This document shows, in pieces, positions 1 through 64,000 of a stretch of DNA of 64,000 nt. The stretch lies in contig NZ_QTUC01000001.1 of assembly GCF_003386795.1 (NCBI RefSeq), positions 2,294,001 to 2,358,000 on the forward strand, read 5' to 3'. The notes under the pieces were generated by a model. It was not told the DNA's origin. It was given only the letters and a program-made list of their open reading frames with translations, and made no database searches. Both the position numbers and the translations under genes were made by a program. How positions within the stretch are numbered: position 1 is the stretch's first letter; each line of letters opens with the position of its first letter. This DNA comes from Thermasporomyces composti (GTDB lineage: Bacteria; Actinomycetota; Actinomycetes; Propionibacteriales; Actinopolymorphaceae).

Positions 1-1048
1 CCCGGAACGACGGCAGCTCGCCGGAGGCGACCTTCTCGGCTCGGTCGTCGTTGGGCACCAGCGTCGGGATGATGCGCGGCTTGGGCTCGCTGCCGTTGCC
101 GAAGCGGCCCAGCCCGGCCGGGGGCGCCGGTGCGTCCTCGAGCGTGGCTCGCTCGGCGGCGTTGCGCTGGTCGGCCGGCTTGGCCTCGATCATCGGGATG
201 TAGGTGTTCTTGTGCCACTCGTGTGGCAGCTCGGCGCCGTCGGAGGGCGAGAGATAGACCCCCACGCGCAAGCCTCTCGCGCGGGCGGCGTCGACGTAGC
301 GACGCAGGATGTCGCCGTCCGGGTTGACGCATCCGACGTCGCGGACCTGCCAGTACGCGTCACCCAGCCCTTCGCGACGTCGCTCCTCGGCCCGCGCGCG
401 GGCGGCGCGCACGGCGTCGGCGTCCTCGCAGCCGTCGAGACGCACCCACCACGGGCTGGCGATGACGGAGTGGGGCGTGTAGCGGGTGGGGTAGAGGACG
501 AAACCGTCGTGGTGCTTGGCGGTGAGCATGGCCAAGCCCGCACCCATGTCCACGAAGCTGTCCATCCACTGGTCGACGTCGATCCGAATCGGCGCGAACC
601 GCTCCTCCTTCTCCATGCCGGAGCCCCACTCCCGGTTGGTGAACGTGTTCATGCCGACGTGGGTGAAGCCGGTGACCTCGAGCCGCTGCCAGTCCAGGTG
701 TCGCCGCTCCGGAACGATGGCGGACGCCTTGGCCAGGACGCGGTCGAAGCCATCGCACTCGAGGACCGGGAGGACGGGCGCGGGACGAATCGCGGACCGA
801 CAATCGGGGCTTGCCATGGGCGCCTCCACCTGGTGCGACGACGGGGACCCGGCATTCTCCGCCGCCGAGGGGGACGCCGCGCTCGAGGGTGCCGTGGCCA
901 GCACCGACACCGTCAACGTCACGGCTGCGGCGACAGCGGGTGCGGTTCTCCGCGATCGGGCGGGGGTGTGGCCTCGTCGCGAGACCCCGTGGTGCCAGAA
1001 GCGAACCGCAGGATTCCAGGACGCGGGTGCGGACGCGGGCTCAGGCAT
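1..1048 (-). CDS. Secreted GH29 alpha-L-fucosidase, 3' end outside window
   Basis: This frame is open from an ATG at 1048 to the left edge, about 349 codons, with no stop. The N-terminus is Arg-poor until a stretch RSRRTAPAVAAAVTLTVSVL that is followed by small residues, which fits a long-n-region export signal. The body reads HVGMNTFTNREWGSG and then AMLTAKHHDGFVLYPTRY and GVYLSPSDGAEL. These match the conserved N-terminal half of the alpha-L-fucosidase (GH29) TIM barrel, including the KHHDGF strand. GH29 enzymes remove alpha-linked L-fucose from glycans by a retaining mechanism. The catalytic nucleophile Asp should lie further on, beyond the left edge, so activity cannot be judged. It is divergent from the GH20 hexosaminidase gene. 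Both look secreted, so a shared role in degrading fucosylated GlcNAc-containing glycans is likely but inferred. Confidence 0.85.
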   Translation of the reverse strand, partial: MPEPASAPASWNPAVRFWHHGVSRRGHTPARSRRTAPAVAAAVTLTVSVLATAPSSAASPSAAENAGSPSSHQVEAPMASPDCRSAIRPAPVLPVLECDGFDRVLAKASAIVPERRHLDWQRLEVTGFTHVGMNTFTNREWGSGMEKEERFAPIRIDVDQWMDSFVDMGAGLAMLTAKHHDGFVLYPTRYTPHSVIASPWWVRLDGCEDADAVRAARARAEERRREGLGDAYWQVRDVGCVNPDGDILRRYVDAARARGLRVGVYLSPSDGAELPHEWHKNTYIPMIEAKPADQRNAAERATLEDAPAPPAGLGRFGNGSEPKPRIIPTLVPNDDRAEKVASGELPSFR

Positions 1049-1364
1049 CGTCGACTCCCCTTCGACGTGTGGCGCCTGTTGGCTCGTGAGCATGGTCGTG
1101 GCTCGTGAGCATGGTCGTCTGACTCGCGCTCGGAAAGGAACGTCCTGGCCTGGAACGGAACTGGCCTGCAAAGGACCGGTCTCCGAGAAACCGCGCAGAA
1201 GCCGGCCACGAAGAGGAACGACCCGGCACGGACCTCCCGGGAGCCGACCTGGACAGCATGACGTCGGCCACTTACGGAACAGAGCGGTGCTCGTCCTCGA
1301 CAACGATTCCGGGCGTGACTTAGCTGGCACACGGTCGACGCGCGGCTGGTGCGAGGAGGGGGCG
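1049..1364. other. Divergent intergenic region, GH29/GH20
   Basis: This 316-bp gap separates two divergent secreted glycosidase genes and must hold both promoters. It contains the 19-bp tandem repeat at 1081-1118. At about 1131-1180 it has several A/G-rich elements of the type GGAAAGGAAC and GGAACGGAAC. No open frame in the gap shows coding character. Confidence 0.6.
1081..1118. repeat. 19-bp perfect tandem direct repeat
   Basis: The unit GGCTCGTGAGCATGGTCGT occurs at 1081-1099 and again at 1100-1118 with no spacer. It lies 33 bp upstream of the GH29 start codon in the shared divergent promoter region. A two-turn direct repeat in this position could be an operator for a glycosidase regulator, but no regulator gene is adjacent. 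Confidence 0.7.
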
Positions 1365-3335
1365 ATGAAGGTCGTACGTCGGACGTTCGTGGTGGTCGCT
1401 GCCTTCCTGCTGCTCCTCGCGACACCCGTGGGCGTGGCGAGCGCCACCGCCCCCAACCCACCGCCCCAGGTGATTCCGTCCCTCACGAACTGGTCCGGCG
1501 GCCAGGGTACGGTCACGCTGTCCACGCGTACGCGCATCCTCGTCCAGCCGCGCGCCGTCCGGGTCCACCAGGACGCTCTCGAGTTCGCCCGGGAGCTCGA
1601 GGAGCGCACCGGCCACCGGCCTAGGGTCGTGCGCGGCCTGGCCGCGGCGAGGCCCGGCGACCTGGTGCTCGAGGTGGACCCGCAGCGACACGACCTGGGC
1701 GGTGAAGGCTACGACCTCCACATCGACGACGTCGTCCACGTCACCGGTGCCACGCCGACCGGCGTGTTCTACGGCACCCGCACCATCCTCCAGGTCCTCG
1801 CCACGACGGACGCCCTCCCGCGTGGTCGCACGATCGACGTCCCGACCTACCCGGAGCGGGGTGTGGGTGTCTGCGCGTGCTACATCCACGTCTCGATGGC
1901 GTGGTTCGAGCGCCTGATGAGGGACATGGCCTACCTCAAGCTCAACCAGCTCTGGATCGAGGCGAAGGTCAAGAGCGACCGGTACCCGGGAACGGTGTTC
2001 TGGGGCTACTACACCAAGGACGAGGTGCGGCGGCTGTCGGCTCTGGCGCGGAAGTACCACATCACCCTGGTGCCGGAGATCAACTCGCCCGGCCACATCG
2101 ACCCCTACCTGGAGAACTATCCCGAGCTGCAGCTCGTCGACCGCTACGGCAACCGGCAGCCGTCACGGCTCGACATCACCAAGCCGGAGGCGTTCGACTT
2201 CCTCACCGGTCTCATCGACGAGGCGCTCGAGGTGTGGGACACGCCGTACTGGCACATGGGCGCGGACGAGTACATGCTCGGCTCGGCGTACGAGGACTAT
2301 CCCCACATCCTCGAGTACGCCCGCGAGAAGTTCGGCCCCGACGCGACACCCCAGGACGCGTTCGTCGACTTCATCAACCGGGTGAACGCGCACGTCAAGA
2401 GCAAGGGCAAGACCCTGCGCATCTGGAACGACGGTCTCGCGGGCGAGAACACGATTCCGCTGGACCCGGACATCGTCGTCGAGCACTGGGACGGCCGCTC
2501 CCACATCCTGCGTCCGTCGCAGTTGCTCGAGGCCGGCCACCGGGTCATGAACTCCTCGTACGCGCTGTACCTCGTGCGGGGCGGCTTCCAGACCGACACC
2601 CGGCAGCTGTATGAGACCGACTGGACGCCGCTGCGCTTCGAGAACGAGACGCTGACTGCACGACACCCCGATCTTACCGGCGCCAAGATCACGATGTGGC
2701 CCGACAACGGTCGGGGGCACACGGAGAACGAGGTCGAGGTCCAGGCGTTCATGCCGCTGCGCCACCTCGCGCTGACCACGTGGGGCGGGCCGAAGCCGAC
2801 CGACTCGTACGACGAGTTCGTGGCGCTGGCCGAGGCGATCGGTCACGCGCCGGGCTGGGAGAACATCGACCGTCAGCCACTGCCCGCGGGCACCTACGCG
2901 TTCGTGGACGTGACGCCGAAGGGAGCCCGTGACGTTCCGCCAGGCGGCGACCGGCTGGCCCCCCTGGCGGCGGAGCCAGGGGCGGCCGCCGGCTTCGTCG
3001 CCGGATCCTCCGCGACGTGGGACCTGCTGCCCACCTCGGACGGCTACTACCGCCTCCGGTCGACGGGGACCGACGTGTGCCTGACGATCGAGGAGGGGCG
3101 ACGGTACCTCAACGTGCCGCTCGAGGCTGGCGCGCCGTTCACGCTCATCGAATGCTCGACGGCCGCGTCGCAGAAGACCCAGCGCTGGCAGCTGGTCCCT
3201 GGTCCGGGCGGGGCCGTTCGACTGGTCAACGCCGTCTCCCAGCTGCCGGTGACCCGAGGGGAGGCGGACGTCGCCGTGCAGATGCCGCCCGACGAGCGCA
3301 CGCCGGCGCTGTTCACGGCTGTCCCTCTTGACTGA
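1365..3335 (+). CDS. Secreted GH20 beta-N-acetylhexosaminidase with C-terminal lectin-like domain
   Basis: The 656-residue product starts at an ATG preceded by GAGGAGGGGG at 1352-1361. Residues 1-29 are a classical signal peptide (MKVVRR, hydrophobic FVVVAAFLLLLATPVGV, then ASA). Residues ~35-150 form the GH20 non-catalytic domain. The barrel follows, with the catalytic Asp-Glu pair D301-E302 in HMGADEYM, where the Glu is the acid/base and the Asp supports substrate-assisted catalysis by the N-acetyl group. The last ~110 residues (ATWDLLPTSDGYYRLRS, then TQRWQLVPG) resemble a ricin-type beta-trefoil and may bind glycan. The likely substrates are terminal beta-GlcNAc or GalNAc residues from chitin, glycoproteins or cell walls. 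The neighbouring fucosidase suggests complex glycans. An upstream-extended open frame from 516 is not used because it lacks a signal peptide. Confidence 0.9.
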   Translation: MKVVRRTFVVVAAFLLLLATPVGVASATAPNPPPQVIPSLTNWSGGQGTVTLSTRTRILVQPRAVRVHQDALEFARELEERTGHRPRVVRGLAAARPGDLVLEVDPQRHDLGGEGYDLHIDDVVHVTGATPTGVFYGTRTILQVLATTDALPRGRTIDVPTYPERGVGVCACYIHVSMAWFERLMRDMAYLKLNQLWIEAKVKSDRYPGTVFWGYYTKDEVRRLSALARKYHITLVPEINSPGHIDPYLENYPELQLVDRYGNRQPSRLDITKPEAFDFLTGLIDEALEVWDTPYWHMGADEYMLGSAYEDYPHILEYAREKFGPDATPQDAFVDFINRVNAHVKSKGKTLRIWNDGLAGENTIPLDPDIVVEHWDGRSHILRPSQLLEAGHRVMNSSYALYLVRGGFQTDTRQLYETDWTPLRFENETLTARHPDLTGAKITMWPDNGRGHTENEVEVQAFMPLRHLALTTWGGPKPTDSYDEFVALAEAIGHAPGWENIDRQPLPAGTYAFVDVTPKGARDVPPGGDRLAPLAAEPGAAAGFVAGSSATWDLLPTSDGYYRLRSTGTDVCLTIEEGRRYLNVPLEAGAPFTLIECSTAASQKTQRWQLVPGPGGAVRLVNAVSQLPVTRGEADVAVQMPPDERTPALFTAVPLD

Positions 3336-3395
3336 GGGGCTGTCCTTCTCGACCGAGCGACCCTCTCCCCTGTCTCCCCCGCAGACTCCCTCCCC

Positions 3396-3413
3396 TCCAG
3401 ACTCCCCTGGAGA
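3396..3413. terminator. Weak hairpin between convergent genes
   Basis: CTCCAG and CTGGAG form a 6-bp inverted repeat around ACTCCC in the 127-bp gap between the convergent GH20 and kinase genes. No T-tract follows, so a terminator role is only suggested by position. Confidence 0.3.
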
Positions 3414-3462
3414 GGCCGCCGACCGCGGGTGCGCGAGCCAGGGCGTCGGTGGGCGCGAGCGG

Positions 3463-4368
3463 TCAGGGCAGGCTCGCGCCGGAGGTCTGGCGCTGGCGGG
3501 CGGACAGGATGCGCCGCGCCACCTGCCCCGCTCGCGCCCCGTAGCTCCCGCCGTACATCGCCGCGTGCGCCAGCAGCGGGTGCAGGTGGTGGATGAGCAA
3601 CCGGTCCCGCCAGCCGTCGGCGAGAGGGTAGACCTCCTGGTACGCCGCGAGGAGTCGGTCGAGGTGCGGCGCGCCGAACAGGACGAGCGTGGCCAGGTCG
3701 CTCTCCCGATGTCCGCCGTACGCGGCCGGGTCCACCAGACGAGGGACGCCATCGGGCGACCAGATGATGTTGCCGGACCAGAGGTCGCCATGGATGCGTG
3801 CGGGCGGCTCCGGTGGTCCGGCGAGCTCGTCGAGGTGGTCCAGCACTCCGCAGATCGCGTTGGCGTCGCCGGCGTCGAGGCGGCCTCGGTTGAACGCCAT
3901 CCGCAAGTACGGCTCCACCCGGTAGCGACCGTAGAACTCCGGCCACCGCTCGCTGGGCGCGTTGGGTTGCGGCAGAGGGCCGATGAAGCCGTCGACCTCC
4001 GCGCCGAACGTCGGCGCCCCGGCGAGGTGGGTGTGAGCCAGCGCTCGACCCAGCCGCTCGGCGGCCTCCGGTGTCGGGCGCCCGGTCTCCACCCAGCTCA
4101 GGACCAGACACTCCCGGTCGTACCCCAGGACCTCTGGGACCGCGGCGGCGTCCTCTCCGGCCGCGCGAAGCCAGGCGAGGTTGCGGGCTTCGGTCGCGAA
4201 GAAGCTCTCAGGGGCGCCAGGCCGGGTCTTGACGAAGACGCTACGCCCGTCGCCGAGACGGACGCGGGTCGCGACACAGAGGTTGCCACCGGCTACCGGG
4301 CTGGTCGCGATGACCGCGGTGCCGAGGAGACCTTCCACGTGGTACGCGATGCTTGCCTGCCGAGCCAT
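3463..4368 (-). CDS. Fructosamine/ketosamine-3-kinase family protein
   Basis: The 301-residue protein has the full fructosamine-kinase fold. A glycine-containing N-lobe (SPVAGGNLCVATRVRL) comes first, followed by a VAIK-like strand (RSVFVKTRPGAPESFFATEA) and then the catalytic loop HGDLWSGNI. The metal-binding VDPA motif is LVDPAAYGGHRESDLA. Family members phosphorylate sugar moieties of glycated proteins or small ketosamines, causing the adduct to fall off. The bacterial substrate is usually unknown. There is no Shine-Dalgarno sequence. A TACTAT hexamer ends 6 nt before the ATG, which suggests a leaderless transcript. It is convergent with the GH20 gene and appears to be monocistronic. Confidence 0.88.
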   Translation of the reverse strand: MARQASIAYHVEGLLGTAVIATSPVAGGNLCVATRVRLGDGRSVFVKTRPGAPESFFATEARNLAWLRAAGEDAAAVPEVLGYDRECLVLSWVETGRPTPEAAERLGRALAHTHLAGAPTFGAEVDGFIGPLPQPNAPSERWPEFYGRYRVEPYLRMAFNRGRLDAGDANAICGVLDHLDELAGPPEPPARIHGDLWSGNIIWSPDGVPRLVDPAAYGGHRESDLATLVLFGAPHLDRLLAAYQEVYPLADGWRDRLLIHHLHPLLAHAAMYGGSYGARAGQVARRILSARQRQTSGASLP

Positions 4369-4374
4369 TCGTCG

Positions 4375-4380
4375 ATAGTA
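4375..4380 (-). promoter_or_regulatory. Leaderless -10 hexamer TACTAT
   Basis: On the minus strand TACTAT lies 6 nt before the ATG of the fructosamine-kinase-like gene. Initiation at or next to the A of the ATG would give a leaderless mRNA, consistent with the lack of a ribosome binding site. Confidence 0.5.
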
Positions 4381-4481
4381 GGTCGCTCGGTCACAAAATG
4401 TGCAGTTTTGATATCTCTATGTGATTACGAGTGGGTCTCTCGGCGTGTCCGGTCGCGACGGGTCGGCCCTAGTCCTCGTCT

Positions 4482-5237
4482 TCAGTCCTCGTCTTCCTCG
4501 CCGAGGATGCGCAGGATCCGTGTGCGCGTCTCTCGGAGGATCTGCGCGATCCGCCGGAGCTGCGCCTCGTTGGCGCCCTGGGCGGCGCTCATCGCGGTCA
4601 CCATCAGGCTCATGCCCGCCGCGCGCAGCTCCGCCCACGGCGAGTCGGCCGGCTCCGTCAGGTCCTCCCACGGGGCGGCCCCACCGCGCGCGTCGACCTC
4701 AGCGCGGCCCGCGTCGGTGAGCGAGTACACCTTCTTGCCGTCCCGCTCGGTGGCCGTCACCAGGCCTTCGTCCTCCAAGAGCTGGAGGGTCGGGTAGATC
4801 GATCCGGGACTGGGCCGCCAGATACCTCCCGTGCGGTCACGCAGCTCCCGGATCATCTCGTAGCCGTGCATCGGCTGGTCGCTCTCGGCGAGGAGGTGGA
4901 GGATCGCCGCGCGGATGTCGCCGCGGCGAGCCCGAGGACCGCGTCGGAAGCCATGGGGGCCGAACCACGCTCCCCAGCCGCCCCAGGAACCGGCGCCACC
5001 CCACGGGGCGCCCCAGGGACCGAACCCGCCGGCGTGCGGACCTCCGCTGTGGAACCGGCGGCGGTGTGCCCGGAACCCCCGCCCGCCCGTGGGCCCCGCG
5101 GTGCTCTCGAACGTCCGCCAGAGGGCGTGCGGGAGCGCGCCTAGCAGGCGCCCGAACGGCCACGTGTGCCTCGGTGACCCGAACGGCGATGTCCCGAACA
5201 GCGGTGTCCCGGACGGTGATGTGTGGTGTGCTCTCAC
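4482..5237 (-). CDS. PadR-family transcriptional regulator with Gly/Trp/Phe-rich N-terminal extension
   Basis: The GTG start at 5237 is preceded on the minus strand by GGGAGGAG at suitable spacing, giving 251 residues. Residues ~30-110 are a low-complexity Gly/Trp/Phe/His-rich segment (FGPWGAPWGGAGSWGGWGAW) typical of actinobacterial PadR proteins. The winged helix follows (RGDIRAAILHLLAESDQPMHGYE, then PSPGSIYPTLQLLEDEGLV and GKKVYSLTDAGR). A C-terminal helical dimerisation part (RRIAQILRETRTRILRIL) closes it. PadR proteins usually repress themselves and a nearby transporter or efflux gene. Here the only obvious operator is in its own upstream DNA, so autoregulation is likely. The effector and other targets are unknown. 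Confidence 0.9.
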   Translation of the reverse strand: MRAHHTSPSGTPLFGTSPFGSPRHTWPFGRLLGALPHALWRTFESTAGPTGGRGFRAHRRRFHSGGPHAGGFGPWGAPWGGAGSWGGWGAWFGPHGFRRGPRARRGDIRAAILHLLAESDQPMHGYEMIRELRDRTGGIWRPSPGSIYPTLQLLEDEGLVTATERDGKKVYSLTDAGRAEVDARGGAAPWEDLTEPADSPWAELRAAGMSLMVTAMSAAQGANEAQLRRIAQILRETRTRILRILGEEDED

Positions 5238-5259
5238 GCTCGCACACTCCTCCCTCGCG

Positions 5260-5311
5260 CTTGACGATGCTTCACGATACCTTGACGATGCTTCACGATA
5301 TATCGCCGATA
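5260..5311. promoter_or_regulatory. Tandem 20-bp repeats and TATCG palindromes upstream of padR-like gene
   Basis: CTTGACGATGCTTCACGATA occurs at 5260-5279 and again at 5281-5300, a period of 21 bp or two helical turns. It runs into two overlapping palindromes, CGATATATCG (5296-5305) and TATCGCCGATA (5301-5311). The block begins 22 bp upstream of the GTG start, so it probably overlaps the promoter and acts as the autoregulatory operator. Confidence 0.65.
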
Positions 5312-5413
5312 CAGCGTCGACAAGGGTGTCGCGAGGCGACAGGGGCGAGCGGAGCTGAGGCGAGCGCGAGGCAGTGGTGCGGTGGCGAGACAGCGGCGTG
5401 CGAGGCCGAGGGA

Positions 5414-6091
5414 TCAGTTCGCGGGTGCAGGAAGTCGCGGGTGCCGGAAACCGGGGTGGTCGGCGGGGAGCGAGCGCCGGACGACCCACGCACTGACCGC
5501 CACACACGCGGCCACGAGCGGCCAGCTCAGCGCGACCCGGGCGATGCCAAGCGCGACCACGGCGTTCGCCGCGTACAAGACCCCGAACACCACCACCCGG
5601 ACGGTGTACTGGCAGACCCACACCCAGGACGCGCGGCAGTACGCGCGGAGCAGGTCCGGGTCCCTGCGCCAGCGAGTTCGCTGCCCAAGGGCCGCGCCCA
5701 CCACGACGCCGAGGAGGGGCCAGCGGACCACGATGCTGACGGCCCAGGCCAGGGCGCTCGCCGCGTTGCTCGCGAGCTGGACCAGGAAGAAGTCGACTGC
5801 CCGACCGGTTCGAAGGGCGACGGTGGCCGCGACCGCCACGCCGAGCAGCCCGAGGAGGACCGCGCGAGGGCGGGTGCCGCGCAGCAGGCGGTATCCGGCG
5901 AGGAGGACGGCCACCGCGATCGCGGCGCCGGCGCCGGCGCCGATGGAATGACCGGACACGAGCCAACCCACGACGAACGCGACCGGTGGCAGAGTGGCGT
6001 CGGTGGACGCCCGCCAGCCGCCGAGCAGCTGCGACAGCGACTCCGGGCCGGTCGTCTCCGGACGGGACTGCTCGAGGTCAGGCACGTGCAC
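5414..6091 (-). CDS. DUF3159 family integral membrane protein
   Basis: The 225-residue product has five or six hydrophobic segments from about residue 35 to 205. It carries family landmarks such as WRASTDATLPPVAFVVGW near the N-terminus, the central GQRTRWRRDPDLLRAY and then ASWVWVCQYTVRVVV. These match the actinobacterial DUF3159 family, which is mostly of unknown function. In several genomes members lie near tRNA, rRNA-modification or replication genes. That context is absent here. The start could be GTG at 6091 or the in-frame GTG two codons later; neither has a strong ribosome binding site. It is divergent from the aminotransferase gene. Confidence 0.8.
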   Translation of the reverse strand: MHVPDLEQSRPETTGPESLSQLLGGWRASTDATLPPVAFVVGWLVSGHSIGAGAGAAIAVAVLLAGYRLLRGTRPRAVLLGLLGVAVAATVALRTGRAVDFFLVQLASNAASALAWAVSIVVRWPLLGVVVGAALGQRTRWRRDPDLLRAYCRASWVWVCQYTVRVVVFGVLYAANAVVALGIARVALSWPLVAACVAVSAWVVRRSLPADHPGFRHPRLPAPAN

Positions 6092-6174
6092 GGCACTTAG
6101 CCTGCCCTAACCAGCGTCGGGGTGGAGAGGGCTTCGGCGGCCGGTGGTTGTGGTATGGCCCACCCCGGCGCCTC

Positions 6175-6199
6175 GTAACCTCTCGGTTACGCGGTAACC
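6175..6199. promoter_or_regulatory. Three GTAACC half-sites upstream of aminotransferase
   Basis: GTAACC (6175-6180), GGTTAC (6185-6190) and GTAACC (6194-6199) alternate in orientation. The last two form the perfect 15-bp inverted repeat GGTTACGCGGTAACC at 6185-6199. The block sits directly upstream of the -10-like hexamer, where a repressor would block RNA polymerase. Confidence 0.6.
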
Positions 6200-6200
6200 C

Positions 6201-6206
6201 TAAGGT
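6201..6206 (+). promoter_or_regulatory. Leaderless -10 hexamer TAAGGT
   Basis: TAAGGT ends 6 nt before the ATG at 6213, and no Shine-Dalgarno sequence is visible. The spacing fits a leaderless transcript starting at the initiation codon. Confidence 0.45.
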
Positions 6207-6212
6207 GAAGCC

Positions 6213-7319
6213 ATGACCGCACCTGGACCTCGCCTGCGACGCGCCCTCGAGGGCATCCCGTCGTACAAGCCAGGCCGTTCGGCGACGTCGGCGACGGGGC
6301 GGCCGACGTACAAGCTCTCCAGCAACGAGTACCCTTTCCCGCCGCCGCCCGAGCTGGTCGACGCCGTTCGTCGAGCGGCGGAGACGATCAACCGCTACCC
6401 CGACCTGACCTCCGGACGACTGGTGGCGAAGCTCTCCGAGCGGTTGGGGGTTCCGACGAGCCACCTGGCCGTCGGCACCGGCTCGGTCGCCCTCCTCTAC
6501 CACCTGCTGCACGCGGTCTGCGAGCCCGGCGACGAGGTGATCTACGCCTGGCGCTCGTTCGAGGCGTACCCGGTCGCCGCACAGGTGGCCGGCGCCACCA
6601 GGATCGAGGTGCCACTGACCCCGGATGCCCGGCTCGACCTCGACGCCATGGCGGAGCGGGTCACCGATCGGACGCGTGCGATTCTCGTCTGCACGCCGAA
6701 CAACCCGACCGGTCCGGTCGTCCATCACGACGAGCTTGCGGCGTTCCTCGCGCGAGTGCCCACGGACGTTCTCGTCCTCGTCGACGAGGCCTACCTGGAG
6801 TTCGTCCGCGACCCGAACGCCGCTGACGCGCTCGCCCTCTATCGCGAGCACCCCAACGTCTGCCTGCTCCGGACCTTCTCCAAGGCCTACTGCCTGGCCA
6901 ACCTGCGGGTCGGGTACGCGATCGCGCACGAGCCGGTGGCCGACGCGCTGCGCGCGTGCGCGCCGCCGTTCGCGGTCTCGTCGCTGGCCGAGGAGGCGGC
7001 GCTGGCGGCGCTGGCCTGCGAGGACGTCCTGCTGGCGGCGGTGGAGCGACTGGTCGAGGAACGGCGCAGGGTCGCCGTGGCGCTCCGCGAGTACGGCTTC
7101 GACGTCCCCGCCACCGAGGCCAACTTCGTCTGGCTTCCCTTGGGCGACGAGGCGGAGGTGTTCGCCGCCGCGTGCGAGGCGGAAGGCGTCATCGTGCGCA
7201 CGTTCGCCGGAGACGGCTGTCGGATCAGCATCGGCGAGCAGAAGGCGAACGACCTCGTGCTCGAAGTGGCGGCCCGGTGGGCCTCGAGTCGCGGACTCTC
7301 CTCCCGCGACCACCGCTGA
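6213..7319 (+). CDS. PLP-dependent histidinol-phosphate/aromatic aminotransferase
   Basis: This 368-residue class I/II fold aminotransferase shows YKLSSNEYPFPPPP near the N-terminus, the cofactor region VGTGSVALLYHLL and the substrate/PLP motif CTPNNPTGP. The Schiff-base lysine is K224 in RTFSKAYCLANLRVGY. A typical HisC/Pat lysine block is SKAYGLAGLRVGY, so two glycines are replaced by Cys and Asn. The enzyme transfers an amino group between glutamate and an imidazole- or phenyl-bearing 2-keto acid or phosphate. It stands alone rather than in a his operon, which favours the aromatic aminotransferase (Pat) role over dedicated histidine biosynthesis, but sequence alone does not settle this. 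Expression is probably controlled through the GTAACC sites. Confidence 0.85.
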   Translation: MTAPGPRLRRALEGIPSYKPGRSATSATGRPTYKLSSNEYPFPPPPELVDAVRRAAETINRYPDLTSGRLVAKLSERLGVPTSHLAVGTGSVALLYHLLHAVCEPGDEVIYAWRSFEAYPVAAQVAGATRIEVPLTPDARLDLDAMAERVTDRTRAILVCTPNNPTGPVVHHDELAAFLARVPTDVLVLVDEAYLEFVRDPNAADALALYREHPNVCLLRTFSKAYCLANLRVGYAIAHEPVADALRACAPPFAVSSLAEEAALAALACEDVLLAAVERLVEERRRVAVALREYGFDVPATEANFVWLPLGDEAEVFAAACEAEGVIVRTFAGDGCRISIGEQKANDLVLEVAARWASSRGLSSRDHR

Positions 7320-7457
7320 GGGTGCTGCTGGCGCGGAGCCGTGCCGAAAGGGAACCGCTGGCGTTGCGTCCAGCCGCCGCGCCGTCATTGCCGGTTATGG
7401 CCACCGCAGCCAGCTCCCGAGATCGACGCGAGCGTTCAGCCCGGGGGATGCCACCGT

Positions 7458-7463
7458 TACGCT
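7458..7463 (+). promoter_or_regulatory. Leaderless -10 hexamer TACGCT
   Basis: TACGCT ends 7 nt before the ATG at 7471, with no ribosome binding site between. The spacing suggests a leaderless transcript. Confidence 0.45.
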
Positions 7464-7470
7464 TCCCGCC

Positions 7471-8568
7471 ATGACGCTCCTCGGGCAGCTCCTGCGGGGA
7501 ACCCTCGTGGGTGTGGGCCTTGTCCTCCAAGCACTCGTGGGCCTCGACGTGTCCGGCGTCGAGCTCGGCCCCCTCGACCTCAACGACGACCAGCTCCCCC
7601 TCTTCCCCTGGATCGGGCTGGGCTTCCAGCTGTCGGCTGTCGCGCTCGCCGTCGGCGCGGTCGCGCGCGTGCAGGCCGCGATGGTCGAGGAGGAGGACGA
7701 CGAGACGATCGGTGACGTCCAGCGCGACGACAGACGCGCGCGTGGTCGGGTCGAGACCGAGTTCCCGGGCCGGAGCGAGGTGCCGACCCGGACTGAGACG
7801 ACGGGTCGCACTGACCGGCCGGGCGGTGCTGAGCTGGCAGGCGGCGCTGACGTGACGAGCGGCATGGCAGGCCGCACGGAGATGCCGGGCTACGGCGGTC
7901 TCGCCGGCGATGACCCGCACGGTGAGGGCTACCACACCACGCGCTGGCACGACTACCCGCCCCACCGGGCCCACGAGGAGTCGTCGGAGCCGGCCACCGA
8001 GCGCCCCGCAGGCTATCCGATGGAATCCGCGTACCAAGGGATGGAACCGTACTCCGGCGCGCAGCAGAGCGGTTCCAGTCACCGGGGGATCGATCCGACG
8101 GTGGCCGATCCCGCGTCGGCGGATCCCACGAGAAGCGATCCCACCCAGGATCTGCACCGCCCGTCCGAAGCCGATCCGTGGTCTCAGCGGTTCCCCGGCC
8201 CGGAGCACGCCTCGTTCGACGATCACACGCCCTATCCGCAGGCCTACGACTATCCACGAGACGAGGATCGTCTGTCAGGACCCGACCACTATCTGTCGAC
8301 GCCTGGCCACCTGTCGCCATCCGACCACTCCCGCAGGGATCCGTCGTCCCCTCGGCCAGACCACTACTCGGCACCAGACCGCTACTCGGCGTCAGACCGT
8401 TACCCGACACCAGACCGCTACCCGGCATCAGACCACAGCGCGGCACCGGAGCAACGGTCCGAGCAGTGGCCCCCCTCACCACGTGGCCGCCGTGCGCTGC
8501 CCGGGCAATCGGGTCTGCCTTCGCAGGAGAACCAGCCACGCTGGCCCGGTGACCAGTCGTTCCAGTGA
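7471..8568 (+). CDS. Membrane-anchored low-complexity protein of unknown function
   Basis: The 365-residue product begins with two hydrophobic segments (LLRGTLVGVGLVLQALVGL and FPWIGLGFQLSAVALAVGAV), which could form a hairpin anchor. From about residue 75 onward the protein is disordered-looking, with many Thr/Gly/Arg/Asp. Near the C-terminus there is a short degenerate repeat of the type DRYSASDRYPTPDRYPASDH (about residues 300-330). No known domain is recognisable. The tail is hydrophilic and presumably extends into either the cytoplasm or the wall. Topology cannot be fixed from sequence. The gene is single and followed by the ABC exporter pair 220 bp downstream. Confidence 0.6.
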   Translation: MTLLGQLLRGTLVGVGLVLQALVGLDVSGVELGPLDLNDDQLPLFPWIGLGFQLSAVALAVGAVARVQAAMVEEEDDETIGDVQRDDRRARGRVETEFPGRSEVPTRTETTGRTDRPGGAELAGGADVTSGMAGRTEMPGYGGLAGDDPHGEGYHTTRWHDYPPHRAHEESSEPATERPAGYPMESAYQGMEPYSGAQQSGSSHRGIDPTVADPASADPTRSDPTQDLHRPSEADPWSQRFPGPEHASFDDHTPYPQAYDYPRDEDRLSGPDHYLSTPGHLSPSDHSRRDPSSPRPDHYSAPDRYSASDRYPTPDRYPASDHSAAPEQRSEQWPPSPRGRRALPGQSGLPSQENQPRWPGDQSFQ

Positions 8569-8791
8569 CCGGATCCGGTCTTCCGGCGCTTGGGCGTGGC
8601 CGCTCATTGGCCGTGGCCACTTACGGATGGCTGGATCCTCGCTCATCGGCCGTATTCGATTGACGCAAAGCCTTACCCTGGACGAGGTCATCGTTGACCT
8701 GGCCGGATTGTGGGGAGGCCTTCACGCGATCCGGCGGAGCTTCCCGCGTGTCCTTCGGTCGATACCTCGGTGAGGAGTGGCCTACTCGACC

Positions 8792-10603
8792 ATGCCATCA
8801 GATACCTCGGCGGTTGCCGCCCAGCAGGACTCTGAGACGTCCAGTCATCAACCTCGGTTCCATCGCCTTCACGCTCTGTGGAGGTTGCGCTCCTACCTTC
8901 GGCCGTACGTAGGCCGGCTGATCTTCATGCTCTTCGCCGCCCTCGCGGGGGTGGGCGCGAGCCTGGCGATCCCCCTCGTGATCCGAGAGATCATCGACGG
9001 TCCCATCGCCCACCGAGACAGCAAGGGTCTGGTGCTGTTGGGACTGCTCGCGATCTTCCTCGGTGTCACCGAGGCGTTCCTCATCCTGGTTCGGCGCTGG
9101 ATCCAGTCTCGTGCCGTCCTCGGCCTGGAGACGAAGATCCGCGACGACCTCTACGAGCACCTGCAACGACTGCCGATGGCGTTCCACGGTGGCTGGCAGA
9201 GCGGTCAGCTGCTCTCCCGCGCCACCACGGACCTGTCGGTCATCCGACGCTTCCTCGGCTTCGGCCTGCTCTTCCTCATCACCAACGTCGTGCAGCTGAC
9301 CACGGTCACCGTGCTGTTGCTGCGCATGTACTGGCCGCTGGGGCTCGTCGTGGCGGCCTCGGCCGTGCCGATCATCATGCTGTCGCTGCGCTTCGAGAAG
9401 CGCTACATCCGCATCTCGCGGCAGGTCCAGGACGAGCAGGGTGACCTGGCGACCGTCATCGAGGAGAGCGCCGTCGGCATCCGGGCGATCAAGTCCTTCG
9501 GACGCCGGCACTACATCTTCGACATCTTCGATGAAGGCGCCCGGCAGGTCTACGCCACCTCGATGGAGAAGGTTCGCCTGTCCTCCAGGTTCTGGACGTT
9601 CCTGGGCTTCGTGCCCAACGTCACCCTGGCGATCGTGCTCCTCCTCGGCGCGGTCGCCGTGGGCTGGGGGTCGCTGACGCTCGGCACGCTCGTCGCCTTC
9701 ACCACGCTCATGCTCCAGCTCGTCTGGCCCATCGCGTCGCTCGGCCACATCCTCGCCATGGCTCAGGAGGCCATGACGGCTGCCGAGCGGGTCATGGAGG
9801 TGCTCGACACCAAGCCGACGATCACGAGCGGCTCGCTCGAGCTCGCCAACCCCAAGGGTCACCTGCGGTTCGAGGGAGTGAGCTTCCGGTTCCCCGACGA
9901 CGACACCGACGTCTTGCGCGACGTCTGGCTCGACGTCCGCCCGGGCGAGACGGTGGCCATCGTCGGAGCCACCGGATCCGGCAAGACGACACTCACCGCG
10001 CTGGTTCCTCGGCTGTTCGACGTCACCGGCGGTCGCATCACGATCGACGGTCATGACATCCGTGACCTGACCCTGCCGTGCCTCCGGTCGATCGTCGCGA
10101 CGGCGTTCGAGGAACCCACGCTGTTCTCCATGAGCGTCCGGGAGAACCTCACCCTCGGTCGCCCCGACGCGACGGACGAGGAGATCCGCGAGGCGCTCGA
10201 GGTGGCCCAGGCGACGTTCGTCTACGACCTGCCGTGGGGGCTGGACACCCGGATCGGTGAGCAGGGCATGGCGTTGTCGGGTGGCCAGCGCCAGCGGCTG
10301 GCGCTCGCGCGTGCCGTCCTGACCAAACCGAAGATCCTCGTGCTCGACGACACGCTGTCCGCGCTCGACGTCGAGACGGAGGCGCTCGTCGAGCAGGCGC
10401 TCCGTCACGTGCTCGAGTCGGCGACCGGGATCGTCGTCGCCCACCGGGCGTCGACGGTGCTGCTGGCGGACAAGGTGGCGCTGTTGCAGAACGGCACGAT
10501 CACGCACGTCGGCACGCACCACGAGCTGCTGGAGAAGGTTCCGCAGTACCGCGAGCTGCTCGCCCAGGATGCCGACCTCGACGCGGAGGAGGTGCTGTCG
10601 TGA
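8792..10603 (+). CDS. ABC exporter half-transporter (membrane-ATPase fusion), subunit A
   Basis: The 603-residue protein has an ABC type-1 transmembrane domain with six segments (residues ~35-320) followed by an ATPase domain. Walker A is GATGSGKTT, the signature motif is LSGGQRQRLALARAV and Walker B is KILVLDDTLSAL. The residue after Walker B is Asp rather than the catalytic Glu. This is typical of the degenerate half of heterodimeric exporters, so this subunit likely holds the non-hydrolytic site. A GTG at 8777 is an alternative start. The ATG at 8792 is preferred because GGTGAGGAG (8769-8777) lies upstream, though at a long spacing. The stop overlaps the next gene's GTG by 4 bp, so the pair is translationally coupled. 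Substrate unknown; drugs, lipids or peptides are typical. Confidence 0.9.
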   Translation: MPSDTSAVAAQQDSETSSHQPRFHRLHALWRLRSYLRPYVGRLIFMLFAALAGVGASLAIPLVIREIIDGPIAHRDSKGLVLLGLLAIFLGVTEAFLILVRRWIQSRAVLGLETKIRDDLYEHLQRLPMAFHGGWQSGQLLSRATTDLSVIRRFLGFGLLFLITNVVQLTTVTVLLLRMYWPLGLVVAASAVPIIMLSLRFEKRYIRISRQVQDEQGDLATVIEESAVGIRAIKSFGRRHYIFDIFDEGARQVYATSMEKVRLSSRFWTFLGFVPNVTLAIVLLLGAVAVGWGSLTLGTLVAFTTLMLQLVWPIASLGHILAMAQEAMTAAERVMEVLDTKPTITSGSLELANPKGHLRFEGVSFRFPDDDTDVLRDVWLDVRPGETVAIVGATGSGKTTLTALVPRLFDVTGGRITIDGHDIRDLTLPCLRSIVATAFEEPTLFSMSVRENLTLGRPDATDEEIREALEVAQATFVYDLPWGLDTRIGEQGMALSGGQRQRLALARAVLTKPKILVLDDTLSALDVETEALVEQALRHVLESATGIVVAHRASTVLLADKVALLQNGTITHVGTHHELLEKVPQYRELLAQDADLDAEEVLS

Positions 10604-12543
10604 CGACCTCCTCCACCTCGACCGCTCCTGCCGAGCCCAAGGACGGGGTTCGGGACCCCCGCACCGCCAAGGGCGGTGTGGACACCCGCGACTGGCGAGG
10701 AGTCGCCGCGGAGCAGCACGACGACGTTCCCGAGAAGGCGTCGCTGTTCCTGCGGGAACGCTCGCGGCGGCTGCTCGGGGACCTGCTCCGGCCGCACAAG
10801 AAGGTGCTCCTCTGGCTGGTCGCGATCGTCATCGCCGAGAACGGCCTTCGGCTGGCGATCCCGTACCTGGTCAAGGTCGGCATCGACCGGGGCATCCCAC
10901 CTTTGATCGCGAACGAGGGCGCGACCACGCTCTTCACCGTGGTCGCCGCGATCGTGGTGGCGGCGGTCGGCCAAGCCGCGACGCGGCAAGCCTTCCTCCA
11001 GCTGTCCGGTCGGATCGGCCAGGACATCCTGCTGGAGCTGCGGCGTCGGGTCTTCAACCACTTCCAGAAGCTGTCGCTCGGCTTCCACGAGAAGTACACG
11101 TCTGGCCGGGTGGTTTCCCGGCTGACCTCCGACATCGACGCCATCTACGAGCTGTTGCAGTCGGGGTTCGACGGGCTCGTCAGCGCGGTGCTCACGCTCG
11201 TGGGTACCGCGATCCTGCTGCTCTTCCTCGACGTGCACCTGGGTCTCGTGGCGCTCGTGCCCATCCCGATCCTGCTCGTCTTCACGCAGTGGTTCCGGCG
11301 GCAGTCGAGCATCGCCTACCGCCGGACCCGGGAGACGGTCGCGGCCGTCATCGTCCACTTCGTCGAGTCGATGACGGGTATCCGGGCCGTGCAGGCCTTC
11401 CGGCGCGAGCCGCGCAACCAGGAGATCTTCGAGGAGCTGAACATCGCCTACCGCGACGCCAACATGCGGGGCATGCGGCTCGTGGCGGTGTTCATGCCGG
11501 GCGTCAAGGTCATCGGCAACCTCACCGTCGCCGCGATCATGTTGTACGGCGGATGGCTGGCGTTCCACGACGAGGTGACCGTCGGTGTGCTCGCCGCCTT
11601 CCTGCTGTACCTGCGGCAGTTCTACGAGCCGATGCAGGAGATCAGCCAGTTCTACAACACCTTCCAGTCGGCCAGCGCCGCGCTGGAGAAGCTGTCGGGT
11701 GTCCTGGAGGAGGAGCCCGACGTGCCCGAGCCGGCCAAGCCGGTGCCGCTCCGTCACCCGCGCGGTGAGGTCCGCTTCGAAGGTGTCGCGTTCGGGTATC
11801 GCCGGCAGCCGGCCGACCGCAAGCAGGCCGAGGCCTCGGACCAGTCCGAGGAGCCGCAGCTGGTCCTACCGCGTCTCGACCTCCGGATTCCCGCTGGTCA
11901 GACGGTCGCCCTCGTCGGCGCGACCGGTGCGGGCAAGACGACGCTGGCCAAGCTGCTCGCCCGGTTCTACGACCCGTTGGAGGGTCGGGTCACGCTCGAC
12001 GGGGTGGACCTGCGGGACCTCGACGAGGCGACCCTGCGCCGCGCGGTGGTGATGGTGACGCAGGAGAACTTCCTGTTCAGCGGCACCGTGGCGGACAACA
12101 TTCGGTTCGGTCGTCCGGACGCGTCGAGGAAGGAGATCATCGCCGCCGCCCAGGCGATCGGTGCGCATGAGTTCATCTCGGCGTTGCCGCAGGGGTACGA
12201 CACCGAGGTGGGCAAGCGCGGTGGTCGGCTCTCCGCCGGCCAGCGTCAGCTCGTGGCCTTCGCCCGTGCCTTCCTCGCCAATCCGGCGGTGCTCATCCTC
12301 GACGAGGCGACGTCGAGTCTCGACGTGCCCAGTGAGCGGCTGGTCCAGCGCGCCCTGCGTACGATCCTGGCCGAGCGGACGGCGTTGATCATCGCGCACC
12401 GGCTCTCGACGGTGGAGATCGCCGACCGGGTGCTGGTGATGGAGCGCGGTCGGATCGTCGAGGACGGTCCACCCGACCAGCTCATCGCTCGAGCCGGCCG
12501 GTTCGCCGACCTGCACCGGGCCTGGTTGGACAGCCTGGCCTGA
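10600..12543 (+). CDS. ABC exporter half-transporter, subunit B (catalytic half)
   Basis: The 647-residue partner has a hydrophilic N-terminal extension of ~60 residues, then six membrane segments and an ATPase domain with Walker A GATGAGKTT. The signature is degenerate, LSAGQRQLVAFARAF, while Walker B VLILDEATSSLD keeps the catalytic Glu. The other half has a canonical LSGGQ and Asp in place of the Glu, so the two together make one competent and one degenerate ATP site, as in TM287/288-type heterodimers. A short insertion rich in Lys/Gln/Glu (KQAEASDQSEEPQ) sits just before Walker A. Translation starts at a GTG overlapping the upstream stop. Substrate is unknown; no dedicated regulator lies nearby. 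Confidence 0.9.
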   Translation: MTTSSTSTAPAEPKDGVRDPRTAKGGVDTRDWRGVAAEQHDDVPEKASLFLRERSRRLLGDLLRPHKKVLLWLVAIVIAENGLRLAIPYLVKVGIDRGIPPLIANEGATTLFTVVAAIVVAAVGQAATRQAFLQLSGRIGQDILLELRRRVFNHFQKLSLGFHEKYTSGRVVSRLTSDIDAIYELLQSGFDGLVSAVLTLVGTAILLLFLDVHLGLVALVPIPILLVFTQWFRRQSSIAYRRTRETVAAVIVHFVESMTGIRAVQAFRREPRNQEIFEELNIAYRDANMRGMRLVAVFMPGVKVIGNLTVAAIMLYGGWLAFHDEVTVGVLAAFLLYLRQFYEPMQEISQFYNTFQSASAALEKLSGVLEEEPDVPEPAKPVPLRHPRGEVRFEGVAFGYRRQPADRKQAEASDQSEEPQLVLPRLDLRIPAGQTVALVGATGAGKTTLAKLLARFYDPLEGRVTLDGVDLRDLDEATLRRAVVMVTQENFLFSGTVADNIRFGRPDASRKEIIAAAQAIGAHEFISALPQGYDTEVGKRGGRLSAGQRQLVAFARAFLANPAVLILDEATSSLDVPSERLVQRALRTILAERTALIIAHRLSTVEIADRVLVMERGRIVEDGPPDQLIARAGRFADLHRAWLDSLA

Positions 12544-13053
12544 GCCGGCTCACCGTCGAACGAGGCTGGCGGGGGCTCGAGCAGCGTGGACGGTGTGGGA
12601 CGGAGACAGCCTCCGTCCCACACCGTCGCCTCCGTCCCGCACCTTCCCTCGTGTCTCAGCTCGCGACGGTGCGTGTTCCAGTCCGCGACGTCCAGTCGGC
12701 GACTGTGTACGGTGCGCGACTCGTCCTGTACTCGGCGCCACTTTTCTTTGCTGTTGCGTGACGGTTGACTCGCCGAAATGGACAAATCCGACGCCAGGGT
12801 GGCATGCTCGCAACGGGCTTGAGTACCGTCGACGAGCAACTAGCCCGTCCAGGGGTCTGGTCGGACGAGGCATGCCGTGCGGTGGGGGGTGCCGATCCGT
12901 GCAGGGTCGGCCGTCGGTCCAGTAACGTCCGGCCCGCCCGCGGTGGGAGGACCCACCCGGGTGTCACCGCATGAGGTGGACGGCCCCGAGTGCTCCGCCG
13001 TGACTGGCGTCGATGTCGACGTGTGGTGCGCGACAAGAACGACGAGGGAGCCC
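12544..13053. other. Intergenic region before osmoprotectant importer
   Basis: This 510-bp gap starts with a strong hairpin (12589-12627). It then has several degenerate copies of CGTCCCRCACC and GCGACGGTG-like elements up to about 12720, and ends with the promoter region of the importer. A TTGACT at about 12767 could be a -35 element, but I cannot place a convincing -10. I see no reliable gene. Confidence 0.5.
12589..12627 (+). terminator. 17-bp perfect hairpin after ABC exporter
   Basis: GACGGTGTGGGACGGAG (12589-12605) and its exact complement (12611-12627) flank a 5-nt loop, ACAGC. It lies 45 bp after the exporter stop codon. There is no T-tract, but GC-rich U-less hairpins are common actinobacterial terminators. 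A partial third copy, CCTCCGTCCCGCACC, follows. Confidence 0.6.
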
Positions 13054-14406
13054 GTGCCGGCCGTACGTGCGCAGAAGCTCTACAAGCTGTTCGGTCGCCG
13101 CGCTGACGAGGCCGTGCGACTGCTGGAGCAAGGAGCCGATCGCGAGGCGGTCCGCAAGCTAGGCGTGACCCCGGCCGTGATCGACGCGTCCTTCGAGGTC
13201 GAGGATGGCGAGATCTTCGTCGTCATGGGCCTGTCCGGATCCGGCAAGTCCACCTTGCTCCGGATGCTCAACGGTCTCCTGCGACCGACGTCGGGTGAGG
13301 TCCACATCGACGGAACACGGCTGACCGGGCTGTCGGCGAAAGCGCTGCGGTCCCTGCGCCAGCAGAAGGTCAGCATGGTGTTCCAGCACTTCGCGCTGCT
13401 GCCGCATCGCACGGTCGGGGAGAACGCCGCGTACGGCCTGGAGGTGCAGCGCGTCCCGAAGGCCGAACGCGAGGAGCGCGCGCGGAAGGCGCTGGACCTC
13501 GTGGGCTTGGGTGCGTGGGCCGATCACCTGCCGACGCAGCTCTCCGGCGGTATGCGGCAACGTGTGGGGCTCGCCCGCGCGCTCGCGGCGGGAACGGACG
13601 TGCTCTTGATGGACGAGGCGTTCAGCGCGCTCGACCCGTTGATTCGCCGTGAGATGCAGGACCAGCTGCTCGAGCTGCAGTCACGGCTGGGCAAGACGAT
13701 CGTCTTCATCACCCACGACCTCAACGAGGCGATGCGGCTGGGGGATCGCATCGCGATGATGCGAGACGGACGCATCGTCCAGATCGGCACCGCCGAGGAG
13801 ATCCTCCAGGACCCGGCCAACGACTACGTCGCGCAGTTCGTGCAAGACGTCGACCGGTCGCGGGTGCTCACCGCGAGCGCGGTGATGGAGCAGCCGGTCG
13901 CTGTGGTGGGGGCGCGCTCTGGACCACGCCAGGCGTTGCGCAGCATGCGTGAGCACCAAGTGGGCGCGGCGTTCGTGGTCGACCGCGAACGCCGATTGCT
14001 CGGCGCCGTTCGTGACGACGCCACCGCCGACGCACTACGACGTGGTGAGGAGTCGTTGGCCAGCCTGCTCGACGACCACGAGGTGGTGACGGTCAGCCCC
14101 GACACGCTCGTGGCCGACCTGCTGACGCCGTCGGCCGAGTGTCCGGTCCCGTTGGCCGTCGTCGACGACGAGAACCGATTGCTCGGCGTCGTGCCGCGCG
14201 CGACCCTGCTCGCCGCCCTGGGCAACGGCGGCAGCGCCGAGTCGCGTGGCGGCGACGTCCGTGGGGAGGACACGCGGCGCTCCGCTTCGGCGGCTCCACC
14301 ACCGGAGTCGTCGGCCGACCTGGAACCGTCCAGCCGTGGCGCCCAGTTGGCGACCGAGCGCTCCGCGGTGACGGAGGTCGACGACGTGGAGGAGGTGAAG
14401 CCGTGA
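13054..14406 (+). CDS. proV: Glycine betaine/proline ABC transporter ATP-binding protein
   Basis: The 450-residue ATPase has the ProV/OpuAA layout. An N-terminal extension (KLYKLFGRRADEAVRLLEQG) comes first, then Walker A GLSGSGKST, signature LSGGMRQRVGLARAL and Walker B VLLMDEAFSALDPLIRREMQ. A C-terminal part with two CBS-like repeats (ATADALRRGEESLASLL region) follows, a domain used for ionic-strength sensing in this family. The last ~60 residues are low-complexity and acidic. The GTG start follows GAGGGAG at 13044-13050; longer open frames upstream look non-coding. It powers uptake of compatible solutes. The 4-bp overlap with the permease gene indicates coupling. Confidence 0.9.
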   Translation: MPAVRAQKLYKLFGRRADEAVRLLEQGADREAVRKLGVTPAVIDASFEVEDGEIFVVMGLSGSGKSTLLRMLNGLLRPTSGEVHIDGTRLTGLSAKALRSLRQQKVSMVFQHFALLPHRTVGENAAYGLEVQRVPKAEREERARKALDLVGLGAWADHLPTQLSGGMRQRVGLARALAAGTDVLLMDEAFSALDPLIRREMQDQLLELQSRLGKTIVFITHDLNEAMRLGDRIAMMRDGRIVQIGTAEEILQDPANDYVAQFVQDVDRSRVLTASAVMEQPVAVVGARSGPRQALRSMREHQVGAAFVVDRERRLLGAVRDDATADALRRGEESLASLLDDHEVVTVSPDTLVADLLTPSAECPVPLAVVDDENRLLGVVPRATLLAALGNGGSAESRGGDVRGEDTRRSASAAPPPESSADLEPSSRGAQLATERSAVTEVDDVEEVKP

Positions 14407-15404
14407 ACGGCCAGCTGGAGATTCCGCAGATCCCGGTGGGAAAGGCCTTCGCGGCTTCGGTCGACTGGCTCACCCAGAATCTCGGCTTCGCCTTCGACCT
14501 GATCGGCGGGGCCCTGGGGACCGCGGTCGGCGCGTTGGCGGACTTCCTCGCCGCGCCGGTCATCGCCGGCTTGGCATTGGTGTTCGGCTTGCTCGGCCTG
14601 GCGTTGCGGGGACCGAAGGTCGGGGCCGTGGCGTTCGCGGTCGCGCTCGGCGCGGGCTACCTCGCGGCGATCACCCAGGTGCCACCCTCGCTCGTGCTGA
14701 CCCTCGCGTTCGCCGTCATCGGCCTGGCGTTGCGGGGGTGGAAGTTCGGCCTCTTCTCGCTCGTGGCGTTCGGCCTGATCGACGCCATGGGCGAGTGGCA
14801 AGCCGCGATGGAGACGCTGGCGTTGGTCCTCGTGGCGAGCCTGGTCGCGGTCATCCTGGCGATCCCGATCGGCATCGCCGCAGGGCGGAACGACGCGATC
14901 AGCCGCGTGGTCCGCCCGGTGCTGGACTTCCTGCAGACCATGCCGGCGTTCGTCTACCTCATTCCGGCGATCTTCGTCTTCAGTGTCGGCGTGGTTCCCG
15001 GTGTGGTCGCCACCGTGGTCTTCTCCGTGGCGCCGGGAGTCCGGCTGACCGAGCTCGGCATCCGGCAGGTCGACCACGAGGTCGTCGAAGCCGGTGAGGC
15101 GTTCGGTGCCTCGCCGTGGAAGATCCTTCGCGGCATCCAACTGCCGTTGGCCTTGCCCACGATCATGGCGGGCGTCAACCAGATCATCATGCTGGCCCTG
15201 TCCATGGTCGTCATCGCCGGCCTGGTCGGCGGCGGTGGCCTCGGCAGCGCGGTCTACACCGCGATCTCGACCGTCGACGTCGCAGCCGGGTTCGAGGCCG
15301 GTCTGGCGGTCGTCATCCTCGCTGTCTACCTCGACCGGTTGACCGCCGCGTTGACGAACCGCTCGGCGGTGGTGCGCGCCCAGGCCGCCGCAAGCGTCAA
15401 TTGA
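14403..15404 (+). CDS. proW: Glycine betaine/proline ABC transporter permease
   Basis: The 333-residue integral membrane protein has about seven hydrophobic segments. It contains the binding-protein-dependent transport EAA-type loop around EAGEAFGASPWKILRGIQLPLALPTIMAG, shown here by its EAFGASPWKIL core, which contacts the ATPase. Family landmarks VRPVLDFLQTMPAFVYLIP and IAGLVGGGGLG match ProW/OpuAB. It forms the channel for betaine or proline together with the ATPase upstream and the lipoprotein downstream. The GTG start overlaps the upstream stop codon. Confidence 0.92.
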   Translation: MNGQLEIPQIPVGKAFAASVDWLTQNLGFAFDLIGGALGTAVGALADFLAAPVIAGLALVFGLLGLALRGPKVGAVAFAVALGAGYLAAITQVPPSLVLTLAFAVIGLALRGWKFGLFSLVAFGLIDAMGEWQAAMETLALVLVASLVAVILAIPIGIAAGRNDAISRVVRPVLDFLQTMPAFVYLIPAIFVFSVGVVPGVVATVVFSVAPGVRLTELGIRQVDHEVVEAGEAFGASPWKILRGIQLPLALPTIMAGVNQIIMLALSMVVIAGLVGGGGLGSAVYTAISTVDVAAGFEAGLAVVILAVYLDRLTAALTNRSAVVRAQAAASVN

Positions 15405-15544
15405 CAATCGGCGCGGTCGTCGTCGATTCGCTCCTCGGGCGAACGAGCCGCGCCTTCATACCGGGCTTTGACCGAAGCATCCGAGCCGTTGCCGGACGAC
15501 ACTGATCGGTCTGGCACGACACCGGAGGCTGCTGAGCCGCCGCC

Positions 15545-15588
15545 GCGTTCCTGACCTGGCGGTTCGGGTTCCTGACCAGGTGGTTCGG
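15545..15588. repeat. Imperfect direct repeat between proW-like and opuAC-like genes
   Basis: GTTCCTGACCTGGCGGTTCGG is followed closely by a near-identical copy with CAGGT for CTGGC. The copies also hold ACCTGG/CCAGGT as a 6-bp inverted repeat. It lies in the 215-bp gap inside the importer operon, and could form an mRNA structure that sets the excess of binding protein. This is inferred from position only. Confidence 0.4.
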
Positions 15589-15619
15589 GCAGCTCCCCAA
15601 CCCAGAAAGGACGGTAACC

Positions 15620-16561
15620 GTGCGACGAAGCGGTCCCTTCCGAGCACTGGCCGCGCTGGTGGCGGCGCTGCTGGCGATGCTGCTGGCGAGCTGCGGCACG
15701 ATCGGTGGAACCGGTGACGGTGGATCCCGGTCGACCGAGACCTCGACGAGCACTCCCAACGACGGCGAGGGCGCGAAGAAGAAGATTCGCATCGGCTGGA
15801 TTCCGTGGGACGAGGACATCGTCCTCAGCCACCTGTGGAAGCAGGTCCTGGAGGACAAGGGCTACGAGGTCGAGCTCGTCCAGCTCGACGCCGGCCCTCT
15901 GTTCGCCGGCCTGGCCAAGGGTGACATCGACGTGTTCCTCGACGGCTGGCTGCCCATCACCCATCAGACGTACTGGGAGCAGTACGGCGACAAGCTCGAG
16001 GACCTCGGCGTGTGGTACGACAACGCCAAGCTCGCCTTGACAGTCCCCGACTACGTGCAGGGCATCGAGTCGATCGAGGACCTGAAGGGCAAGGGCAGCC
16101 AGTTCGGCGGCAAGATCATCGGCATCGAGGCGGGCGCCGGCATCACCCGAGTCACCGAGCAGGAGGCGCTCCCGGGTTACGGCCTGGAAGGGGAGTACCA
16201 GCTCACCAAGTCCTCGACTCCGGCGATGCTGGCGGAGCTGGAGAAGGCGGTGAAGGCCGAGAAGCCCGTCGTCGTCACGCTGTGGCGGCCGCACTGGGCC
16301 TACGCCAGCTTCCCGCTCCGTGACCTCGAGGACCCCAAGGGCGCGATGGGCGAGGTCGAGGAGATCCACACGATCGCCCGCGCGGGATTCAGCGAGGACT
16401 TCCCTGAGGTCGCCGAGTGGCTGTCGAGCTTCACCATGGACGACCAGGCCCTCGGCGAGCTCGAGGACGTCGCGCTCAACCAGTACAAGGGCAAGGAGGC
16501 CGAGGGGGTCTCGGTCTGGATGGAGCAGAACGCGGATCTCGTTGCCTCGCTGACCTCCTAG
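15620..16561 (+). CDS. opuAC: Glycine betaine-binding lipoprotein (OpuAC/ProX type)
   Basis: The 313-residue protein starts at a GTG preceded by GAAAGGAC. Residues 1-27 are a lipoprotein signal (MRRSGPFRALAALVAALLAM, then LLASC), so Cys at about residue 25 is lipidated. A Ser/Thr/Gly linker follows. The mature domain begins with KKIRIGWIPWDEDIVLSHLW and includes DIDVFLDGWLPITHQTYW and then VTLWRPHWAYASF. Trp-rich motifs of this kind form the aromatic box that holds the quaternary amine in OpuAC/ProX proteins. It delivers betaine-like osmoprotectants to the upstream permease. No adjacent regulator is visible. Confidence 0.92.
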   Translation: MRRSGPFRALAALVAALLAMLLASCGTIGGTGDGGSRSTETSTSTPNDGEGAKKKIRIGWIPWDEDIVLSHLWKQVLEDKGYEVELVQLDAGPLFAGLAKGDIDVFLDGWLPITHQTYWEQYGDKLEDLGVWYDNAKLALTVPDYVQGIESIEDLKGKGSQFGGKIIGIEAGAGITRVTEQEALPGYGLEGEYQLTKSSTPAMLAELEKAVKAEKPVVVTLWRPHWAYASFPLRDLEDPKGAMGEVEEIHTIARAGFSEDFPEVAEWLSSFTMDDQALGELEDVALNQYKGKEAEGVSVWMEQNADLVASLTS

Positions 16562-16912
16562 GCCGTGTGCGGCCGGCGGCATGGTCCGCCGGTTGATGAG
16601 GAACGGCCGAAGCGGCGCCCGGCGTCGATGGCCCTGTGCCGATGGCACGGTGTCCATGGGCCTGTCCATGGCACGGTGTCCATGGCACCGTGCCATCGCC
16701 CCGGGCGCCGAGCCGTTCGTGGGTCGCTCGTCACCTCGGTCTCCTCACCGCCCTTCCTGTGAGCCAGCACCGCGTGGCCGAGGGCGGACGCCCCGCGAGG
16801 GAACGGGCGGCCAGGTCCGGCCCTCCGGACGGCTGTCGTCGTCTCCGCTGCGACAGTGGGCGGGGGTGCTCCCCCGGGGGTAGGTAACCGTTGCGAGAGG
16901 CGGGGGAGACGG
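16562..16912. other. Intergenic region with nested repeats
   Basis: This 351-bp gap follows the importer operon. Its only clear structure is the repeat block at 16641-16697. The remainder is GC-rich sequence without a reliable open frame. The promoter of the next gene is presumably near 16860-16900. Confidence 0.5.
16641..16697 (+). terminator. Direct/inverted repeat block after betaine operon
   Basis: ATGGCACGGTGTCCATGG occurs at 16642-16659 and again at 16668-16685. CACCGTGCCATC follows at 16686-16697 and can pair with the start of either copy, giving an 11-12 bp stem. The position, 80 bp after the lipoprotein stop, fits a terminator with two alternative folds. Confidence 0.5.
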
Positions 16913-17845
16913 GTGAAGGACGACGTGTCGTGCTCGGCGCTCTCAGCGACGCTGCACGAGCCGCTCGCCGGGACGGCGGCCCGGGCGCTCACCTGGCTGT
17001 GCATCGAGCAGCCTGGTCCGTACGGCGCTGACGCCCTGGTCGAGAGCCACCTGGACCGGGCAGTGGGCGCGGAGTTGGTCCGCCGGGCGACGGGGACCGG
17101 GGTGCGGATCCAGTTGATTCGCCGACCTGGCCGACACGCGGACGACCATCGGCCGCTTCGGCGACGAGTGATCCTCGCGCACACCCGTCCAGGCGCGACC
17201 TGGCTCCGGAGCGCCGAGATCGCCGACCTCGCCACGCTGCTGGACCTCGACCTCGCGGCCGCCGGTGCTGGGGACGACCAGGGTTTCGGTCATGCGGACA
17301 CCCGTCCGACCTTGCTGGTGTGCACCAACGGGCGCCGCGACGTGTGCTGTGCGCTGCGCGGTCGGCCGATCGCGGAGGCGCTGGTCGCGCGAAGCTCGGC
17401 GCCGGTGTGGGAGACGACCCACACCGGTGGCCACCGGTTCGCGCCGACAGCCGTGCTGTTGCCGTGGGGCTACGCGTATGGGCGCCTCGACGTGGACTTC
17501 TGCACTCTCCTCCTGGCCCGGAGCGCGACAGGCCAGGTGGTCAGCGGGCGGTGTCGAGGCAGGTCGACCTGGTCGCCACCGGGTCAGGTCGCCGAGCTCG
17601 CGGTACGCGAGCGGCTCTCCGCTCCAGCCGGCCCTGACGAGCTCACCGTGGCCGCGGAGCGCTGGGACGGGTCGGACTGGGAAGCGCGGGTGACCGCGAC
17701 GTCGGGTCGTGCGTGGCTGGTGCGTGGGTGCGAGCGGCAGCTGACACCGGCGCGGCGGACGAGCTGTGTGAAGGCGCCGGTGCGACCGGCCGCGCAGGTG
17801 GTCACCGACGTGCGGGAGGTGGAGACCTCGACGGGCCGGCGCTGA
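16913..17845 (+). CDS. Sucrase/ferredoxin-like (thioredoxin-fold 2Fe-2S type) protein
   Basis: The 310-residue product starts at a GTG with GGGGGAG at 16902-16908. It matches the Suc/Fer-like family, with CTNGRRDVCCALRGRPIA and then WETTHTGGHRFAPTAVLLP and GYAYGRLD. In this family a thioredoxin-like ferredoxin fold carries Cys residues and the HxGGHRFA motif that bind a 2Fe-2S cluster in characterised eukaryotic relatives. The bacterial role is unknown. Cys at the CTNGRRDVCC block are all present. It is presumably cytosolic since no signal peptide is seen. It is convergent with the phosphotransferase-like gene. Confidence 0.8.
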   Translation: MKDDVSCSALSATLHEPLAGTAARALTWLCIEQPGPYGADALVESHLDRAVGAELVRRATGTGVRIQLIRRPGRHADDHRPLRRRVILAHTRPGATWLRSAEIADLATLLDLDLAAAGAGDDQGFGHADTRPTLLVCTNGRRDVCCALRGRPIAEALVARSSAPVWETTHTGGHRFAPTAVLLPWGYAYGRLDVDFCTLLLARSATGQVVSGRCRGRSTWSPPGQVAELAVRERLSAPAGPDELTVAAERWDGSDWEARVTATSGRAWLVRGCERQLTPARRTSCVKAPVRPAAQVVTDVREVETSTGRR

Positions 17846-17900
17846 CGTCACGGCGAGCCCTGGACGTGCCGGACGGCTCGCGCAGCCCGGCAACGCGCGA

Positions 17901-18641
17901 CTAGAACAACGCCGCCTCCAGGGTGGTCCGGTGCGCCGCCACCCAGCAGTAGGCGTCCTGAATCGTCGCCACGTGCCCTTCCTCGACCAGCCGACGCATG
18001 GTCGGCTCGCCCTCCCGTGCTCGCGCCTCGATGGTCTGCCAGCACTGGTCTTGACGCCACAGGATCGTCTCGACCAGCGCACGACGATCCCGGATGGTGA
18101 GCCCGTAGGCGTCGGCGATCGTCCGAAGCAAGGAGGCGGGTCCTGTCGGGTTGGCGCTGGTTCCCAGACGCAGGAACCGCCAGCACAGGTACGCCACGTC
18201 GTGGACGCGACGGCCGGGTGCCGCGTCGTCCCAGTCGAGGAAGGCGTACGGACGTAACCGGCCTCCCTCGTCGCGGTAGACGGTGTTCTCGGGTGAGACC
18301 GCGTTGTGGCAGACCACCTCCTGGTCCCCGGCGAGCCAGGAGCCCGCGGTGAGGTCATGGAGCTGGCGGACCAGTCGTGCGACGCGCGCCAGGCTCTCCT
18401 CCGACCAGACGTCCGGAGGCTGCGCCGGCTCTCGGGCCACGTGGCCGGGGAGATAGCTGAGGATCTCGCGGCCCTCGTCGTCGGTGCCGAGATACCGCGG
18501 CGCCCCCGGCCAGCCGTGGCGAGCGAGGAGGCGCAGGACGTCGTGGACGTAGGCCGCGCGTGCCGGCATGGGACGTCGTACGGTGTCGCCGACCCGGACG
18601 ACACGGTGGCGACGGCCGCCCAGGACCAACTCCTCCCGCAT
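17901..18641 (-). CDS. APH-family phosphotransferase-like protein lacking the catalytic Asp
   Basis: The 246-residue protein has the aminoglycoside-phosphotransferase fold, lacking much of the N-lobe. The catalytic loop, normally HGD or HND plus four residues and Asn, reads VCHNAVSPENTVY: His112 and the downstream Asn are kept, but the catalytic Asp is Ala114 (codon GCG). The DFG-equivalent motif FLDWDDAAPGRRVHD is intact. Family members phosphorylate small molecules such as antibiotics or sugars using the Asp as base. This copy is probably inactive as a kinase or has moved to another function, for example nucleotide or substrate binding. An HND-to-HNA change needs one A-to-C substitution plus third-base variation, so a sequencing error is possible but not required. 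Confidence 0.8.
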   Translation of the reverse strand: MREELVLGGRRHRVVRVGDTVRRPMPARAAYVHDVLRLLARHGWPGAPRYLGTDDEGREILSYLPGHVAREPAQPPDVWSEESLARVARLVRQLHDLTAGSWLAGDQEVVCHNAVSPENTVYRDEGGRLRPYAFLDWDDAAPGRRVHDVAYLCWRFLRLGTSANPTGPASLLRTIADAYGLTIRDRRALVETILWRQDQCWQTIEARAREGEPTMRRLVEEGHVATIQDAYCWVAAHRTTLEAALF

Positions 18642-18825
18642 GCACTAAGAGTGCCTGAACGTGTCGTTATTGCTAAGCCTGTCGTGCGTCGCGCCGTTCA
18701 CATGTCATGGGGCGAGGGCCCGCTGGCCCGCGGGAGTCGTCGGCGAAGGCGACAGGCCGGACGGCCGCGGGATCGTCCAGGCGAAAGACTGGGTGCGGGT
18801 CGGCCGAGCGGGGCAAGCTGAGGGC

Positions 18826-20028
<1,203 letters not shown>

Positions 20029-20075
20029 GCACCCCTCACCGGCGCGCTCGCCGCGTGCCTACCCGCAGACCGGCC

Positions 20076-22274
20076 TCACTCGACCTTGACGAGGACGGGC
20101 GCCGTCGTCTCGACTTTCGCCTTGCCCGCCGCGTCCACCTCCACGGTCAACGGGTGGCCTGCCACGCGCAGCCCGGTGACTCGCAGCGGGAACCACGCCG
20201 AGAACTCCGGCGCCGGCGCCACCCGCAGCTCACCGGCCGGAACGTCGACCTCCAGACCGAGCGCGGCCTGCAACAGCGCGATCGCCGCCGCGGCCGACCA
20301 CGCCTGTGGGCGGCACGACGCTGGGTAGGCCAGGACCGGCTGGCCGGTTCGGCCGTCGGTGCCAGCGAAGAGCTCCGGGAGCCGAAACGCGAACTCCGGC
20401 GCCGCGCGGACGAGTCCGGTGGCCAGCGCCGCCGCCTGCGCGGTGTGTCCCTCGCGGACGAGTCCGAGAATCGCGATCGCCGTGTCGTGCGGCCACACCG
20501 ACCCGGCGTGGTAGCCGAGGGGGTGGAAGCCAGCCGCGTCGGAGCTCATCGTGCGGAGACCGTAGCCCGAGTCCAGATCCGGCTGCCCGATGCGGGCCGC
20601 GACGTCAGCGGCCTCCTGCGGGTCGAGCAGACCGGTCGCCAGCAGGTGGCCGAGGTTGGATGTCGCGGTCCCGACGGGCGCCTTGCTGCCGTCGAGCGCG
20701 AGGGCGGGGAACCGTCCCCGGGCGTCGGTGACCCAGAACGTCATGCGGAAGCGCTCCCGCAAGGCTCGCGCCCACTCGCGCAGCTCGTCCCCGCCGTCCA
20801 GGCCGAAGGCGTCGAGCAGGGCGGCGCCGTCGAGGGCGGCCTCGTGCGCGTACGCCTGCGCCTCGCTGAGCGCGATCGGTGCCGTGGCGATCCGTCCGTC
20901 CGGGAACTGGATGGAGTCGCCGGAATCCTTCCAGCCTTGGTTGGCCAGCCCTTGCCCCGTCTCGTCGAGGTACTCCAGAAGTCCGTCGCCGTCGGAGTCG
21001 GCGTAGCGGAGCAGCCAGTCGAGCGCCGCCCGAAGGGGATCGAGCAGGGCGGCCACGTCGTCTCGCGCCATACCCCACCGCCACGCGTCGTGCAGCAGGG
21101 AGATCCACAGGGCCGTGGCGTCGATGGTGCCGAAGTAGACCGGCGGCAGGCTGCCCTGGTCGGAGAGTTTGACCGAGGCCGTGCGCACCTCGTGGAGGAT
21201 CTTGCCGGGCGCCTCCGCTGTCGTGATGTCGTGGACGGTTCCCTGGCGGCGAGCGAGGGTTCGCAGGGTGCCGCGGGCGAGGTCCGTCCCCAGCGGCAAC
21301 GTGAATCGCGCCGCCCAGAGCGAGTCACGCCCGAACAGCGTGAAGTACCACGGGCTGCCGGCGGCGAAGAAGACGTCCTCGGGCGCGGCGGGGTCAGCGA
21401 GGGTGAGCGCCCTCAGGTCGTCGACGCTGCGCGTGATGAGGCGGCTCAGGTCCGTTGGCCCCGTCACGGTCACGGTGTCCCAGCCAGGACCGTCCGCCGC
21501 GAGGAAGAAGGCGGTGTCCCGCGGCTGCTCACCCGTGACATCGACGAGGGGCTCGGTCTGGAGCGCGACGCGCGCGGTCCAGGCGACCCGCGCGGGAACG
21601 GTGATCGCCCAGGTGAACACCGCCGCGCCGTCCGGTTGCAGGGTGGGGACCGGTCCCGACGGAACGGACGTCGACGCGACAGCCGCCATGCTGTCGCTGG
21701 GGTCGACTTCCTCCACCCGGACCGTCACCCGGTCGTGGTCGTCGGCCCAGACCGTGGTGCCTTGGCCGGTCGTCACGGGCGGGACGGGCGCGGTCTGCTC
21801 ACCGCGGCGGAGTGCGTTCATCGTGGCGAAGTCGGAGGCGATCCGAACGCGAACGGTGGCCGTGATCGCCGACCGCGACGCGTTGGCCAGGGTGAGCCGC
21901 TCGGTGATCCCATCGGCGCTGACGCGACGCTCTCGCTCCAACCTCACCTGGGGGTCGGCGCCGTCACCTCCGAGGTGTCGAACCACGCCGACGAACCTGG
22001 CGGTGCGAGCGTCGATGATGGTGTGACCGACGGACACGGGCTCCCGGCCGTCGACGTCCACCACCAGCTCCGACAGGATCCGGCGGTCGTGTCGGAGCAC
22101 GCCTTCGATACCACCTGGCCGAATCTGGCCATCCATACCGGACAGGGCGACCGTTGGCGCGTGCACGCAGGTGACAAGGTCGTGCAGGAAGGGTGCGCCC
22201 ACCGAGGGCTCCTCTCTCGCGTCGCTTCGTCGGTCGCTTCGTCGTTCTACGCCGAGACGTCGACGCGTTGACAC
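20076..22274 (-). CDS. Glycogen-debranching-type protein (N-terminal domain plus GH63/GH15-like alpha/alpha toroid)
   Basis: The 732-residue protein has the glycogen debranching enzyme N-terminal beta-domain (residues ~20-270, starting LHDLVTCVHAPTVAL) and then a six-hairpin toroid. Motifs include SPWYFTLFGRDSLWAARF, YFGTIDATALWISLLHDAW, YLDETGQGLANQGWKDSGDS and YHAGSVWPHDTAI. These define actinobacterial amylo-alpha-1,6-glucosidase-like proteins. The GRDS and KDSGDS acidic residues are catalytic candidates. Related proteins act on glycogen side chains or on alpha-1,2/1,6 disaccharides such as sucrose analogues, so the exact substrate is uncertain. No signal peptide is seen, so it is likely cytoplasmic. 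The start is a GTG at 22274. Confidence 0.85.
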   Translation of the reverse strand: MSTRRRLGVERRSDRRSDAREEPSVGAPFLHDLVTCVHAPTVALSGMDGQIRPGGIEGVLRHDRRILSELVVDVDGREPVSVGHTIIDARTARFVGVVRHLGGDGADPQVRLERERRVSADGITERLTLANASRSAITATVRVRIASDFATMNALRRGEQTAPVPPVTTGQGTTVWADDHDRVTVRVEEVDPSDSMAAVASTSVPSGPVPTLQPDGAAVFTWAITVPARVAWTARVALQTEPLVDVTGEQPRDTAFFLAADGPGWDTVTVTGPTDLSRLITRSVDDLRALTLADPAAPEDVFFAAGSPWYFTLFGRDSLWAARFTLPLGTDLARGTLRTLARRQGTVHDITTAEAPGKILHEVRTASVKLSDQGSLPPVYFGTIDATALWISLLHDAWRWGMARDDVAALLDPLRAALDWLLRYADSDGDGLLEYLDETGQGLANQGWKDSGDSIQFPDGRIATAPIALSEAQAYAHEAALDGAALLDAFGLDGGDELREWARALRERFRMTFWVTDARGRFPALALDGSKAPVGTATSNLGHLLATGLLDPQEAADVAARIGQPDLDSGYGLRTMSSDAAGFHPLGYHAGSVWPHDTAIAILGLVREGHTAQAAALATGLVRAAPEFAFRLPELFAGTDGRTGQPVLAYPASCRPQAWSAAAAIALLQAALGLEVDVPAGELRVAPAPEFSAWFPLRVTGLRVAGHPLTVEVDAAGKAKVETTAPVLVKVE

Positions 22275-22370
22275 GTCAGTCTGGCAAGGAGTCGAAGCGA
22301 CGGCATGGGAAAAGGGGTGGGGAGGGACATTGGACTAACAGGCTTGGGCCTGGTGGATCAGGAGAAGGTT

Positions 22371-24521
22371 ATGCAAGCGGTGCGGTACGACAAGAGTGCC
22401 GACGGTGTGGCGATCCTCACCTTGGACCAGCCGGGCCGGTCGACCAACGTCATGAACACAGCGTACGTCCAGGCGATGGGGTCGGCCATCGACCAGCTCG
22501 AGCGAGAGCGTTCCCAGATCCGAGGGGTGGTCATCACCTCCGCGAAGGAGACGTTCTTCGCCGGGGGTGACCTCGAGATGTTGCTCGGCGTGACGAGGGA
22601 TGACCTCCCCGAGTTCGGTCGCTTCCTGGGCAGCGTCAAGAGTCAGTTGCGTCGGCTGGAGCGCCTCGGGCGTCCGGTCGTGGCGGCCCTCACCGGCTCG
22701 GCGCTCGGCGCCGGTCTGGAGATCGCGCTCGCGTGCCGACACAGGGTGGCGCTGGACGAGCCCAGCGTGAGGTTCGGTTTCCCTGAGGTGACTCTGGGCC
22801 TGCTGCCCGGGGCGGGAGGGATTGTCCGCTCCGTCCGGTTGCTCGGTCTTCGAGCCGCGCTGCCGCTGCTCGTCGAGGGCACGCACCTGGATCCCCAGGC
22901 CGCTCTGCGCGCCGGGATCGTCGACGAGCTCGCCAGCAGCCGAGAGGACGTCATGGAGCGTGCGCTGGCGTGGGTGCGCTCCGATCCCGACCCAACCCAG
23001 CCGTGGGATCGGCCCGACTACACGATTCCGGGCCTGGCGCCTGGCGCGCGAGGCTACGCAGAGCTCTCGGTGGCGCCAGCCATGCTCACCAGCCGCACCC
23101 ACGGGGCCTACCCCGCGCCGGAGCGCATCCTCGCCGCGGCGGTGGAGGGACTCTTCGTCGACGTGGACACGGCGTTCGAGATCGAGACGCGGTACTTCCT
23201 CGAGCTCGTGACCAGCCAGGTGGCCAAGAACATGATCGGCACCCTGTGGTTCGGGCGTCAGGAGGTGCTGCGCGGAGCGTCCCGGCCCAGCGGCTACGAA
23301 CGCCGGTCGGTGCGCCGGCTGGGTGTCCTGGGCGCCGGCATGATGGGCTCCGGCATCTCCTACGTCAGCGCTCGCGCCGGCGTCGACGTCGTGCTCAAGG
23401 ACGTCTCCACCCAGGCGGCCGAGTCCGGCAAGGCCCGGATCGCGTCGCTGCTGGACGAGCGCCGGTCGGCTGAGCGGAATGACGTGCTCGGTCGTATCAC
23501 GCCCACGGACAGGGACGCTGACCTCGCCGGTGCCGAGCTCGTCATCGAGGCCGTCTTCGAGGACCGGGACCTCAAGCATCGCGTGCTCGCTGGCGCTGAG
23601 CGAATCGTCGGGCCGGACGCTGTCCTGGCGTCCAACACCTCGACTCTCCCCATCGATGGGCTGGCCGACGCTCTCGCCGACCCGAGTCGGTTCGTGGGCC
23701 TGCACTTCTTCTCGCCGGTGCATCGCATGCAGCTGGTGGAGATCATTCGCGGCCGGCGGACGTCGGAGGAGACCTTGGCGCGCGCGTTCGACTTCGCGCG
23801 CCAGATCGGCAAGCTGCCCATCCTGGTCAACGACAGCCGAGGCTTCTTCACCTCCCGAGTCTTCGGCGCCTACCTCACCGAGGGCATCGCCATGGTCGTC
23901 GAAGGCGTCCCGCCGGCGATGGTGGAGAACCTCGCGCGCACGGCGGGTTTCCCCGTGGGCCCGCTCGCCGTCGCCGACGAGGTGAGCCTGGCGCTCGTGT
24001 CGCGCATCCGGGCGCAGGAGGTCGCTGACCTGGCGGCTGAGGGGAGGACGCCGCCCGAGCATCCGGCCTACGCGGTCATCGACCGAATGGTCCACGAGTT
24101 GGGCCGGCCGGGGAAGGCGGCTGGCGCCGGCTTCTACGACTATCCCGCGGTGGATCCCACCGGTCGCTCACCGGGGGGCAACGGACAGAGCGCGGCGACG
24201 GCCAACGGCTCGAAGCGGTTGTGGCCGGAGCTGTCCCAGCGGTTCGCTGTGGGGTCGGGTGACGTGCCCCGGGAGGACATCGTCGATCGGCTGCTGTTCA
24301 TCCAGGCGATCGAGACGCTGCGCTGCCTGGACGAGGGCGTGGTGACCTCGCCGCGCGACGCCAACATCGGCAGTGTGTTCGGCATCGGCTTCCCCGCCTG
24401 GACGGGTGGCGCCGCGCAGTTCGTCCGGGCCGTTGGCGGTCCCGCGGTGTTCAACCACCGTGCCCAGGAGCTGGCGCGGCGGTACGGGGAGCGGTTCGAA
24501 CCACCCGCTGTCCGGGTCTGA
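22371..24521 (+). CDS. fadB: Fused enoyl-CoA hydratase/3-hydroxyacyl-CoA dehydrogenase
   Basis: The 716-residue enzyme starts at an ATG 6 nt after GGAG (22361-22364). Residues ~1-190 are a crotonase domain, with an oxyanion loop TFFAGGDLEMLLGV, then the GALAGAGLEIA-type helix SALGAGLEIALACRH and the Glu region FGFPEVTLGLLPGAGG. The NAD-binding dehydrogenase follows from about residue 315 (RRLGVLGAGMMGSGISYV, then SNTSTLPI and VGLHFFSPVHRMQLVEII). A second 3HCDH-type C-terminal domain ends it. It hydrates trans-2-enoyl-CoA and oxidises the 3-hydroxyacyl-CoA, supplying the thiolase encoded upstream. A 33-residue longer start at 22305 exists but lacks a good ribosome binding site. Confidence 0.93.
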   Translation: MQAVRYDKSADGVAILTLDQPGRSTNVMNTAYVQAMGSAIDQLERERSQIRGVVITSAKETFFAGGDLEMLLGVTRDDLPEFGRFLGSVKSQLRRLERLGRPVVAALTGSALGAGLEIALACRHRVALDEPSVRFGFPEVTLGLLPGAGGIVRSVRLLGLRAALPLLVEGTHLDPQAALRAGIVDELASSREDVMERALAWVRSDPDPTQPWDRPDYTIPGLAPGARGYAELSVAPAMLTSRTHGAYPAPERILAAAVEGLFVDVDTAFEIETRYFLELVTSQVAKNMIGTLWFGRQEVLRGASRPSGYERRSVRRLGVLGAGMMGSGISYVSARAGVDVVLKDVSTQAAESGKARIASLLDERRSAERNDVLGRITPTDRDADLAGAELVIEAVFEDRDLKHRVLAGAERIVGPDAVLASNTSTLPIDGLADALADPSRFVGLHFFSPVHRMQLVEIIRGRRTSEETLARAFDFARQIGKLPILVNDSRGFFTSRVFGAYLTEGIAMVVEGVPPAMVENLARTAGFPVGPLAVADEVSLALVSRIRAQEVADLAAEGRTPPEHPAYAVIDRMVHELGRPGKAAGAGFYDYPAVDPTGRSPGGNGQSAATANGSKRLWPELSQRFAVGSGDVPREDIVDRLLFIQAIETLRCLDEGVVTSPRDANIGSVFGIGFPAWTGGAAQFVRAVGGPAVFNHRAQELARRYGERFEPPAVRV

Positions 24522-24629
24522 GGTGATCAGGCCCACGGGCTTGAGTGTGCGAGATCAAGGTTGTGGGCTTGACTGAGCCGGTAGCGTGAGGCGTGCCTCA
24601 ACCGCAGCAGGGACGCCAGGAGGGCTCGC

Positions 24630-25223
24630 ATGCTGGTCCTGACGATCGACCAGCGAGACAGTCGCCACGACCTGGACCGGGTCGAGGAACTGCTTCGTCG
24701 CCTCAAGAGCCGACCCGAGGTCGGACGCCTGGTGCGACCGTTCGAGCGCACCGCCGGCGACGAGGTGCAAGGACTTCTCGACCGACCGGACGACGCGGTC
24801 GCTGTGATCCTGGACCTGGTGCGCGCCGGCACCTGGTACGTCGGCGTCGGCCTCGGCGCCGTCCGCCAGCCGGTGCCCCCGAGCGTGCGAGCGGCGAGCG
24901 GCCCGGCGTTCGTCCACGCACGCGAAGCGGTTCAGCGGGCCAAGGCGAGCGCCTCTCGGTTGGCCGTGGTCGGACCCGATCCCGTGTCGGCGAGCGACGC
25001 GGAGGCGTTGCTGGCACTCTTGGCGGCGGTGATCCAACGCCGAAGCCCTCAGGGGTGGGAGGTGGCCGACCTCATGGAACGCGGACTCACCCAGAAGGAG
25101 GTCGCGACGCGTCTGGGCATCAGCCCGCAGGCCGTGAGTCAGCGGCTGCGGGCGGCCCTGTGGCACGAGGAGCACCGGGCCCGGCCCCTCGCGGGCCGCC
25201 TGCTGGCGTGGGCCGACCGATGA
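24630..25223 (+). CDS. SatD-like protein with C-terminal helix-turn-helix
   Basis: The 197-residue product starts at an ATG after CAGGAGGG. It begins with MLVLTIDQRDSRH, typical of the SatD family, and has RPFERTAGDEVQGLL and WYVGVGLGAVRQP in the core. The C-terminal ~60 residues form a helix-turn-helix (LTQKEVATRLGISPQAVSQRL), so the protein may bind DNA. SatD was named in Streptococcus mutans as part of an acid-tolerance locus; its biochemical role is not established. Here the gene overlaps by 4 bp with a membrane protein gene, matching the recurrent SatD/membrane-protein pairing. Transcription probably starts in the 108-bp gap before it. Confidence 0.7.
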   Translation: MLVLTIDQRDSRHDLDRVEELLRRLKSRPEVGRLVRPFERTAGDEVQGLLDRPDDAVAVILDLVRAGTWYVGVGLGAVRQPVPPSVRAASGPAFVHAREAVQRAKASASRLAVVGPDPVSASDAEALLALLAAVIQRRSPQGWEVADLMERGLTQKEVATRLGISPQAVSQRLRAALWHEEHRARPLAGRLLAWADR

Positions 25224-26014
25224 CCGGGCTCAGTCTCGTCGTCCTCACCGTGCTGTTCGCCGCGAGTCTGGCCAGTTGGCACCCTGACATCTCGGCGCGG
25301 CTCGAACGTGAGCCGTGGTGGCTCGTGGCCGGTGCGCCAGCGGCCGCCCTCGGCCTCGCCGCCGCCCTCATGGCGAGCGGATCCGGCGACGCGGGCGGAT
25401 GGGTGCGTGGAACGGTGTTCGTCCTCACCGTCGGCGTGTCCGTCGCCGGCGGACGCGCGGTGACTCTCGCCGTCCTGCGCGGCGCGGAGGGGTCGGGTGT
25501 CCCCAACGTCCTCGATCCCGCGGAGCATCCTCAGCGGGGTGAGGACGGGTCTGGAACCGACGGCGCGGCCACGGGTCCATCGCCGGCGGCGGTCGCCCCG
25601 CCGAGCGAGGGAGCCGACACCCCGGCCGGCGACACTCCGGCAGCCCAGGGACTGGCGGAGAAGCTGGCGGAGAATGGTCGGACCCGTGTCGCGACGTCCG
25701 AGGCGAGCTCGCCGGTGCGCGACGACGCGACGCTCGCCGTGCGCCCCTCGACGCGGGACCAGACCCAGGCCGCTCACGGCGACACGACCGTGCTCAAGGG
25801 CGGCACCTGGATCGGAGCGCTCGAGCGGGCCGCCGTCACCGCGTCCCTCCTGACTGGCCTGACCGAGGGCATCGTCGTCGTCCTCGCGGTCAAAGGTCTC
25901 GGTCGGTACCCCGAGCTCCGCGCGCCCGGCGCCGCCGAGCGGTTCATCATCGGCACCTTCACCAGCCTCCTCTGGGCCGCGTCCGCCGCGGGTGTGGGCC
26001 TGCTCGCCGGCTGA
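25220..26014 (+). CDS. Multi-span membrane protein paired with SatD-like gene (DUF3307-like C-terminus)
   Basis: The 264-residue protein overlaps the upstream stop at ATGA, so the two are translationally coupled. It has three N-terminal hydrophobic segments (LVVLTVLFAASLASW, then GAPAAALGLAAALMA and GTVFVLTVGVSVAGGRAVTLA). A ~90-residue disordered Pro/Ala/Glu/Asp linker follows, then a C-terminal pair of membrane helices (GALERAAVTASLLTGLTEGI and FIIGTFTSLLWAASAAGVGL). The C-terminal block with GALER, a central Lys-Gly-hydrophobic-Arg-Tyr-Pro-Glu motif and then the final helix resembles the end of DUF3307-type proteins, which are found next to SatD in Firmicutes. The function of the pair is unknown. 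Confidence 0.6.
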   Translation: MTGLSLVVLTVLFAASLASWHPDISARLEREPWWLVAGAPAAALGLAAALMASGSGDAGGWVRGTVFVLTVGVSVAGGRAVTLAVLRGAEGSGVPNVLDPAEHPQRGEDGSGTDGAATGPSPAAVAPPSEGADTPAGDTPAAQGLAEKLAENGRTRVATSEASSPVRDDATLAVRPSTRDQTQAAHGDTTVLKGGTWIGALERAAVTASLLTGLTEGIVVVLAVKGLGRYPELRAPGAAERFIIGTFTSLLWAASAAGVGLLAG

Positions 26015-26033
26015 CCGGTCCCGCCGTTCAGGC

Positions 26034-26091
26034 GCCGACACTGAGGGAATGCCGACGCTGAGGGAATGCTGACGCTGAGGGAATGCTGACG
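26034..26091. repeat. 17-bp tandem repeat, 3.4 copies
   Basis: Units GCCGACACTGAGGGAAT, GCCGACGCTGAGGGAAT and GCTGACGCTGAGGGAAT follow each other at 26034-26050, 26051-26067 and 26068-26084, plus a partial GCTGACG. The consensus GCYGACRCTGAGGGAAT recurs every 17 bp. The array leads straight into the hairpin at 26089. Confidence 0.75.
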
Positions 26092-26117
26092 TGTGGCAAG
26101 AGAGTCTTGCCACACGT
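26089..26117. promoter_or_regulatory. 13-bp hairpin or operator before CoA-transferase
   Basis: ACGTGTGGCAAGA (26089-26101) and TCTTGCCACACGT (26105-26117) are perfect inverted repeats around GAG. The element ends 21 bp before the GTG at 26139. It has no T-tract, so it may be either an operator for a dimeric regulator or a terminator of the upstream pair. It abuts the 17-bp tandem array. Confidence 0.6.
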
Positions 26118-26138
26118 GTGAGCTGAAGTGGGTGAGGC

Positions 26139-27452
26139 GTGCCTGGACCGTTGCGGGGCCTCCGGGTGGTGGAGATCGCGAGCCTGGCGCCCGGTCCCTT
26201 CGCCGCGACCGTCCTGTCCGACCTCGGTGCCGAGGTGGTGCGCGTCGATCGGCCGCCACAGGACTCCTCGACGTCCGAGGACGTCCCGACGACACGGAAG
26301 TCGATGAGCGGGGTGGTCTCCTCGACGACCCCCTCGACGACGCAGAGATCCTCGAGAGCCCAGACCTCCCTGACGGTACCGCCATCGTCGCCCGTGGATG
26401 TGGGGTGGCTCGACCCGCTCGGCCGAGGCCGTCGATCCGTCGCCGTCGACCTCAAGCACCCGCGCGGTCCGGAGACGGTCCTGCGCCTGGTCGAGAGGGC
26501 CGACGTCCTCATCGAGGGCTTCCGCCCTGGAGTCTGCGAGCGGTTAGGCATCGGCCCGGCCGATTGCCTCGCCCGGAACCCACGCCTCGTCTACGCCCGG
26601 ATCACCGGGTGGGGACAGGACGGTCCGCTCGCCCACACCGCGGGGCACGACATCAACTACCTCGCCCTGGCGGGCGCCTTGGCGCCGCTCGGGCCCGCGG
26701 ATCGGCCGCCGATCCCCCCGCTCAACTACGTCGCCGACTTCGGTGGTGGAGGCATGCTCGCGGTCGTCGGAATCCTCGCGGCGCTGTGGGAACGCGAGCG
26801 TTCCGGGCGTGGGCAGGTCGTCGACGCGGCGATGGTGGACGGCGTGGCATTGCTGACCGCCCACCTGCGCGGTCTCCGGGCCACCGGAGGCTGGAGGGAC
26901 GGGCGGGGAGAGAACCTCCTCGACGGGGGCGCGCCGTTCTACCGAACGTATGCCTGCGCCGACGGCCGGTACGTCGCCGTGGGCAGCCTGGAACCGGCGT
27001 TCTACGCCGCTCTCCTGCAGGGTCTCGGGCTGGCGGCGGAAGACCTACCTGACCAATACGACCGGTCGGGCTGGCCGCTCCTGCACCGGCGATTCGCCGA
27101 GGTGTTCGCGACGAAGACGCGGCAGGAGTGGGTCGAGCGATTCGACGGCACCGACGCCTGCGTCGTGCCCGTCCTCGACCTGGACGAGGCGCCACACCAC
27201 CCCCACCTCGCCGCTCGGCGCACGTTCGTCGAGGTCGACGGCGTGCGCCAACCCGGCGTTGCCCCGCGCCTGTCCCGCACGCCGGGCAGGATCGCTGGAC
27301 CGGCGCCGTACGCTGGCCAGCACTCGCGGACAGCCCTGCTCGACTGGGGCTTCAGTCCCGCCGAGGTCGACGAGCTCCTGCGGACCAAGGCCGTCGTCGA
27401 CCGGCCGGCACGCCCGGCGTCGCCGTCGCCGGCGCGGCGATGGCCGGAATGA
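26139..27452 (+). CDS. CaiB/BaiF (alpha-methylacyl-CoA racemase-type) CoA-transferase with unusual insert
   Basis: The 437-residue protein is a family III CoA-transferase or alpha-methylacyl-CoA racemase. Motifs include LRVVEIASLAPGPFAATVLSDLGAEVVRVDRP, shown by its core LAPGPFAATVLSDLGAEV. Later motifs are GWGQDGPLAHTAGHDINYL, with the catalytic Asp near HDINY, and GRGQVVDAAMVDG. The interval between VRVDRP and DPLGRGRRSVAVDLK is about 50 residues, where homologues have about a dozen. It is Ser/Thr/Val-rich and atypical (residues ~40-88). Codons in that block look more like coding sequence in another frame (see findings). The enzyme moves CoA between acids or inverts 2-methylacyl-CoA stereochemistry, allowing beta-oxidation of branched chains. 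It precedes the 2-oxoacid dehydrogenase operon. Confidence 0.82.
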   Translation: MPGPLRGLRVVEIASLAPGPFAATVLSDLGAEVVRVDRPPQDSSTSEDVPTTRKSMSGVVSSTTPSTTQRSSRAQTSLTVPPSSPVDVGWLDPLGRGRRSVAVDLKHPRGPETVLRLVERADVLIEGFRPGVCERLGIGPADCLARNPRLVYARITGWGQDGPLAHTAGHDINYLALAGALAPLGPADRPPIPPLNYVADFGGGGMLAVVGILAALWERERSGRGQVVDAAMVDGVALLTAHLRGLRATGGWRDGRGENLLDGGAPFYRTYACADGRYVAVGSLEPAFYAALLQGLGLAAEDLPDQYDRSGWPLLHRRFAEVFATKTRQEWVERFDGTDACVVPVLDLDEAPHHPHLAARRTFVEVDGVRQPGVAPRLSRTPGRIAGPAPYAGQHSRTALLDWGFSPAEVDELLRTKAVVDRPARPASPSPARRWPE

Positions 27453-27842
27453 GACATCCGTTCAAGAAATCGGGCGTACGACTAACTGTGGGAGCCGTAC
27501 ACCAAACAGCTCCAACGAACGGTGGATTCCGACATGGTGTCACGCCGGGAGCCCGGCCGATCCTGAACGCAAGTTCCATGGCGGGTCTGTGGGACGACCG
27601 GCGAAACGGCACGTCACACCAGTGGGCGGGGACGACGGCCACGCCGTTGGCCGGAGCCGGACGGACGCCGGATCGGGTGCAGAGGCGGGGTGCGGTGAGT
27701 ACGTTGGTTGCACGACTACGACACGCGGTGTCGCGGTCGTGCGCAACGGCTCGTTCGCGCCCACCGGTGGCGACGACGCCGAGGCGCCGGACTCCGGCCT
27801 GGTGGCGGTGATCCCGCCGCCAATGGATCGAAGGAGTGCACG
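27453..27842. other. Upstream region of 2-oxoacid dehydrogenase operon
   Basis: This 390-bp gap must hold the operon promoter. Its strongest feature is the palindrome at 27711-27741. Near 27470-27500 there are GTAC-containing elements (GCGTACGACTAAC and GCCGTACACC) of unknown meaning. No AsnC/Lrp-type regulator gene lies next to it, although related operons often have one. Confidence 0.5.
27711..27741. promoter_or_regulatory. Nested palindrome upstream of E1alpha
   Basis: CACGACTACGACAC (27711-27724) and its near complement GTGTCGCGGTCGTG (27728-27741) surround GCG. The pairing is interrupted by one 3-nt mismatch in each arm (TAC against GCG). It lies ~100 bp upstream of the GTG and could be an operator or an mRNA hairpin. 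Confidence 0.5.
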
Positions 27843-29003
27843 GTGACGACCGCAGGGACGTTCGGGTCGCGCTGGCCCGGGGAGGACGACGGCACCGACT
27901 TCGTTCAGCTGCTCACTCCCGAAGGCGAACGTCGCGAGCATCCCGACTACGCCTTCGACCTTGACGACGAAGCCATCAAGGGCTTCTACCGTGACATGGC
28001 CTTGAATCGCCGGATCGATGCCGAGGCCATTGCCCTCCAGCGGCAGGGTGAGCTCGGTCTGTGGGCGTCCCTGCTCGGTCAGGAGGCTGCTCAGGTCGGC
28101 TCCGGTCGGGCGACCCGACCCCAGGACTTCATCTTCCCCACGTACCGCGAGCACGCGGTCGCGTGGTGTCGAGGCGTCGATCCGCTGGCGCTGGTTAGTC
28201 TGTTCCGCGGCGTCGACCACGGCGGCTGGGATCCGACGGCGACGAACTTCCACCTCTACACGATCGTCATCGGGGCGCAGACCCTGCACGCCACGGGCTA
28301 CGCGATGGGCGTCCAGCGCGACGGCTGCGTCGGCACCGGGGATCCGGACCGTGACACCGCCGTCATGGCCTACCTCGGCGACGGCGCGAGCGCGCAAGGC
28401 GACGTGAACGAGGCGTTCATCTGGTCGTCGGTGTTCAACGCGCCGGTGGTGTTCTTCCTGCAGAACAACCAGTGGGCGATCTCCGCTCCCAGCGAGAAGC
28501 AGTCCCGCATCCCGCTGTATCGCCGGGCGAGCGGCTTCGGCTTCCCGGGCGTGCGAGTGGACGGCAATGACGTCCTGGCCTGCTACGCGGTCACCAAAGC
28601 GGCGCTGCAGCAGGCTCGGGACGGCGGTGGGCCCACGCTGATCGAGGCCTTCACGTACCGGATGGGGGCGCACACGACCACCGACGACCCCACCCGGTAC
28701 CGCCTCCCCGAGGAGCTGGAGCACTGGCGGCGGCTCGATCCGTTGGCTCGGGTCGAGACGTACCTGCGCCGCGCCGGCGTCGCGGACGACGACTTCTTCG
28801 CCGGCGTCGAACGGGAGGCGAACGAGCTGGCCGAGCGTCTGCGTACCGGCACCCGGGCGATGCCCGAGCCGGACCTGGCACACATCTTCGACCTCGTCTA
28901 CGCCGAGGAGCAGCCCGAACTTCGAGCGCAGCTCGAGGCGTTCCAGGCCTATCGCGCGTCCTTCCTGACGCAGGACGCCGCCGGAGTGGAGGTGACCCGA
29001 TGA
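27843..29003 (+). CDS. bkdA: 2-oxoacid dehydrogenase (branched-chain/pyruvate) E1 alpha subunit
   Basis: The 386-residue protein starts at a GTG 6 nt after GAAGGAG. It shows LDDEAIKGFYRDMALNRRID and FIFPTYREHAVAW. The thiamine-diphosphate motif follows as AYLGDGASAQGDVNEAFIWS and then VVFFLQNNQWAISA. The phosphorylation-loop equivalent YRMGAHTTTDDPTRYR is present. With E1beta it decarboxylates a 2-keto acid and transfers the acyl group to lipoate. The sequence type resembles actinobacterial branched-chain keto acid dehydrogenase more than the homodimeric AceE pyruvate enzyme, so branched-chain keto acids are the favoured substrates. E1beta overlaps by 4 bp downstream; E3 is not in this window. 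Confidence 0.88.
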   Translation: MTTAGTFGSRWPGEDDGTDFVQLLTPEGERREHPDYAFDLDDEAIKGFYRDMALNRRIDAEAIALQRQGELGLWASLLGQEAAQVGSGRATRPQDFIFPTYREHAVAWCRGVDPLALVSLFRGVDHGGWDPTATNFHLYTIVIGAQTLHATGYAMGVQRDGCVGTGDPDRDTAVMAYLGDGASAQGDVNEAFIWSSVFNAPVVFFLQNNQWAISAPSEKQSRIPLYRRASGFGFPGVRVDGNDVLACYAVTKAALQQARDGGGPTLIEAFTYRMGAHTTTDDPTRYRLPEELEHWRRLDPLARVETYLRRAGVADDDFFAGVEREANELAERLRTGTRAMPEPDLAHIFDLVYAEEQPELRAQLEAFQAYRASFLTQDAAGVEVTR

Positions 29004-29980
29004 CCGTGCTCACCCTCGCCAAGGGGTTGAACGCCGGGCTACGGCGAGCCATGGAGGCCGACCCGAGGGTCATCGTGATGGGCGAGGACGTCGGCAAGCT
29101 CGGCGGCGTCTTCCGGGTGACGGACGGTCTGCAGAAGGACTTCGGCGAGGACCGGGTCATCGACACTCCGCTGGCGGAGTCGGGGATCATCGGCACCGCT
29201 ATCGGCTTGGCCATGCGCGGCTACCGGCCCGTGTGCGAGATCCAGTTCGACGGCTTCGTCTATCCCGCCTACGACCAGATCGTCAGCCAGGTCGCCAAGA
29301 TGCACCTGCGCTCCCAAGGCAAGGTCCGGATGCCGGTGGTGATTCGGATCCCGTTCGGCGGCGGGATCGGTGCCGTCGAGCACCACTCCGAATCGCCCGA
29401 GGCGTACTTCGTCCACACGCCTGGGCTCAAGGTGGTCGCGTGCGCCAATCCCAGTGACGCGTACTGGATGATCCAGCAGGCGATCGCCAGCGACGACCCC
29501 ATCATCTTCTTCGAGCCCAAGCGTCGCTACTACGAGAAAGCCGAGGTTGACACCTCGCTGTCGGCGCCTCCGTACCCGTTGCACAAGTCCCGGGTCGTGC
29601 AGGAGGGCACCGACGTGACGCTCCTGGCCTACGGGCCGATGGTCCGCACCTGCCTGGACGCCGCGGAAGCCGCCGCCGAGGAGGGACGCAGCCTCGCCGT
29701 CGTCGACCTGCGCAGCTTGTCTCCTCTCGATCTCGAACCGGTCTACGAGCTTGTCCGTCGCACTGGTCGGGTGATCGCCGTGCACGAGGCCCCGATCACC
29801 GGTGGCCTCGCCGCGGAGATCGCGGCGCGCGTCATGGAGGAATGCTTCTACTACTTGGAGGCTCCGCCGCTGCGCGTCGCGGGGTACGACATGCCGTATC
29901 CGGTGGCCCGGGCGGAGGAGGACTACCTGCCCGACCTGGACCGGATTCTCGACGCGGTCGATCGAGTCCTGGCCTACTGA
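29000..29980 (+). CDS. bkdB: 2-oxoacid dehydrogenase E1 beta subunit
   Basis: The 326-residue protein overlaps E1alpha at ATGA. It has MTVLTLAKGLNAGLRRAMEA, the ThDP-contact region VIVMGEDVGKLGGVFRVTDG, IDTPLAESGIIGTAIGLAMRG and the C-terminal transketolase domain with LSPLDLEPVYELVRRTGRV and then EAPITGGLAAEIAARV. Glu in GEDVG region activates the thiamine cofactor in E1 heterotetramers. The polypeptide is the full expected length. It works with E1alpha in the decarboxylation step. Confidence 0.92.
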   Translation: MTVLTLAKGLNAGLRRAMEADPRVIVMGEDVGKLGGVFRVTDGLQKDFGEDRVIDTPLAESGIIGTAIGLAMRGYRPVCEIQFDGFVYPAYDQIVSQVAKMHLRSQGKVRMPVVIRIPFGGGIGAVEHHSESPEAYFVHTPGLKVVACANPSDAYWMIQQAIASDDPIIFFEPKRRYYEKAEVDTSLSAPPYPLHKSRVVQEGTDVTLLAYGPMVRTCLDAAEAAAEEGRSLAVVDLRSLSPLDLEPVYELVRRTGRVIAVHEAPITGGLAAEIAARVMEECFYYLEAPPLRVAGYDMPYPVARAEEDYLPDLDRILDAVDRVLAY

Positions 29981-29991
29981 GGGGAAGCGTC

Positions 29992-31434
29992 ATGGCGCAG
30001 GCGTACGACTTCAAGCTGCCGGACGTCGGAGAGGGTCTGGTCGAGGCCGAGATCGTGGCGTGGCGGGTGGCGCCCGGGGACACGGTGGCGGTCAACGACG
30101 TGCTGGTCGAGGTCGAGACCGCCAAGAGCGTGGTGGAGTTGCCCTCCCCGTGGGCCGGGACGGTCCAGGAGCTGCTCGTCGCCGAAGGGCAGGTCGTGCC
30201 GGTCGGGACACCGATCATCCGGGTGGCGGTCGAGCAGGCGGCGCCCAACGGCGCGGCGACGGGGGGAAGGCCGGCCGAGGACGCGGGTGCTGGCGCGTCG
30301 ACGGGCGCGACCGGTGCCGCGGCCGAGGGGAGTACCGCGACGCTCGTCGGATACGGTCCGCGGGCTGGTCGGGTGCGTCGGCGGCCGCGGCGGACGTCCC
30401 CGGCGACTGGCGGTGCCGCTGGCGACGCCGCTGGTCCTCTCTCGGTGCCCGAGCACGCTCCCTCGGTGCCGGACCAGCGGAGCGCCTCGACGAGCGCCGG
30501 ACTGGCGCGAGCGAAGCCACCGGTCCGCAAGCTGGCCAAGGATCTCGGTGTCGACCTGCGCGCGGTCCCCGGGACCGGCCCCGACGGCACGGTGACGCGC
30601 GACGACGTCGAGGCGTACGCCGCACGTGCCGCGGCAGCCGGCACGCAGGCGGCGCCCGTCGGCGTGCCCGTCGAAGAGCCGGGCGGTGAGGACGTCGTTG
30701 GTGCGGGTGTCATCGGGGGCCGTCGGGCAGGCGCCCGGGAGACGCGGGTGCCGATCCGTGGGATCCGTCGGGCCACGGCACAGGCGGTCACCCAGAGCGC
30801 ATTCAGCGCTCCACACGCCACCGAGTGGGTGACGGTCGACGTGACCGGGACGATGGACCTGCTCGCGTCCTTGAAGGAGCGGCGTGAGTTCGCCGACACC
30901 AGACTCACTCCCCTCGTGGTGGCGGCGAAGGCGGCCCTGTTGGCGTTGCGACGGACGCCCGAGCTCAACGCCACGTGGGACGACGGCACGAGTGAGATCG
31001 TGCTCAAGCACTATGTCAACCTCGGCATCGCGGTGGCGACGGCTCGCGGCCTCGTCGTCCCCAACATCAAGGACGCCGACCAGATGACGTTGGTCGAGCT
31101 CGCCGAGGCTCTCAGTGCCCTCACCTCGGCGGCTCGGGAGGGTCGGACCCCGCCCGCCGACATGGTGGGGACGTCGTTCACCATCACCAACATCGGCGTG
31201 TTCGGGGTGGACGGCGGTACTCCCATCCTCAATCCGGGTGAGTCGGGGATCCTCGCGATCGGCGCGATTCGACAGCGGCCGTGGGTCGTCGACGGTGAGG
31301 TGGTCCCGCGGTGGGTCACCACGCTGTCGTTGTCGTTCGACCACCGAATCGTGGACGGTGAGCAGGCCTCGCGGTTCCTCGTGGACGTGGCGGGCATCTT
31401 GGAGAACCCGGCGAACGCCCTGCTGTTGGCGTGA
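29992..31434 (+). CDS. bkdC: Dihydrolipoamide acyltransferase (E2)
   Basis: The 480-residue protein has one lipoyl domain with the modified lysine K45 in VEVETAKSVVELPSPWAGT. A long disordered Ala/Gly/Pro-rich linker (residues ~85-175) follows, then a peripheral subunit-binding domain (PPVRKLAKDLGVDLRAVPGT, then GTVTRDDVEAYA). The catalytic acyltransferase core runs to the C-terminus. The active-site motif SLSFDHRIVDGEQASRFL contains the catalytic His and Asp. It transfers the acyl group from lipoate to CoA. The ATG lies 11 bp after the E1beta stop, so the three genes are one operon. The linker holds an Arg-rich patch (GRVRRRPRR) that is unusual for E2 linkers. Confidence 0.92.
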   Translation: MAQAYDFKLPDVGEGLVEAEIVAWRVAPGDTVAVNDVLVEVETAKSVVELPSPWAGTVQELLVAEGQVVPVGTPIIRVAVEQAAPNGAATGGRPAEDAGAGASTGATGAAAEGSTATLVGYGPRAGRVRRRPRRTSPATGGAAGDAAGPLSVPEHAPSVPDQRSASTSAGLARAKPPVRKLAKDLGVDLRAVPGTGPDGTVTRDDVEAYAARAAAAGTQAAPVGVPVEEPGGEDVVGAGVIGGRRAGARETRVPIRGIRRATAQAVTQSAFSAPHATEWVTVDVTGTMDLLASLKERREFADTRLTPLVVAAKAALLALRRTPELNATWDDGTSEIVLKHYVNLGIAVATARGLVVPNIKDADQMTLVELAEALSALTSAAREGRTPPADMVGTSFTITNIGVFGVDGGTPILNPGESGILAIGAIRQRPWVVDGEVVPRWVTTLSLSFDHRIVDGEQASRFLVDVAGILENPANALLLA

Positions 31435-31650
31435 GCTCTCGTCCTCTCAGCCGGAAGCGATCCACCGACAGATCGCTCCACCGACATGTGTGGCGCCGAC
31501 TCCGGCCGCCCGACCGAGACGCGATCAGCCGTCGACGACCACATCCGGCCACATCCGCCCGCTGCACGTGATATCGGGACAGATGCGGCGACGCGGACGA
31601 TGAGTGCATGTCATCATGCGCCCACGCATGTCAACCTGGAGGTGATACCC

Positions 31651-32262
31651 GTGCGCCGGCGACAGACAGCGTGGTTGGCGGCGGTCGGAGCGGTGGTCCT
31701 CCTGTCGTGGCAAGCCCAGCTCGCTCACGCGGCGGAGAACCCCACGGACTCCGCACGGCCGGACTCCGGTCGCCACTGTGTGGTCGGTCTCCACGCCGCC
31801 CAGCTCGGTGCTGCCACGGAGCCGCAAGCCACCGAGCCCGCCTGCTTCGACACGTTCGCGGAGGCGATCGACTTCGCGACCGGCGGTCGAGTCAGGCTGC
31901 CGAAAGACGCCACGCAGGTGAGTGAGCGGCAGCTCCTGGCCGCTGGCGCGATCTCCACGGCGCGAGCGCCCGTGGCACGGCCTTTGGTCGGCATCGAGTA
32001 CCAGCACACCAACTTCGGCGGGGCGTCTCTCACTCTGTACGGCGCCAGCGGAACGGGGTGCTACGCCGGCACGTGGTACGGGTTCCCCGACCTGGCGTCG
32101 CTCGACTTCGACAACCGCATTTCCTCGGGGAGGACCTACTCCAACTGCATCGGCAAGCACCACGACGGCACGAACTACACGGGCACCTACACCTACTGCG
32201 AGACGAGCTGCTCCACGCTCGGCTCGATGAACGACCGCACCTCCTCCATCAAGTTCTTCTGA
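31651..32262 (+). CDS. Secreted betagamma-crystallin-like/peptidase inhibitor I36-like protein
   Basis: The 203-residue protein starts at a GTG 4 nt after a near-perfect ribosome binding site, GGAGGTGAT. A signal peptide (MRRRQTAWLAAVGAVVLLSW, then LAHA) ends at about residue 28. The mature part has a pro-like region rich in Ala/Thr. A C-terminal domain follows (VGIEYQHTNFGGASLTLYG, then GTWYGFPDLASLDFDNRISS and MNDRTSSIKFF). The Phe-Gly-Gly-Ala plus Arg-Thr-Ser-Ser-Ile-Lys pattern is the Greek-key motif of betagamma-crystallins and of the Streptomyces metalloproteinase inhibitor SMPI (I36). Six Cys residues in the C-terminal part probably form disulfides. It may inhibit proteases or bind calcium outside the cell; both are inferred. 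Confidence 0.72.
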   Translation: MRRRQTAWLAAVGAVVLLSWQAQLAHAAENPTDSARPDSGRHCVVGLHAAQLGAATEPQATEPACFDTFAEAIDFATGGRVRLPKDATQVSERQLLAAGAISTARAPVARPLVGIEYQHTNFGGASLTLYGASGTGCYAGTWYGFPDLASLDFDNRISSGRTYSNCIGKHHDGTNYTGTYTYCETSCSTLGSMNDRTSSIKFF

Positions 32263-32368
32263 CGGCTGGAGGGTCTTTCGGTCGTCGCACGTGTGGCGTC
32301 CGGTGAGGCAGACGGCGTCGGGTTGTCCGACGAGCGGCTGACACCGGGCTCCTCCAGCGGAAGGTCCC

Positions 32369-32403
32369 ATGGCCGCGCTGCCGCCCGGGGGCAGCGCGGC
32401 CAT
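32369..32403. terminator. 14-bp bidirectional hairpin between convergent genes
   Basis: ATGGCCGCGCTGCC (32369-32382) and GGCAGCGCGGCCAT (32390-32403) form a perfect stem around a 7-nt loop. It lies between the convergent crystallin-like and membrane-protein genes and would serve both as a U-less terminator. Confidence 0.65.
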
Positions 32404-32434
32404 CCATCCCGTTCGGACCATCCCGTCGGGGTGG

Positions 32435-32980
32435 CTACCTCGTGAGCGTTCGGGGAAGGCCTAGGCGTTCACAGGTCGCGGGGTCACCTGGGAACACCGC
32501 TGCGACACCCTCGTCGAGGGTGCACGCCACGAGGTTGGGGACCGGCGATTGGCCTGCGGCGCCGGGCCGTGCGGCCCGGTCGCCGTGGGAGGGGAGGAGG
32601 CCGTCTCGCCAGGCCTGTGCGCATGCCGACACCGGGTCCTCGATGGGGACGGTCCCGCTGTCGGCTTCGTTGTCACCAGCTCGCATGTCGCGCGCGACCG
32701 CGATCCGGGTGACCTCGACGGGGTCGGCGTCGAGGTCGGCGTGGGCATAGCAGAGAACGCTCGTCTGGTCCTCCGCCGGTTTGAAGGCGACGTACGCGGT
32801 CGCCACGCCTCCGGCCACCACCAGGGCCGTTGTTCCAGTTCCGACGACGATGCCCTGCCACGACCGTCGCCACCAAGGGCGGGTCGACTTACGAACCTGT
32901 TCCTCGAGAAGCTGACGGACGGCACCGCGGCGCTCACGCCCCATAGGCCGAGGTGGTGGGATGTCGTCGATCTCAGTCAT
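32435..32980 (-). CDS. Single-span membrane protein following ECF sigma factor (putative anti-sigma)
   Basis: The 181-residue protein starts at an ATG 3 nt downstream of the sigma factor stop codon, so the genes are co-transcribed. It has a charged cytoplasmic N-terminus (residues 1-40, rich in Arg/Glu), one membrane helix (GIVVGTGTTALVVAGGVATAYVAF) and an outside domain with four Cys (SVLCYAH, SACAQ, LVACTL, TCERLG). The gene order and topology match anti-sigma factors, although no zinc-binding HxxxCxxC motif of the ZAS class is visible. Homologues of this kind are usually annotated as hypothetical. It may hold the sigma factor at the membrane and respond to an outside signal; this is inferred from context. 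Confidence 0.6.
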   Translation of the reverse strand: MTEIDDIPPPRPMGRERRGAVRQLLEEQVRKSTRPWWRRSWQGIVVGTGTTALVVAGGVATAYVAFKPAEDQTSVLCYAHADLDADPVEVTRIAVARDMRAGDNEADSGTVPIEDPVSACAQAWRDGLLPSHGDRAARPGAAGQSPVPNLVACTLDEGVAAVFPGDPATCERLGLPRTLTR

Positions 32981-32983
32981 TGC

Positions 32984-33640
32984 TTAGCCCCCGTTCGTTC
33001 TGGTGGCCGGTTGCGCGGCGAGCGCTCTCGCCGAGCGCGGGGTGGGCGCGGGACCCCCCGTTCGCCCCGCGTCCACCCCGAGTTCGGCGAGTCGACGAAG
33101 GTGTTCGCGAGCGCGCGAGAGCCGGGACCGCACCGTGCCGACGGGGACTCCGAGAGCCACCGCGGCGTCGGTGTAGCTGAGACCGGCCCAGACGCACAGC
33201 GCGAGCACGTCCTGCTCGTCGGGCAGCAGGCGGCTGAAGACCTGCAGGATCCGCCGCATGGTCCGTTCGTCGTCGACCCGCGACACCGCCTCCTCCGCAG
33301 GATCGGGTGTGACGACGGCCGGCGGGAGCTTGGCGAGCAGGCGACGGTGCCGTCGCAGGCTGCGATCGCGGTTGCGAACGACGTTGTTCGCCACGGCGAG
33401 CAGCCAGGGCAGGATCGACTCACCGCTGAGTGACACCTCGCGCCGTCGGCGCCAGGCCTCGAGGAAGACCACCGAGGTGAGATCTTCGGCCGCTTCCCAG
33501 GAGCCGGTCCGGCGGAAGCAGTGGTTGTAGACGGCGTCGCTGTGTCGCTCGAAGAGCGTGCCGAACGCTGACGGGTCACCCTTGGCGGCGGCCCTCCACA
33601 GGTCGCCGTCGGACAGATCGGCCGTCTCGAGTCGATCCAC
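32984..33640 (-). CDS. ECF-type RNA polymerase sigma factor
   Basis: The 218-residue protein has region 2 (AAAKGDPSAFGTLFERHSD, then YNHCFRRTGSWEAAEDLTSVVFLEAWRRR) and region 4 (LLPDEQDVLALCVWAGLSYTDAAVALGVP, here shown as SYTDAAVALGVPVGTVRSRL). A Pro/Arg/Ala-rich C-terminal tail of ~25 residues is dispensable-looking. ECF sigma factors direct polymerase to stress or envelope promoters. The GTG at 33640 (start of VDRLETADL) is chosen because the sigma homology begins just after; longer starts lack homology. The downstream membrane gene probably encodes its regulator. The TGTGTG/CACACA element (33694-33713) lies upstream. Confidence 0.88.
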   Translation of the reverse strand: MDRLETADLSDGDLWRAAAKGDPSAFGTLFERHSDAVYNHCFRRTGSWEAAEDLTSVVFLEAWRRRREVSLSGESILPWLLAVANNVVRNRDRSLRRHRRLLAKLPPAVVTPDPAEEAVSRVDDERTMRRILQVFSRLLPDEQDVLALCVWAGLSYTDAAVALGVPVGTVRSRLSRAREHLRRLAELGVDAGRTGGPAPTPRSARALAAQPATRTNGG

Positions 33641-33693
33641 ACCCGGTGTATGTCCGGACCAGCGCCGAAGTTCCGTGCCTCTCGGGGAAAAAG

Positions 33694-33713
33694 TGTGTGA
33701 CACGCGCCACACA
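33694..33713. promoter_or_regulatory. Inverted repeat upstream of sigma factor gene
   Basis: TGTGTGACACGCGCCACACA has TGTGTG and CACACA arms. It sits 54 bp upstream of the sigma factor start. It loosely resembles a Crp/Fnr site, but the match is partial. It may be an operator or part of an autoregulated promoter. Confidence 0.35.
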
Positions 33714-33785
33714 GTTGTCAGATGATCGCGGAGGAGAGTCTCGGCGCTCCGGCGAGGAGCCCCGCCAGGTCGGCAAACGTGCAGG

Positions 33786-35576
33786 TCAGAGCGCTTGTCC
33801 GAGGCTCTGCCCCAAGCTGACCAGCGAACGGCCGGTGTGCGCCGCGCGAACGAGGAGCGGACTTGGCCGATACCGGCCGCTGGGATACGCGCGGGCCAGC
33901 GCGGACAGCACCTCGACCACCAGGTCCGGGCCGATGCGATCCCCCCAAGCAAGGGGCCCGCGGGGGTACCCGGTCCCGAGCCGCATCGCGGTGTCGACGT
34001 CCGCGGCGCTCGCCTCACGCCGACTCACCAGGTCGACGGCCTCGTTGACGAGCATGCACAAGGTGCGGGCGACGATGAGTCCCGGCACGTCGTCGATGAC
34101 GCTGACCGTGAGGCCAGCCGCCTGGAACAACCCGATCGCCTCGTCCAGGGTGGCAGGTTCGCACGTGTCGCTCGGGGCGAGACAGACGCGGGTCGCGGTG
34201 GCCGGGTCGCCCACCCAGTCCAGCGCCACGGCGTCACCGTCGAAGGTGGCGGGTTCGCCAACCGTCTCCAGGACGAGACCGCCGCTGGGTAGCTCGATGC
34301 CGTACGCAAGCTCGCCCTCGACGGTGTTCGTCTGGAAGGCGGCGTACCTCGACCTCTGGGGCGGCGCGCCACCCGCCTCGACCTCACTGGGCGCCTCGAC
34401 GTCCGTGGGTGCCGCGACCTCGCCGGCCGAGGACGCGCTGGCACCGTCCCCACGAGGCACGGGCTCGCGAGGCGGGCCATCGCCCGACGGTGCGTCACCC
34501 TGGTCGCCCGCGGGGCTCGGGGGATGGTCGTCGCGCCCGTGCTGAGGGCGGGCCCGAATGCCGGCGGGTCCCGTGTCGTACCGCTCGACGCTCACGCCCG
34601 CGTCCGCGATCCGGTCGAGGAGGCCGTAGCAGACAGCGAACCCGCCGTGGTACACGACCCGCTCGGGTGCCGGACGGGGCTTCGCCGTGTGGGCGGCGGG
34701 CAGGTCCGAGCCGTCGTACGTGTACCAGCCCCGACCCGACTTGCGGCCGAGCCAGCCGGCGTCCACCAGCCGCTGTTGCGTGACGGAGGGGGAGTAGCGG
34801 GGGTCGCCGAAGGTCTGTTCCCAGATCGAGCGTGCCACCGCGAGGTCGACGTCGTTGCCGACCAGGTCGGCGAGCGCGAACGGGCCCATGGGGAATCCCG
34901 CGGCTTCGGTGAGGACCGCGTCGATCGTGGCGCAGTCGGCGCCACCTTCCTCCAAGACGGCCATCGCCTCGCCGTAGAAGGGGCGGGCGATCCGGTTGGC
35001 GACGAATCCAGGAGTGGAGGCGCAGCGGACGGGCGTCTTGCCCCACGCCCGCGCGGTCTGGACGACTGTCTCGACGACCTCGGGGTCCGTCGCCGCGCCG
35101 GCGGGCACCTCGACGAGCGCCATGAGCGGCGCCGGGTTGAAGAAGTGCATGCCGGTGACCCGCTGCGGTCGCCGGAGTCCCGCGGCGATGGCCGTGATCG
35201 ACAGCGTCGACGTGTTGGTGGCGAGGATGGTGTCGTCCGCGCAGACCTGCTCCAAGGCGGCGAAGAGCTCCCGCTTGGCCTGCAGGTGCTCGACCACGGC
35301 CTCGATGACCAGGCCCACGCCGGCCAGGTCGGCCAACGTGTCGACGGCGCGCAGGCGATCCTTGGCGCGTCGCGCCTCGGCGGAGTCCATGCGGTTCTTG
35401 GCCACGAGACGGTCGAGTCGCGCGTGGATCCGCTCCACCCCGCGAGCCGCCGCGCCCTCCTGGATGTCGTACAGGCGAACCTCGTGGCCGGCGACGAGGG
35501 CAACCTGGGCGATGCCTGTGCCCATGGTGCCCGCACCGACGACACCGACGGGCGAGGAAAGGGGAAGTCCCGGCAT
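33786..35576 (-). CDS. 3-hydroxyacyl-CoA dehydrogenase with duplicated C-terminal domains
   Basis: The 596-residue protein starts MPGLPLSSPVGVVGAGTMGTGIAQVALVAGHEV, i.e. a Rossmann NAD-binding domain (GAGTMGTG) followed by NTSTLSITAIAAGL and GMHFFNPAPLMALVEVP. A first 3HCDH C-terminal domain (ARPFYGEAMAVLEEGGADC, then GFPMGPFALADLVG) comes next. A ~90-residue disordered Gly/Pro/Ser linker (about residues 335-420) separates it from a degenerate second Rossmann/3HCDH unit (GYPRGPLAWGDRIGPDLV). This arrangement is typical of PaaH-like dehydrogenases. It oxidises 3-hydroxyacyl-CoA to 3-ketoacyl-CoA, possibly in phenylacetate or fatty acid breakdown. The start is uncertain by three codons; ATG 35585 is an alternative. 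Confidence 0.85.
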   Translation of the reverse strand: MPGLPLSSPVGVVGAGTMGTGIAQVALVAGHEVRLYDIQEGAAARGVERIHARLDRLVAKNRMDSAEARRAKDRLRAVDTLADLAGVGLVIEAVVEHLQAKRELFAALEQVCADDTILATNTSTLSITAIAAGLRRPQRVTGMHFFNPAPLMALVEVPAGAATDPEVVETVVQTARAWGKTPVRCASTPGFVANRIARPFYGEAMAVLEEGGADCATIDAVLTEAAGFPMGPFALADLVGNDVDLAVARSIWEQTFGDPRYSPSVTQQRLVDAGWLGRKSGRGWYTYDGSDLPAAHTAKPRPAPERVVYHGGFAVCYGLLDRIADAGVSVERYDTGPAGIRARPQHGRDDHPPSPAGDQGDAPSGDGPPREPVPRGDGASASSAGEVAAPTDVEAPSEVEAGGAPPQRSRYAAFQTNTVEGELAYGIELPSGGLVLETVGEPATFDGDAVALDWVGDPATATRVCLAPSDTCEPATLDEAIGLFQAAGLTVSVIDDVPGLIVARTLCMLVNEAVDLVSRREASAADVDTAMRLGTGYPRGPLAWGDRIGPDLVVEVLSALARAYPSGRYRPSPLLVRAAHTGRSLVSLGQSLGQAL

Positions 35577-35938
35577 GCTCCTCATCCTCGCCGACCACGC
35601 CCGAGCGTGCGCGGCGACGCGACGGTGCACAGCCACGCCGGTCCGTCAGCGAGCCCCGAGGGTCTCGCACCTCGCACAGGGTCTTCCGGCGAACCGGAGC
35701 GGCTGCCCGCCGTCGTCACGACAAGCCAGTCGTCACGGCAAGCCAACGGTGACGTCCGTCGGACGCGGGGTAGAAGAGTCGCGGGGTGGAAGACAGGTGA
35801 GCGGTGAGACCGCCCCGCCGGAGTGTGAGGACGGCCCGCCGGAGTGTGAGGACGAAAGGGAGCGCCGTGTCACCCGGAGCTTTCGAGGGGGCGTCCGGAA
35901 CACCTCGGTGGACGTCGATCTGGCCGTGGCCGAAGTCC
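35577..35938. other. Intergenic region with 21-bp-spaced repeats
   Basis: This 362-bp region divides divergent genes. Its clear element is the direct repeat at 35814-35854. Several elements of the form CGTCACGRCAAGCCA also recur near 35715-35745. No reliable gene is seen. Confidence 0.5.
35814..35854. repeat. 20-bp direct repeat with 21-bp period upstream of cupin gene
   Basis: CCCGCCGGAGTGTGAGGACG occurs at 35814-35833 and 35835-35854, one base apart. Two-turn spacing suggests two bound proteins on one DNA face. It lies ~85 bp upstream of the chosen cupin start and 12 bp upstream of the alternative GTG start at 35867. Confidence 0.6.
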
Positions 35939-36322
35939 ATGGACGGCGTCATTGCGGCGCCTGAGGTCTTCCGCGTCCTCTTCGAGAACGACCGGGTCCG
36001 CGTGGTCGAGGTCCACATCGAGGCGGGGCAGCGGGTCGCGGAGCACACGCACCGCCGGCCGAGCGTCGTGGTCGTGGAGCAGCCGGCGAGGCTGCGCTAC
36101 CACGCCGACGTCCACTTCGCCGGTGACGTCGAGCCGGTGGCCATGGCCGGGGACCACTCCGTGGGTGACTCCCCTGGCGAGGCGGTCGCAGGTCTGCTCT
36201 GGTCGGACCCGGTGGGTCCGCACGTGGTGGAGAACGTCGACGACCACGCGTTCCACGCCGTTCGGATCGAGCTGAAGGACGTCCCCGGTGAGACCGCGCG
36301 CCGGCACGAGGCCGAGGTTTGA
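35939..36322 (+). CDS. Small cupin-fold protein
   Basis: The 127-residue protein starts MDGVIAAPEVFRVLFENDRVRVVEV and has the cupin motif around GQRVAEHTHRRPSVVVV. Here the metal-binding His pair H-T-H is followed by the strand PSVVVVEQPARLRYH. A C-terminal second conserved half (HAFHAVRIELKD) completes the barrel. Cupins of this group bind a metal and act as sensors or small-molecule enzymes. A GTG at 35867 after AAAGGGAG would add 24 residues of unlike composition; the ATG at 35939 is preferred because homology begins there. The neighbours, an aldo/keto reductase and a 3HCDH, give no clear pathway. Confidence 0.6.
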   Translation: MDGVIAAPEVFRVLFENDRVRVVEVHIEAGQRVAEHTHRRPSVVVVEQPARLRYHADVHFAGDVEPVAMAGDHSVGDSPGEAVAGLLWSDPVGPHVVENVDDHAFHAVRIELKDVPGETARRHEAEV

Positions 36323-36420
36323 TGTGCGACCGAGCTCTAAGCTGAAGGCGACGGCGGCCGTCTGGTCGCGTCGTTCGATCGCGCGCATCGCGCCACGTGT
36401 TCGGTGAGCGGAGGCCCACT

Positions 36421-37290
36421 ATGGAGAAGCGACGGCTCGGACGCCTGGGACACCAGAGCAGCGTCCTCATCTACGGCGCGGCTGCCTTGGCCGAGGTCTC
36501 CCAGGAGGTGGCCGACCAGTCCATCCAGCAGGCCCTCGACGCCGGCATCAACCACTTCGACACGGCGGCGAGCTACGGCGAGTCGGAGCTGCGGCTCGGT
36601 CCCTGGATGCCGCGGATCCGGGACCGCATCTTCCTCGCCACCAAGACGGGTGAGCGGGAGCGGGAGGCCGCCTGGCGTCAGATCAACACCTCGCTCGAGC
36701 GCCTGCAGACCGACCGCGTGGACCTCATCCAGCTGCACGCGGTCGGCGACCTCGACGAGCTCGACAAGGTGACCGGCAAGGGCGGGGCGCTCGAGGCGGC
36801 GATTCGAGCTCGGGACGAAGGGCTCGTGGGTGCGATCGGCATCACCGGCCACGGGCACGAGGCGCCGGCGACCCACCTGGAGGCGCTGCGGCGGTTCCCG
36901 TTCGACACCGTCCTCACGCCCCTCAACTACGCGCTCGCCCGGGATCCGGAGTACTACAACGCCTGGCAGGAGCTGGCGGACGAGTGCCAGCGCGTCGACG
37001 CCGGGTTGATGATCATCAAGACGATCGCGCGCCGGACCTGGCCGGAGGAGGAGCACCGGTACACGACGTGGTACGAGCCGCTGGACGAGCAGGAGGCCGT
37101 CACCGCGGCGCTGGCCTGGGTGCTCTCCCATCCCCAGGTCACGGGGATCGCCACGGCGGGCGAGGTGCGGCTGCTCGGCATGCTCATCCAAGCCGAGAAG
37201 GACCGCGCGGACTGGACACCGGAGCGCGTTCAGCAGACGCTCGACTCGATCACGTCGTACTCGTCGCCGTTCGTGGCGATGCCTGCCTGA
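36421..37290 (+). CDS. Aldo/keto reductase
   Basis: The 289-residue TIM-barrel enzyme shows the catalytic Asp-Tyr-Lys-His set: Asp and Tyr in [17 protein letters not shown], Lys in [11 protein letters not shown] and His in [15 protein letters not shown]. It uses NADPH to reduce carbonyls of sugars, aldehydes or steroids. The ATG follows GGAGG at about 36408-36412. The C-terminus ([24 protein letters not shown]) lacks the long loops that set substrate specificity in characterised family members, so the substrate is not predictable. It is convergent with the lipoprotein gene. Confidence 0.88.
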
Positions 37291-37325
37291 GGAATGCCTG
37301 CCTGACGAGTGCCGACCCGGGGAGG

Positions 37326-37964
37326 CTACTCGCAGCTGCCCGGGTCGGTGATCTGCGACTGCCTGATGATCTCGTCTAGCAGGTCGGTGGTGGCGTCGAT
37401 GTCCCTGTCCTGGGCGGAACCCGCCGGTGAGTAGGTGAGGGTGACGAGCTGGGTTCCTTCCTCGAACATCGTGGCCAGGCGCCATTCGGTGCCGCGCCGG
37501 ACCGCAAGGCGGCCGACCACGAGGCCGGTCCTCGTCGCGTCGACGGAGACGTCGTCGCCCTCGTCGCCCTGGACCAGCGTGCGAAGCTCGGACTCGGACG
37601 CCGGTGCCTCCTCGCCGGTGAGGTAGGTGCCCGTCACACGGAGACCGCCACCCCCCGTGGTCTCCGGCAAGGTGACCGCCCATCCGTCTCGGCTGCGGGT
37701 GGCCTGCCAGGAGGTGGGCAAGCCGAGCTGGACGACAGCGCAGGTCACTTGGAGACCACCGGTGGTGGTGTCGGAGTCCGACGACGCCTCACTGGGTTCG
37801 GTCGCCTGGGCCGTGCGGGGTGGCGGATCGGTCGGTGGCAGCTTCTTCAGGCTCGTCGGGTGGATCTGCTGGTTGCCGCAGCCGCTGGCGAGGAGGAGCA
37901 GGACACCCACGGCGAGGACGCGGGTCAGCGGTCCGCGCCCAATCCGACGTGTGCTGCTCGACAT
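37326..37964 (-). CDS. Lipoprotein of unknown function
   Basis: The 212-residue protein starts at an ATG after GGGAGGGG on the minus strand. Residues 1-29 are a lipoprotein signal (RGPLTRVLAVGVLLLLASGC), giving a lipidated Cys at about 29. After a Pro/Thr/Ser linker, the mature domain (VTCAVVQLGLPTSWQATRSR, then RLATMFEEGTQLVTLTYSPAG) resembles the DUF4352- or LpqN-like small secreted domains of actinobacteria, but I cannot name it with certainty. It may bind a ligand or hold the envelope. No partner gene is evident; it is convergent with the aldo/keto reductase gene and followed upstream by a TetR gene on the same strand. Confidence 0.6.
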   Translation of the reverse strand: MSSSTRRIGRGPLTRVLAVGVLLLLASGCGNQQIHPTSLKKLPPTDPPPRTAQATEPSEASSDSDTTTGGLQVTCAVVQLGLPTSWQATRSRDGWAVTLPETTGGGGLRVTGTYLTGEEAPASESELRTLVQGDEGDDVSVDATRTGLVVGRLAVRRGTEWRLATMFEEGTQLVTLTYSPAGSAQDRDIDATTDLLDEIIRQSQITDPGSCE

Positions 37965-38078
37965 AGCGCGCCCCTCCCGATGTGCGATCGTGGCCAGGCG
38001 GCACTGTAGTCCGCGACGGGTGGTCGGGTTCGGTGGTGTCGGACCCACTCCCGCCCGCGGGGCCACGACGCCGACGTG

Positions 38079-38837
38079 TCAGCCCCCAACCCGTCGCGCC
38101 AGGTCCGCGAGGGCCGCCTCGAAGAGCGGCTCGGCGTCGCCGACCGCGTGGGCCAGGTGGCCGAACACTTCCATGGAGACCAGACCGTAGAGCCGAGTCC
38201 AGAACTCCAGCAGGACCGCGACGGCTTGGATGGGTGGCTCGCCGACGTCCAGCCCCACGTGGGCGGCCTTCGCGAGCAGCTGGTCTCGGTAGCCGCGCAG
38301 CTCGTCGCGAAGCCGCGGGGGCAGGTCGTCGTCGGGTGCGACGGGGAACGGTCGGGCGGCCCACAAACGCAGCAGCGTCTCCTCGAACACCCAGGCGAGC
38401 TCCAGCTCGGCGGCGCACACCTCGTCGTCGGTCGCGCTGCTCGCGGTGAGGAGGACGCGGCGGCCGGCGGGATGGGCGAAGGCGAGGTTGAACTCCTCGC
38501 GATGGTCGAGCGACCACTGGCGAAACCGCCGGCAGACGCCCAGCGCACGTTCGAGCGGGTCGGGGCCGAGCGTCTCGCGGTACTTGACCAGCTCGGTCGC
38601 CAGTTCCCGCGTGACCGACGCACAGGCGAGGTCGAGGAGACCGGAGCGTCCGTCCACATAGCGGTAGAGAGCGGGCGGTGTCACACCGAGCCGCTCGGCG
38701 ACCGCTGCCATGGTGACGGCTGGTGCGCCTTCCGCGACGAGCAGGTCGCGCGTGACGGTGCCGATCTCGGTGAGCAGCTCCTCACGGCGTTGGTCTCGTC
38801 GGCTCAGCCGCGGGATGGCGTCCTCGGTGTCCTTCAT
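38079..38837 (-). CDS. TetR/AcrR-family regulator
   Basis: The 252-residue protein has an N-terminal helix-turn-helix (VTMAAVAERLGVTPPALYRYVDGRSGLLD) and a long C-terminal ligand domain (residues ~80-240). The C-terminal region (QWSLDHREEFNLAFAHPAG, then LEFWTRLYGLVSMEVFGHLAHA) matches the WHG-type TetR C-terminal domain. It is divergent from the MMPL transporter gene across a 270-bp region that holds strong palindromes (39046-39081). The likely role is repression of the transporter in response to a lipid-like or drug-like ligand. The start is the ATG at 38837. Confidence 0.88.
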   Translation of the reverse strand: MKDTEDAIPRLSRRDQRREELLTEIGTVTRDLLVAEGAPAVTMAAVAERLGVTPPALYRYVDGRSGLLDLACASVTRELATELVKYRETLGPDPLERALGVCRRFRQWSLDHREEFNLAFAHPAGRRVLLTASSATDDEVCAAELELAWVFEETLLRLWAARPFPVAPDDDLPPRLRDELRGYRDQLLAKAAHVGLDVGEPPIQAVAVLLEFWTRLYGLVSMEVFGHLAHAVGDAEPLFEAALADLARRVGG

Positions 38838-39045
38838 GTCGTCGCGCTCTGCTGTCCTGGGGCAGCCCTGCCTCGTGGTCTGCCGTCCGGGCTTCGTGGT
38901 CCGTTCCTGGTCGTCACCCGTTCTTCGCTCCCGGATTCTCGCTCCCGGAAATGGTCTTCGAGCGTCGGAACGGTCTGCGAGCTTCGGGGGCTGACTCGTC
39001 CCGCCCCTCGATCGGGAGCTGTCCCGTGCGGTCCGCGAACCTCCC

Positions 39046-39081
39046 GTTGTTACGATCCTTAACAAAGTTTCGCATCGTAAC
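39046..39081. promoter_or_regulatory. Nested palindromes between tetR and mmpL genes
   Basis: TTGTTACGATCCTTAACAA (39047-39065) has TTGTTA/TAACAA arms. Spanning it is a second inverted repeat, GTTACGAT (39049-39056) and ATCGTAAC (39074-39081). The block is AT-rich by local standards and lies 27 bp upstream of the MMPL start, as expected for a TetR operator overlapping the promoter. Confidence 0.65.
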
Positions 39082-39107
39082 GGTTGTCGAATAGTCGAAG
39101 GATGGCG

Positions 39108-41387
39108 ATGCTCGCACGCTGGGCGGCTGTGGTCGTACGACGGCCGTGGTGGGTCCTCGGAGTCGCGTTCCTCCTCGCCGCGGTGGCCGGAACGGCGACG
39201 TCGGGTTTGACTGGCCGACTCGAGCAGGGCGGCTACGAGGTACCCGGGAGCGAGTCGGTGCGAGCGGCGGACCTCGCCGGCGAGGCTCTCAAGGACCGGC
39301 GCTCCGATGCCCTGGCCGTCTACACCGTGCCCCGAGGTCGCTCGGTCGACGAACCCGAGATCGTCGACGCCGTCCAAGCCGCCCTCCGCGAGCTGCCGCC
39401 GTCGGACGTCGCGGCGACCACCGGGTGGTGGGAGCAGCCCACCCTGCGCTCGGCCGATGGGCGGACCGGCGTGGTCTCGATCCGGCTGCGCGCCGACGAG
39501 CGGAGCGAGCAGCTGAGCGCGTGGCACGAGGTCGAGCAGCGCCTCCGCGGCGACGACGCTCGCGGGGCCGCGCACGGCGTGGACGGGCTCACCCTGCGCT
39601 TCAGCGGCTGGGCGCCGCTGGGTGCCGAGGTCAACGGCCAGACCGAGGCCGACCTGGTGCGGGCCGAGATGGTGTCGTTCCCCGTGCTGCTCGTCCTCCT
39701 GGTCGTGGTCTTCGGTGGGCTCGTGGCCGCTGGCCTGCCGTTGGTCGTGGGCGCAGTGGGGATCGTCGGGGCGCTGGGCGTGCTGTGGATCCTGTCCGGG
39801 ATCACCGAGGTCTCGGTGTTCGCCATGAACGTCGTCACCCTGCTCGGTCTCGGTCTCGCCATCGACTACGGGCTGTTCGTCGTCAGCAGGTTCCGTGAGG
39901 AGCTGCGGCGTCGGACCGCGGCTCGGGCTGAGGCCAACGGCGCCGGCCCGTCCCGTGCCACCCGACGAGAGGTCGCCGAGGCCGTGACCATCGCGATGCG
40001 CACCGCCGGTCGCACCGTGCTGGTCTCCGGGCTCACCGTGGCGGCGGCGTTGTCCGGCCTCTTGGTCTTCCCGCACGGGTTCCTGCGGTCCATCGGCATG
40101 GGTGGGATCGCCGCGGTGGTGGTGGCCGCGATCGCGGCGCTCACCGTCCTGCCGGCGTTGCTCACCCTGTTGGGCTCTCGCGTCGACGCGTTGGCGTTCC
40201 GCCGCCAGCGACCCGAGACGTCGGAGGCACCGGCCGACGAGCGGGGATGGGGACGCGTCGGACGGGCCGTCATGCGTCGTCCCGCGATCGTCACCGTGGT
40301 CGTCGTCGGCGCGCTCGTGTTGGTGGGTACGCCGTTCCTGCGGGCCGAGTTCGCCGACTTCGACGCCTCGGTGCTCCCCAAGGACAACGAGGTCCGGCTC
40401 GCGACCGAGCACGTGCGCGAGCAGCTACCAGCGGTCGCGACGGACGGCGCGCAGGTGGTCCTCGTGGGCCGGGACGGTCAGGCGCCCGACGAGGCGGTCG
40501 TGCAGGCGTTCGCCGCCCAGGTCGCCGAGGTTCCCGGTGTCACCGGAGTCGCTCCCGCGGGGGCCAGTGGTGACGTGGTGGTCCTCGCCGTCCAGGTGGA
40601 GGACGACCCGCAGGGCGGTCCCCCGCGCGAGACCGTCACGAAGCTGCGTGACCTCCCGGAGCCCCGAGGAGTGGACGTCCTCGTGGGTGGCTCGACCGCC
40701 GCGCTCATGGACTCCCTCGACGCGATCGGTTCACGGCTTCCCTGGATGGTGGCTGTGCTGGCCGGCGCGGTGCTGGTCCTCCTCTTCCTGGCGTTCGGGT
40801 CGATCATCGTGCCCGTCAAGGCGGTCCTGCTCTCCGCCCTCTCGCTCACCGCGTCGTTCGGTGCGGTGATCTGGATCTTCCAAGACGGGCACCTGGCCGG
40901 TCCGCTCGGTGTGGAGCCGGGACCGATCGAGCCTTCCCTCCCCGTCCTCATGCTGGCCGTGCTCTTCGGTCTGTCCACCGACTACGAGCTCTTCCTGCTG
41001 TCGCGGATCGCCGAAGGCGTCCGCGCCGGACAGACGCCGAAGGACGCGGTGGTGCGCGGGCTCCGGCACACCGGCGGGCTCATCACCGCCGCCGCGCTCC
41101 TCCTCGCCGTCGTCGTGGGCGCCTTCGCGTCGAGCGGCCTGCAGTTCATGAAGCTGCTGGGGATCGGCATGCTCATCGCCATCGCCGTCGACGCGACGAT
41201 CGTCCGAGGCCTGCTCGTCCCGGCGATCTTGGCCTTGCTCGGACGAGCCGCGTGGTGGGCCCCGCGACCGCTCGCTCGGCTGGCCGCGTCGGTGTCCCTC
41301 GAGCCGGACCAGTCACCCCGGCCCACGGGGGCCGGCGTGTCGGAGATGCCAGAGCCGGTCGGACCTCACCAGGGGTCGGAGTCCTGA
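39108..41387 (+). CDS. MMPL/RND-family transporter
   Basis: The 759-residue protein has the two-fold RND layout. It has a first membrane helix (LARWAAVVVRRPWWVLGVAFLL), a large outside loop with RADERSEQLSAWHEVEQRL, then helices 2-6 with GLGLAIDYGLFVVSRFREEL. A second loop and helices 7-12 follow, with LFGLSTDYELFLLSRIAEGV. The conserved Asp-Tyr pairs in AIDYG and STDYE are the proton-relay residues. Family members export lipids, siderophores or drugs using the proton gradient. The start at 39108 follows GAAGG with 6 nt spacing; ATG 39102 is an alternative. It is likely repressed by the divergent TetR protein. Confidence 0.9.
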   Translation: MLARWAAVVVRRPWWVLGVAFLLAAVAGTATSGLTGRLEQGGYEVPGSESVRAADLAGEALKDRRSDALAVYTVPRGRSVDEPEIVDAVQAALRELPPSDVAATTGWWEQPTLRSADGRTGVVSIRLRADERSEQLSAWHEVEQRLRGDDARGAAHGVDGLTLRFSGWAPLGAEVNGQTEADLVRAEMVSFPVLLVLLVVVFGGLVAAGLPLVVGAVGIVGALGVLWILSGITEVSVFAMNVVTLLGLGLAIDYGLFVVSRFREELRRRTAARAEANGAGPSRATRREVAEAVTIAMRTAGRTVLVSGLTVAAALSGLLVFPHGFLRSIGMGGIAAVVVAAIAALTVLPALLTLLGSRVDALAFRRQRPETSEAPADERGWGRVGRAVMRRPAIVTVVVVGALVLVGTPFLRAEFADFDASVLPKDNEVRLATEHVREQLPAVATDGAQVVLVGRDGQAPDEAVVQAFAAQVAEVPGVTGVAPAGASGDVVVLAVQVEDDPQGGPPRETVTKLRDLPEPRGVDVLVGGSTAALMDSLDAIGSRLPWMVAVLAGAVLVLLFLAFGSIIVPVKAVLLSALSLTASFGAVIWIFQDGHLAGPLGVEPGPIEPSLPVLMLAVLFGLSTDYELFLLSRIAEGVRAGQTPKDAVVRGLRHTGGLITAAALLLAVVVGAFASSGLQFMKLLGIGMLIAIAVDATIVRGLLVPAILALLGRAAWWAPRPLARLAASVSLEPDQSPRPTGAGVSEMPEPVGPHQGSES

Positions 41388-41406
41388 CGATATGGGGGCA
41401 TCCTCG

Positions 41407-41468
41407 TCCTCCACAGGCCATCCAGAGACCTGTCCACAGTCCACAGGCTTGTCCACAGATGTGGATCG
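41407..41468. promoter_or_regulatory. Cluster of DnaA-box-like nonamers
   Basis: An exact actinobacterial DnaA box, TTGTCCACA, lies at 41449-41457. Near matches are CTGTCCACA (41430-41438), CAGTCCACA (41437-41445) and, on the other strand, CGATCCACA (41460-41468). Another weak one is near 41407. Four nonamers in about 60 bp is unusual away from oriC, and no dnaA or dnaN is nearby. Confidence 0.5.
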
Positions 41469-41525
41469 AACAGGTGTACGACACTGAGGCCTGTCGTCTC
41501 CGGTGACGCTGGGTAGGACCGCCGG

Positions 41526-41531
41526 TAGCAT
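41526..41531 (+). promoter_or_regulatory. Leaderless -10 hexamer TAGCAT
   Basis: TAGCAT ends 7 nt before the ATG of the antitoxin gene. A TGACGC about 16 bp upstream could be the -35. No ribosome binding site is visible, so a leaderless operon is likely. Confidence 0.45.
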
Positions 41532-41538
41532 CGCTGGT

Positions 41539-41781
41539 ATGAAGGTGAGTGTCAGCCTCCCGAAGGAGGACGTCGACTTCGTCGACGAGTACGCCGCCCG
41601 GGAAGGGCTGCCCTCCCGGTCCTCGGTCATCCACGAGGCGCTGCGGCTGCTGCGGCTCAGCGACCTCGAGCGCGACTACACGCGAGCCTGGGAGGAGTGG
41701 GAGAGCTCGCCCGAGGCCGACGGTTGGGACAACGACGGTTGGGACAACACCGTCGGCGACGGTCTCGATGCGTCGCGGTGA
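41539..41781 (+). CDS. Ribbon-helix-helix antitoxin
   Basis: The 80-residue protein begins with MKVSVSLPKEDVDFVDEYAA, a ribbon-helix-helix DNA-binding domain of the ParD/CopG or MazE type. It continues with RSSVIHEALRLLRLSDLERDY. The C-terminal 25 residues are acidic and Trp-rich with an internal repeat (WDNDGWDN) and should wrap the toxin. The stop is 11 bp into the toxin gene, a 14-bp overlap typical of toxin-antitoxin pairs. It is expected to autorepress the operon and neutralise the MazF-type toxin. Confidence 0.85.
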   Translation: MKVSVSLPKEDVDFVDEYAAREGLPSRSSVIHEALRLLRLSDLERDYTRAWEEWESSPEADGWDNDGWDNTVGDGLDASR

Positions 41782-42115
41782 CATCTACCTCGTCGACCTC
41801 GAGCCCTCGCGAGGGTCGGAGGCGAACAAGAAGCGTCCAGCGGTCATCGTGAGCAACGACGCCGCGAACCGCGCGGCCGAGAAGACCGGCCGCGGCGTCG
41901 TCACCGTCGTCCCCATCACCTCCAACATCGCGCGGGTCTACCCGTTCCAGGTGTTCATCCCCGCCTCCGGCTCCGGCCTCCACGCCGACTCCAAGGCTCA
42001 GGCGGAGCAGATCCGATCGATCTCCGTCGAGCGTCTCACGCGTCGGATCGGCAGCCTGCCCGCGCCGGTGCTGCGCGAGCTCGACAGCGCTCTGCGCACG
42101 CACCTCGCCCTGTGA
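41768..42115 (+). CDS. mazF: MazF/PemK-family toxin
   Basis: The 115-residue protein has the MazF fold. It shows MRRGDIYLVDLEPSRGSEANKKRPAVIVSND, i.e. the conserved RGDIYLVDLEP and KKRPAVIVSND blocks, then VTVVPITSNIARVYPFQVFI and the AQAEQIRSISVERL helix. MazF toxins cleave RNA at short sequence motifs, stopping translation. Overlap with the upstream antitoxin ensures co-expression. Recognition sequence cannot be read from the protein. The pair is intact, with no sign of decay. Confidence 0.92.
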   Translation: MRRGDIYLVDLEPSRGSEANKKRPAVIVSNDAANRAAEKTGRGVVTVVPITSNIARVYPFQVFIPASGSGLHADSKAQAEQIRSISVERLTRRIGSLPAPVLRELDSALRTHLAL

Positions 42116-42134
42116 TCCGGGAGTCGCTGGTGAC

Positions 42135-43511
42135 CTAGGCGGCCCAGACGGTCTTGATGTTGCAGAACTCCCGGATCCCGGCGGTCGACAGCTCACGTCC
42201 GAAGCCGGAGCGCTTCACGCCACCGAACGGCAGCTGCGGGTACGAGGTGACCATGCCGTTGAGGAACACCAAGCCCGCTTCGAGGTCACGGACGAATCTC
42301 CGTTGCTCGTGCTCGTCCCGGGTCCAGGCGTTCGCGCCCAGGCCGTACGGCGTGGCGTTCGCCAGGGCGATCGCCTCGTCGAGGGAGCGGACGCGGTAGA
42401 GCTGGGCGACCGGCCCGAAGACCTCCTCGTGGTAGATCCGCATCGCCGGGGTCACGTCGGCGAGGACGGTGGGTGGATACCACCAGCCGGGCTGGTCGGG
42501 CGTCTGTCCGCCGCAGAGGACCTTCGCGCCCCGGCCCACCGCCTCGGCGACCTGCTTCTCCACCGTGTCGCGACCGGACTCGGTCGCCAGTGGTCCGACG
42601 TCGGTCAGCTCGTCCGTCGGATCGCCGACGCGCAACGCTGACATCCGGTCCACGAACCGTTCGGCGAACTCGTCGTAGCACTCCTCGTGCACGATGAAGC
42701 GCTTGGCAGCGATACAGCTCTGTCCGTTGTTCTGACACCGTGCCCGGACACCGACCTCGACAGCCTGGTCCAGCTGCGCCGACGGCATCACGATGAACGG
42801 GTCGGAGCCTCCGAGCTCCAGGACGGTCTTCTTCACCTTGCTGCCGGCGATCGTCGCCACCGAGGCGCCGGCAGCGTCGCTTCCGGTGAGGGTGACGGCC
42901 CGCACCCGACGGTCGTCCAGGATGTCCGCGACCGCAGTGGCGGGAACCAGCAGAGCCGAGAAGGTGCCCGCGGGAAAGCCGGCCCGGTCGAAGAGCCGGT
43001 CGAGGTAGAGGGCGGTGCGCGGAACGTTCGACGCGTGCTTGAGCAGCCCGGTGTTGCCGGCCATCAACGCGGGTGCCGCGAACCGGATGACCTGCCAGAC
43101 CGGGAAGTTCCACGGCATCACGGCGAGGATGGGGCCCAACGGCTGATAGGTCACGTACGCGCGGGTGGCCCCGACGTCGTAGGGCTCGTCGAGCGGCTCG
43201 TCGGCGAGGAAGCTCTCGGCGTGGGCGGCGAAGAAGCGGAGGGCGACGGCGCACTTGGTGATCTCGGCGCGGGCCTCCTTGGCGGTCTTGCCCATCTCGG
43301 TCGTCACCGTGGCGGCGAGCTCCTCCACCTCGGTGTCGAGGAGGTCGGCCGCGGCTCGGGTCCATTTGGCGCGCGTCTCGAAGGTCGTCGTCCGCAGGTC
43401 GTGGAAGGACTCGGCGGCCTGGATGATCCGACGCTCCACCTCCTCGGAGGAGTAGGGGTCGAACCGCTGCAGCGTCTGTCCGGTGGCGGGGTTGATGGTC
43501 GCGATGGTCAT
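42135..43511 (-). CDS. NAD(P)-dependent aldehyde dehydrogenase (succinate-semialdehyde type)
   Basis: The 458-residue enzyme has the aldehyde dehydrogenase fold. It has VMPWNFPVWQVIRFAAPALMAGN, the VTLTGSDAAGASVA cofactor loop, the catalytic Glu in VLELGGSDPFIV and the catalytic Cys in NNGQSCIAAKRFIVHE. The C-terminal LNGMVTSYPQLPFGGVKRSGFGRE completes the oligomerisation and binding region. The SSADH/GabD-like pattern (MTIATINPATGQTLQRF) suggests oxidation of succinate semialdehyde to succinate, but other aldehydes are possible. The start at 43511 is an ATG; it is divergent from the GH43 gene. Confidence 0.88.
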   Translation of the reverse strand: MTIATINPATGQTLQRFDPYSSEEVERRIIQAAESFHDLRTTTFETRAKWTRAAADLLDTEVEELAATVTTEMGKTAKEARAEITKCAVALRFFAAHAESFLADEPLDEPYDVGATRAYVTYQPLGPILAVMPWNFPVWQVIRFAAPALMAGNTGLLKHASNVPRTALYLDRLFDRAGFPAGTFSALLVPATAVADILDDRRVRAVTLTGSDAAGASVATIAGSKVKKTVLELGGSDPFIVMPSAQLDQAVEVGVRARCQNNGQSCIAAKRFIVHEECYDEFAERFVDRMSALRVGDPTDELTDVGPLATESGRDTVEKQVAEAVGRGAKVLCGGQTPDQPGWWYPPTVLADVTPAMRIYHEEVFGPVAQLYRVRSLDEAIALANATPYGLGANAWTRDEHEQRRFVRDLEAGLVFLNGMVTSYPQLPFGGVKRSGFGRELSTAGIREFCNIKTVWAA

Positions 43512-43638
43512 GGTTCGCCCCTCTCGGACGGCGGGCGTCCCCTTCCCCCCATCGTCGCGCGGAGCACTGCGTCGGACGACCGGTCGGACGACCTGACGCA
43601 CCGCGTCGCTGGCTGCCGGACGCGGCCAACAGGTGATC

Positions 43639-43667
43639 TTTACAACGTTGAGCGCCGCGAATAGAAC
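43639..43667 (+). promoter_or_regulatory. GH43 promoter overlapped by LacI-like operator
   Basis: TTTACA (43639-43644) and TAGAAC (43662-43667) are 17 bp apart and form a plausible promoter for the secreted GH43 gene at 43752. TTTACAACGTTG (43639-43650) overlaps the -35. It contains CAACGTTG, the core of LacI/GalR-family operators. The full operator would be TTTACAACGTTGTAAA; the right half here diverges. Confidence 0.5.
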
Positions 43668-43751
43668 ACAGCGGACACGGCTCGCGGGGCTGGCGCGGTC
43701 ACGTCCGAGCGGCCACCAGGCGAGCTGGACGGCGGATCGAAGGAGATCGTC

Positions 43752-46109
43752 ATGCGCACCAGTCGGCGGACCCACGGTCTGCTCGTGGCCGGCGTCCTCG
43801 GCGCCGCGCTCGTCGGGGCCAATCTCGCCGCGCCACCGACGGCGGCGGCACCCAGGCCTCCGGCGACGTCGGAGCCGTCAGCGACCTCGGGGCCCCGAGC
43901 GACGTACACGAACCACGTCACCCAGGGCTACTCCATCGACTTCCCTGACCCGGCGGTCATCCGCGGCAAGGACGGTCGCTGGTACGCCTACGCCACGGGC
44001 GGGCCGTTCGACGAGCAGGGGGAGCGATCGTCGTCGTACAAGATCGCGGTGTCGGACGACCTCGTGCACTGGGAGGACGCCGGACCGGTCTTCCCGGAAG
44101 GTCGTCGTCCGACCTGGGCGGCTCCGGGCACCGGTTTCTGGGCACCGGATATCCGCTACCTCAACGGCCAGTACCTGCTCTACTTCACGGTTCCCGACAC
44201 GACGACGAGCAGCCAGGGCTTCGACCCCGCGATCGGCGTCGCCACCGCGCCGACGCCGGCGGGTCCGTGGACGCCGTCGGAGGAGCCGCTGATTCCCGCC
44301 AAGCCGCTCGGTGACGGCTACGACACGGTCATCGACCCGGCGATGTTCACCGACACCGACGGCACCCACTACCTGTACTACGGCGGGTACGGCACCGGCA
44401 TCTGGGTGGTGAAGCTGTCCCCGGACGGGCTGCGTGCCGTCTCGGAACCCGTCCACGTGGCCTCGTCGCGCTACGAGGGGCCGAACGTCGTCAAGCGCGG
44501 TCGCTACTACTACCTGTTCGCGTCGTCGGCCAACTGCTGCGCCGGCCCGACCACCGGCTACACCGTCTTCGTCGGTCGGTCGACGAGCCCGCTCGGTCCG
44601 TTCGTCGACCGGCTCGGCGTTCCCATGCTCGCCAGCCGGTCCGGTGGGACACCGGTGATCGCGCCCAACGGCAACAAGTGGATCGGCACCGGCCACCACT
44701 CCGCCCTCCTCGACCTGAGCGGCGAGATGTACATGGCCTACCACGCGATCGACCGCAACGACCCGTGGCTCGACGTCCAGCCCGGCTTCACGATGCGGCC
44801 CATGAACATCGACCGGCTCGACTGGATCGACGGCTGGCCGATCGTGCGGGCCGGGCTGGGGGCGTCGGAGGATCCGCAGCCGGCGCCGATCACCCGAGGT
44901 GAGGTGGACGACCGGTTCGAGGACGCGTGGGCGACCGAGCGGACCTTCACCGCGGTCACCGGAACGCTGACGGTGGAGGGACCCGACGACGCCTCCGACT
45001 CGGGCCACTACGCCCGACTCGGCGGCGACGCCACCCTCGCGGTCACCAAGGTGCTGGGTCGCCCCGACGTCCGGGTCGAGGCCGACGTGCGGTCTGAGCG
45101 CGGCAGCGTCGGCGTGGCCGCCCGCGTCCACGGCACGGATGGCGTGTGGGCGGTCATCGACGCGGAGCGGCGGGAGCTGGTGCTCGAGGCTCGGAAGGGT
45201 GCGAGCGTCTGGCGGCGGAGCGCCCCGTTGCCTGCGGGATACGACGTCAGTGCCTGGCATGTCGTGGCGCTGGAGGCGCGGGGGAGGACGGTGACGGCCG
45301 ACGTGACCGACGCACGGCTGAGCGATCCGTGGGCGACGGTCACCCTCGAGCTCCCGGCGGCGCTGCACCGGAGTGGCCGGGCGGGTCTGGTCGCCACCGG
45401 TGGTGGCGAGGCCGACAACTTCTCCGCGAACCGGCTGTACCAGCCGGTGACCCGGACCGTGCCCACGCCCCGCGTGGGTCCGGCGGACCCGGCCTACTCC
45501 GACGAGTTCGACGACGGACTCGACGGCAACTGGACCTGGGTGCGCGAGGACACCGCCGCGACCGTCGAAGACGGCCAGCTGGTGTGGCCGACGCAGACCG
45601 CCGACCTCGTGGGCACCGGAACGCCCGGACTCCTGCTGCGGTCGTCCATGCCGGACGGCGACTACGCGGTGGAGACGAAGCTGAGCATCGACCTCGGCGA
45701 GGACACGGTGCGCAACTACCAGCAGGCGGGTCTCATCGTCTACGTCAACGACGACGAGTTCCTCCGCTTCGACGTCGTCGCCGTGGGCCCGACCCGCATC
45801 ACGGAGTTCGGCAAGGAGACGGTGCTGCTGGACCGCCGGTCGTGGGGCGGTGGGCTCGCCGGCGCACCCGGTGAGACGACGTGGCTGCGGCTGGTCCACA
45901 CCCGGCACCCGACGACCAACGAGCACCTGTTCCGCGCCGCCTCCAGCACCGACGGCAAGCGGTGGACGTGGGGTCTCACCTGGACGCTGCCGGCGGACGC
46001 CGAGCCAAGGATCGGGCTGGTGTCACATGGCTCGACGCCGGAGACGACGGAGCAGTTCGGGCCGGCGGTCGCGCGGTTCGACTACTTCCGGGTCTCGCCA
46101 CTGCGGTGA
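43752..46109 (+). CDS. Secreted GH43 glycoside hydrolase with C-terminal beta-sandwich domains
   Basis: The 785-residue protein follows GAAGGAGAT and has a signal peptide (MRTSRRTHGLLVAGVLGAAL, then AAPPTAAA). A five-blade propeller covers residues ~50-380. The catalytic base Asp is in IDFPDPAVIR, the modulating Asp in VIDPAMFTDTDG and the acid Glu in SSRYEGPNVVKR. Two C-terminal beta-sandwich units (residues ~400-560 and ~585-785) resemble GH43 C2/laminin-G-like domains. GH43 enzymes are arabinofuranosidases, xylosidases or arabinanases, so plant polysaccharide is the likely substrate. A second, signal-less GH43 follows 79 bp downstream, so polymers may be cut outside and oligomers inside. 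Confidence 0.9.
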   Translation: MRTSRRTHGLLVAGVLGAALVGANLAAPPTAAAPRPPATSEPSATSGPRATYTNHVTQGYSIDFPDPAVIRGKDGRWYAYATGGPFDEQGERSSSYKIAVSDDLVHWEDAGPVFPEGRRPTWAAPGTGFWAPDIRYLNGQYLLYFTVPDTTTSSQGFDPAIGVATAPTPAGPWTPSEEPLIPAKPLGDGYDTVIDPAMFTDTDGTHYLYYGGYGTGIWVVKLSPDGLRAVSEPVHVASSRYEGPNVVKRGRYYYLFASSANCCAGPTTGYTVFVGRSTSPLGPFVDRLGVPMLASRSGGTPVIAPNGNKWIGTGHHSALLDLSGEMYMAYHAIDRNDPWLDVQPGFTMRPMNIDRLDWIDGWPIVRAGLGASEDPQPAPITRGEVDDRFEDAWATERTFTAVTGTLTVEGPDDASDSGHYARLGGDATLAVTKVLGRPDVRVEADVRSERGSVGVAARVHGTDGVWAVIDAERRELVLEARKGASVWRRSAPLPAGYDVSAWHVVALEARGRTVTADVTDARLSDPWATVTLELPAALHRSGRAGLVATGGGEADNFSANRLYQPVTRTVPTPRVGPADPAYSDEFDDGLDGNWTWVREDTAATVEDGQLVWPTQTADLVGTGTPGLLLRSSMPDGDYAVETKLSIDLGEDTVRNYQQAGLIVYVNDDEFLRFDVVAVGPTRITEFGKETVLLDRRSWGGGLAGAPGETTWLRLVHTRHPTTNEHLFRAASSTDGKRWTWGLTWTLPADAEPRIGLVSHGSTPETTEQFGPAVARFDYFRVSPLR

Positions 46110-46116
46110 GTCCGTC

Positions 46117-46157
46117 GTGCCCCCACGCCGCGGGTGCTCTCGCCGGCGTGGGGGCAC
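46117..46157 (+). terminator. 14-bp hairpin between two GH43 genes
   Basis: GTGCCCCCACGCCG (46117-46130) and CGGCGTGGGGGCAC (46144-46157) form a perfect stem with a 13-nt loop. It ends 31 bp before the next GTG. It may attenuate transcription into the second GH43 gene. Confidence 0.6.
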
Positions 46158-46188
46158 AGCAGTCGACGGTGAGGAGAGGAGAGTTCCG

Positions 46189-47097
46189 GTGAGCGCGTGG
46201 GAACCTGGCCCCGTCTACGCGGGCAACTTCCCCGACCCGTTCGTCCTCAAGGCTCCCGACGGCGCGGATGCCAGGTTCTACGCCTACGCGACGAACGGAG
46301 AGCTCGGCAACGTCCAGGTTCTCGCGTCCGACGACCTGCGGTCGTGGCGAGAGGTCGGCGACGGCATGCCGGAACTGGCCGCGTGGGTGGAGCCGGGCCG
46401 GACCTGGGCGCCGGAGGTGCTCCTCGTGCCGGACGGTCGCTTCGCGCTCTACTACACGGCGCGTCAGCGGTCCGTCGGTCGGCAGGCGATCGGCGTGGCC
46501 GTGGCGTCGTCACCGGAGGGCCCGTTCGTCGACAGCTCCGGCTCCCCGCTGATCAGCCAGCCCGAGGAGGGAGGATCGATCGACGCGAGCCCGTTCCGTG
46601 ACGAGGACGGCACGACCTACCTGCTGTGGAAGAACGACGGCAACGCCGTCGGCCTTCCCACCTGGATCTACCTGCAGCGGCTCGCACCGGGCGACCCCAC
46701 ATCCCTCACCGGCGAGCCGGTCCGCCTCCTGCGCAACGACCAGCCGTGGGAGGGTCCGCTGGTGGAGGGTCCGTTCCTGTGGCGACGTGACGATCGCTAC
46801 TACCTCTTCTACTCGGGAAACATGTTCGACCGGGCCGCCTACGGCGAGGGCTACGCCGTGGGGTCCGGCCCACTCGGCCCCTTCGTCAAGGCCGCGGAGA
46901 ACCCCATCCTGGCCAGCCGAGACGACGTCGCCGGACCGGGCCACGCCTCGATGGTCGAGCACGCCGGTCGCACCTGGCTCGCCTACCACGGCTGGGTGCC
47001 GGGACGCGTGGGCCAGCCGCCGGGCCGGCAATTCTGGATCGACGAGGTCACCTGGGAGGACGACCGCCCGGTCGTCGTCCCAGGCCCGCGTGGATAG
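46189..47097 (+). CDS. Cytoplasmic GH43 glycoside hydrolase
   Basis: The 302-residue protein follows GAGGAGAGGAGAG and starts at GTG. It lacks a signal peptide and consists only of the catalytic propeller. The base Asp lies in AGNFPDPFVLKA, the second Asp in GSIDASPFRDEDG and the acid Glu in PLVEGPFLWRRDD. Later conserved segments include YRYLFYSGNMFD-like DDRYYLFYSGNMFD. It probably cleaves arabinosides or xylosides from imported oligosaccharides. It shares an operon with the secreted GH43 unless the hairpin between them ends transcription. Confidence 0.85.
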   Translation: MSAWEPGPVYAGNFPDPFVLKAPDGADARFYAYATNGELGNVQVLASDDLRSWREVGDGMPELAAWVEPGRTWAPEVLLVPDGRFALYYTARQRSVGRQAIGVAVASSPEGPFVDSSGSPLISQPEEGGSIDASPFRDEDGTTYLLWKNDGNAVGLPTWIYLQRLAPGDPTSLTGEPVRLLRNDQPWEGPLVEGPFLWRRDDRYYLFYSGNMFDRAAYGEGYAVGSGPLGPFVKAAENPILASRDDVAGPGHASMVEHAGRTWLAYHGWVPGRVGQPPGRQFWIDEVTWEDDRPVVVPGPRG

Positions 47098-47122
47098 ACG
47101 CCCGCAGGCCGCACCCCGACCG

Positions 47123-48976
47123 CTAGAACGCGTCCTCGGGCAGCGCCATGAGGTCGTTCGTCGTGCGCTCCACGATGGCACGCTCGACGGCGAGGCGCGG
47201 GAGGACCTCCGCGCAGAACCACCGGGCAGCGGCGACCTTGCCGGCGTAGAACCCGTCGTCGCGGCTGCCGTCACGCAGCCGGGCCAGCGCGACCTCGGCC
47301 TTGCGTAGCAGCAGCCAGGCGCAGACCAAGTCCCCCATGGCGAGCAGCAGCCGAGTGGTGTGCTGTCCCGCCTTGTAGATGGAGGTGGGGTCTCCGGCGT
47401 CTCCGCGGGCCTTCGCGGTGTAGTCCACCATCGCCGTGACCATGCCTTGCACGTGCTCGAGCGCCTGGCCGAGCAGTGCACGTTCGGACGCCAGGTCTGG
47501 GGTGCCGGTCTCGTCCTTGACGAACGCCATGATCTCCCCGGCTAGTCGGCGGAGCGCCCGCCCGTCGTCCCGCACGATCTTGCGGAAGAACAGGTCGAGG
47601 CCCTGGATCGCGGTCGTCCCCTCGTAGAGCGTGTCGATCTTGGCGTCGCGGACGTACTGCTCGAGCGGGTAGTCCGCCAGGAACCCGGAACCGCCCAAGG
47701 TCTGCAGGGACTCGGTGCCGAGCAGGACCCACGCCCGCTCCGAGCCGTACCCCTTGACCAGGGGGAGCAGCAGGTCGTTGAGCCGCTCGGCGTCAGCGTC
47801 GACGGTGCCGGCGTACTCGGCGAGCTCGACGGCGTCCTGCACGCTCGCGGTGTAGAGGACCAGGGCGCGCAGCCCTTCCGCGTAGGCCTTCTGCGTCATG
47901 AGCGACCGCCGGACGTCGGGGTGGTGGATGATCGTCACCCGGGGCGCGGTCGCATCGCCCATCCGGGTGAGGTCCGCACCCTGCACCCGTTGCTTGGCGA
48001 ACTCGAGCGCGGTGAGGTAGCCGCTGGACAAGGTGGCGATCGCCTTCGTGCCGACCAGCATCCGGGCGTACTCGATGACCTGGAACATCTGCCGGATGCC
48101 GTCGTGGACGTCACCGAGCAGCGTGCCTACGGCGGGGTTCGCCGGGTCGGCCCCGAAGGTGAGCTCGCAGGTGGCGGAGACCTTCAGGCCCATCTTGTGC
48201 TCGATGTTGGTGGCCTCGACGCCGTTGCGCGCGCCGAGCTCACCGGTCTCGAGGTCGACGTGGTACTTCGGGACGATGAAGAGCGAGAGTCCCTTGGAGC
48301 CGGGGCCGCCGGCGCCTTCGACGCCGACGGGCCGGGCGAGCACGAGGTGAATGATGTTCTCGGTCAGGTCGTGCTCGCCGCCGCTGATGAAGCGCTTGAC
48401 GCCCTCGATGTGCCAGGTTCCGTCTGGCTGGGGGTAGGCGCGGGTCCGCCCGGCACCCACGTCGGAGCCGGCGTCGGGCTCGGTGAGCACCATGGTCCCG
48501 GCCCAGCGGCGCTCGACCATGAGCTGGGCGAGCCGTCGCTGGGCGGGTGTGCCGTTCCGCCAGATCGTCGTCGCGAACCGCGGTCCCGCCGCGTACATGA
48601 AGACAGCTGGGTTGGCGCCCATGACCAGCTCCGACACCGCCCATCGCAGGGAGGGCGGACAGGGCTGGCCGCCTAGCTCCGGCGCGATGTCGAGGCGCCA
48701 CCACTCCGCGTCCACCCAGGCCTGGAAGCTCTTCCGGAAGGACTCGCCGACGTGGACGCTCCGCGTCGCCGGGTCGTAGACCGGCGGCGTGCGGTCGCCG
48801 TCGGCGAAGGACGCCGCCACCTCGTGGCGGACGAGTCGGTCGACCTCGGCGAGGATGCTGCGCGCGGTCTCCACGTCGATGTCGGCGTACGGACCGGTGC
48901 CGAGGACGGCGTCTCGACCGAGGACGTCGAAGAGCGTGAACTCGATGTCACGGACGTTGCTCTTGTAGTGGCTCAC
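47123..48976 (-). CDS. fadE5: FadE5-type broad-range acyl-CoA dehydrogenase
   Basis: The 617-residue FAD enzyme starts at a GTG after GAAGGAG. It begins [19 protein letters not shown] and has [21 protein letters not shown] and [19 protein letters not shown]-like [18 protein letters not shown]. Later it shows [38 protein letters not shown] and [20 protein letters not shown]. The extra C-terminal ~150 residues (acyl-CoA dehydrogenase C-terminal type) and the whole layout match mycobacterial FadE5, which handles short to long chains. It introduces the first double bond in fatty acid breakdown, feeding FadB and thiolase. Confidence 0.9.
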
Positions 48977-49145
48977 GGCGGCTCCTTCGGGAGAGGTCCG
49001 GGAGGGCGACGCCGGTCGGGCGCAGGCTCTGCCGCGCGAGCCGGTCGACCGAAAGCTACCTGCCGGTAACCTTTGCTCGCTCATGGTGCGCCGCCGCTCC
49101 CGAGTAAGACAAGTCGGACGTCCGTGTGACCCTGGTCACCCTCGT

Positions 49146-49541
49146 TCACCGGACGGCTGCGGCGGCTCGGCGCCGGAGGCCGGGGCGTCCGGCGACGAGG
49201 CCACGCACCGCGCGGCCCACCATGCGCGGGTCCATGTCGCCGAAGAGGATGTGCTGGAGCATGAAGCCCGGAAGGAGGCTAGGCAGGACGGGCCCTACCT
49301 CCTCGGCGGGAACGTCCGGACTGATCTCGCCGCGTCGCTGGTAGACGCGGACGAGCTGGATCGCGAGGCCCCGGACGGCCGTCGCCACCTCACGCAGCTG
49401 CGCCGCCAGGTCCGGCGGCCGCACCGCCTCACCCCAGACCTGAACGGTGATTCGTGGCAGGCCGTACTCGGCGTCCATGCGTTGAATCGCGAGGCAGAGC
49501 TGCACCGTCCGCCCTCTGAGGGGTGTCCGCCTGTTCGGCAC
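49146..49541 (-). pseudogene. C-terminal fragment of a TetR-like regulator
   Basis: This 131-residue open frame encodes helices typical of a TetR ligand domain (RITVQVWGEAVRPPDLAAQL, then REVATAVRGLAIQLVRVYQR and LLPGFMLQHILFGDMDPRMV). The N-terminal helix-turn-helix that should precede it is absent: upstream DNA to the nearest stop has no in-frame start or HTH. It is probably a decayed regulator. It is divergent from the TIGR03086 gene and next to FadE5, so the complete protein may once have regulated acyl-CoA genes. Confidence 0.55.
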
Positions 49542-49560
49542 CGTCCGACGTTCCTCGCCT

Positions 49561-49591
49561 CGGCGCGGACACCTGCGCGGTGTCCGCGCCG
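49561..49591. promoter_or_regulatory. 13-bp perfect palindrome arms with 5-nt centre
   Basis: CGGCGCGGACACC (49561-49573) and GGTGTCCGCGCCG (49579-49591) flank TGCGC. A further GGTGTCCGCC copy lies at 49521. The site is directly upstream of the -10-like TAGGGT, so it is a strong candidate operator, perhaps of the decayed TetR regulator or of a distant protein. Confidence 0.65.
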
Positions 49592-49596
49592 ACCGC

Positions 49597-49602
49597 TAGG
49601 GT
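49597..49602 (+). promoter_or_regulatory. Leaderless -10 hexamer TAGGGT
   Basis: TAGGGT ends 7 nt before the ATG at 49610, with no ribosome binding site between. It directly follows the palindrome. Confidence 0.5.
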
Positions 49603-49609
49603 GACCGCC

Positions 49610-50158
49610 ATGTCTGAGGTAGCCGAGCGTTACACCAGGATCGCCGCCGGTTTCACCGCCCGCGTCGAGGGTCTCGCTCCTGACCAGTGGTCCTCCCCGA
49701 CGCCCTGTTCGGAGTGGGCCGTCCGGGATCTCGTCGTCCACGTGGTCGAGACGCACTGGCGGATGATCGCCCTGGTCGACGGCACCGATCCGGACCGCGC
49801 GGATCTCGGCGGTGATCTGGTGCAGCAATGGCGGCAAGCGCGGGACGCGGTCACCGAGGCGCTCGGCGATCCGGCGCGCGCGACCAAGGTCGTGCGTGGG
49901 CTGTTCGGCGAGCAGCCGTTCGAGGAGCTCGTCAGCGGCCTGCTGTGTGGCGACACGCTCATCCACACCTGGGACCTCGCCAGGGCGACCGGTCAGGACG
50001 AGCGGCTCGACCCAGGCGCGGTGGCGGCGTGCGCGGCGTTCCTCGCCCCCCTCGACGAGCGGATGCGGAGCCCGGGTGGGTTCGGCCCGAAGATCACACC
50101 CGCGCCGGACGCGGACGAGCAGACGAGGCTGCTCAACTTCTGCGGTCGCGTCGTCTGA
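49610..50158 (+). CDS. TIGR03086 (DinB/mycothiol maleylpyruvate isomerase N-terminal-like) protein
   Basis: The 182-residue protein has the four-helix bundle of the DinB/MDMPI superfamily. It shows MSEVAERYTRIAAGFTARV, WSSPTPCSEWAVRDLVVHVV and GDTLIHTWDLARATGQDERLD. His residues near VVHVVETHW and in IHTWDLAR are the expected metal ligands. Relatives use mycothiol as a thiol cofactor in detoxification. The substrate is not known. The gene is probably leaderless and controlled by the palindrome just upstream. Confidence 0.8.
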   Translation: MSEVAERYTRIAAGFTARVEGLAPDQWSSPTPCSEWAVRDLVVHVVETHWRMIALVDGTDPDRADLGGDLVQQWRQARDAVTEALGDPARATKVVRGLFGEQPFEELVSGLLCGDTLIHTWDLARATGQDERLDPGAVAACAAFLAPLDERMRSPGGFGPKITPAPDADEQTRLLNFCGRVV

Positions 50159-50279
50159 CGGTGACTGGCCGTCCGCGGTCGACGACGAAGGCGCGGGCGC
50201 GGGGCTCCGCGGCGGCGCCGTGGTCGCTACGCTGACGTGCGGTCCACAGCTTCCACACCCGGACAGGAACGACGACGCC

Positions 50280-51245
50280 ATGCGCCATCTGGGTCAGATC
50301 ACCGTCTTCTCGGGAAGCGCGCACCGCCAACTCGCCGAGGAAATCTGTGCCGTCCTGGGTGTGGAGCTCTCACCCGCCCACATCCAACGGTTCAGCAACG
50401 ACTGCCTGCAGGTGCAGCTCCAGGCGAACTGCCGCCAACGTGACGTCTACATCGTCCAGCCGCTCGTGCCGCCGGTGCAGGAGCACCTCATGGAGCTGCT
50501 GCTCATGCTGGACGCGGCGCGTGGGGCGTCCGCCGCCCAGATCACGGCGGTGATCCCGTTCTACGCCTACGCCCGGTCCGACAAGAAGGACGCGCCGCGC
50601 ATCTCCATCGCGGGTCGACTGGTCGCTGACCTGCTCGCCACAGCCGGGGCGAGCCGGGTGCTCACGATGGCGTTGCACGCGCCCCAGGTCCACGGCTTCT
50701 TCAGCGTCCCGGTCGACCACCTCACCGCGATCGCCGAGCTCGCCAAGCACTTCGTCGGGCGCGACCTCAGCAACACCGTCGTCGTCTCGCCCGATCTCGG
50801 CAACGCCAAGCCGGCGACGCAGTTCGCTCGGATCCTCAACCTTCCCGTCGCGGCCGGCAGCAAGCAGCGCATCGCCGACGACCGGGTCGTCATCGACGCC
50901 ATCGTCGGGGATGTCCGCAACAAGAACGTCATCATCTTGGACGACGAGATCGCCACCGCCGGATCGATCATTGAGCTGCTCGAACGCCTACGTGAGCACC
51001 GGGTCCAGCGCGTCTCGCTGGCCTGCACCCACGGTCTGTTCACCGGCAAAGCCGTCCAACGCTTGGCCGCCCAGGCCGACGTGGAAGAGATCGTCATGAC
51101 CAACACCGTCCCCTTGTCAGAGGACAAGGTTCTCCCGACGATGCGGGTAAGGTCGGTCGCGCCGCTGTTCGCCGAGGCGATCAAACGCATCCATCTGGGG
51201 GAGTCGGTGAGCAGTCTGTTCGTCAACCCTTCGGTGGAGAGGTGA
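50280..51245 (+). CDS. Divergent ribose-phosphate pyrophosphokinase-like protein
   Basis: The 321-residue protein has a PRPP synthetase layout. It begins QITVFSGSAHRQLAEEI and has VQEHLMELLLMLDAARGASA. The ATP loop is FYAYARSDKKDAPRISIAG with conserved Arg and Lys, followed by LTMALHAPQVHGFFSVPVD with the catalytic His. The PRPP-binding signature is VIILDDEIATAGSIIELL. Two features differ from housekeeping Prs: the ANGE region is SNDCL, and the ribose-5-phosphate loop reads VVSPDLGNAKPATQFA where Prs has DVGGVVRA. It may be a secondary enzyme with different regulation. It forms PRPP from ATP and ribose 5-phosphate if active. A peptidase-E-like gene follows 4 bp later in the same operon. Confidence 0.85.
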   Translation: MRHLGQITVFSGSAHRQLAEEICAVLGVELSPAHIQRFSNDCLQVQLQANCRQRDVYIVQPLVPPVQEHLMELLLMLDAARGASAAQITAVIPFYAYARSDKKDAPRISIAGRLVADLLATAGASRVLTMALHAPQVHGFFSVPVDHLTAIAELAKHFVGRDLSNTVVVSPDLGNAKPATQFARILNLPVAAGSKQRIADDRVVIDAIVGDVRNKNVIILDDEIATAGSIIELLERLREHRVQRVSLACTHGLFTGKAVQRLAAQADVEEIVMTNTVPLSEDKVLPTMRVRSVAPLFAEAIKRIHLGESVSSLFVNPSVER

Positions 51246-51249
51246 GGCA

Positions 51250-51933
51250 ATGCGCGGACGCGTTTTCCTCGCCGGTGGCGGAGGGCCCGCGCACTCTCGT
51301 CCACTCGACGTGGAATTCGCCAGAGCGGTCGGCCCAGGGCCGCTGTCGTACTGGCCGGTAGCCTTCGACTCCCGCGTCCACAACTACGACGAGTGCCTGG
51401 CCTGGTTCCGCCGCCTCTACGAGCCGCTGGGAGTGCGCGCCATCACCATGTGGACGGGGGAGAGCCCCCTCGACCTGACCGGTGTCCGCGGTGTCTACAT
51501 CGGAGGCGGGAACACCTATCGGCTCGCTTCCGTCGTCCACCGCTGGCGCATGCTCGACCGGCTGCGTGACTTCGTGGCCTCCGGGGGTGTCGTGTTCGGC
51601 GACAGCGCGGGTGCGGCACTGCTCGGCGCGGACATCACCACCACCGCCCACCTCGATCGCAACGAGGTGGGACTCGACGACACCCGCGGCGCCGACCTCG
51701 TCTGCGGCCACGGCGTCTTCGTCCACCACCGCGACAACGATCTGCCCCGCGAGCACGTCTGGTCCGCGACATACGGCCGACCGGTGATCGCCTTGACCGA
51801 GCGGGCGAACGCCATCGTGTCAGGACACGCCGTCACGGCCGTCGGCTTCGACCCGCTCATCCTCGTGCATGGCGGGACGCGTCGTCTCCTGGCGCCTGGG
51901 GCGACGACGTACAACAACCCGGCCTCCGTGTAG
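51250..51933 (+). CDS. Peptidase E (S51)-like protein
   Basis: The 227-residue protein begins MRGRVFLAGGGGPAHSRPLD. It shows IYIGGGNTYRLA-like GVYIGGGNTYRLASVVHRW and the nucleophile Ser119 in VVFGDSAGAALLGADITT. This is the glutamine-amidotransferase-like fold of S51 peptidases such as Asp-specific dipeptidase. The catalytic His and Glu are less certain from sequence. It lies 4 bp after the PRPP synthetase-like gene, an uncommon pairing. Family members can also be cyanophycinase-like. Function is uncertain. Confidence 0.75.
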   Translation: MRGRVFLAGGGGPAHSRPLDVEFARAVGPGPLSYWPVAFDSRVHNYDECLAWFRRLYEPLGVRAITMWTGESPLDLTGVRGVYIGGGNTYRLASVVHRWRMLDRLRDFVASGGVVFGDSAGAALLGADITTTAHLDRNEVGLDDTRGADLVCGHGVFVHHRDNDLPREHVWSATYGRPVIALTERANAIVSGHAVTAVGFDPLILVHGGTRRLLAPGATTYNNPASV

Positions 51934-52081
51934 GGGAGTGCGGCGTCGCAAGGGGACCAGGCGAGTGGCCAGGGGACCCGTCACTCGCCGCCTTCCTGAG
52001 GGCGGGCGCGTCCGAGCCGGCCGCGTCAAGCTCAGCTTTCCGGGGAAGACCGTTACCATCCTTTGACCATCGTGTCCGGTC

Positions 52082-52984
52082 TTGGCCAGTGTCGACGGAG
52101 CTGAGTGGATCTTGTTTGTCGTAGGCCTCGCCCAGGTACGCCGCCGGCTGAGCGCACGCCTCGCGAGGCACCCACGCCTCCGCGCTGCGAGCCACCGCGC
52201 GCGCCACGCGCTGAGCGCCCCCGCCAAGTGGCGTCAGGCTCGGCGCGTGGCTCGCGCGCGAGCGAGGCTGGTTCCCTCACCGGTCTTCGTGATCTGTCCC
52301 GTGCGGTCGGGCTCGACTCTCCTCCGGGTGATCCTCAACTCCCACCCCCACATCTGTGCTCCGCACGAGCTCCACCTGAGGTTCACGCGGGTGGAGCTCC
52401 AGAAGCACTACGCGGAGATCGCGATGAAGGAGCTCGGGCTGGATCTCGATGAGCTCGAGCACATGCTCTGGGACCGCGTCCTCCACTACGAACTGGTCCG
52501 CAGCGGCAAACGCATCATCGTCGACAAGACCCCTGGCAACGCGACCTTCTACGAACGCTTGCGTACCTGCTGGCCACAGGCCCGGTTCATCTTCCTGCTC
52601 CGTCACCCGGCGTCCATCGTGGCGTCTCTCATGGAGACACGGGCGGACCGAGAGCTCGAGCCAACCATTCGTGAGGCACTCCAGTACATGGAGGGTGTCG
52701 AAGCCGCTCGACGAAGCGTGCCCGGCCTCGTCGTTCGTTACGAGCAGCTCACCGGCGACCCGGTCGCCACCACCAAGCAGATCTGCTCCTTCCTCGGCGT
52801 GCGCTGGGATCCCCGCATGCTCGAGTACGGCCGACATCACCACGGGCCCTTCCGTGCGGGGATCGGCGACTGGACCAGCAAGATCCGGACCGGGAGTATC
52901 CAGAAGCCGCGACCCCTGCCCGAACCTCACGAGGTCCACGAGATGCTTCGGCCGCTCGCCAAGGCGTGGGGCTATCTTTCCTGA
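52082..52984 (+). CDS. Sulfotransferase-family protein
   Basis: The 300-residue open frame encodes a PAPS-dependent sulfotransferase. The 5'-phosphosulfate loop is VFVICPVRSGSTLLRVILNS with its Arg/Ser/Thr residues, and the 3'-phosphate binding part is ARFIFLLRHPASIVASLMET. A further motif YEQLTGDPVATTKQICSFLG follows. The N-terminal ~75 residues are Arg/Ala-rich and lack homology. The true start is uncertain: the listed TTG begins the open frame, and a later in-frame TTG (52112) follows a GGAG element. It would sulfate a hydroxyl or amine of a small molecule or glycan. Confidence 0.78.
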   Translation: MASVDGAEWILFVVGLAQVRRRLSARLARHPRLRAASHRARHALSAPAKWRQARRVARARARLVPSPVFVICPVRSGSTLLRVILNSHPHICAPHELHLRFTRVELQKHYAEIAMKELGLDLDELEHMLWDRVLHYELVRSGKRIIVDKTPGNATFYERLRTCWPQARFIFLLRHPASIVASLMETRADRELEPTIREALQYMEGVEAARRSVPGLVVRYEQLTGDPVATTKQICSFLGVRWDPRMLEYGRHHHGPFRAGIGDWTSKIRTGSIQKPRPLPEPHEVHEMLRPLAKAWGYLS

Positions 52985-53181
52985 CGCTTCGTCGAGCCGT
53001 GTGGTGAGCTTCGTGGGCATCGCCAGCTTGACGGGCTGCAAGACATGCCGCTGGCAGGACGCTTTCGCCGCCTCGTGGCGCGAGACCTTGCGGGTGAAGG
53101 CTCATTCGCAGGACGTTGACCGGAGGTTCAGGGGCCCGGCAGGGCCCCGGCGACCGCCGGAGTCCAACCCGGCCTCCCGTC

Positions 53182-54714
53182 TTACTCACCAGACGCACCG
53201 TGGTGATGACCACGACCATCACCCCTTCGCCGACGCGCGACGTCGTTGGGATCGACTGCTCGTGTGGTGGAGTCTCCCGAGACGACCACGAACTGACCCA
53301 TGAGGCCTTCGTCCTCGTGCAGGAGCAGGTGGCAGTGGTACATCAGCGGGAAGTCCGCGTCGACGTAGTCCTCGAACTTCAACGCGATCCGGTAGTCACG
53401 ACGTGGCTCGAGGTAGATCGTGTCCTTTCGTCCAGCAAGCTCCGGCGGTGGCGGCTGGTCGTCGATGGTGAGCACCCGGAACTGCACGTCGTGAACGTGG
53501 AAGTTGTGCGGGACGAGGTCGTCGTTGCGGACCTCCCACACCTCAGGGACGCCGACGGGAACCACCTCGTCGATGCGCTCCATGTCCATCCGCTTGCCGT
53601 TGATCTGGCGGTCCTGCAGGACGAAACGTCGGGTGACCCGACCGCCCGGTGGAACGTCCGGCTCGGGCAACCGGGCGAGGACGCCTGGCACCGGCGGGGA
53701 TGGCGCGAGGACCCTGGCCGCTCGTAGCTCCAGGACGTCGAACGAGTCGTTGCCGCCGAAGGCGAACGGAGCCGCCACCGAGCCGAGGTCCGGCTCGTAG
53801 GAACGCAGGTGCACCACGCTCTGCGGTTCCATCGTGACCACGATCTCGGCCCGCTCTCCTGGTGACAGTCGGATCCGCTTCGTTTCGTACGGTGCCGCGA
53901 GCAGGCCGCCGTCCGTGCCCACCAACAGGAAGCTCCGGTCGTCGTCGAACCCGAACGCATACGTCCTGGCGGTCGAGGCGTTGAGGAGGCGAAGTCGTAC
54001 CCGTTCGGTCGTCACCTCGTGGTACGGCGCGTAGGTTCCGTTCACCACGACGGTGGAGCCGAGCAGGCCCACCTCGTTGCCGTCGTCCTCGTCATCGAGA
54101 CGACCGTCACGGTGGAACTTCTTGTCCTGCACGATGACGGGGACGTCGTCGACGCCGTAGTTCGATGGCAGCCCTTCGACCTCCGCCGAAGGGTCGTCGA
54201 GGAGAAAGAGACCTCCTAGGCCCCGGTAGACATGCTTCTCGGTCTGTCCATGGGGATGCGGGTGGTACCACAAGGTGGCCGCGGGCTGGTCGATCGTCCA
54301 GGTGGGCCGCCACGTGCTGCCCGGCGCGACCGGCTGGTGTGGACCGCCATCCATCCTCGCAGGTAGGTGCATGCCGTGCCAGTGCACGGTGGTCGGCTCC
54401 GCCAGCCCATTGGTGACCTCGATGGCGACTCGTTCTCCGCGTCTCGCCCGAAGCGTCGGCCCAAGGTAGCTCCCGTTGAAGCCCCAGGTCGTGGTTGTGA
54501 GCCCTGGGAGGAGCTCGGTGCGTCCTTCCTGGGCGACGAGCCTGAACACTCGTGTCCCGTCGCTGTCGACGGACGACCTGGCGAGCGGCGGAATGGCAAG
54601 ACGGCGGTCGAACTGTTTCGGTTGCGTGACCGGTGAGACCGACGTGTCGCAACCCTCGATCAGCGTCGCGGTCGCGAGCACGAGAGTCGAGGCGAGGAAG
54701 GTTCGACGTCTCAT
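53182..54714 (-). CDS. Multicopper oxidase, exported
   Basis: The 510-residue protein starts MRRRTFLASTLVLATATLIEGC, a Tat-like twin-Arg signal with a possible lipobox Cys (Glu at -2 is unusual). Three cupredoxin domains follow. The copper sites are complete: HWHGMH and WYHPHPHG for the T2/T3 cluster, HNFHVHD, and HCHLLLHEDEGLM with the T1 Cys and Met. This resembles CueO, laccase or FtsP-like enzymes, which oxidise phenols or Cu(I) with O2. The last ~20 residues are Arg/His-rich (GDGRGHHHGASGE) and may bind copper. Its ATG overlaps the stop of a small membrane protein gene. Confidence 0.9.
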   Translation of the reverse strand: MRRRTFLASTLVLATATLIEGCDTSVSPVTQPKQFDRRLAIPPLARSSVDSDGTRVFRLVAQEGRTELLPGLTTTTWGFNGSYLGPTLRARRGERVAIEVTNGLAEPTTVHWHGMHLPARMDGGPHQPVAPGSTWRPTWTIDQPAATLWYHPHPHGQTEKHVYRGLGGLFLLDDPSAEVEGLPSNYGVDDVPVIVQDKKFHRDGRLDDEDDGNEVGLLGSTVVVNGTYAPYHEVTTERVRLRLLNASTARTYAFGFDDDRSFLLVGTDGGLLAAPYETKRIRLSPGERAEIVVTMEPQSVVHLRSYEPDLGSVAAPFAFGGNDSFDVLELRAARVLAPSPPVPGVLARLPEPDVPPGGRVTRRFVLQDRQINGKRMDMERIDEVVPVGVPEVWEVRNDDLVPHNFHVHDVQFRVLTIDDQPPPPELAGRKDTIYLEPRRDYRIALKFEDYVDADFPLMYHCHLLLHEDEGLMGQFVVVSGDSTTRAVDPNDVARRRRGDGRGHHHGASGE

Positions 54715-55163
54715 GCCCGCCGTCCGAGCAGACGTTGCACGCCTGAGGCCGCGACACCCGCGAACGCCCCCAGGACGGCCGACCGGCCAACCTCGATCAC
54801 GCTGGCCACGACGAAAATCGGAGGGCTGAACCCGGGCCCGCCGAAGACCAGGCGAAGGACCATCAGGAAGAGCCCGTAGACCACACCAGCGAGCGTGAGG
54901 GTCAGCACCGGTCGCGGAACCCGGAACATGCCCACGCCACCGATCCACAGGACCGCCACGAGGAGAAGCAGGACCAGCGCGGTCGCTGCTTCGCCCAGGG
55001 CCGCGGAGACGTGGGTGAGCTCGGCGAGCGGCCAGAGGAGCGCCAACGACCCGAGGCCGACGACCAGCGGCCAACTCACCGGAGGTTCCGGTGGATCCGG
55101 GCGTTCGTGGCGATGTCCGGCATTCGAGCCGGGTGAGATCGGAACGTTGCTGTTGTCGTCCAT
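54711..55163 (-). CDS. Four-span small membrane protein co-transcribed with multicopper oxidase
   Basis: The 150-residue protein has a 30-residue hydrophilic N-terminus with a His/Pro segment (GHRHERPDPPEPP). Four hydrophobic helices follow (SWPLVVGLGSLALLWPLAEL, then TALVLLLLVAVLWIGGVG, VLTLTLAGVVYGLFLMVL and VVASVIEVGRSAVLGAFAG). It overlaps the oxidase ATG at ATGA, so it is translationally coupled. It has no recognised family. A role in copper delivery or membrane anchoring of the oxidase is suggested only by coupling. Confidence 0.65.
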   Translation of the reverse strand: MDDNSNVPISPGSNAGHRHERPDPPEPPVSWPLVVGLGSLALLWPLAELTHVSAALGEAATALVLLLLVAVLWIGGVGMFRVPRPVLTLTLAGVVYGLFLMVLRLVFGGPGFSPPIFVVASVIEVGRSAVLGAFAGVAASGVQRLLGRRA

Positions 55164-55219
55164 GCCAGTGACGCTAGGAAGCGCGGCGCACCACGACATC
55201 GGTCTCCGATCGTCTGTGG

Positions 55220-55237
55220 TGTCGCTCTGGAGCGACA
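55220..55237. promoter_or_regulatory. 18-bp perfect palindrome upstream of truncated kinase
   Basis: TGTCGCTCTGGAGCGACA has arms TGTCGCTC and GAGCGACA around TG. It lies 57 bp before the kinase GTG and between divergent genes. It is a likely response-regulator or repressor site; the regulator that would belong to this kinase is missing. Confidence 0.55.
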
Positions 55238-55281
55238 TCGCTCATCGCCTGGACGCGACAGTCCTGGCGCCGGACAGTCCC

Positions 55282-55287
55282 TACGCT
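55282..55287 (+). promoter_or_regulatory. Leaderless -10 hexamer TACGCT
   Basis: TACGCT ends 6 nt before the GTG of the truncated kinase, with no ribosome binding site. Confidence 0.45.
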
Positions 55288-55293
55288 GGGTGT

Positions 55294-56169
55294 GTGCCCC
55301 AGCCAGCCGCCCCCGCCGCCCCGGCTCACCGGGCAGAGGGAGCCGATCCTCGCCTGGTCGAGATCAGCCTCGCGCTCGGGATAGCGCTCGCCGTGGCGGT
55401 GGCGATCGCCGCTGATCTGGAGAACACGGGCGCAGCGCGCCCGGGCGCCTACCTTTTCGCGATCGGCTTCGGGGCGTTGATGCTCGTGCGACGACGAGCC
55501 CCCCGGGTCGTCCTGATCCTGACCATCGTCGCGATCTTCACGTACTACGTCTTCGACTTTCCCCCTATCGGCATCGCGCTTCCGGCCGTCGCCGCCCTCT
55601 ACTCGGCGGCGGAGGCGGGTCATCCTCGCTCCGCCCTCGTTGGTGGAGCGGTGCTCACCGGCGTGGCCGCGGTCGCTCGGATCGACGAAGGGCTACCGGC
55701 GGCGTACGTCGTGAGCTACGAGTTCCTCACCAACGTGGCGCTGGTCGCCGCCGCCATCGCGTTGGGCGTCAGCGTGCGGTCCCGACGCGAGACGCGGCAG
55801 CACCAGGCCCGGCTGCGCATGCTCTCCGTCGCCGAGCAGCAGCGTGCGGCTGAGCATCGGATCATCGCCGAGCGGATGCGGATCGCCCGGGACCTTCACG
55901 ATCTGGTCGGCCACTCCATGTCCGTCATCGCTGTCCACGGCAACGTGGCGGCCGAGGCGATCGGTGTCGACGATGCCGCCGCGATGCGTGCTGTGGAGCA
56001 GATCCGGCAGATCACGGGCAGGACCATGCGGGAGCTGCGGGCGACGGTGAAAGTGCTGCGCACACCCGCGCTGGAGGAGACCTCACGGGGTGCCGTGGGA
56101 CTGTCCGGGGTGCCGCGCTTGGCCCACTCGATCGCCTCCTCGAGGGAGCTCGTCTCCCACAGCCAGTAG
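55294..56169 (+). pseudogene. NarL-type sensor histidine kinase truncated before the ATPase domain
   Basis: The 291-residue product has four or five membrane helices (residues ~20-170, e.g. FAIGFGALMLVRRRAPRVVL). A HisKA_3 dimerisation domain follows with phospho-acceptor His202 in RMRIARDLHDLVGHSMSVIA. The dimer helix continues to MRELRATVKVLRTPALEE. The HATPase_c domain that must follow is absent. The last ~25 residues (from about 267, RLAHSIASSRELVSHSQ) are antisense of the neighbouring YCII gene rather than kinase sequence. No response regulator gene follows. It cannot autophosphorylate as encoded. Confidence 0.75.
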
Positions 56170-56402
56170 CCGGCGATCAGCTCCTTGGTCTCCGCGAACG
56201 GGCCATCGATGACGGTGCGCTTGTCCCCGTCGAACCGCACCCTGGCGCCCTTGGAGCTGGGCTGCAGCCCATCCCCGGCAAGGAGGACGCCGGCCTTGAC
56301 GAGCTCCTCGTTGTACTTGCCCATCGCCTCCAACATCTCCTGGCTGGGCAGCACGCCGGCCTCGGTCTCCTCGGTGGCCTTGATCAGAACCATGAATCGC
56401 AT
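55896..56402 (-). pseudogene. YCII/DGPF-domain protein with replaced C-terminus
   Basis: Residues 1-~96 of this 168-residue frame match the DGPF/YCII family of small actinobacterial proteins: MRFMVLIKATEETEAGVLPS, NEELVKAGVLLAGDGLQPSS, DGPFAETKELIAGYWLWE and SLEEAIEWAKRG. Homologues then continue with PNPMPGE-type sequence for ~20 residues. Here the frame instead runs into antisense kinase DNA for ~70 residues and stops at 55896. YCII proteins are small ferredoxin-like-fold proteins often linked to ECF sigma factors. The fold may still form because most of the domain is present. Expression is shown by nothing in the sequence. Confidence 0.7.
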
Positions 56403-56724
56403 CTGATGCCTCCGTCTCGGTCCCGGCTCACCGCTTCGGTGGCCGTGTCATCGCCTTGATGACGAACGACGCCCGGTCAGATCGACATCTCGTCCGAGAA
56501 AGTTCCGCGACGTGAACGCAGCCGTACCGTGCTCCCGGGACCGTCGCGATCACGATCTCGGACGCTCTCGGGGCGGATCCGCTTGGTTGCGGACGGTGCC
56601 GCGAGCGGACGACCGTCCGTATCCCACGGGCGAGAAGCTCCGGTCGTCGTCGAGGTCCTCGCGGTGACCAGCGGCGCGGGTGCGGAGTCCGGCACCGTCG
56701 GAGCTGCGCTCTACGCTGCCCGAC
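56403..56724. other. Intergenic region after recombination junction
   Basis: This 322-bp stretch between the divergent YCII fragment and YcaQ-like gene has no convincing gene. Short open frames on the minus strand are GC-driven. A TACGCT near the end may be a promoter element for the YcaQ-like gene. Confidence 0.5.
56712..56717 (+). promoter_or_regulatory. Leaderless -10 hexamer TACGCT
   Basis: TACGCT ends 7 nt before the ATG at 56725, with no ribosome binding site. Confidence 0.45.
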
Positions 56725-57867
56725 ATGGCTTCTCTGTCTTGGCTGCGCCGACAGGCCGTGGGTTGGTCGTTGGTGCGGAACGCGAGCCTCGCCGAGACGA
56801 TGGACCGCGTCGGCTTCGTCCAGGCCGACCCGATCCGCGCCCCCGCACCGGCGCAGGATCTGATCCTCCGCCAGCGGGTGTCCGGCTACCGGGCCGGTGA
56901 CCTCGACCGGGCGTACCCGACGTTGCCGCTGGAGGAGGACTACGTCTACGCGTACGGGTTCGTCACCCGCCCGCTGCGTCGCTTCCTGCACCCGCGCCCG
57001 ACCGACGACGGCGACGGGCCATACCAGCCTCGCGGGCTCGCCGCGGAGGTGCTGGCGTTCGTCCGCGAGCACGGAGTCACCCATCCGCGCAGCCTGTGGG
57101 AGGCGTTCGGGCGGACCCGCGTGGTCAACGGCTGGGGCGGACAGTCCGCGGCGACCACTCGCGTACTGGAGGAGCTGCACTACTACGGGCTCGTGCGGGT
57201 GGCGCGCCGGGAGAACGGAGTGCGCCTCTACGAGCCGGCGCCGCCGCTCGACGACCCGCTGGACGTGTCGGAGCGGGCCCGCGAGGTGGCGCTGCTCATC
57301 GCCCGCGTCCTCGCCCCGGTGCCGGAGGCGAGCCTGCGCGCGGCGCTGCCGCGCCGCCTGTCCCGCGCGGCCGGCGGGCGCGGCGCGGTGGTGCGCGGGC
57401 TGCTCGCCACCGGCGCGCTCGCGGCGACCGAGGTGGACGGGGTCCGCTACCTGTGGCCGGTCGACCTCGCGCCGGCGGAGGGGGAGCCGGAAGAGCGGGT
57501 CCGGCTGCTGGCGCCGTTCGACCCGGTGGTGTGGGACCGCCGCCGGTTCGAACACCTGTGGGGTTGGGCGTACCGGTTCGAGGCGTACACGCCGCCCGCG
57601 AAGCGGCGGCTCGGCTACTACGCGCTACCGCTGCTGTGGCGGGACCGGGTCATCGGCTGGGCCAACTGCGCGCGGGACCCGGAGGGCCGGCTGACCGTGG
57701 AGACCGGGTATGTCGACGGGCCGCCGAAGGCCCGCAGGTTCGCGGTGGCGCTTGGCGCCGAGATCGCCAGGCTGGAGACCTTCCTCACGCCGCGCGGCGG
57801 GCGGACGGTGAGTCGGCGGCCGGTGCCGCGCGCGGCGAGCGCCGCCACCCCGACGCCGGTCCGGTAG
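56725..57867 (+). CDS. YcaQ-like winged-helix DNA glycosylase-family protein
   Basis: The 380-residue protein belongs to the winged-helix HTH_42/YcaQ family. Landmarks are VGFVQADPIRAPAPAQDLIL with the QxD-type acid motif of the family, then EDYVYAYGFVTRPLRRFLHP and TRVLEELHYYGLVRVARREN. The C-terminal part LLAPFDPVVWDRRRFEHLWG and YRFEAYTPPAKRRLGYYALP is typical. E. coli YcaQ unhooks DNA interstrand crosslinks and Streptomyces relatives protect against azinomycin. The catalytic Gln-Asp pair appears as QAD. The gene is probably leaderless. A self-resistance function is possible, but no biosynthetic cluster is visible. Confidence 0.8.
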   Translation: MASLSWLRRQAVGWSLVRNASLAETMDRVGFVQADPIRAPAPAQDLILRQRVSGYRAGDLDRAYPTLPLEEDYVYAYGFVTRPLRRFLHPRPTDDGDGPYQPRGLAAEVLAFVREHGVTHPRSLWEAFGRTRVVNGWGGQSAATTRVLEELHYYGLVRVARRENGVRLYEPAPPLDDPLDVSERAREVALLIARVLAPVPEASLRAALPRRLSRAAGGRGAVVRGLLATGALAATEVDGVRYLWPVDLAPAEGEPEERVRLLAPFDPVVWDRRRFEHLWGWAYRFEAYTPPAKRRLGYYALPLLWRDRVIGWANCARDPEGRLTVETGYVDGPPKARRFAVALGAEIARLETFLTPRGGRTVSRRPVPRAASAATPTPVR

Positions 57868-57989
57868 GGCGGTGTCCACCTGCTGTGGCGGGCGGACCGC
57901 CCCGCCGCCCGCCGCCACGTCGGTTCTCGTCGTCCTCGCGCCTGATGCCGTCGCGACCGCACGCCGGACCACTTCGTCGCGGAGAGGGA

Positions 57990-58685
57990 TCACGAGACGG
58001 GCACCCGCCTCGGGGTGCGGGACCTGACGAGCAGGAAGACGCCGACGCAACTCGCCCAGATCAGGAACGGGAAGGCGGCGACGCGCTCCATCGCACCCAC
58101 CCCGATACCCAGGGGCTGCTGGGTGAGGAACAGCACCGAGCCGGCGAGCGCGACGACGGCCGCGACCAGCGTCAGCGGCCGGATCTCCCCGAGCACGGTC
58201 CCGGCGGGCGCGAACGCCGCCAGCGGCAGTCCGATGTTGCCCAGCACCAGGATCAGCAGCGCGGCGAGGAAGTGCAGGTTCTCGTTGACGTCGGCGGGAT
58301 ACGCGCCCGCGAGGGCATAGCCGACCGCGGCGAGCAGGAACAGCCACGCGGCCACCCGCGGGGCCGCGCCGTGACAAAGCAGCCGCCAGGCGAGCACGAA
58401 CCCCACGATGAGCAGCAGCGCGGTGAGCACGAACGAGGCGTTCATCAACGGATGCCAGGGCGAGCAGACGTACCGCGGCCGGGTGGTGTCCCAGACACCA
58501 CAGTGGACGTTGCCGAGGTCGCTGATGTTGTGCGTGGCCCAGCTGAACGGCGGGTTACGCCAGCCGAGCGCGGTGACCACGTTCGCGAGGAGGAACAGCG
58601 GTGCGGCCGCGGTCAGGCACAGCGCACCGATCCTGGCCGGACGTGGCAGTGTCGTCGGACGTGAGAGTGTCGTGGACAGCGTCAT
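57990..58685 (-). CDS. DUF998 integral membrane protein
   Basis: The 231-residue protein has six hydrophobic segments with the DUF998 pattern. It has HNISDLGNVHCGVWDTTRPRY in the first outside loop, then CSPWHPLMNASFVLTALLLI and YPADVNENLHFLAALLILVL. DUF998 proteins are of unknown function, common in actinobacteria. The ATG is at 58685. It is divergent from a CPBP protease gene across a region with a 24-bp palindrome (58743-58766). Confidence 0.82.
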   Translation of the reverse strand: MTLSTTLSRPTTLPRPARIGALCLTAAAPLFLLANVVTALGWRNPPFSWATHNISDLGNVHCGVWDTTRPRYVCSPWHPLMNASFVLTALLLIVGFVLAWRLLCHGAAPRVAAWLFLLAAVGYALAGAYPADVNENLHFLAALLILVLGNIGLPLAAFAPAGTVLGEIRPLTLVAAVVALAGSVLFLTQQPLGIGVGAMERVAAFPFLIWASCVGVFLLVRSRTPRRVPVS

Positions 58686-58742
58686 GCGGGGGGATCAGAC
58701 CACCCGCACCGCACGCCACGCACGACGTCTAGGCGGCCTCTT

Positions 58743-58766
58743 CGGGGTAGGGCTAGCCCTACCCCG
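58743..58766. promoter_or_regulatory. 24-bp perfect palindrome between DUF998 and CPBP genes
   Basis: The sequence is perfectly self-complementary over 24 bp, with arms CGGGGTAGGGCT and its complement. It is 57 bp from both start codons. It is a strong candidate binding site for the NarL-type response regulator encoded 2.3 kb downstream, since such proteins bind dyad DNA. Confidence 0.7.
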
Positions 58767-58822
58767 GGTTCGGTGGGTGGTCGTAGTGACGGGTATGCCC
58801 CGCGCCCGGTTGGGTGTGCCGC

Positions 58823-59683
58823 ATGTCGAATCGACGCGGCGTGATCGCCTTTCTCCTCCTCACCCTCGGAATCAGCTGGTCATCGTGGTTCGTCGAACGG
58901 CTCGTCTTCGGCTGGTCGCTGGTCAATCCGTTGGCCCAGCTCCCCGGCGCGTTCGCCCCCGCCGTCGCCGCGGTGGTCGTCCGCCAGTGGATCACCCGGG
59001 AAGGCTTCGGCGACGCGGCGTTCGCCCCGAAGTTCCGGGCGGCGTGGCGGTGGTACCTGGTGGCGTGGCTCGGCCCTCTCGCCGTCACCGCGGCCGGGCT
59101 CGCGATCGCCGCCGGGCTCGGGCGCTGGCGGCCGGACCTTTCACCCCTGGGTGGCCTTGTTGTCATCCTGCCGATCCTCACGATCGTCCTGGTCCCGGTG
59201 TACTGGGGCGAGGAGTTCGGCTGGACCGGCTACCTGCGGGCACGCCTCCTTCCCGGCAGGCCGCTGGCCGCTGTCCTCGTCACCGGGTTGATTTGGGGCG
59301 TCTGGCACGTCCCGCTGGCGTTCCTGGGCTACATCGAGTTCTCCAACAACCTGGTGGCGCTGCCCGTCTGGACCGTGTTCTTCGTCCTGCAGCAGATCCC
59401 GTTGAGCTGGCTGTACCTCGCGAGCAAGACAGTCTGGGTCCCGTCGCTGGCCCACGCGGGGAACAACATGGTGATCGGGCTGATCACCGAAGTGCTCCTG
59501 GTCGAGCACGGCGACCTCGACACCGTGTCGGTCATGTTCGTTCTGTCAGTGCCGCTCGGGATCGCCGCCCTGTTCATGGTCCGCGGTCGGCTCCTGGGGC
59601 GCCGCGCGTCGGCGGAGTCGGCGCACGCCCACCACACCTCGACCATGGCACCGACGCGTGACGTCGTGTCGTCGATCCGGTGA
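58823..59683 (+). CDS. CPBP-family intramembrane protease
   Basis: The 286-residue membrane protein has the conserved CPBP/CAAX protease motifs: EE in VYWGEEFGWTGYLRARL, His in LIWGVWHVPLAFLG and the final HAGNN in VPSLAHAGNNMVIGL. These residues bind metal in CAAX proteases. Members process prenylated proteins or bacteriocins, or act in immunity. Eight or so helices are visible. The ATG at 58823 is chosen over GTG 58814. It precedes a sensor kinase/regulator pair on the same strand, so it may be part of the same signalling unit. Confidence 0.88.
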   Translation: MSNRRGVIAFLLLTLGISWSSWFVERLVFGWSLVNPLAQLPGAFAPAVAAVVVRQWITREGFGDAAFAPKFRAAWRWYLVAWLGPLAVTAAGLAIAAGLGRWRPDLSPLGGLVVILPILTIVLVPVYWGEEFGWTGYLRARLLPGRPLAAVLVTGLIWGVWHVPLAFLGYIEFSNNLVALPVWTVFFVLQQIPLSWLYLASKTVWVPSLAHAGNNMVIGLITEVLLVEHGDLDTVSVMFVLSVPLGIAALFMVRGRLLGRRASAESAHAHHTSTMAPTRDVVSSIR

Positions 59684-59707
59684 CGAGCAGCGGAACGGGG
59701 GCAGGAC

Positions 59708-61048
59708 ATGACCACGGAGCAACGCACGACGGCACCTGAACACCCTCGGCACCTGCTGGCGGCTCTGGGGCGGCGCGGCTACCTGATCTCGTCGTGGCCG
59801 TGGCGGTCACTGGCGTACCTCGTCAGCACCGTCCCGCTCGCCGCCGTGCTCGGCTTCGGCCTGGTGACGGTGGTGTTGCCCTGGTACGCCGTCGCCCAGC
59901 GAATCGTCACCGACCGCCCGGTGCCCGGGCTCCTCATCTTGCTCCTACCCGCCGGGCTCGCGGTCGCCGCAACGGTCGGCGTGCCGCTGTCGATAGGGCT
60001 GGCGGCGCTGGAACGCCGTCGGCTCGGCATCGTCGACCACCGGCCGGTCGTCTCCGGGCACCGGTTCGTCGCCAACGATGTGGTCCAGTGGCTGCGGACA
60101 CGACTCACCGAAGGCGCCACGTGGCGGGAGGTGGCGTACGCGGTGTTCCTCGCCACCGCGGTGCCCGTGGTGTACGCGGCGCTGGGGCTGCTGATGGCCT
60201 TGAACGTGACGCTCCTGGCCGGCCCGTGGCTTGCCGGTTCCGAGGTCGGGCCGGTCGCGATCGGGATCGCCGAGATCGACAGCGCGCGGCAGGCCCTGCC
60301 GTACGCGATCCTCGGCGTGGCCATGCTGCCGCTGTGGCCGTACCTGCTCGGTGTGGTCGTGGTGGGGCAGGCGGCGGTGGCGCGGGCGCTGCTCGACAGC
60401 GGCCTCGACTCACCGGCGGTGCGGGAGGTGGCGCGGTCCCGCGCCAGGCTGGTCGACGCGTACGAGGCGGAGCGGCGGCGCATCGAGCGGGACCTGCACG
60501 ACCACGCTCAGCACCGGCTGACCAGCCTTGCTTTGCAGCTGGGCATGGCGAAGCTGGACGTGCCAGCGGACTCCCCGGCCGCGGCCGCGGTCGAACGCGC
60601 CCACGAGCAGGCGAAGGAGCTCATGGTCGTCCTGCGCGACATCGTCCGCGGAATTCACCCGCGGGCCCTCACTGACCTGGGGCTGCTCGGCGCCGTGCGG
60701 GAACTGGCCGCGCAGCTGCCCCTTCCGGTGACGGTCACCGCGGACCCGCCCGAGCTCGGGCGGATGCCCGAGCGGGTCGAGAGCACCGCGTACCTGGTCG
60801 TCTCCGAGGCGCTGACCAACGTCGTCAAGCACAGCCGGGCCGCGAGCGCCGAGGTCAGTCTCGCCCGTACGAGTAACCTCCTCGTCGTGCAGGTCCGCGA
60901 CAACGGCTCGGGCGGGGCTGACCCGGCGCGGGGCACCGGCCTGACCGGGCTCGCGGACCGGGTCGCCGCCGCGGGTGGGCGGTTGCTGCTGTCCAGCCCC
61001 GCCGGTGGTCCCACCGTGGTGCGGGCGGAGGTGCCGTGTCCGTCGTGA
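59708..61048 (+). CDS. NarL-type sensor histidine kinase with sensor domain
   Basis: The 446-residue kinase has an N-terminal membrane sensor domain of the Sensor (PF13796-like) type (LISSWPWRSLAYLVSTVPLA, then ALGLLMALNVTLLAGPWLA). A HisKA_3 domain follows with phospho-acceptor His264 in ERDLHDHAQHRLTSLALQLG. The ATPase domain keeps the N box EALTNVVKHSRA, the G1 region RDNGSGGADPARGTGLTGLADRV. It phosphorylates the response regulator encoded downstream, with which it overlaps. It is intact, in contrast to the truncated kinase at 55294. Confidence 0.92.
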   Translation: MTTEQRTTAPEHPRHLLAALGRRGYLISSWPWRSLAYLVSTVPLAAVLGFGLVTVVLPWYAVAQRIVTDRPVPGLLILLLPAGLAVAATVGVPLSIGLAALERRRLGIVDHRPVVSGHRFVANDVVQWLRTRLTEGATWREVAYAVFLATAVPVVYAALGLLMALNVTLLAGPWLAGSEVGPVAIGIAEIDSARQALPYAILGVAMLPLWPYLLGVVVVGQAAVARALLDSGLDSPAVREVARSRARLVDAYEAERRRIERDLHDHAQHRLTSLALQLGMAKLDVPADSPAAAAVERAHEQAKELMVVLRDIVRGIHPRALTDLGLLGAVRELAAQLPLPVTVTADPPELGRMPERVESTAYLVVSEALTNVVKHSRAASAEVSLARTSNLLVVQVRDNGSGGADPARGTGLTGLADRVAAAGGRLLLSSPAGGPTVVRAEVPCPS

Positions 61049-61695
61049 CCCGCGTCGTGCTCGCCGAGGACGGTGTGCTGCTGCGGGAAGGACTCGTCGG
61101 CGTGCTGCCGCGGTTCGGCTTCGAGGTCGTCGCCGCGGTCGGCAGCGCGCCGGAGCTGGTCGGCGCGGTCACCGCAGACCAGCCGGACCTCGTCGTCACC
61201 GACATCCGCATGCCGCCGCACCACGCCGACGACGGCCTGCGGGCCGCCATCGCGCTCCGCGAGCAGCGTCCCGGTCTGCCCGTCGTCGTGCTCAGCCAGT
61301 ACGTCCGCCAGGAGTGGGCGGCCGCGCTGCTGCGCTCGGGCAACGGCCGGGGCATCGGTTACCTGCTCAAGGACCGGGTCGTCGACATCGAGGAGTTCGT
61401 CGCCACGCTGCGCGTCGTGGCCGGGGGTGGCACCATGCTCGACCCGGAGGTCGTGCGGCAACTGCTCCAGCGTCCCAGCGATCCGCTCGCAGCGCTGTCC
61501 AACCGGGAGCGGGAGGTCCTCGCACTCGTCGCCGAGGGCCACTCGAACGCCGCGATCGCCAGGCGGTTGTTCGTGACGGAGGCCGCCGTCGGCAAGCACA
61601 TCGGAAACATCTTCACCAAGCTCGGCCTGCCGCCTACCGACGACACCAACCGCCGGGTCCTCGCCGTCCTCACCTACCTGCGCGCGAACAAGTAG
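61036..61695 (+). CDS. NarL/LuxR-type response regulator
   Basis: The 219-residue protein has a receiver domain with phospho-acceptor Asp56 in VVTDIRMPPHHAD and the Lys in LKDRVVDIEE. A LuxR-type helix-turn-helix follows (LSNREREVLALVAEGHSNAA, then RLFVTEAAVGKHIGNIFTKL). It overlaps the kinase stop by 13 bp, so the two are translationally coupled. The start GTG at 61036 has GGAGG 4 nt upstream; GTG at 61045 is an alternative. The 24-bp palindrome at 58743 is its likely target. Confidence 0.92.
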   Translation: MSVVTRVVLAEDGVLLREGLVGVLPRFGFEVVAAVGSAPELVGAVTADQPDLVVTDIRMPPHHADDGLRAAIALREQRPGLPVVVLSQYVRQEWAAALLRSGNGRGIGYLLKDRVVDIEEFVATLRVVAGGGTMLDPEVVRQLLQRPSDPLAALSNREREVLALVAEGHSNAAIARRLFVTEAAVGKHIGNIFTKLGLPPTDDTNRRVLAVLTYLRANK

Positions 61696-61760
61696 GCCGC
61701 GCGAACAAGCAGGAGGGGACTCTCTCGATCCCTCGGTGCCGGGTGTCGCTTGGATGCCCT

Positions 61761-61789
61761 CACCCCACCCGTCACGGGCAGGTGGGGTG
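61761..61789 (+). terminator. Stem-loop after response regulator operon
   Basis: CACCCCACC (61761-61769) pairs with GGTGGGGTG (61781-61789), and an inner CCG/CGG continues the stem with a 2-nt bulge. A short T-rich stretch follows. It is the likely operon terminator. Confidence 0.6.
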
Positions 61790-61821
61790 TGCTTCCGGGT
61801 GGTGTCGGCTTCGCTCATCGG

Positions 61822-61827
61822 TAGGTT
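61822..61827 (+). promoter_or_regulatory. Leaderless -10 hexamer TAGGTT
   Basis: TAGGTT ends 6 nt before the GTG at 61834, with no ribosome binding site. A leaderless transcript is likely. Confidence 0.45.
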
Positions 61828-61833
61828 CGGTCC

Positions 61834-62166
61834 GTGACCGTGCTGCGTTCGGTGCTCTTGTTCGCGCTCGCGGCCTTGGCCGAGATCGGGGGAGCGTGGT
61901 TGGTGTGGCAAGGCTGGCGGGAGCACCGAGGAGTGCTGTGGATCGCGGCCGGCGTCCTCGCCTTGGGCGCGTACGGCTTCGTGGCCACGTTCCAGCCCGA
62001 TCCCCACTTCGGCCGGATCCTCGCCGCGTACGGCGGCGTCTTCGTCGCGGGCTCCTTGGCGTGGGGCGTGGTCGTCGACAAGTTCCGTCCGGATCGCTGG
62101 GACCTGATCGGCGCCGGGCTGTGTCTGCTCGGTGTGGCCGTCATCATGTACGCCCCTCGCGGCTGA
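61834..62166 (+). CDS. YnfA/UPF0060-family membrane protein
   Basis: The 110-residue protein has four hydrophobic helices with the YnfA signature. It shows [19 protein letters not shown], then [22 protein letters not shown] (shown as [20 protein letters not shown]) and [19 protein letters not shown]. It is a small-multidrug-resistance-like protein; some YnfA members are drug/metabolite exporters. It is small enough to function as a dimer. The GTG start appears leaderless. Confidence 0.85.
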
Positions 62167-62289
62167 CCGCGGCCCTCGCGGCTGTCCGTGCGCGCCGACG
62201 CGGAACGCGCACCCAGGCCAACACTCCACCGACTCGATCCGTCGTCTCCGGTGACGGCAGCCGCGGACCTTGACCGAGCCGGAGGGTTC

Positions 62290-62568
62290 ATGAGCGACTT
62301 TCGACTGCAGGAGTACGTGACGTCACGACTGGTCAAGCGGCATCGCGCGGACGCCCCGAGCTGCCTCACCGCCGAGCGGACCCTCACCGCCGAGCGGACA
62401 CGGTTTCAGCCGGCCGGGCTGGCGCGCCGTCCGTGGCCCGTCGAGGCGGTGCGGTCGCTCCGGAGAGAATGCGCGCGGCTCCTGTACGCACTCGCCGACC
62501 GCGTCGCGCCCCCGCCGAGCCGTGCCACCGTCGCGCGGGGACCGCAGGCCCGATCGCGATGGCCCTGA
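62290..62568 (+). CDS. Small basic protein of unknown function
   Basis: The 92-residue product starts at an ATG after GGAGGG at 62281-62286. It is Arg/Ala-rich with a duplicated six-residue block, LTAERT LTAERT, encoded by an 18-bp tandem repeat (62364-62399). No domain is recognisable. The good ribosome binding site argues for a real gene, but composition alone does not prove it. The final region overlaps nothing else. Confidence 0.45.
   Translation: MSDFRLQEYVTSRLVKRHRADAPSCLTAERTLTAERTRFQPAGLARRPWPVEAVRSLRRECARLLYALADRVAPPPSRATVARGPQARSRWP
62364..62399. repeat. 18-bp tandem repeat inside small gene
   Basis: CCTCACCGCCGAGCGGAC occurs twice without spacer at 62364-62381 and 62382-62399. 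It encodes the duplicated LTAERT block. Confidence 0.8.
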
Positions 62569-62623
62569 CGCCTTCCGCGCTGGCCGGTGAGGGAGGTCAC
62601 GAACCCGGGTGCGCGACCGGGCG

Positions 62624-63538
62624 TCAGAGCTCGACCACGGCGTGCACCGGCCAGTGGTCGGACGCCCAGCGCCCGTCGAGGGTGAAGGTGTTGATCGCGG
62701 CCGCCCGGACGTGGATCCCGGGGCGCACCAAGATCCAGTCGATGCGGTCGCCGTCCACCTGAGGTGGTCGGTAGCCGTGGAACGTCGCGTACGCCGGGGT
62801 CAGCTGCTTCTCCGCGGCGGTCCACGTGTCGACCAGGCCGGCAGCTCCGACGAGCGTGTCGTACGGGACCGATGCTTGCGCCGGGACGTTGAAGTCGCCG
62901 GTCACGATCACGGGAAGATCCGCGTCGAAGTCGGCGAGGCGCCGGGCGAGCAGCTCCGCGCCCAGGCGCTGGGCCCGGTCGACGGCATGGTCGAGGTGGG
63001 TGTTCAAGACGACGAGCTCCCGACCCGTCGCCAGGTCGGTGAAGCGCACCCACGTCGCCATGCGGACCACCCGGTTGCCCCACGTCGTCGAGCCCACGAC
63101 GGATGGGGTGTCGGAGAGCCAGAAGTGGTCGAACTCGCGCGGCTGGAGCCGTTCGGCGTCGAAGAAGACGGCCATGAACTCGCCGCGGGACCCGCCCTCG
63201 CGGCCGGTGCCGACCCACTCGTACCGCGCCGGCAGGGCGGCGGCCACCTCGCGGACCTGCGGGTAGAGCCCTTCCTGGGTACCGATGACCGCCGGCTGCT
63301 CCGCTCGCAGGAGCGCGGCGGAGACCGGACGCCGCTCGGGCCAAGGGTCGGGCAGGCCCTCATTGCCCACACGGAGGTTGAACGACATCACGTGGAGCGC
63401 CGGCGGCGCCACCGGCCCGATGAGCGGGCTGTCGGCCTGGTCACACTCCACGGTCGAGGCATCAGACGTTGGACGTATCGCCACGACGGTCAAGCCTCTC
63501 GCATCCGGCGTGGGAAGCGTCAACCGACCACGTCCCAC
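62624..63538 (-). CDS. Endonuclease/exonuclease/phosphatase-family hydrolase
   Basis: The 304-residue frame encodes an EEP-fold enzyme. It shows VMSFNLRVGNEG, then IGTQEGLYPQVREVAAAL with the metal-binding Glu, LVVLNTHLDHAVDRAQRLG, LPVIVTGDFNVPAQ with the catalytic Asp and Asn, and GRWASDHWPVHAVVEL with the catalytic Asp-His at the end. Such enzymes cleave phosphodiester bonds in nucleic acids or lipids. The best-conserved region begins at VMSFNLR, so the start is uncertain: GTG 63538, GTG 63484 and ATG 63388 are all in frame. No signal peptide is visible at any start. Confidence 0.82.
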   Translation of the reverse strand: MGRGRLTLPTPDARGLTVVAIRPTSDASTVECDQADSPLIGPVAPPALHVMSFNLRVGNEGLPDPWPERRPVSAALLRAEQPAVIGTQEGLYPQVREVAAALPARYEWVGTGREGGSRGEFMAVFFDAERLQPREFDHFWLSDTPSVVGSTTWGNRVVRMATWVRFTDLATGRELVVLNTHLDHAVDRAQRLGAELLARRLADFDADLPVIVTGDFNVPAQASVPYDTLVGAAGLVDTWTAAEKQLTPAYATFHGYRPPQVDGDRIDWILVRPGIHVRAAAINTFTLDGRWASDHWPVHAVVEL

Positions 63539-63612
63539 GTGGCCGAGACCGGTACGCGAGCCCCCATTGCTCCGCGAAACCGCTTCAGTGGTGGGCGAGG
63601 CCGGAGGCGAAC

Positions 63613-64000
63613 ATGTTGCGAGAGATCCTCACCACCGAGGCGCTGTCGAACCACCTGCCACAGCCCGGCGCGTGGCGACCTGTCCCGGACGTCAACGATC
63701 GGGCCTTCTGGACGAGCGTCGAGGAGCCGACGAGGTCCGCCCTGCTCGCCCACGCCGAGGAGGTCACCCGAGCGCCGTGGCCGGTCCAGCCTGCCACGCT
63801 CTGGCTGGACTTTCGGCGAACCGGCAACCGCACCAGGTTCGAGAGAGGCTACTTCGCTCGTCGTACCCGGTTGGCCGCCGCCGTCCTGGCGGCCTGTCTC
63901 ACCGACGAGGATCGCTGGCACGAGGAGGTCCTCGACGGGGTGTGGCTGCTGTGCGAGGAGACCTCGTGGTGCATCCCGGCCCACGACGAGTCGCACGGTG
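63613..64000 (+). CDS. Heparinase II/III-like protein, 3' end outside window
   Basis: The 129 residues present start MLREILTTEALSNHLPQPGAWRPVPDV after GGAGGCGAAC. They continue with LLAHAEEVTRAPWPVQPATLWLDFRRTGNRTRFERGYFARR (shown by its core TGNRTRFERGYFARRTRLAA) and WHEEVLDGVWLLCEETSWCI. These match the alpha/alpha toroid N-terminal part of actinobacterial heparinase II/III-like proteins, which act on acidic polysaccharides by beta-elimination. The start lacks a signal peptide. Catalytic residues lie outside the window. It is divergent from the EEP hydrolase gene. Confidence 0.75.
   Translation, partial: MLREILTTEALSNHLPQPGAWRPVPDVNDRAFWTSVEEPTRSALLAHAEEVTRAPWPVQPATLWLDFRRTGNRTRFERGYFARRTRLAAAVLAACLTDEDRWHEEVLDGVWLLCEETSWCIPAHDESHG

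Follow-up and report, generated by a model that had tools for sequence, protein, structure and literature searches.

Here, we show that an APH-fold gene of Thermasporomyces composti, located at 17901..18641 on the minus strand of a 64,000-nucleotide stretch of DNA (hereafter, the window), encodes alanine where its relatives have the catalytic aspartate of the phosphotransferase active site. Four orthologues at the same syntenic locus have kept the aspartate and lost residues of the predicted nucleotide-metal site. Complementary active-site lesions in orthologues at a single syntenic locus are what is new here. Judging from sequence comparison, we lean towards the view that the window protein has the APH/choline-kinase fold, has probably lost phosphotransfer in its own lineage, and persists as a putative pseudokinase that acts by binding.

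In bacteria, proteins with the APH fold usually carry the annotation "phosphotransferase", whatever the active site holds. The window gene has an open frame of 246 codons, which starts with ATG at 18641 and stops with TAG at 17901, and a coding-like base composition (GC1/2/3 = 0.76/0.52/0.86). Its product scores 50.7 bits against Pfam PF01636 (APH, phosphotransferase enzyme family), where the cut-off is 23.2, and so belongs to that sequence family. AlphaFold2 models the window protein with pLDDT 93.0 and pTM 0.89 and the orthologue from Actinopolymorpha alba with 92.4 and 0.88, the secondary structure of the two being closely similar. The model, together with its fold matches, places the protein in the APH/choline kinase group. 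Among solved folds, VIA-align matches homoserine kinase best (Z 19.2, 221 aligned, 3.0 A), followed by N-acetylhexosamine 1-kinase and, lower, choline kinases, over a range of Z from about 16 to 19; the top Foldseek match is Cph001-D189N (E 2.1e-6, TM 0.56). The structure alignments took in 29 of the 34 named loci, with L017, L020, L025, L027 and L028 left out. At E 0.1, the window protein matches nothing in NCBIfam and nothing in the PDB searched by sequence (phmmer), and similarity of fold is by itself no guide to whether it is closely related to a characterised aminoglycoside-resistance phosphotransferase. No relative was found among viral contigs, and scanning 17800-18900 for promoter and terminator consensus sequences gave no match. 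We regard the window protein as a member of the APH group by predicted fold and by sequence family, and do not class it as an active phosphotransferase.

The catalytic loop reads V110 C111 H112 N113 A114 (codons GTC TGC CAC AAC GCG, 18300-18314, minus strand, as are all residues below). This bears out the central observation of an earlier note on this DNA, that Ala occupies the catalytic Asp position: codon 114 is GCG (18300..18302, in the context VCHN-A-VSPEN), its Ala is unique among the homologues read, and an HxDxxxxN loop with Asp is accordingly absent from the protein. His112 (18306..18308) and the metal-binding DxD motif, Asp136-Trp137-Asp138 (DWD, 18228..18236), are kept, as the earlier note had said; the former is His in 79/79 rows of the tree set, and Asp136 has become Gly in the four degenerate orthologues. 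The note was also right that the metal-binding Asn is kept, but its identity needs correction. In the HxDxxxxN motif, this residue is N119 (18285..18287), which is Thr in the four degenerate orthologues, and not N113 beside the His; both are kept. The metal-binding role of the Asn within this motif is described in a passage of PMC2860764. Metal-binding Asn and DxD Asp are therefore both present in the window protein (N119, D136). Further towards the N-terminus, Arg22-Arg23 of a conserved TVRRP strand (18573..18578; Arg23 in 40/40 reference rows) may correspond to the beta-3 Lys/Arg position of APH/choline kinases, and Gly8-Gly9 (18615..18620; Gly9 in 39/40 reference rows, with one gap) lies in what is probably the nucleotide-loop region. 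A lost catalytic residue (D114A) within a retained, confidently predicted fold is the pattern of a pseudokinase of the CAK group. Across 18285-18302, L115V and K118E accompany the Ala codon, making five base changes relative to the nearest orthologue.

With N119, D136 and the N-lobe Gly and Arg residues in place, binding of Mg-nucleotide and ligand without turnover is predicted. Both the nucleotide-metal site and the ligand pocket of the C-lobe should still be able to form, and turnover would be absent or very slow when no Asp positions the acceptor hydroxyl. The protein might then sense a ligand, act by sequestration or serve as a scaffold for a partner. It is also conceivable that the protein is an active enzyme without the canonical base, in which E118, D139 or the substrate takes over, or in which no base is needed. 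The remaining ATP and metal residues that we examined are indeed kept, and E118 and D139 are acidic and near in sequence. Residue 118 is Lys or Arg in 36/40 reference rows and Asn in 4, and the Glu of the window recurs in one other row of 79, where it coexists with Asp114; D139 likewise occurs in 4/40 reference rows, all with Asp114, and so is not tied to the loss. In APH(3')-IIIa, moreover, activity of the D190A mutant is given as undetectable in a passage of PMC3800079. We therefore find an unconventional enzyme improbable. The earlier note had offered a pseudokinase or another mechanism; of these, a pseudokinase has more behind it, namely the D190A precedent and a second loss of catalytic residues in orthologues L039-L042, and for another mechanism we have no positive evidence. 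Early gene decay is a third possibility, beyond those that the note named.

How unusual is Ala114? A scan of named bacterial genomes, with search peptides that excluded residue 114, returned 34 relatives of 43-70% identity, and Asp aligns to Ala114 in 34/34. In the tree set, residue 114 is Asp in 78/79 rows, with Ala solely in the window. A motif pattern that leaves this residue free was found at 34 places in 30/391 genomes of the order (33/34 Asp), and a stricter pattern at 16 places in 16/394 genomes of the class (15/16 Asp), the window being the exception both times; the order, class and other homologue samples overlap. Eight genomes of the family contain 63 places in 61 stretches, which gave 57 Asp, 1 Ala (the window), 2 Glu and 1 unreadable. 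Both Glu copies are divergent APH-like paralogues in genome G003 (L044, 2391-3179, and L158) that read CHNELFPWN; one of the two forms a tandem with an intact relative. The Glu paralogues of G003 are absent from the 79-row set. Six rows were removed before the tree was built. Five of them duplicated named loci; the sixth, L064, repeated L044 and had been meant to represent the tandem Glu paralogue, so that this paralogue is missing from the tree. At one further locus (L083), tblastn found no match, and no protein was obtained. We also considered that codon 114 might reflect an error of sequencing or assembly. It is GAC in the two nearest orthologues, and the step from GAC to GCG requires two base changes, which makes a read error unlikely; the frame is also open on both sides. 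A single assembly of the genus was compared, and we found no support for an error, which we judge very improbable. The earlier note had asked whether close homologues share the Ala, and had set Asp in all of them together with GAC on resequencing as the outcome that would count against it. The first half of this is what we see, as close homologues carry Asp; as to the second, two bases of the window codon are not those of GAC.

The genome that harbours the window gene has other members of the family. PF01636 matches 31 stretches, of which 19 were read, including the window gene and that of its relative L036. Asp in H-x-D is present in 15 of the 19 (13 with the full HxDxxxxN), one has HGE (L122), one is the window gene itself and two show no clear motif. 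L036 has 33% or 39% identity to the window protein, depending on which of two comparisons is used, and an intact HGD loop. Whether a paralogue duplicates or has taken over the role of the window gene was judged by protein search alone. In the same genome, L122 (1832939-1833277, plus strand) is an APH-like open frame with the catalytic loop HGE in place of HGD.

The window gene lies between a sucrase/ferredoxin-like gene (16856..17845, plus strand; PF06999), its convergent neighbour, and a thiolase gene (acetyl-CoA acetyltransferase-like; 18829..20028, plus strand; PF00108/PF02803), its divergent neighbour. In the family, the former adjoins the gene in 6/6 stretches and the latter is on the opposite side in 6/6, at a distance of 2 kb in G003 and less in the remaining stretches. 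A glycogen-debranching-type gene is close by in 6/6, and OpuAC and permease genes in 5/6, the sixth case being explained by the G001 contig, which stops short. In a maximum-likelihood tree, the window protein groups beside the orthologue of G001 (A. alba) with support 100/95, within a seven-row clade drawn from one family (support 100/99). The six other members of this clade lie between the same two genes and are therefore positional orthologues, whereas no such neighbour appears in flanks of up to 3 kb around the genes of L003-L034, the 32 named relatives that fall outside the family (E 1e-10). The Asp-bearing orthologues from A. alba (L037/L001) and A. pittospori (L038/L002), which share 70% and 64% identity with the window protein and have the same neighbours, retain the complete catalytic set, unlike the window protein; we found no assigned function for either. 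Gene loss was considered for G007, but the stretch around its closest thiolase gene matched 0/5 of the other genes compared (E 1e-3), which makes the locus unsuitable for comparison and uninformative about loss.

Like the window gene, the copies in four related species (L039, L040, L041 and L042; matches at about 1500-2240 of each) occupy this syntenic locus, and they keep Asp114. What they have lost, in 4/4, lies elsewhere: G9R, G18E, V21D, R23, N119T and D136G, with the N-lobe rewritten. A compensated frameshift was considered as the origin of the degenerate N-lobe and rejected, as other frames, inspected by eye, do not restore the lost motif. For the one copy tested (L039, over its 246 aligned codons), Pfam gives no match at E 0.01, to APH or to any other family; the degenerate copies have drifted so far that this one escapes the APH model at that threshold. 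Their frames are nevertheless open, and pairwise dN/dS after the loss is 0.20-0.26 (NG86, six pairs) or, by YN00 on the same pairs, 0.08-0.11; for divergent pairs we quote the NG86 values alone. An intact paralogous clade from four genomes, three of them shared with the degenerate set, gives 0.18-0.21 for comparison. The intact G003 orthologue groups beside the degenerate four with weak support (89/33). As the sister of the window protein in the tree, the G001 orthologue, is intact, catalytic residues must have been lost independently at least twice, provided that such losses are not reversed.

The selective constraint on these genes bears on whether the window gene is merely decaying. Branch omega is 0.16 for the window, 0.19 for G001, 0.16 for G003 and 0.24 for a degenerate copy, calculated from parsimony counts of codon changes where the other two sequences agree, a restriction that for each of the four branches favours conserved codons. 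The low omega of the window may predate D114A, which could have arisen at any point on the branch. Among the 57 columns with at least 95% conservation across the 40 reference rows, five differ in the window (F94L, T101S, D114A, L115V, G203T) and 10 to 12 in the degenerate copies. When the reference rows themselves were scored by leave-one-out (45 to 49 columns, gaps counted), 36/40 departed at 0 to 2 columns and four (L025, L028, L030 and L044) at 4 to 6, so that the window's count by itself is not diagnostic. With neighbouring genes as yardsticks, the window/G001 branch ratio is 3.8 for this protein versus 1.4 for Suc-Fer and 1.8 for thiolase, and the degenerate stem/G003 ratio is 3.2 versus 0.8, 1.3 and 2.2 (OpuAC), suggesting relaxed constraint. 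The picture is mixed, as the ratio of the window path, measured from the G003 node, to the G003 branch is 3.6 versus 1.5 (Suc-Fer), 4.2 (thiolase) and 4.7 (OpuAC), and this measure shows no clear acceleration of the window lineage. In these relative-rate tests, the G003 Suc-Fer row is over-long (503 aa), which may inflate its branch, and there is no G001 OpuAC row. It could be argued that the kinase had become dispensable and that D114A is an early step towards a pseudogene with no function left: the window and degenerate-stem branches are long in part of the neighbour comparisons, and with one genome of the genus compared, persistence is unproven. Yet all 246 codons are open under a purifying omega, just those five conserved columns have changed despite a 30% residue difference from the sister sequence, and the four-species degenerate clade is still open and constrained after its loss. 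Purifying selection is present, perhaps relaxed, and we consider decay a serious contender but an unlikely one.

Returning to the putative pseudokinase, a binding role may already have been present in the active ancestor and outlived catalysis. Such an ancestral role would explain how repeated loss of kinase activity was possible, and two losses at one locus in turn suggest that the role is ancestral; the same argument, also sequence-based, is made for bacterial spore kinases (BSKs) in a passage of PMC2860764. We tentatively propose, as a possibility that falls short of the case for the window protein itself, that the Actinopolymorphaceae locus encodes a kinase-fold protein mainly for binding, in which the enzyme was switched off by complementary routes and selection retained the protein in both. 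The routes would be loss of the Asp with the nucleotide-metal site kept (window) versus loss of the nucleotide-metal site with the Asp kept (L039-L042). If this is true, two complementary natural knock-outs and two intact orthologues would allow the binding role to be told apart directly from the catalytic one. A locus that is intact in two species, and has catalytic residues missing in five by two routes, amounts to a natural experiment on non-catalytic roles of the APH fold. Among the titles and abstract openings listed by our literature search, none describes this locus.

Laboratory mutants offer one point of comparison. As in the window protein, the catalytic-loop Asp is removed in APH(3')-IIIa D190A, there by engineering and here naturally; PMC3800079, in a passage citing earlier work, reports that the mutant keeps its structure and stability. 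Cph001 D189N is likewise engineered, and the name of the mutant indicates that D189 is probably the catalytic Asp. The entry titles (8i8g, 8i82, 8i85) describe crystals of Cph001-D189N with ATP and with CMN IIA, which by analogy suggests that the fold can bind ligands even when the Asp is missing. Identity between these mutants and the window protein is 15-18% in the fold alignments listed.

A natural counterpart is found in the BSKs (CotI/YtaA, CotS and YutH), which belong to the APH/choline-kinase group. Passages of PMC2860764 predict independent activity losses among them, more than once, and list five BSKs without D239, the counterpart of the residue lost in the window; in CotS, D239 is kept and the DxD and N244 are often lost, a pattern that resembles the degenerate orthologues L039-L042. 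As presented there, pseudokinase status is a prediction, no BSK having been assayed. BSKs are thus like the present locus in their APH-like fold and in repeated, predicted loss of catalytic residues within one family, and the sole link that we saw between the window protein and the BSK family is a fold match of its model to YtaA (2q83, Z 15.6). Unlike BSKs, the proteins described here are actinobacterial, and no spore or glycosyltransferase gene is among the neighbours compared. Pseudo-BSKs also carry further inactivating changes, whereas the Asp loss of the window protein stands almost alone. A pseudokinase of this kind is already known from the BSKs; the interesting part of the present case is that two complementary losses are found at one syntenic locus.
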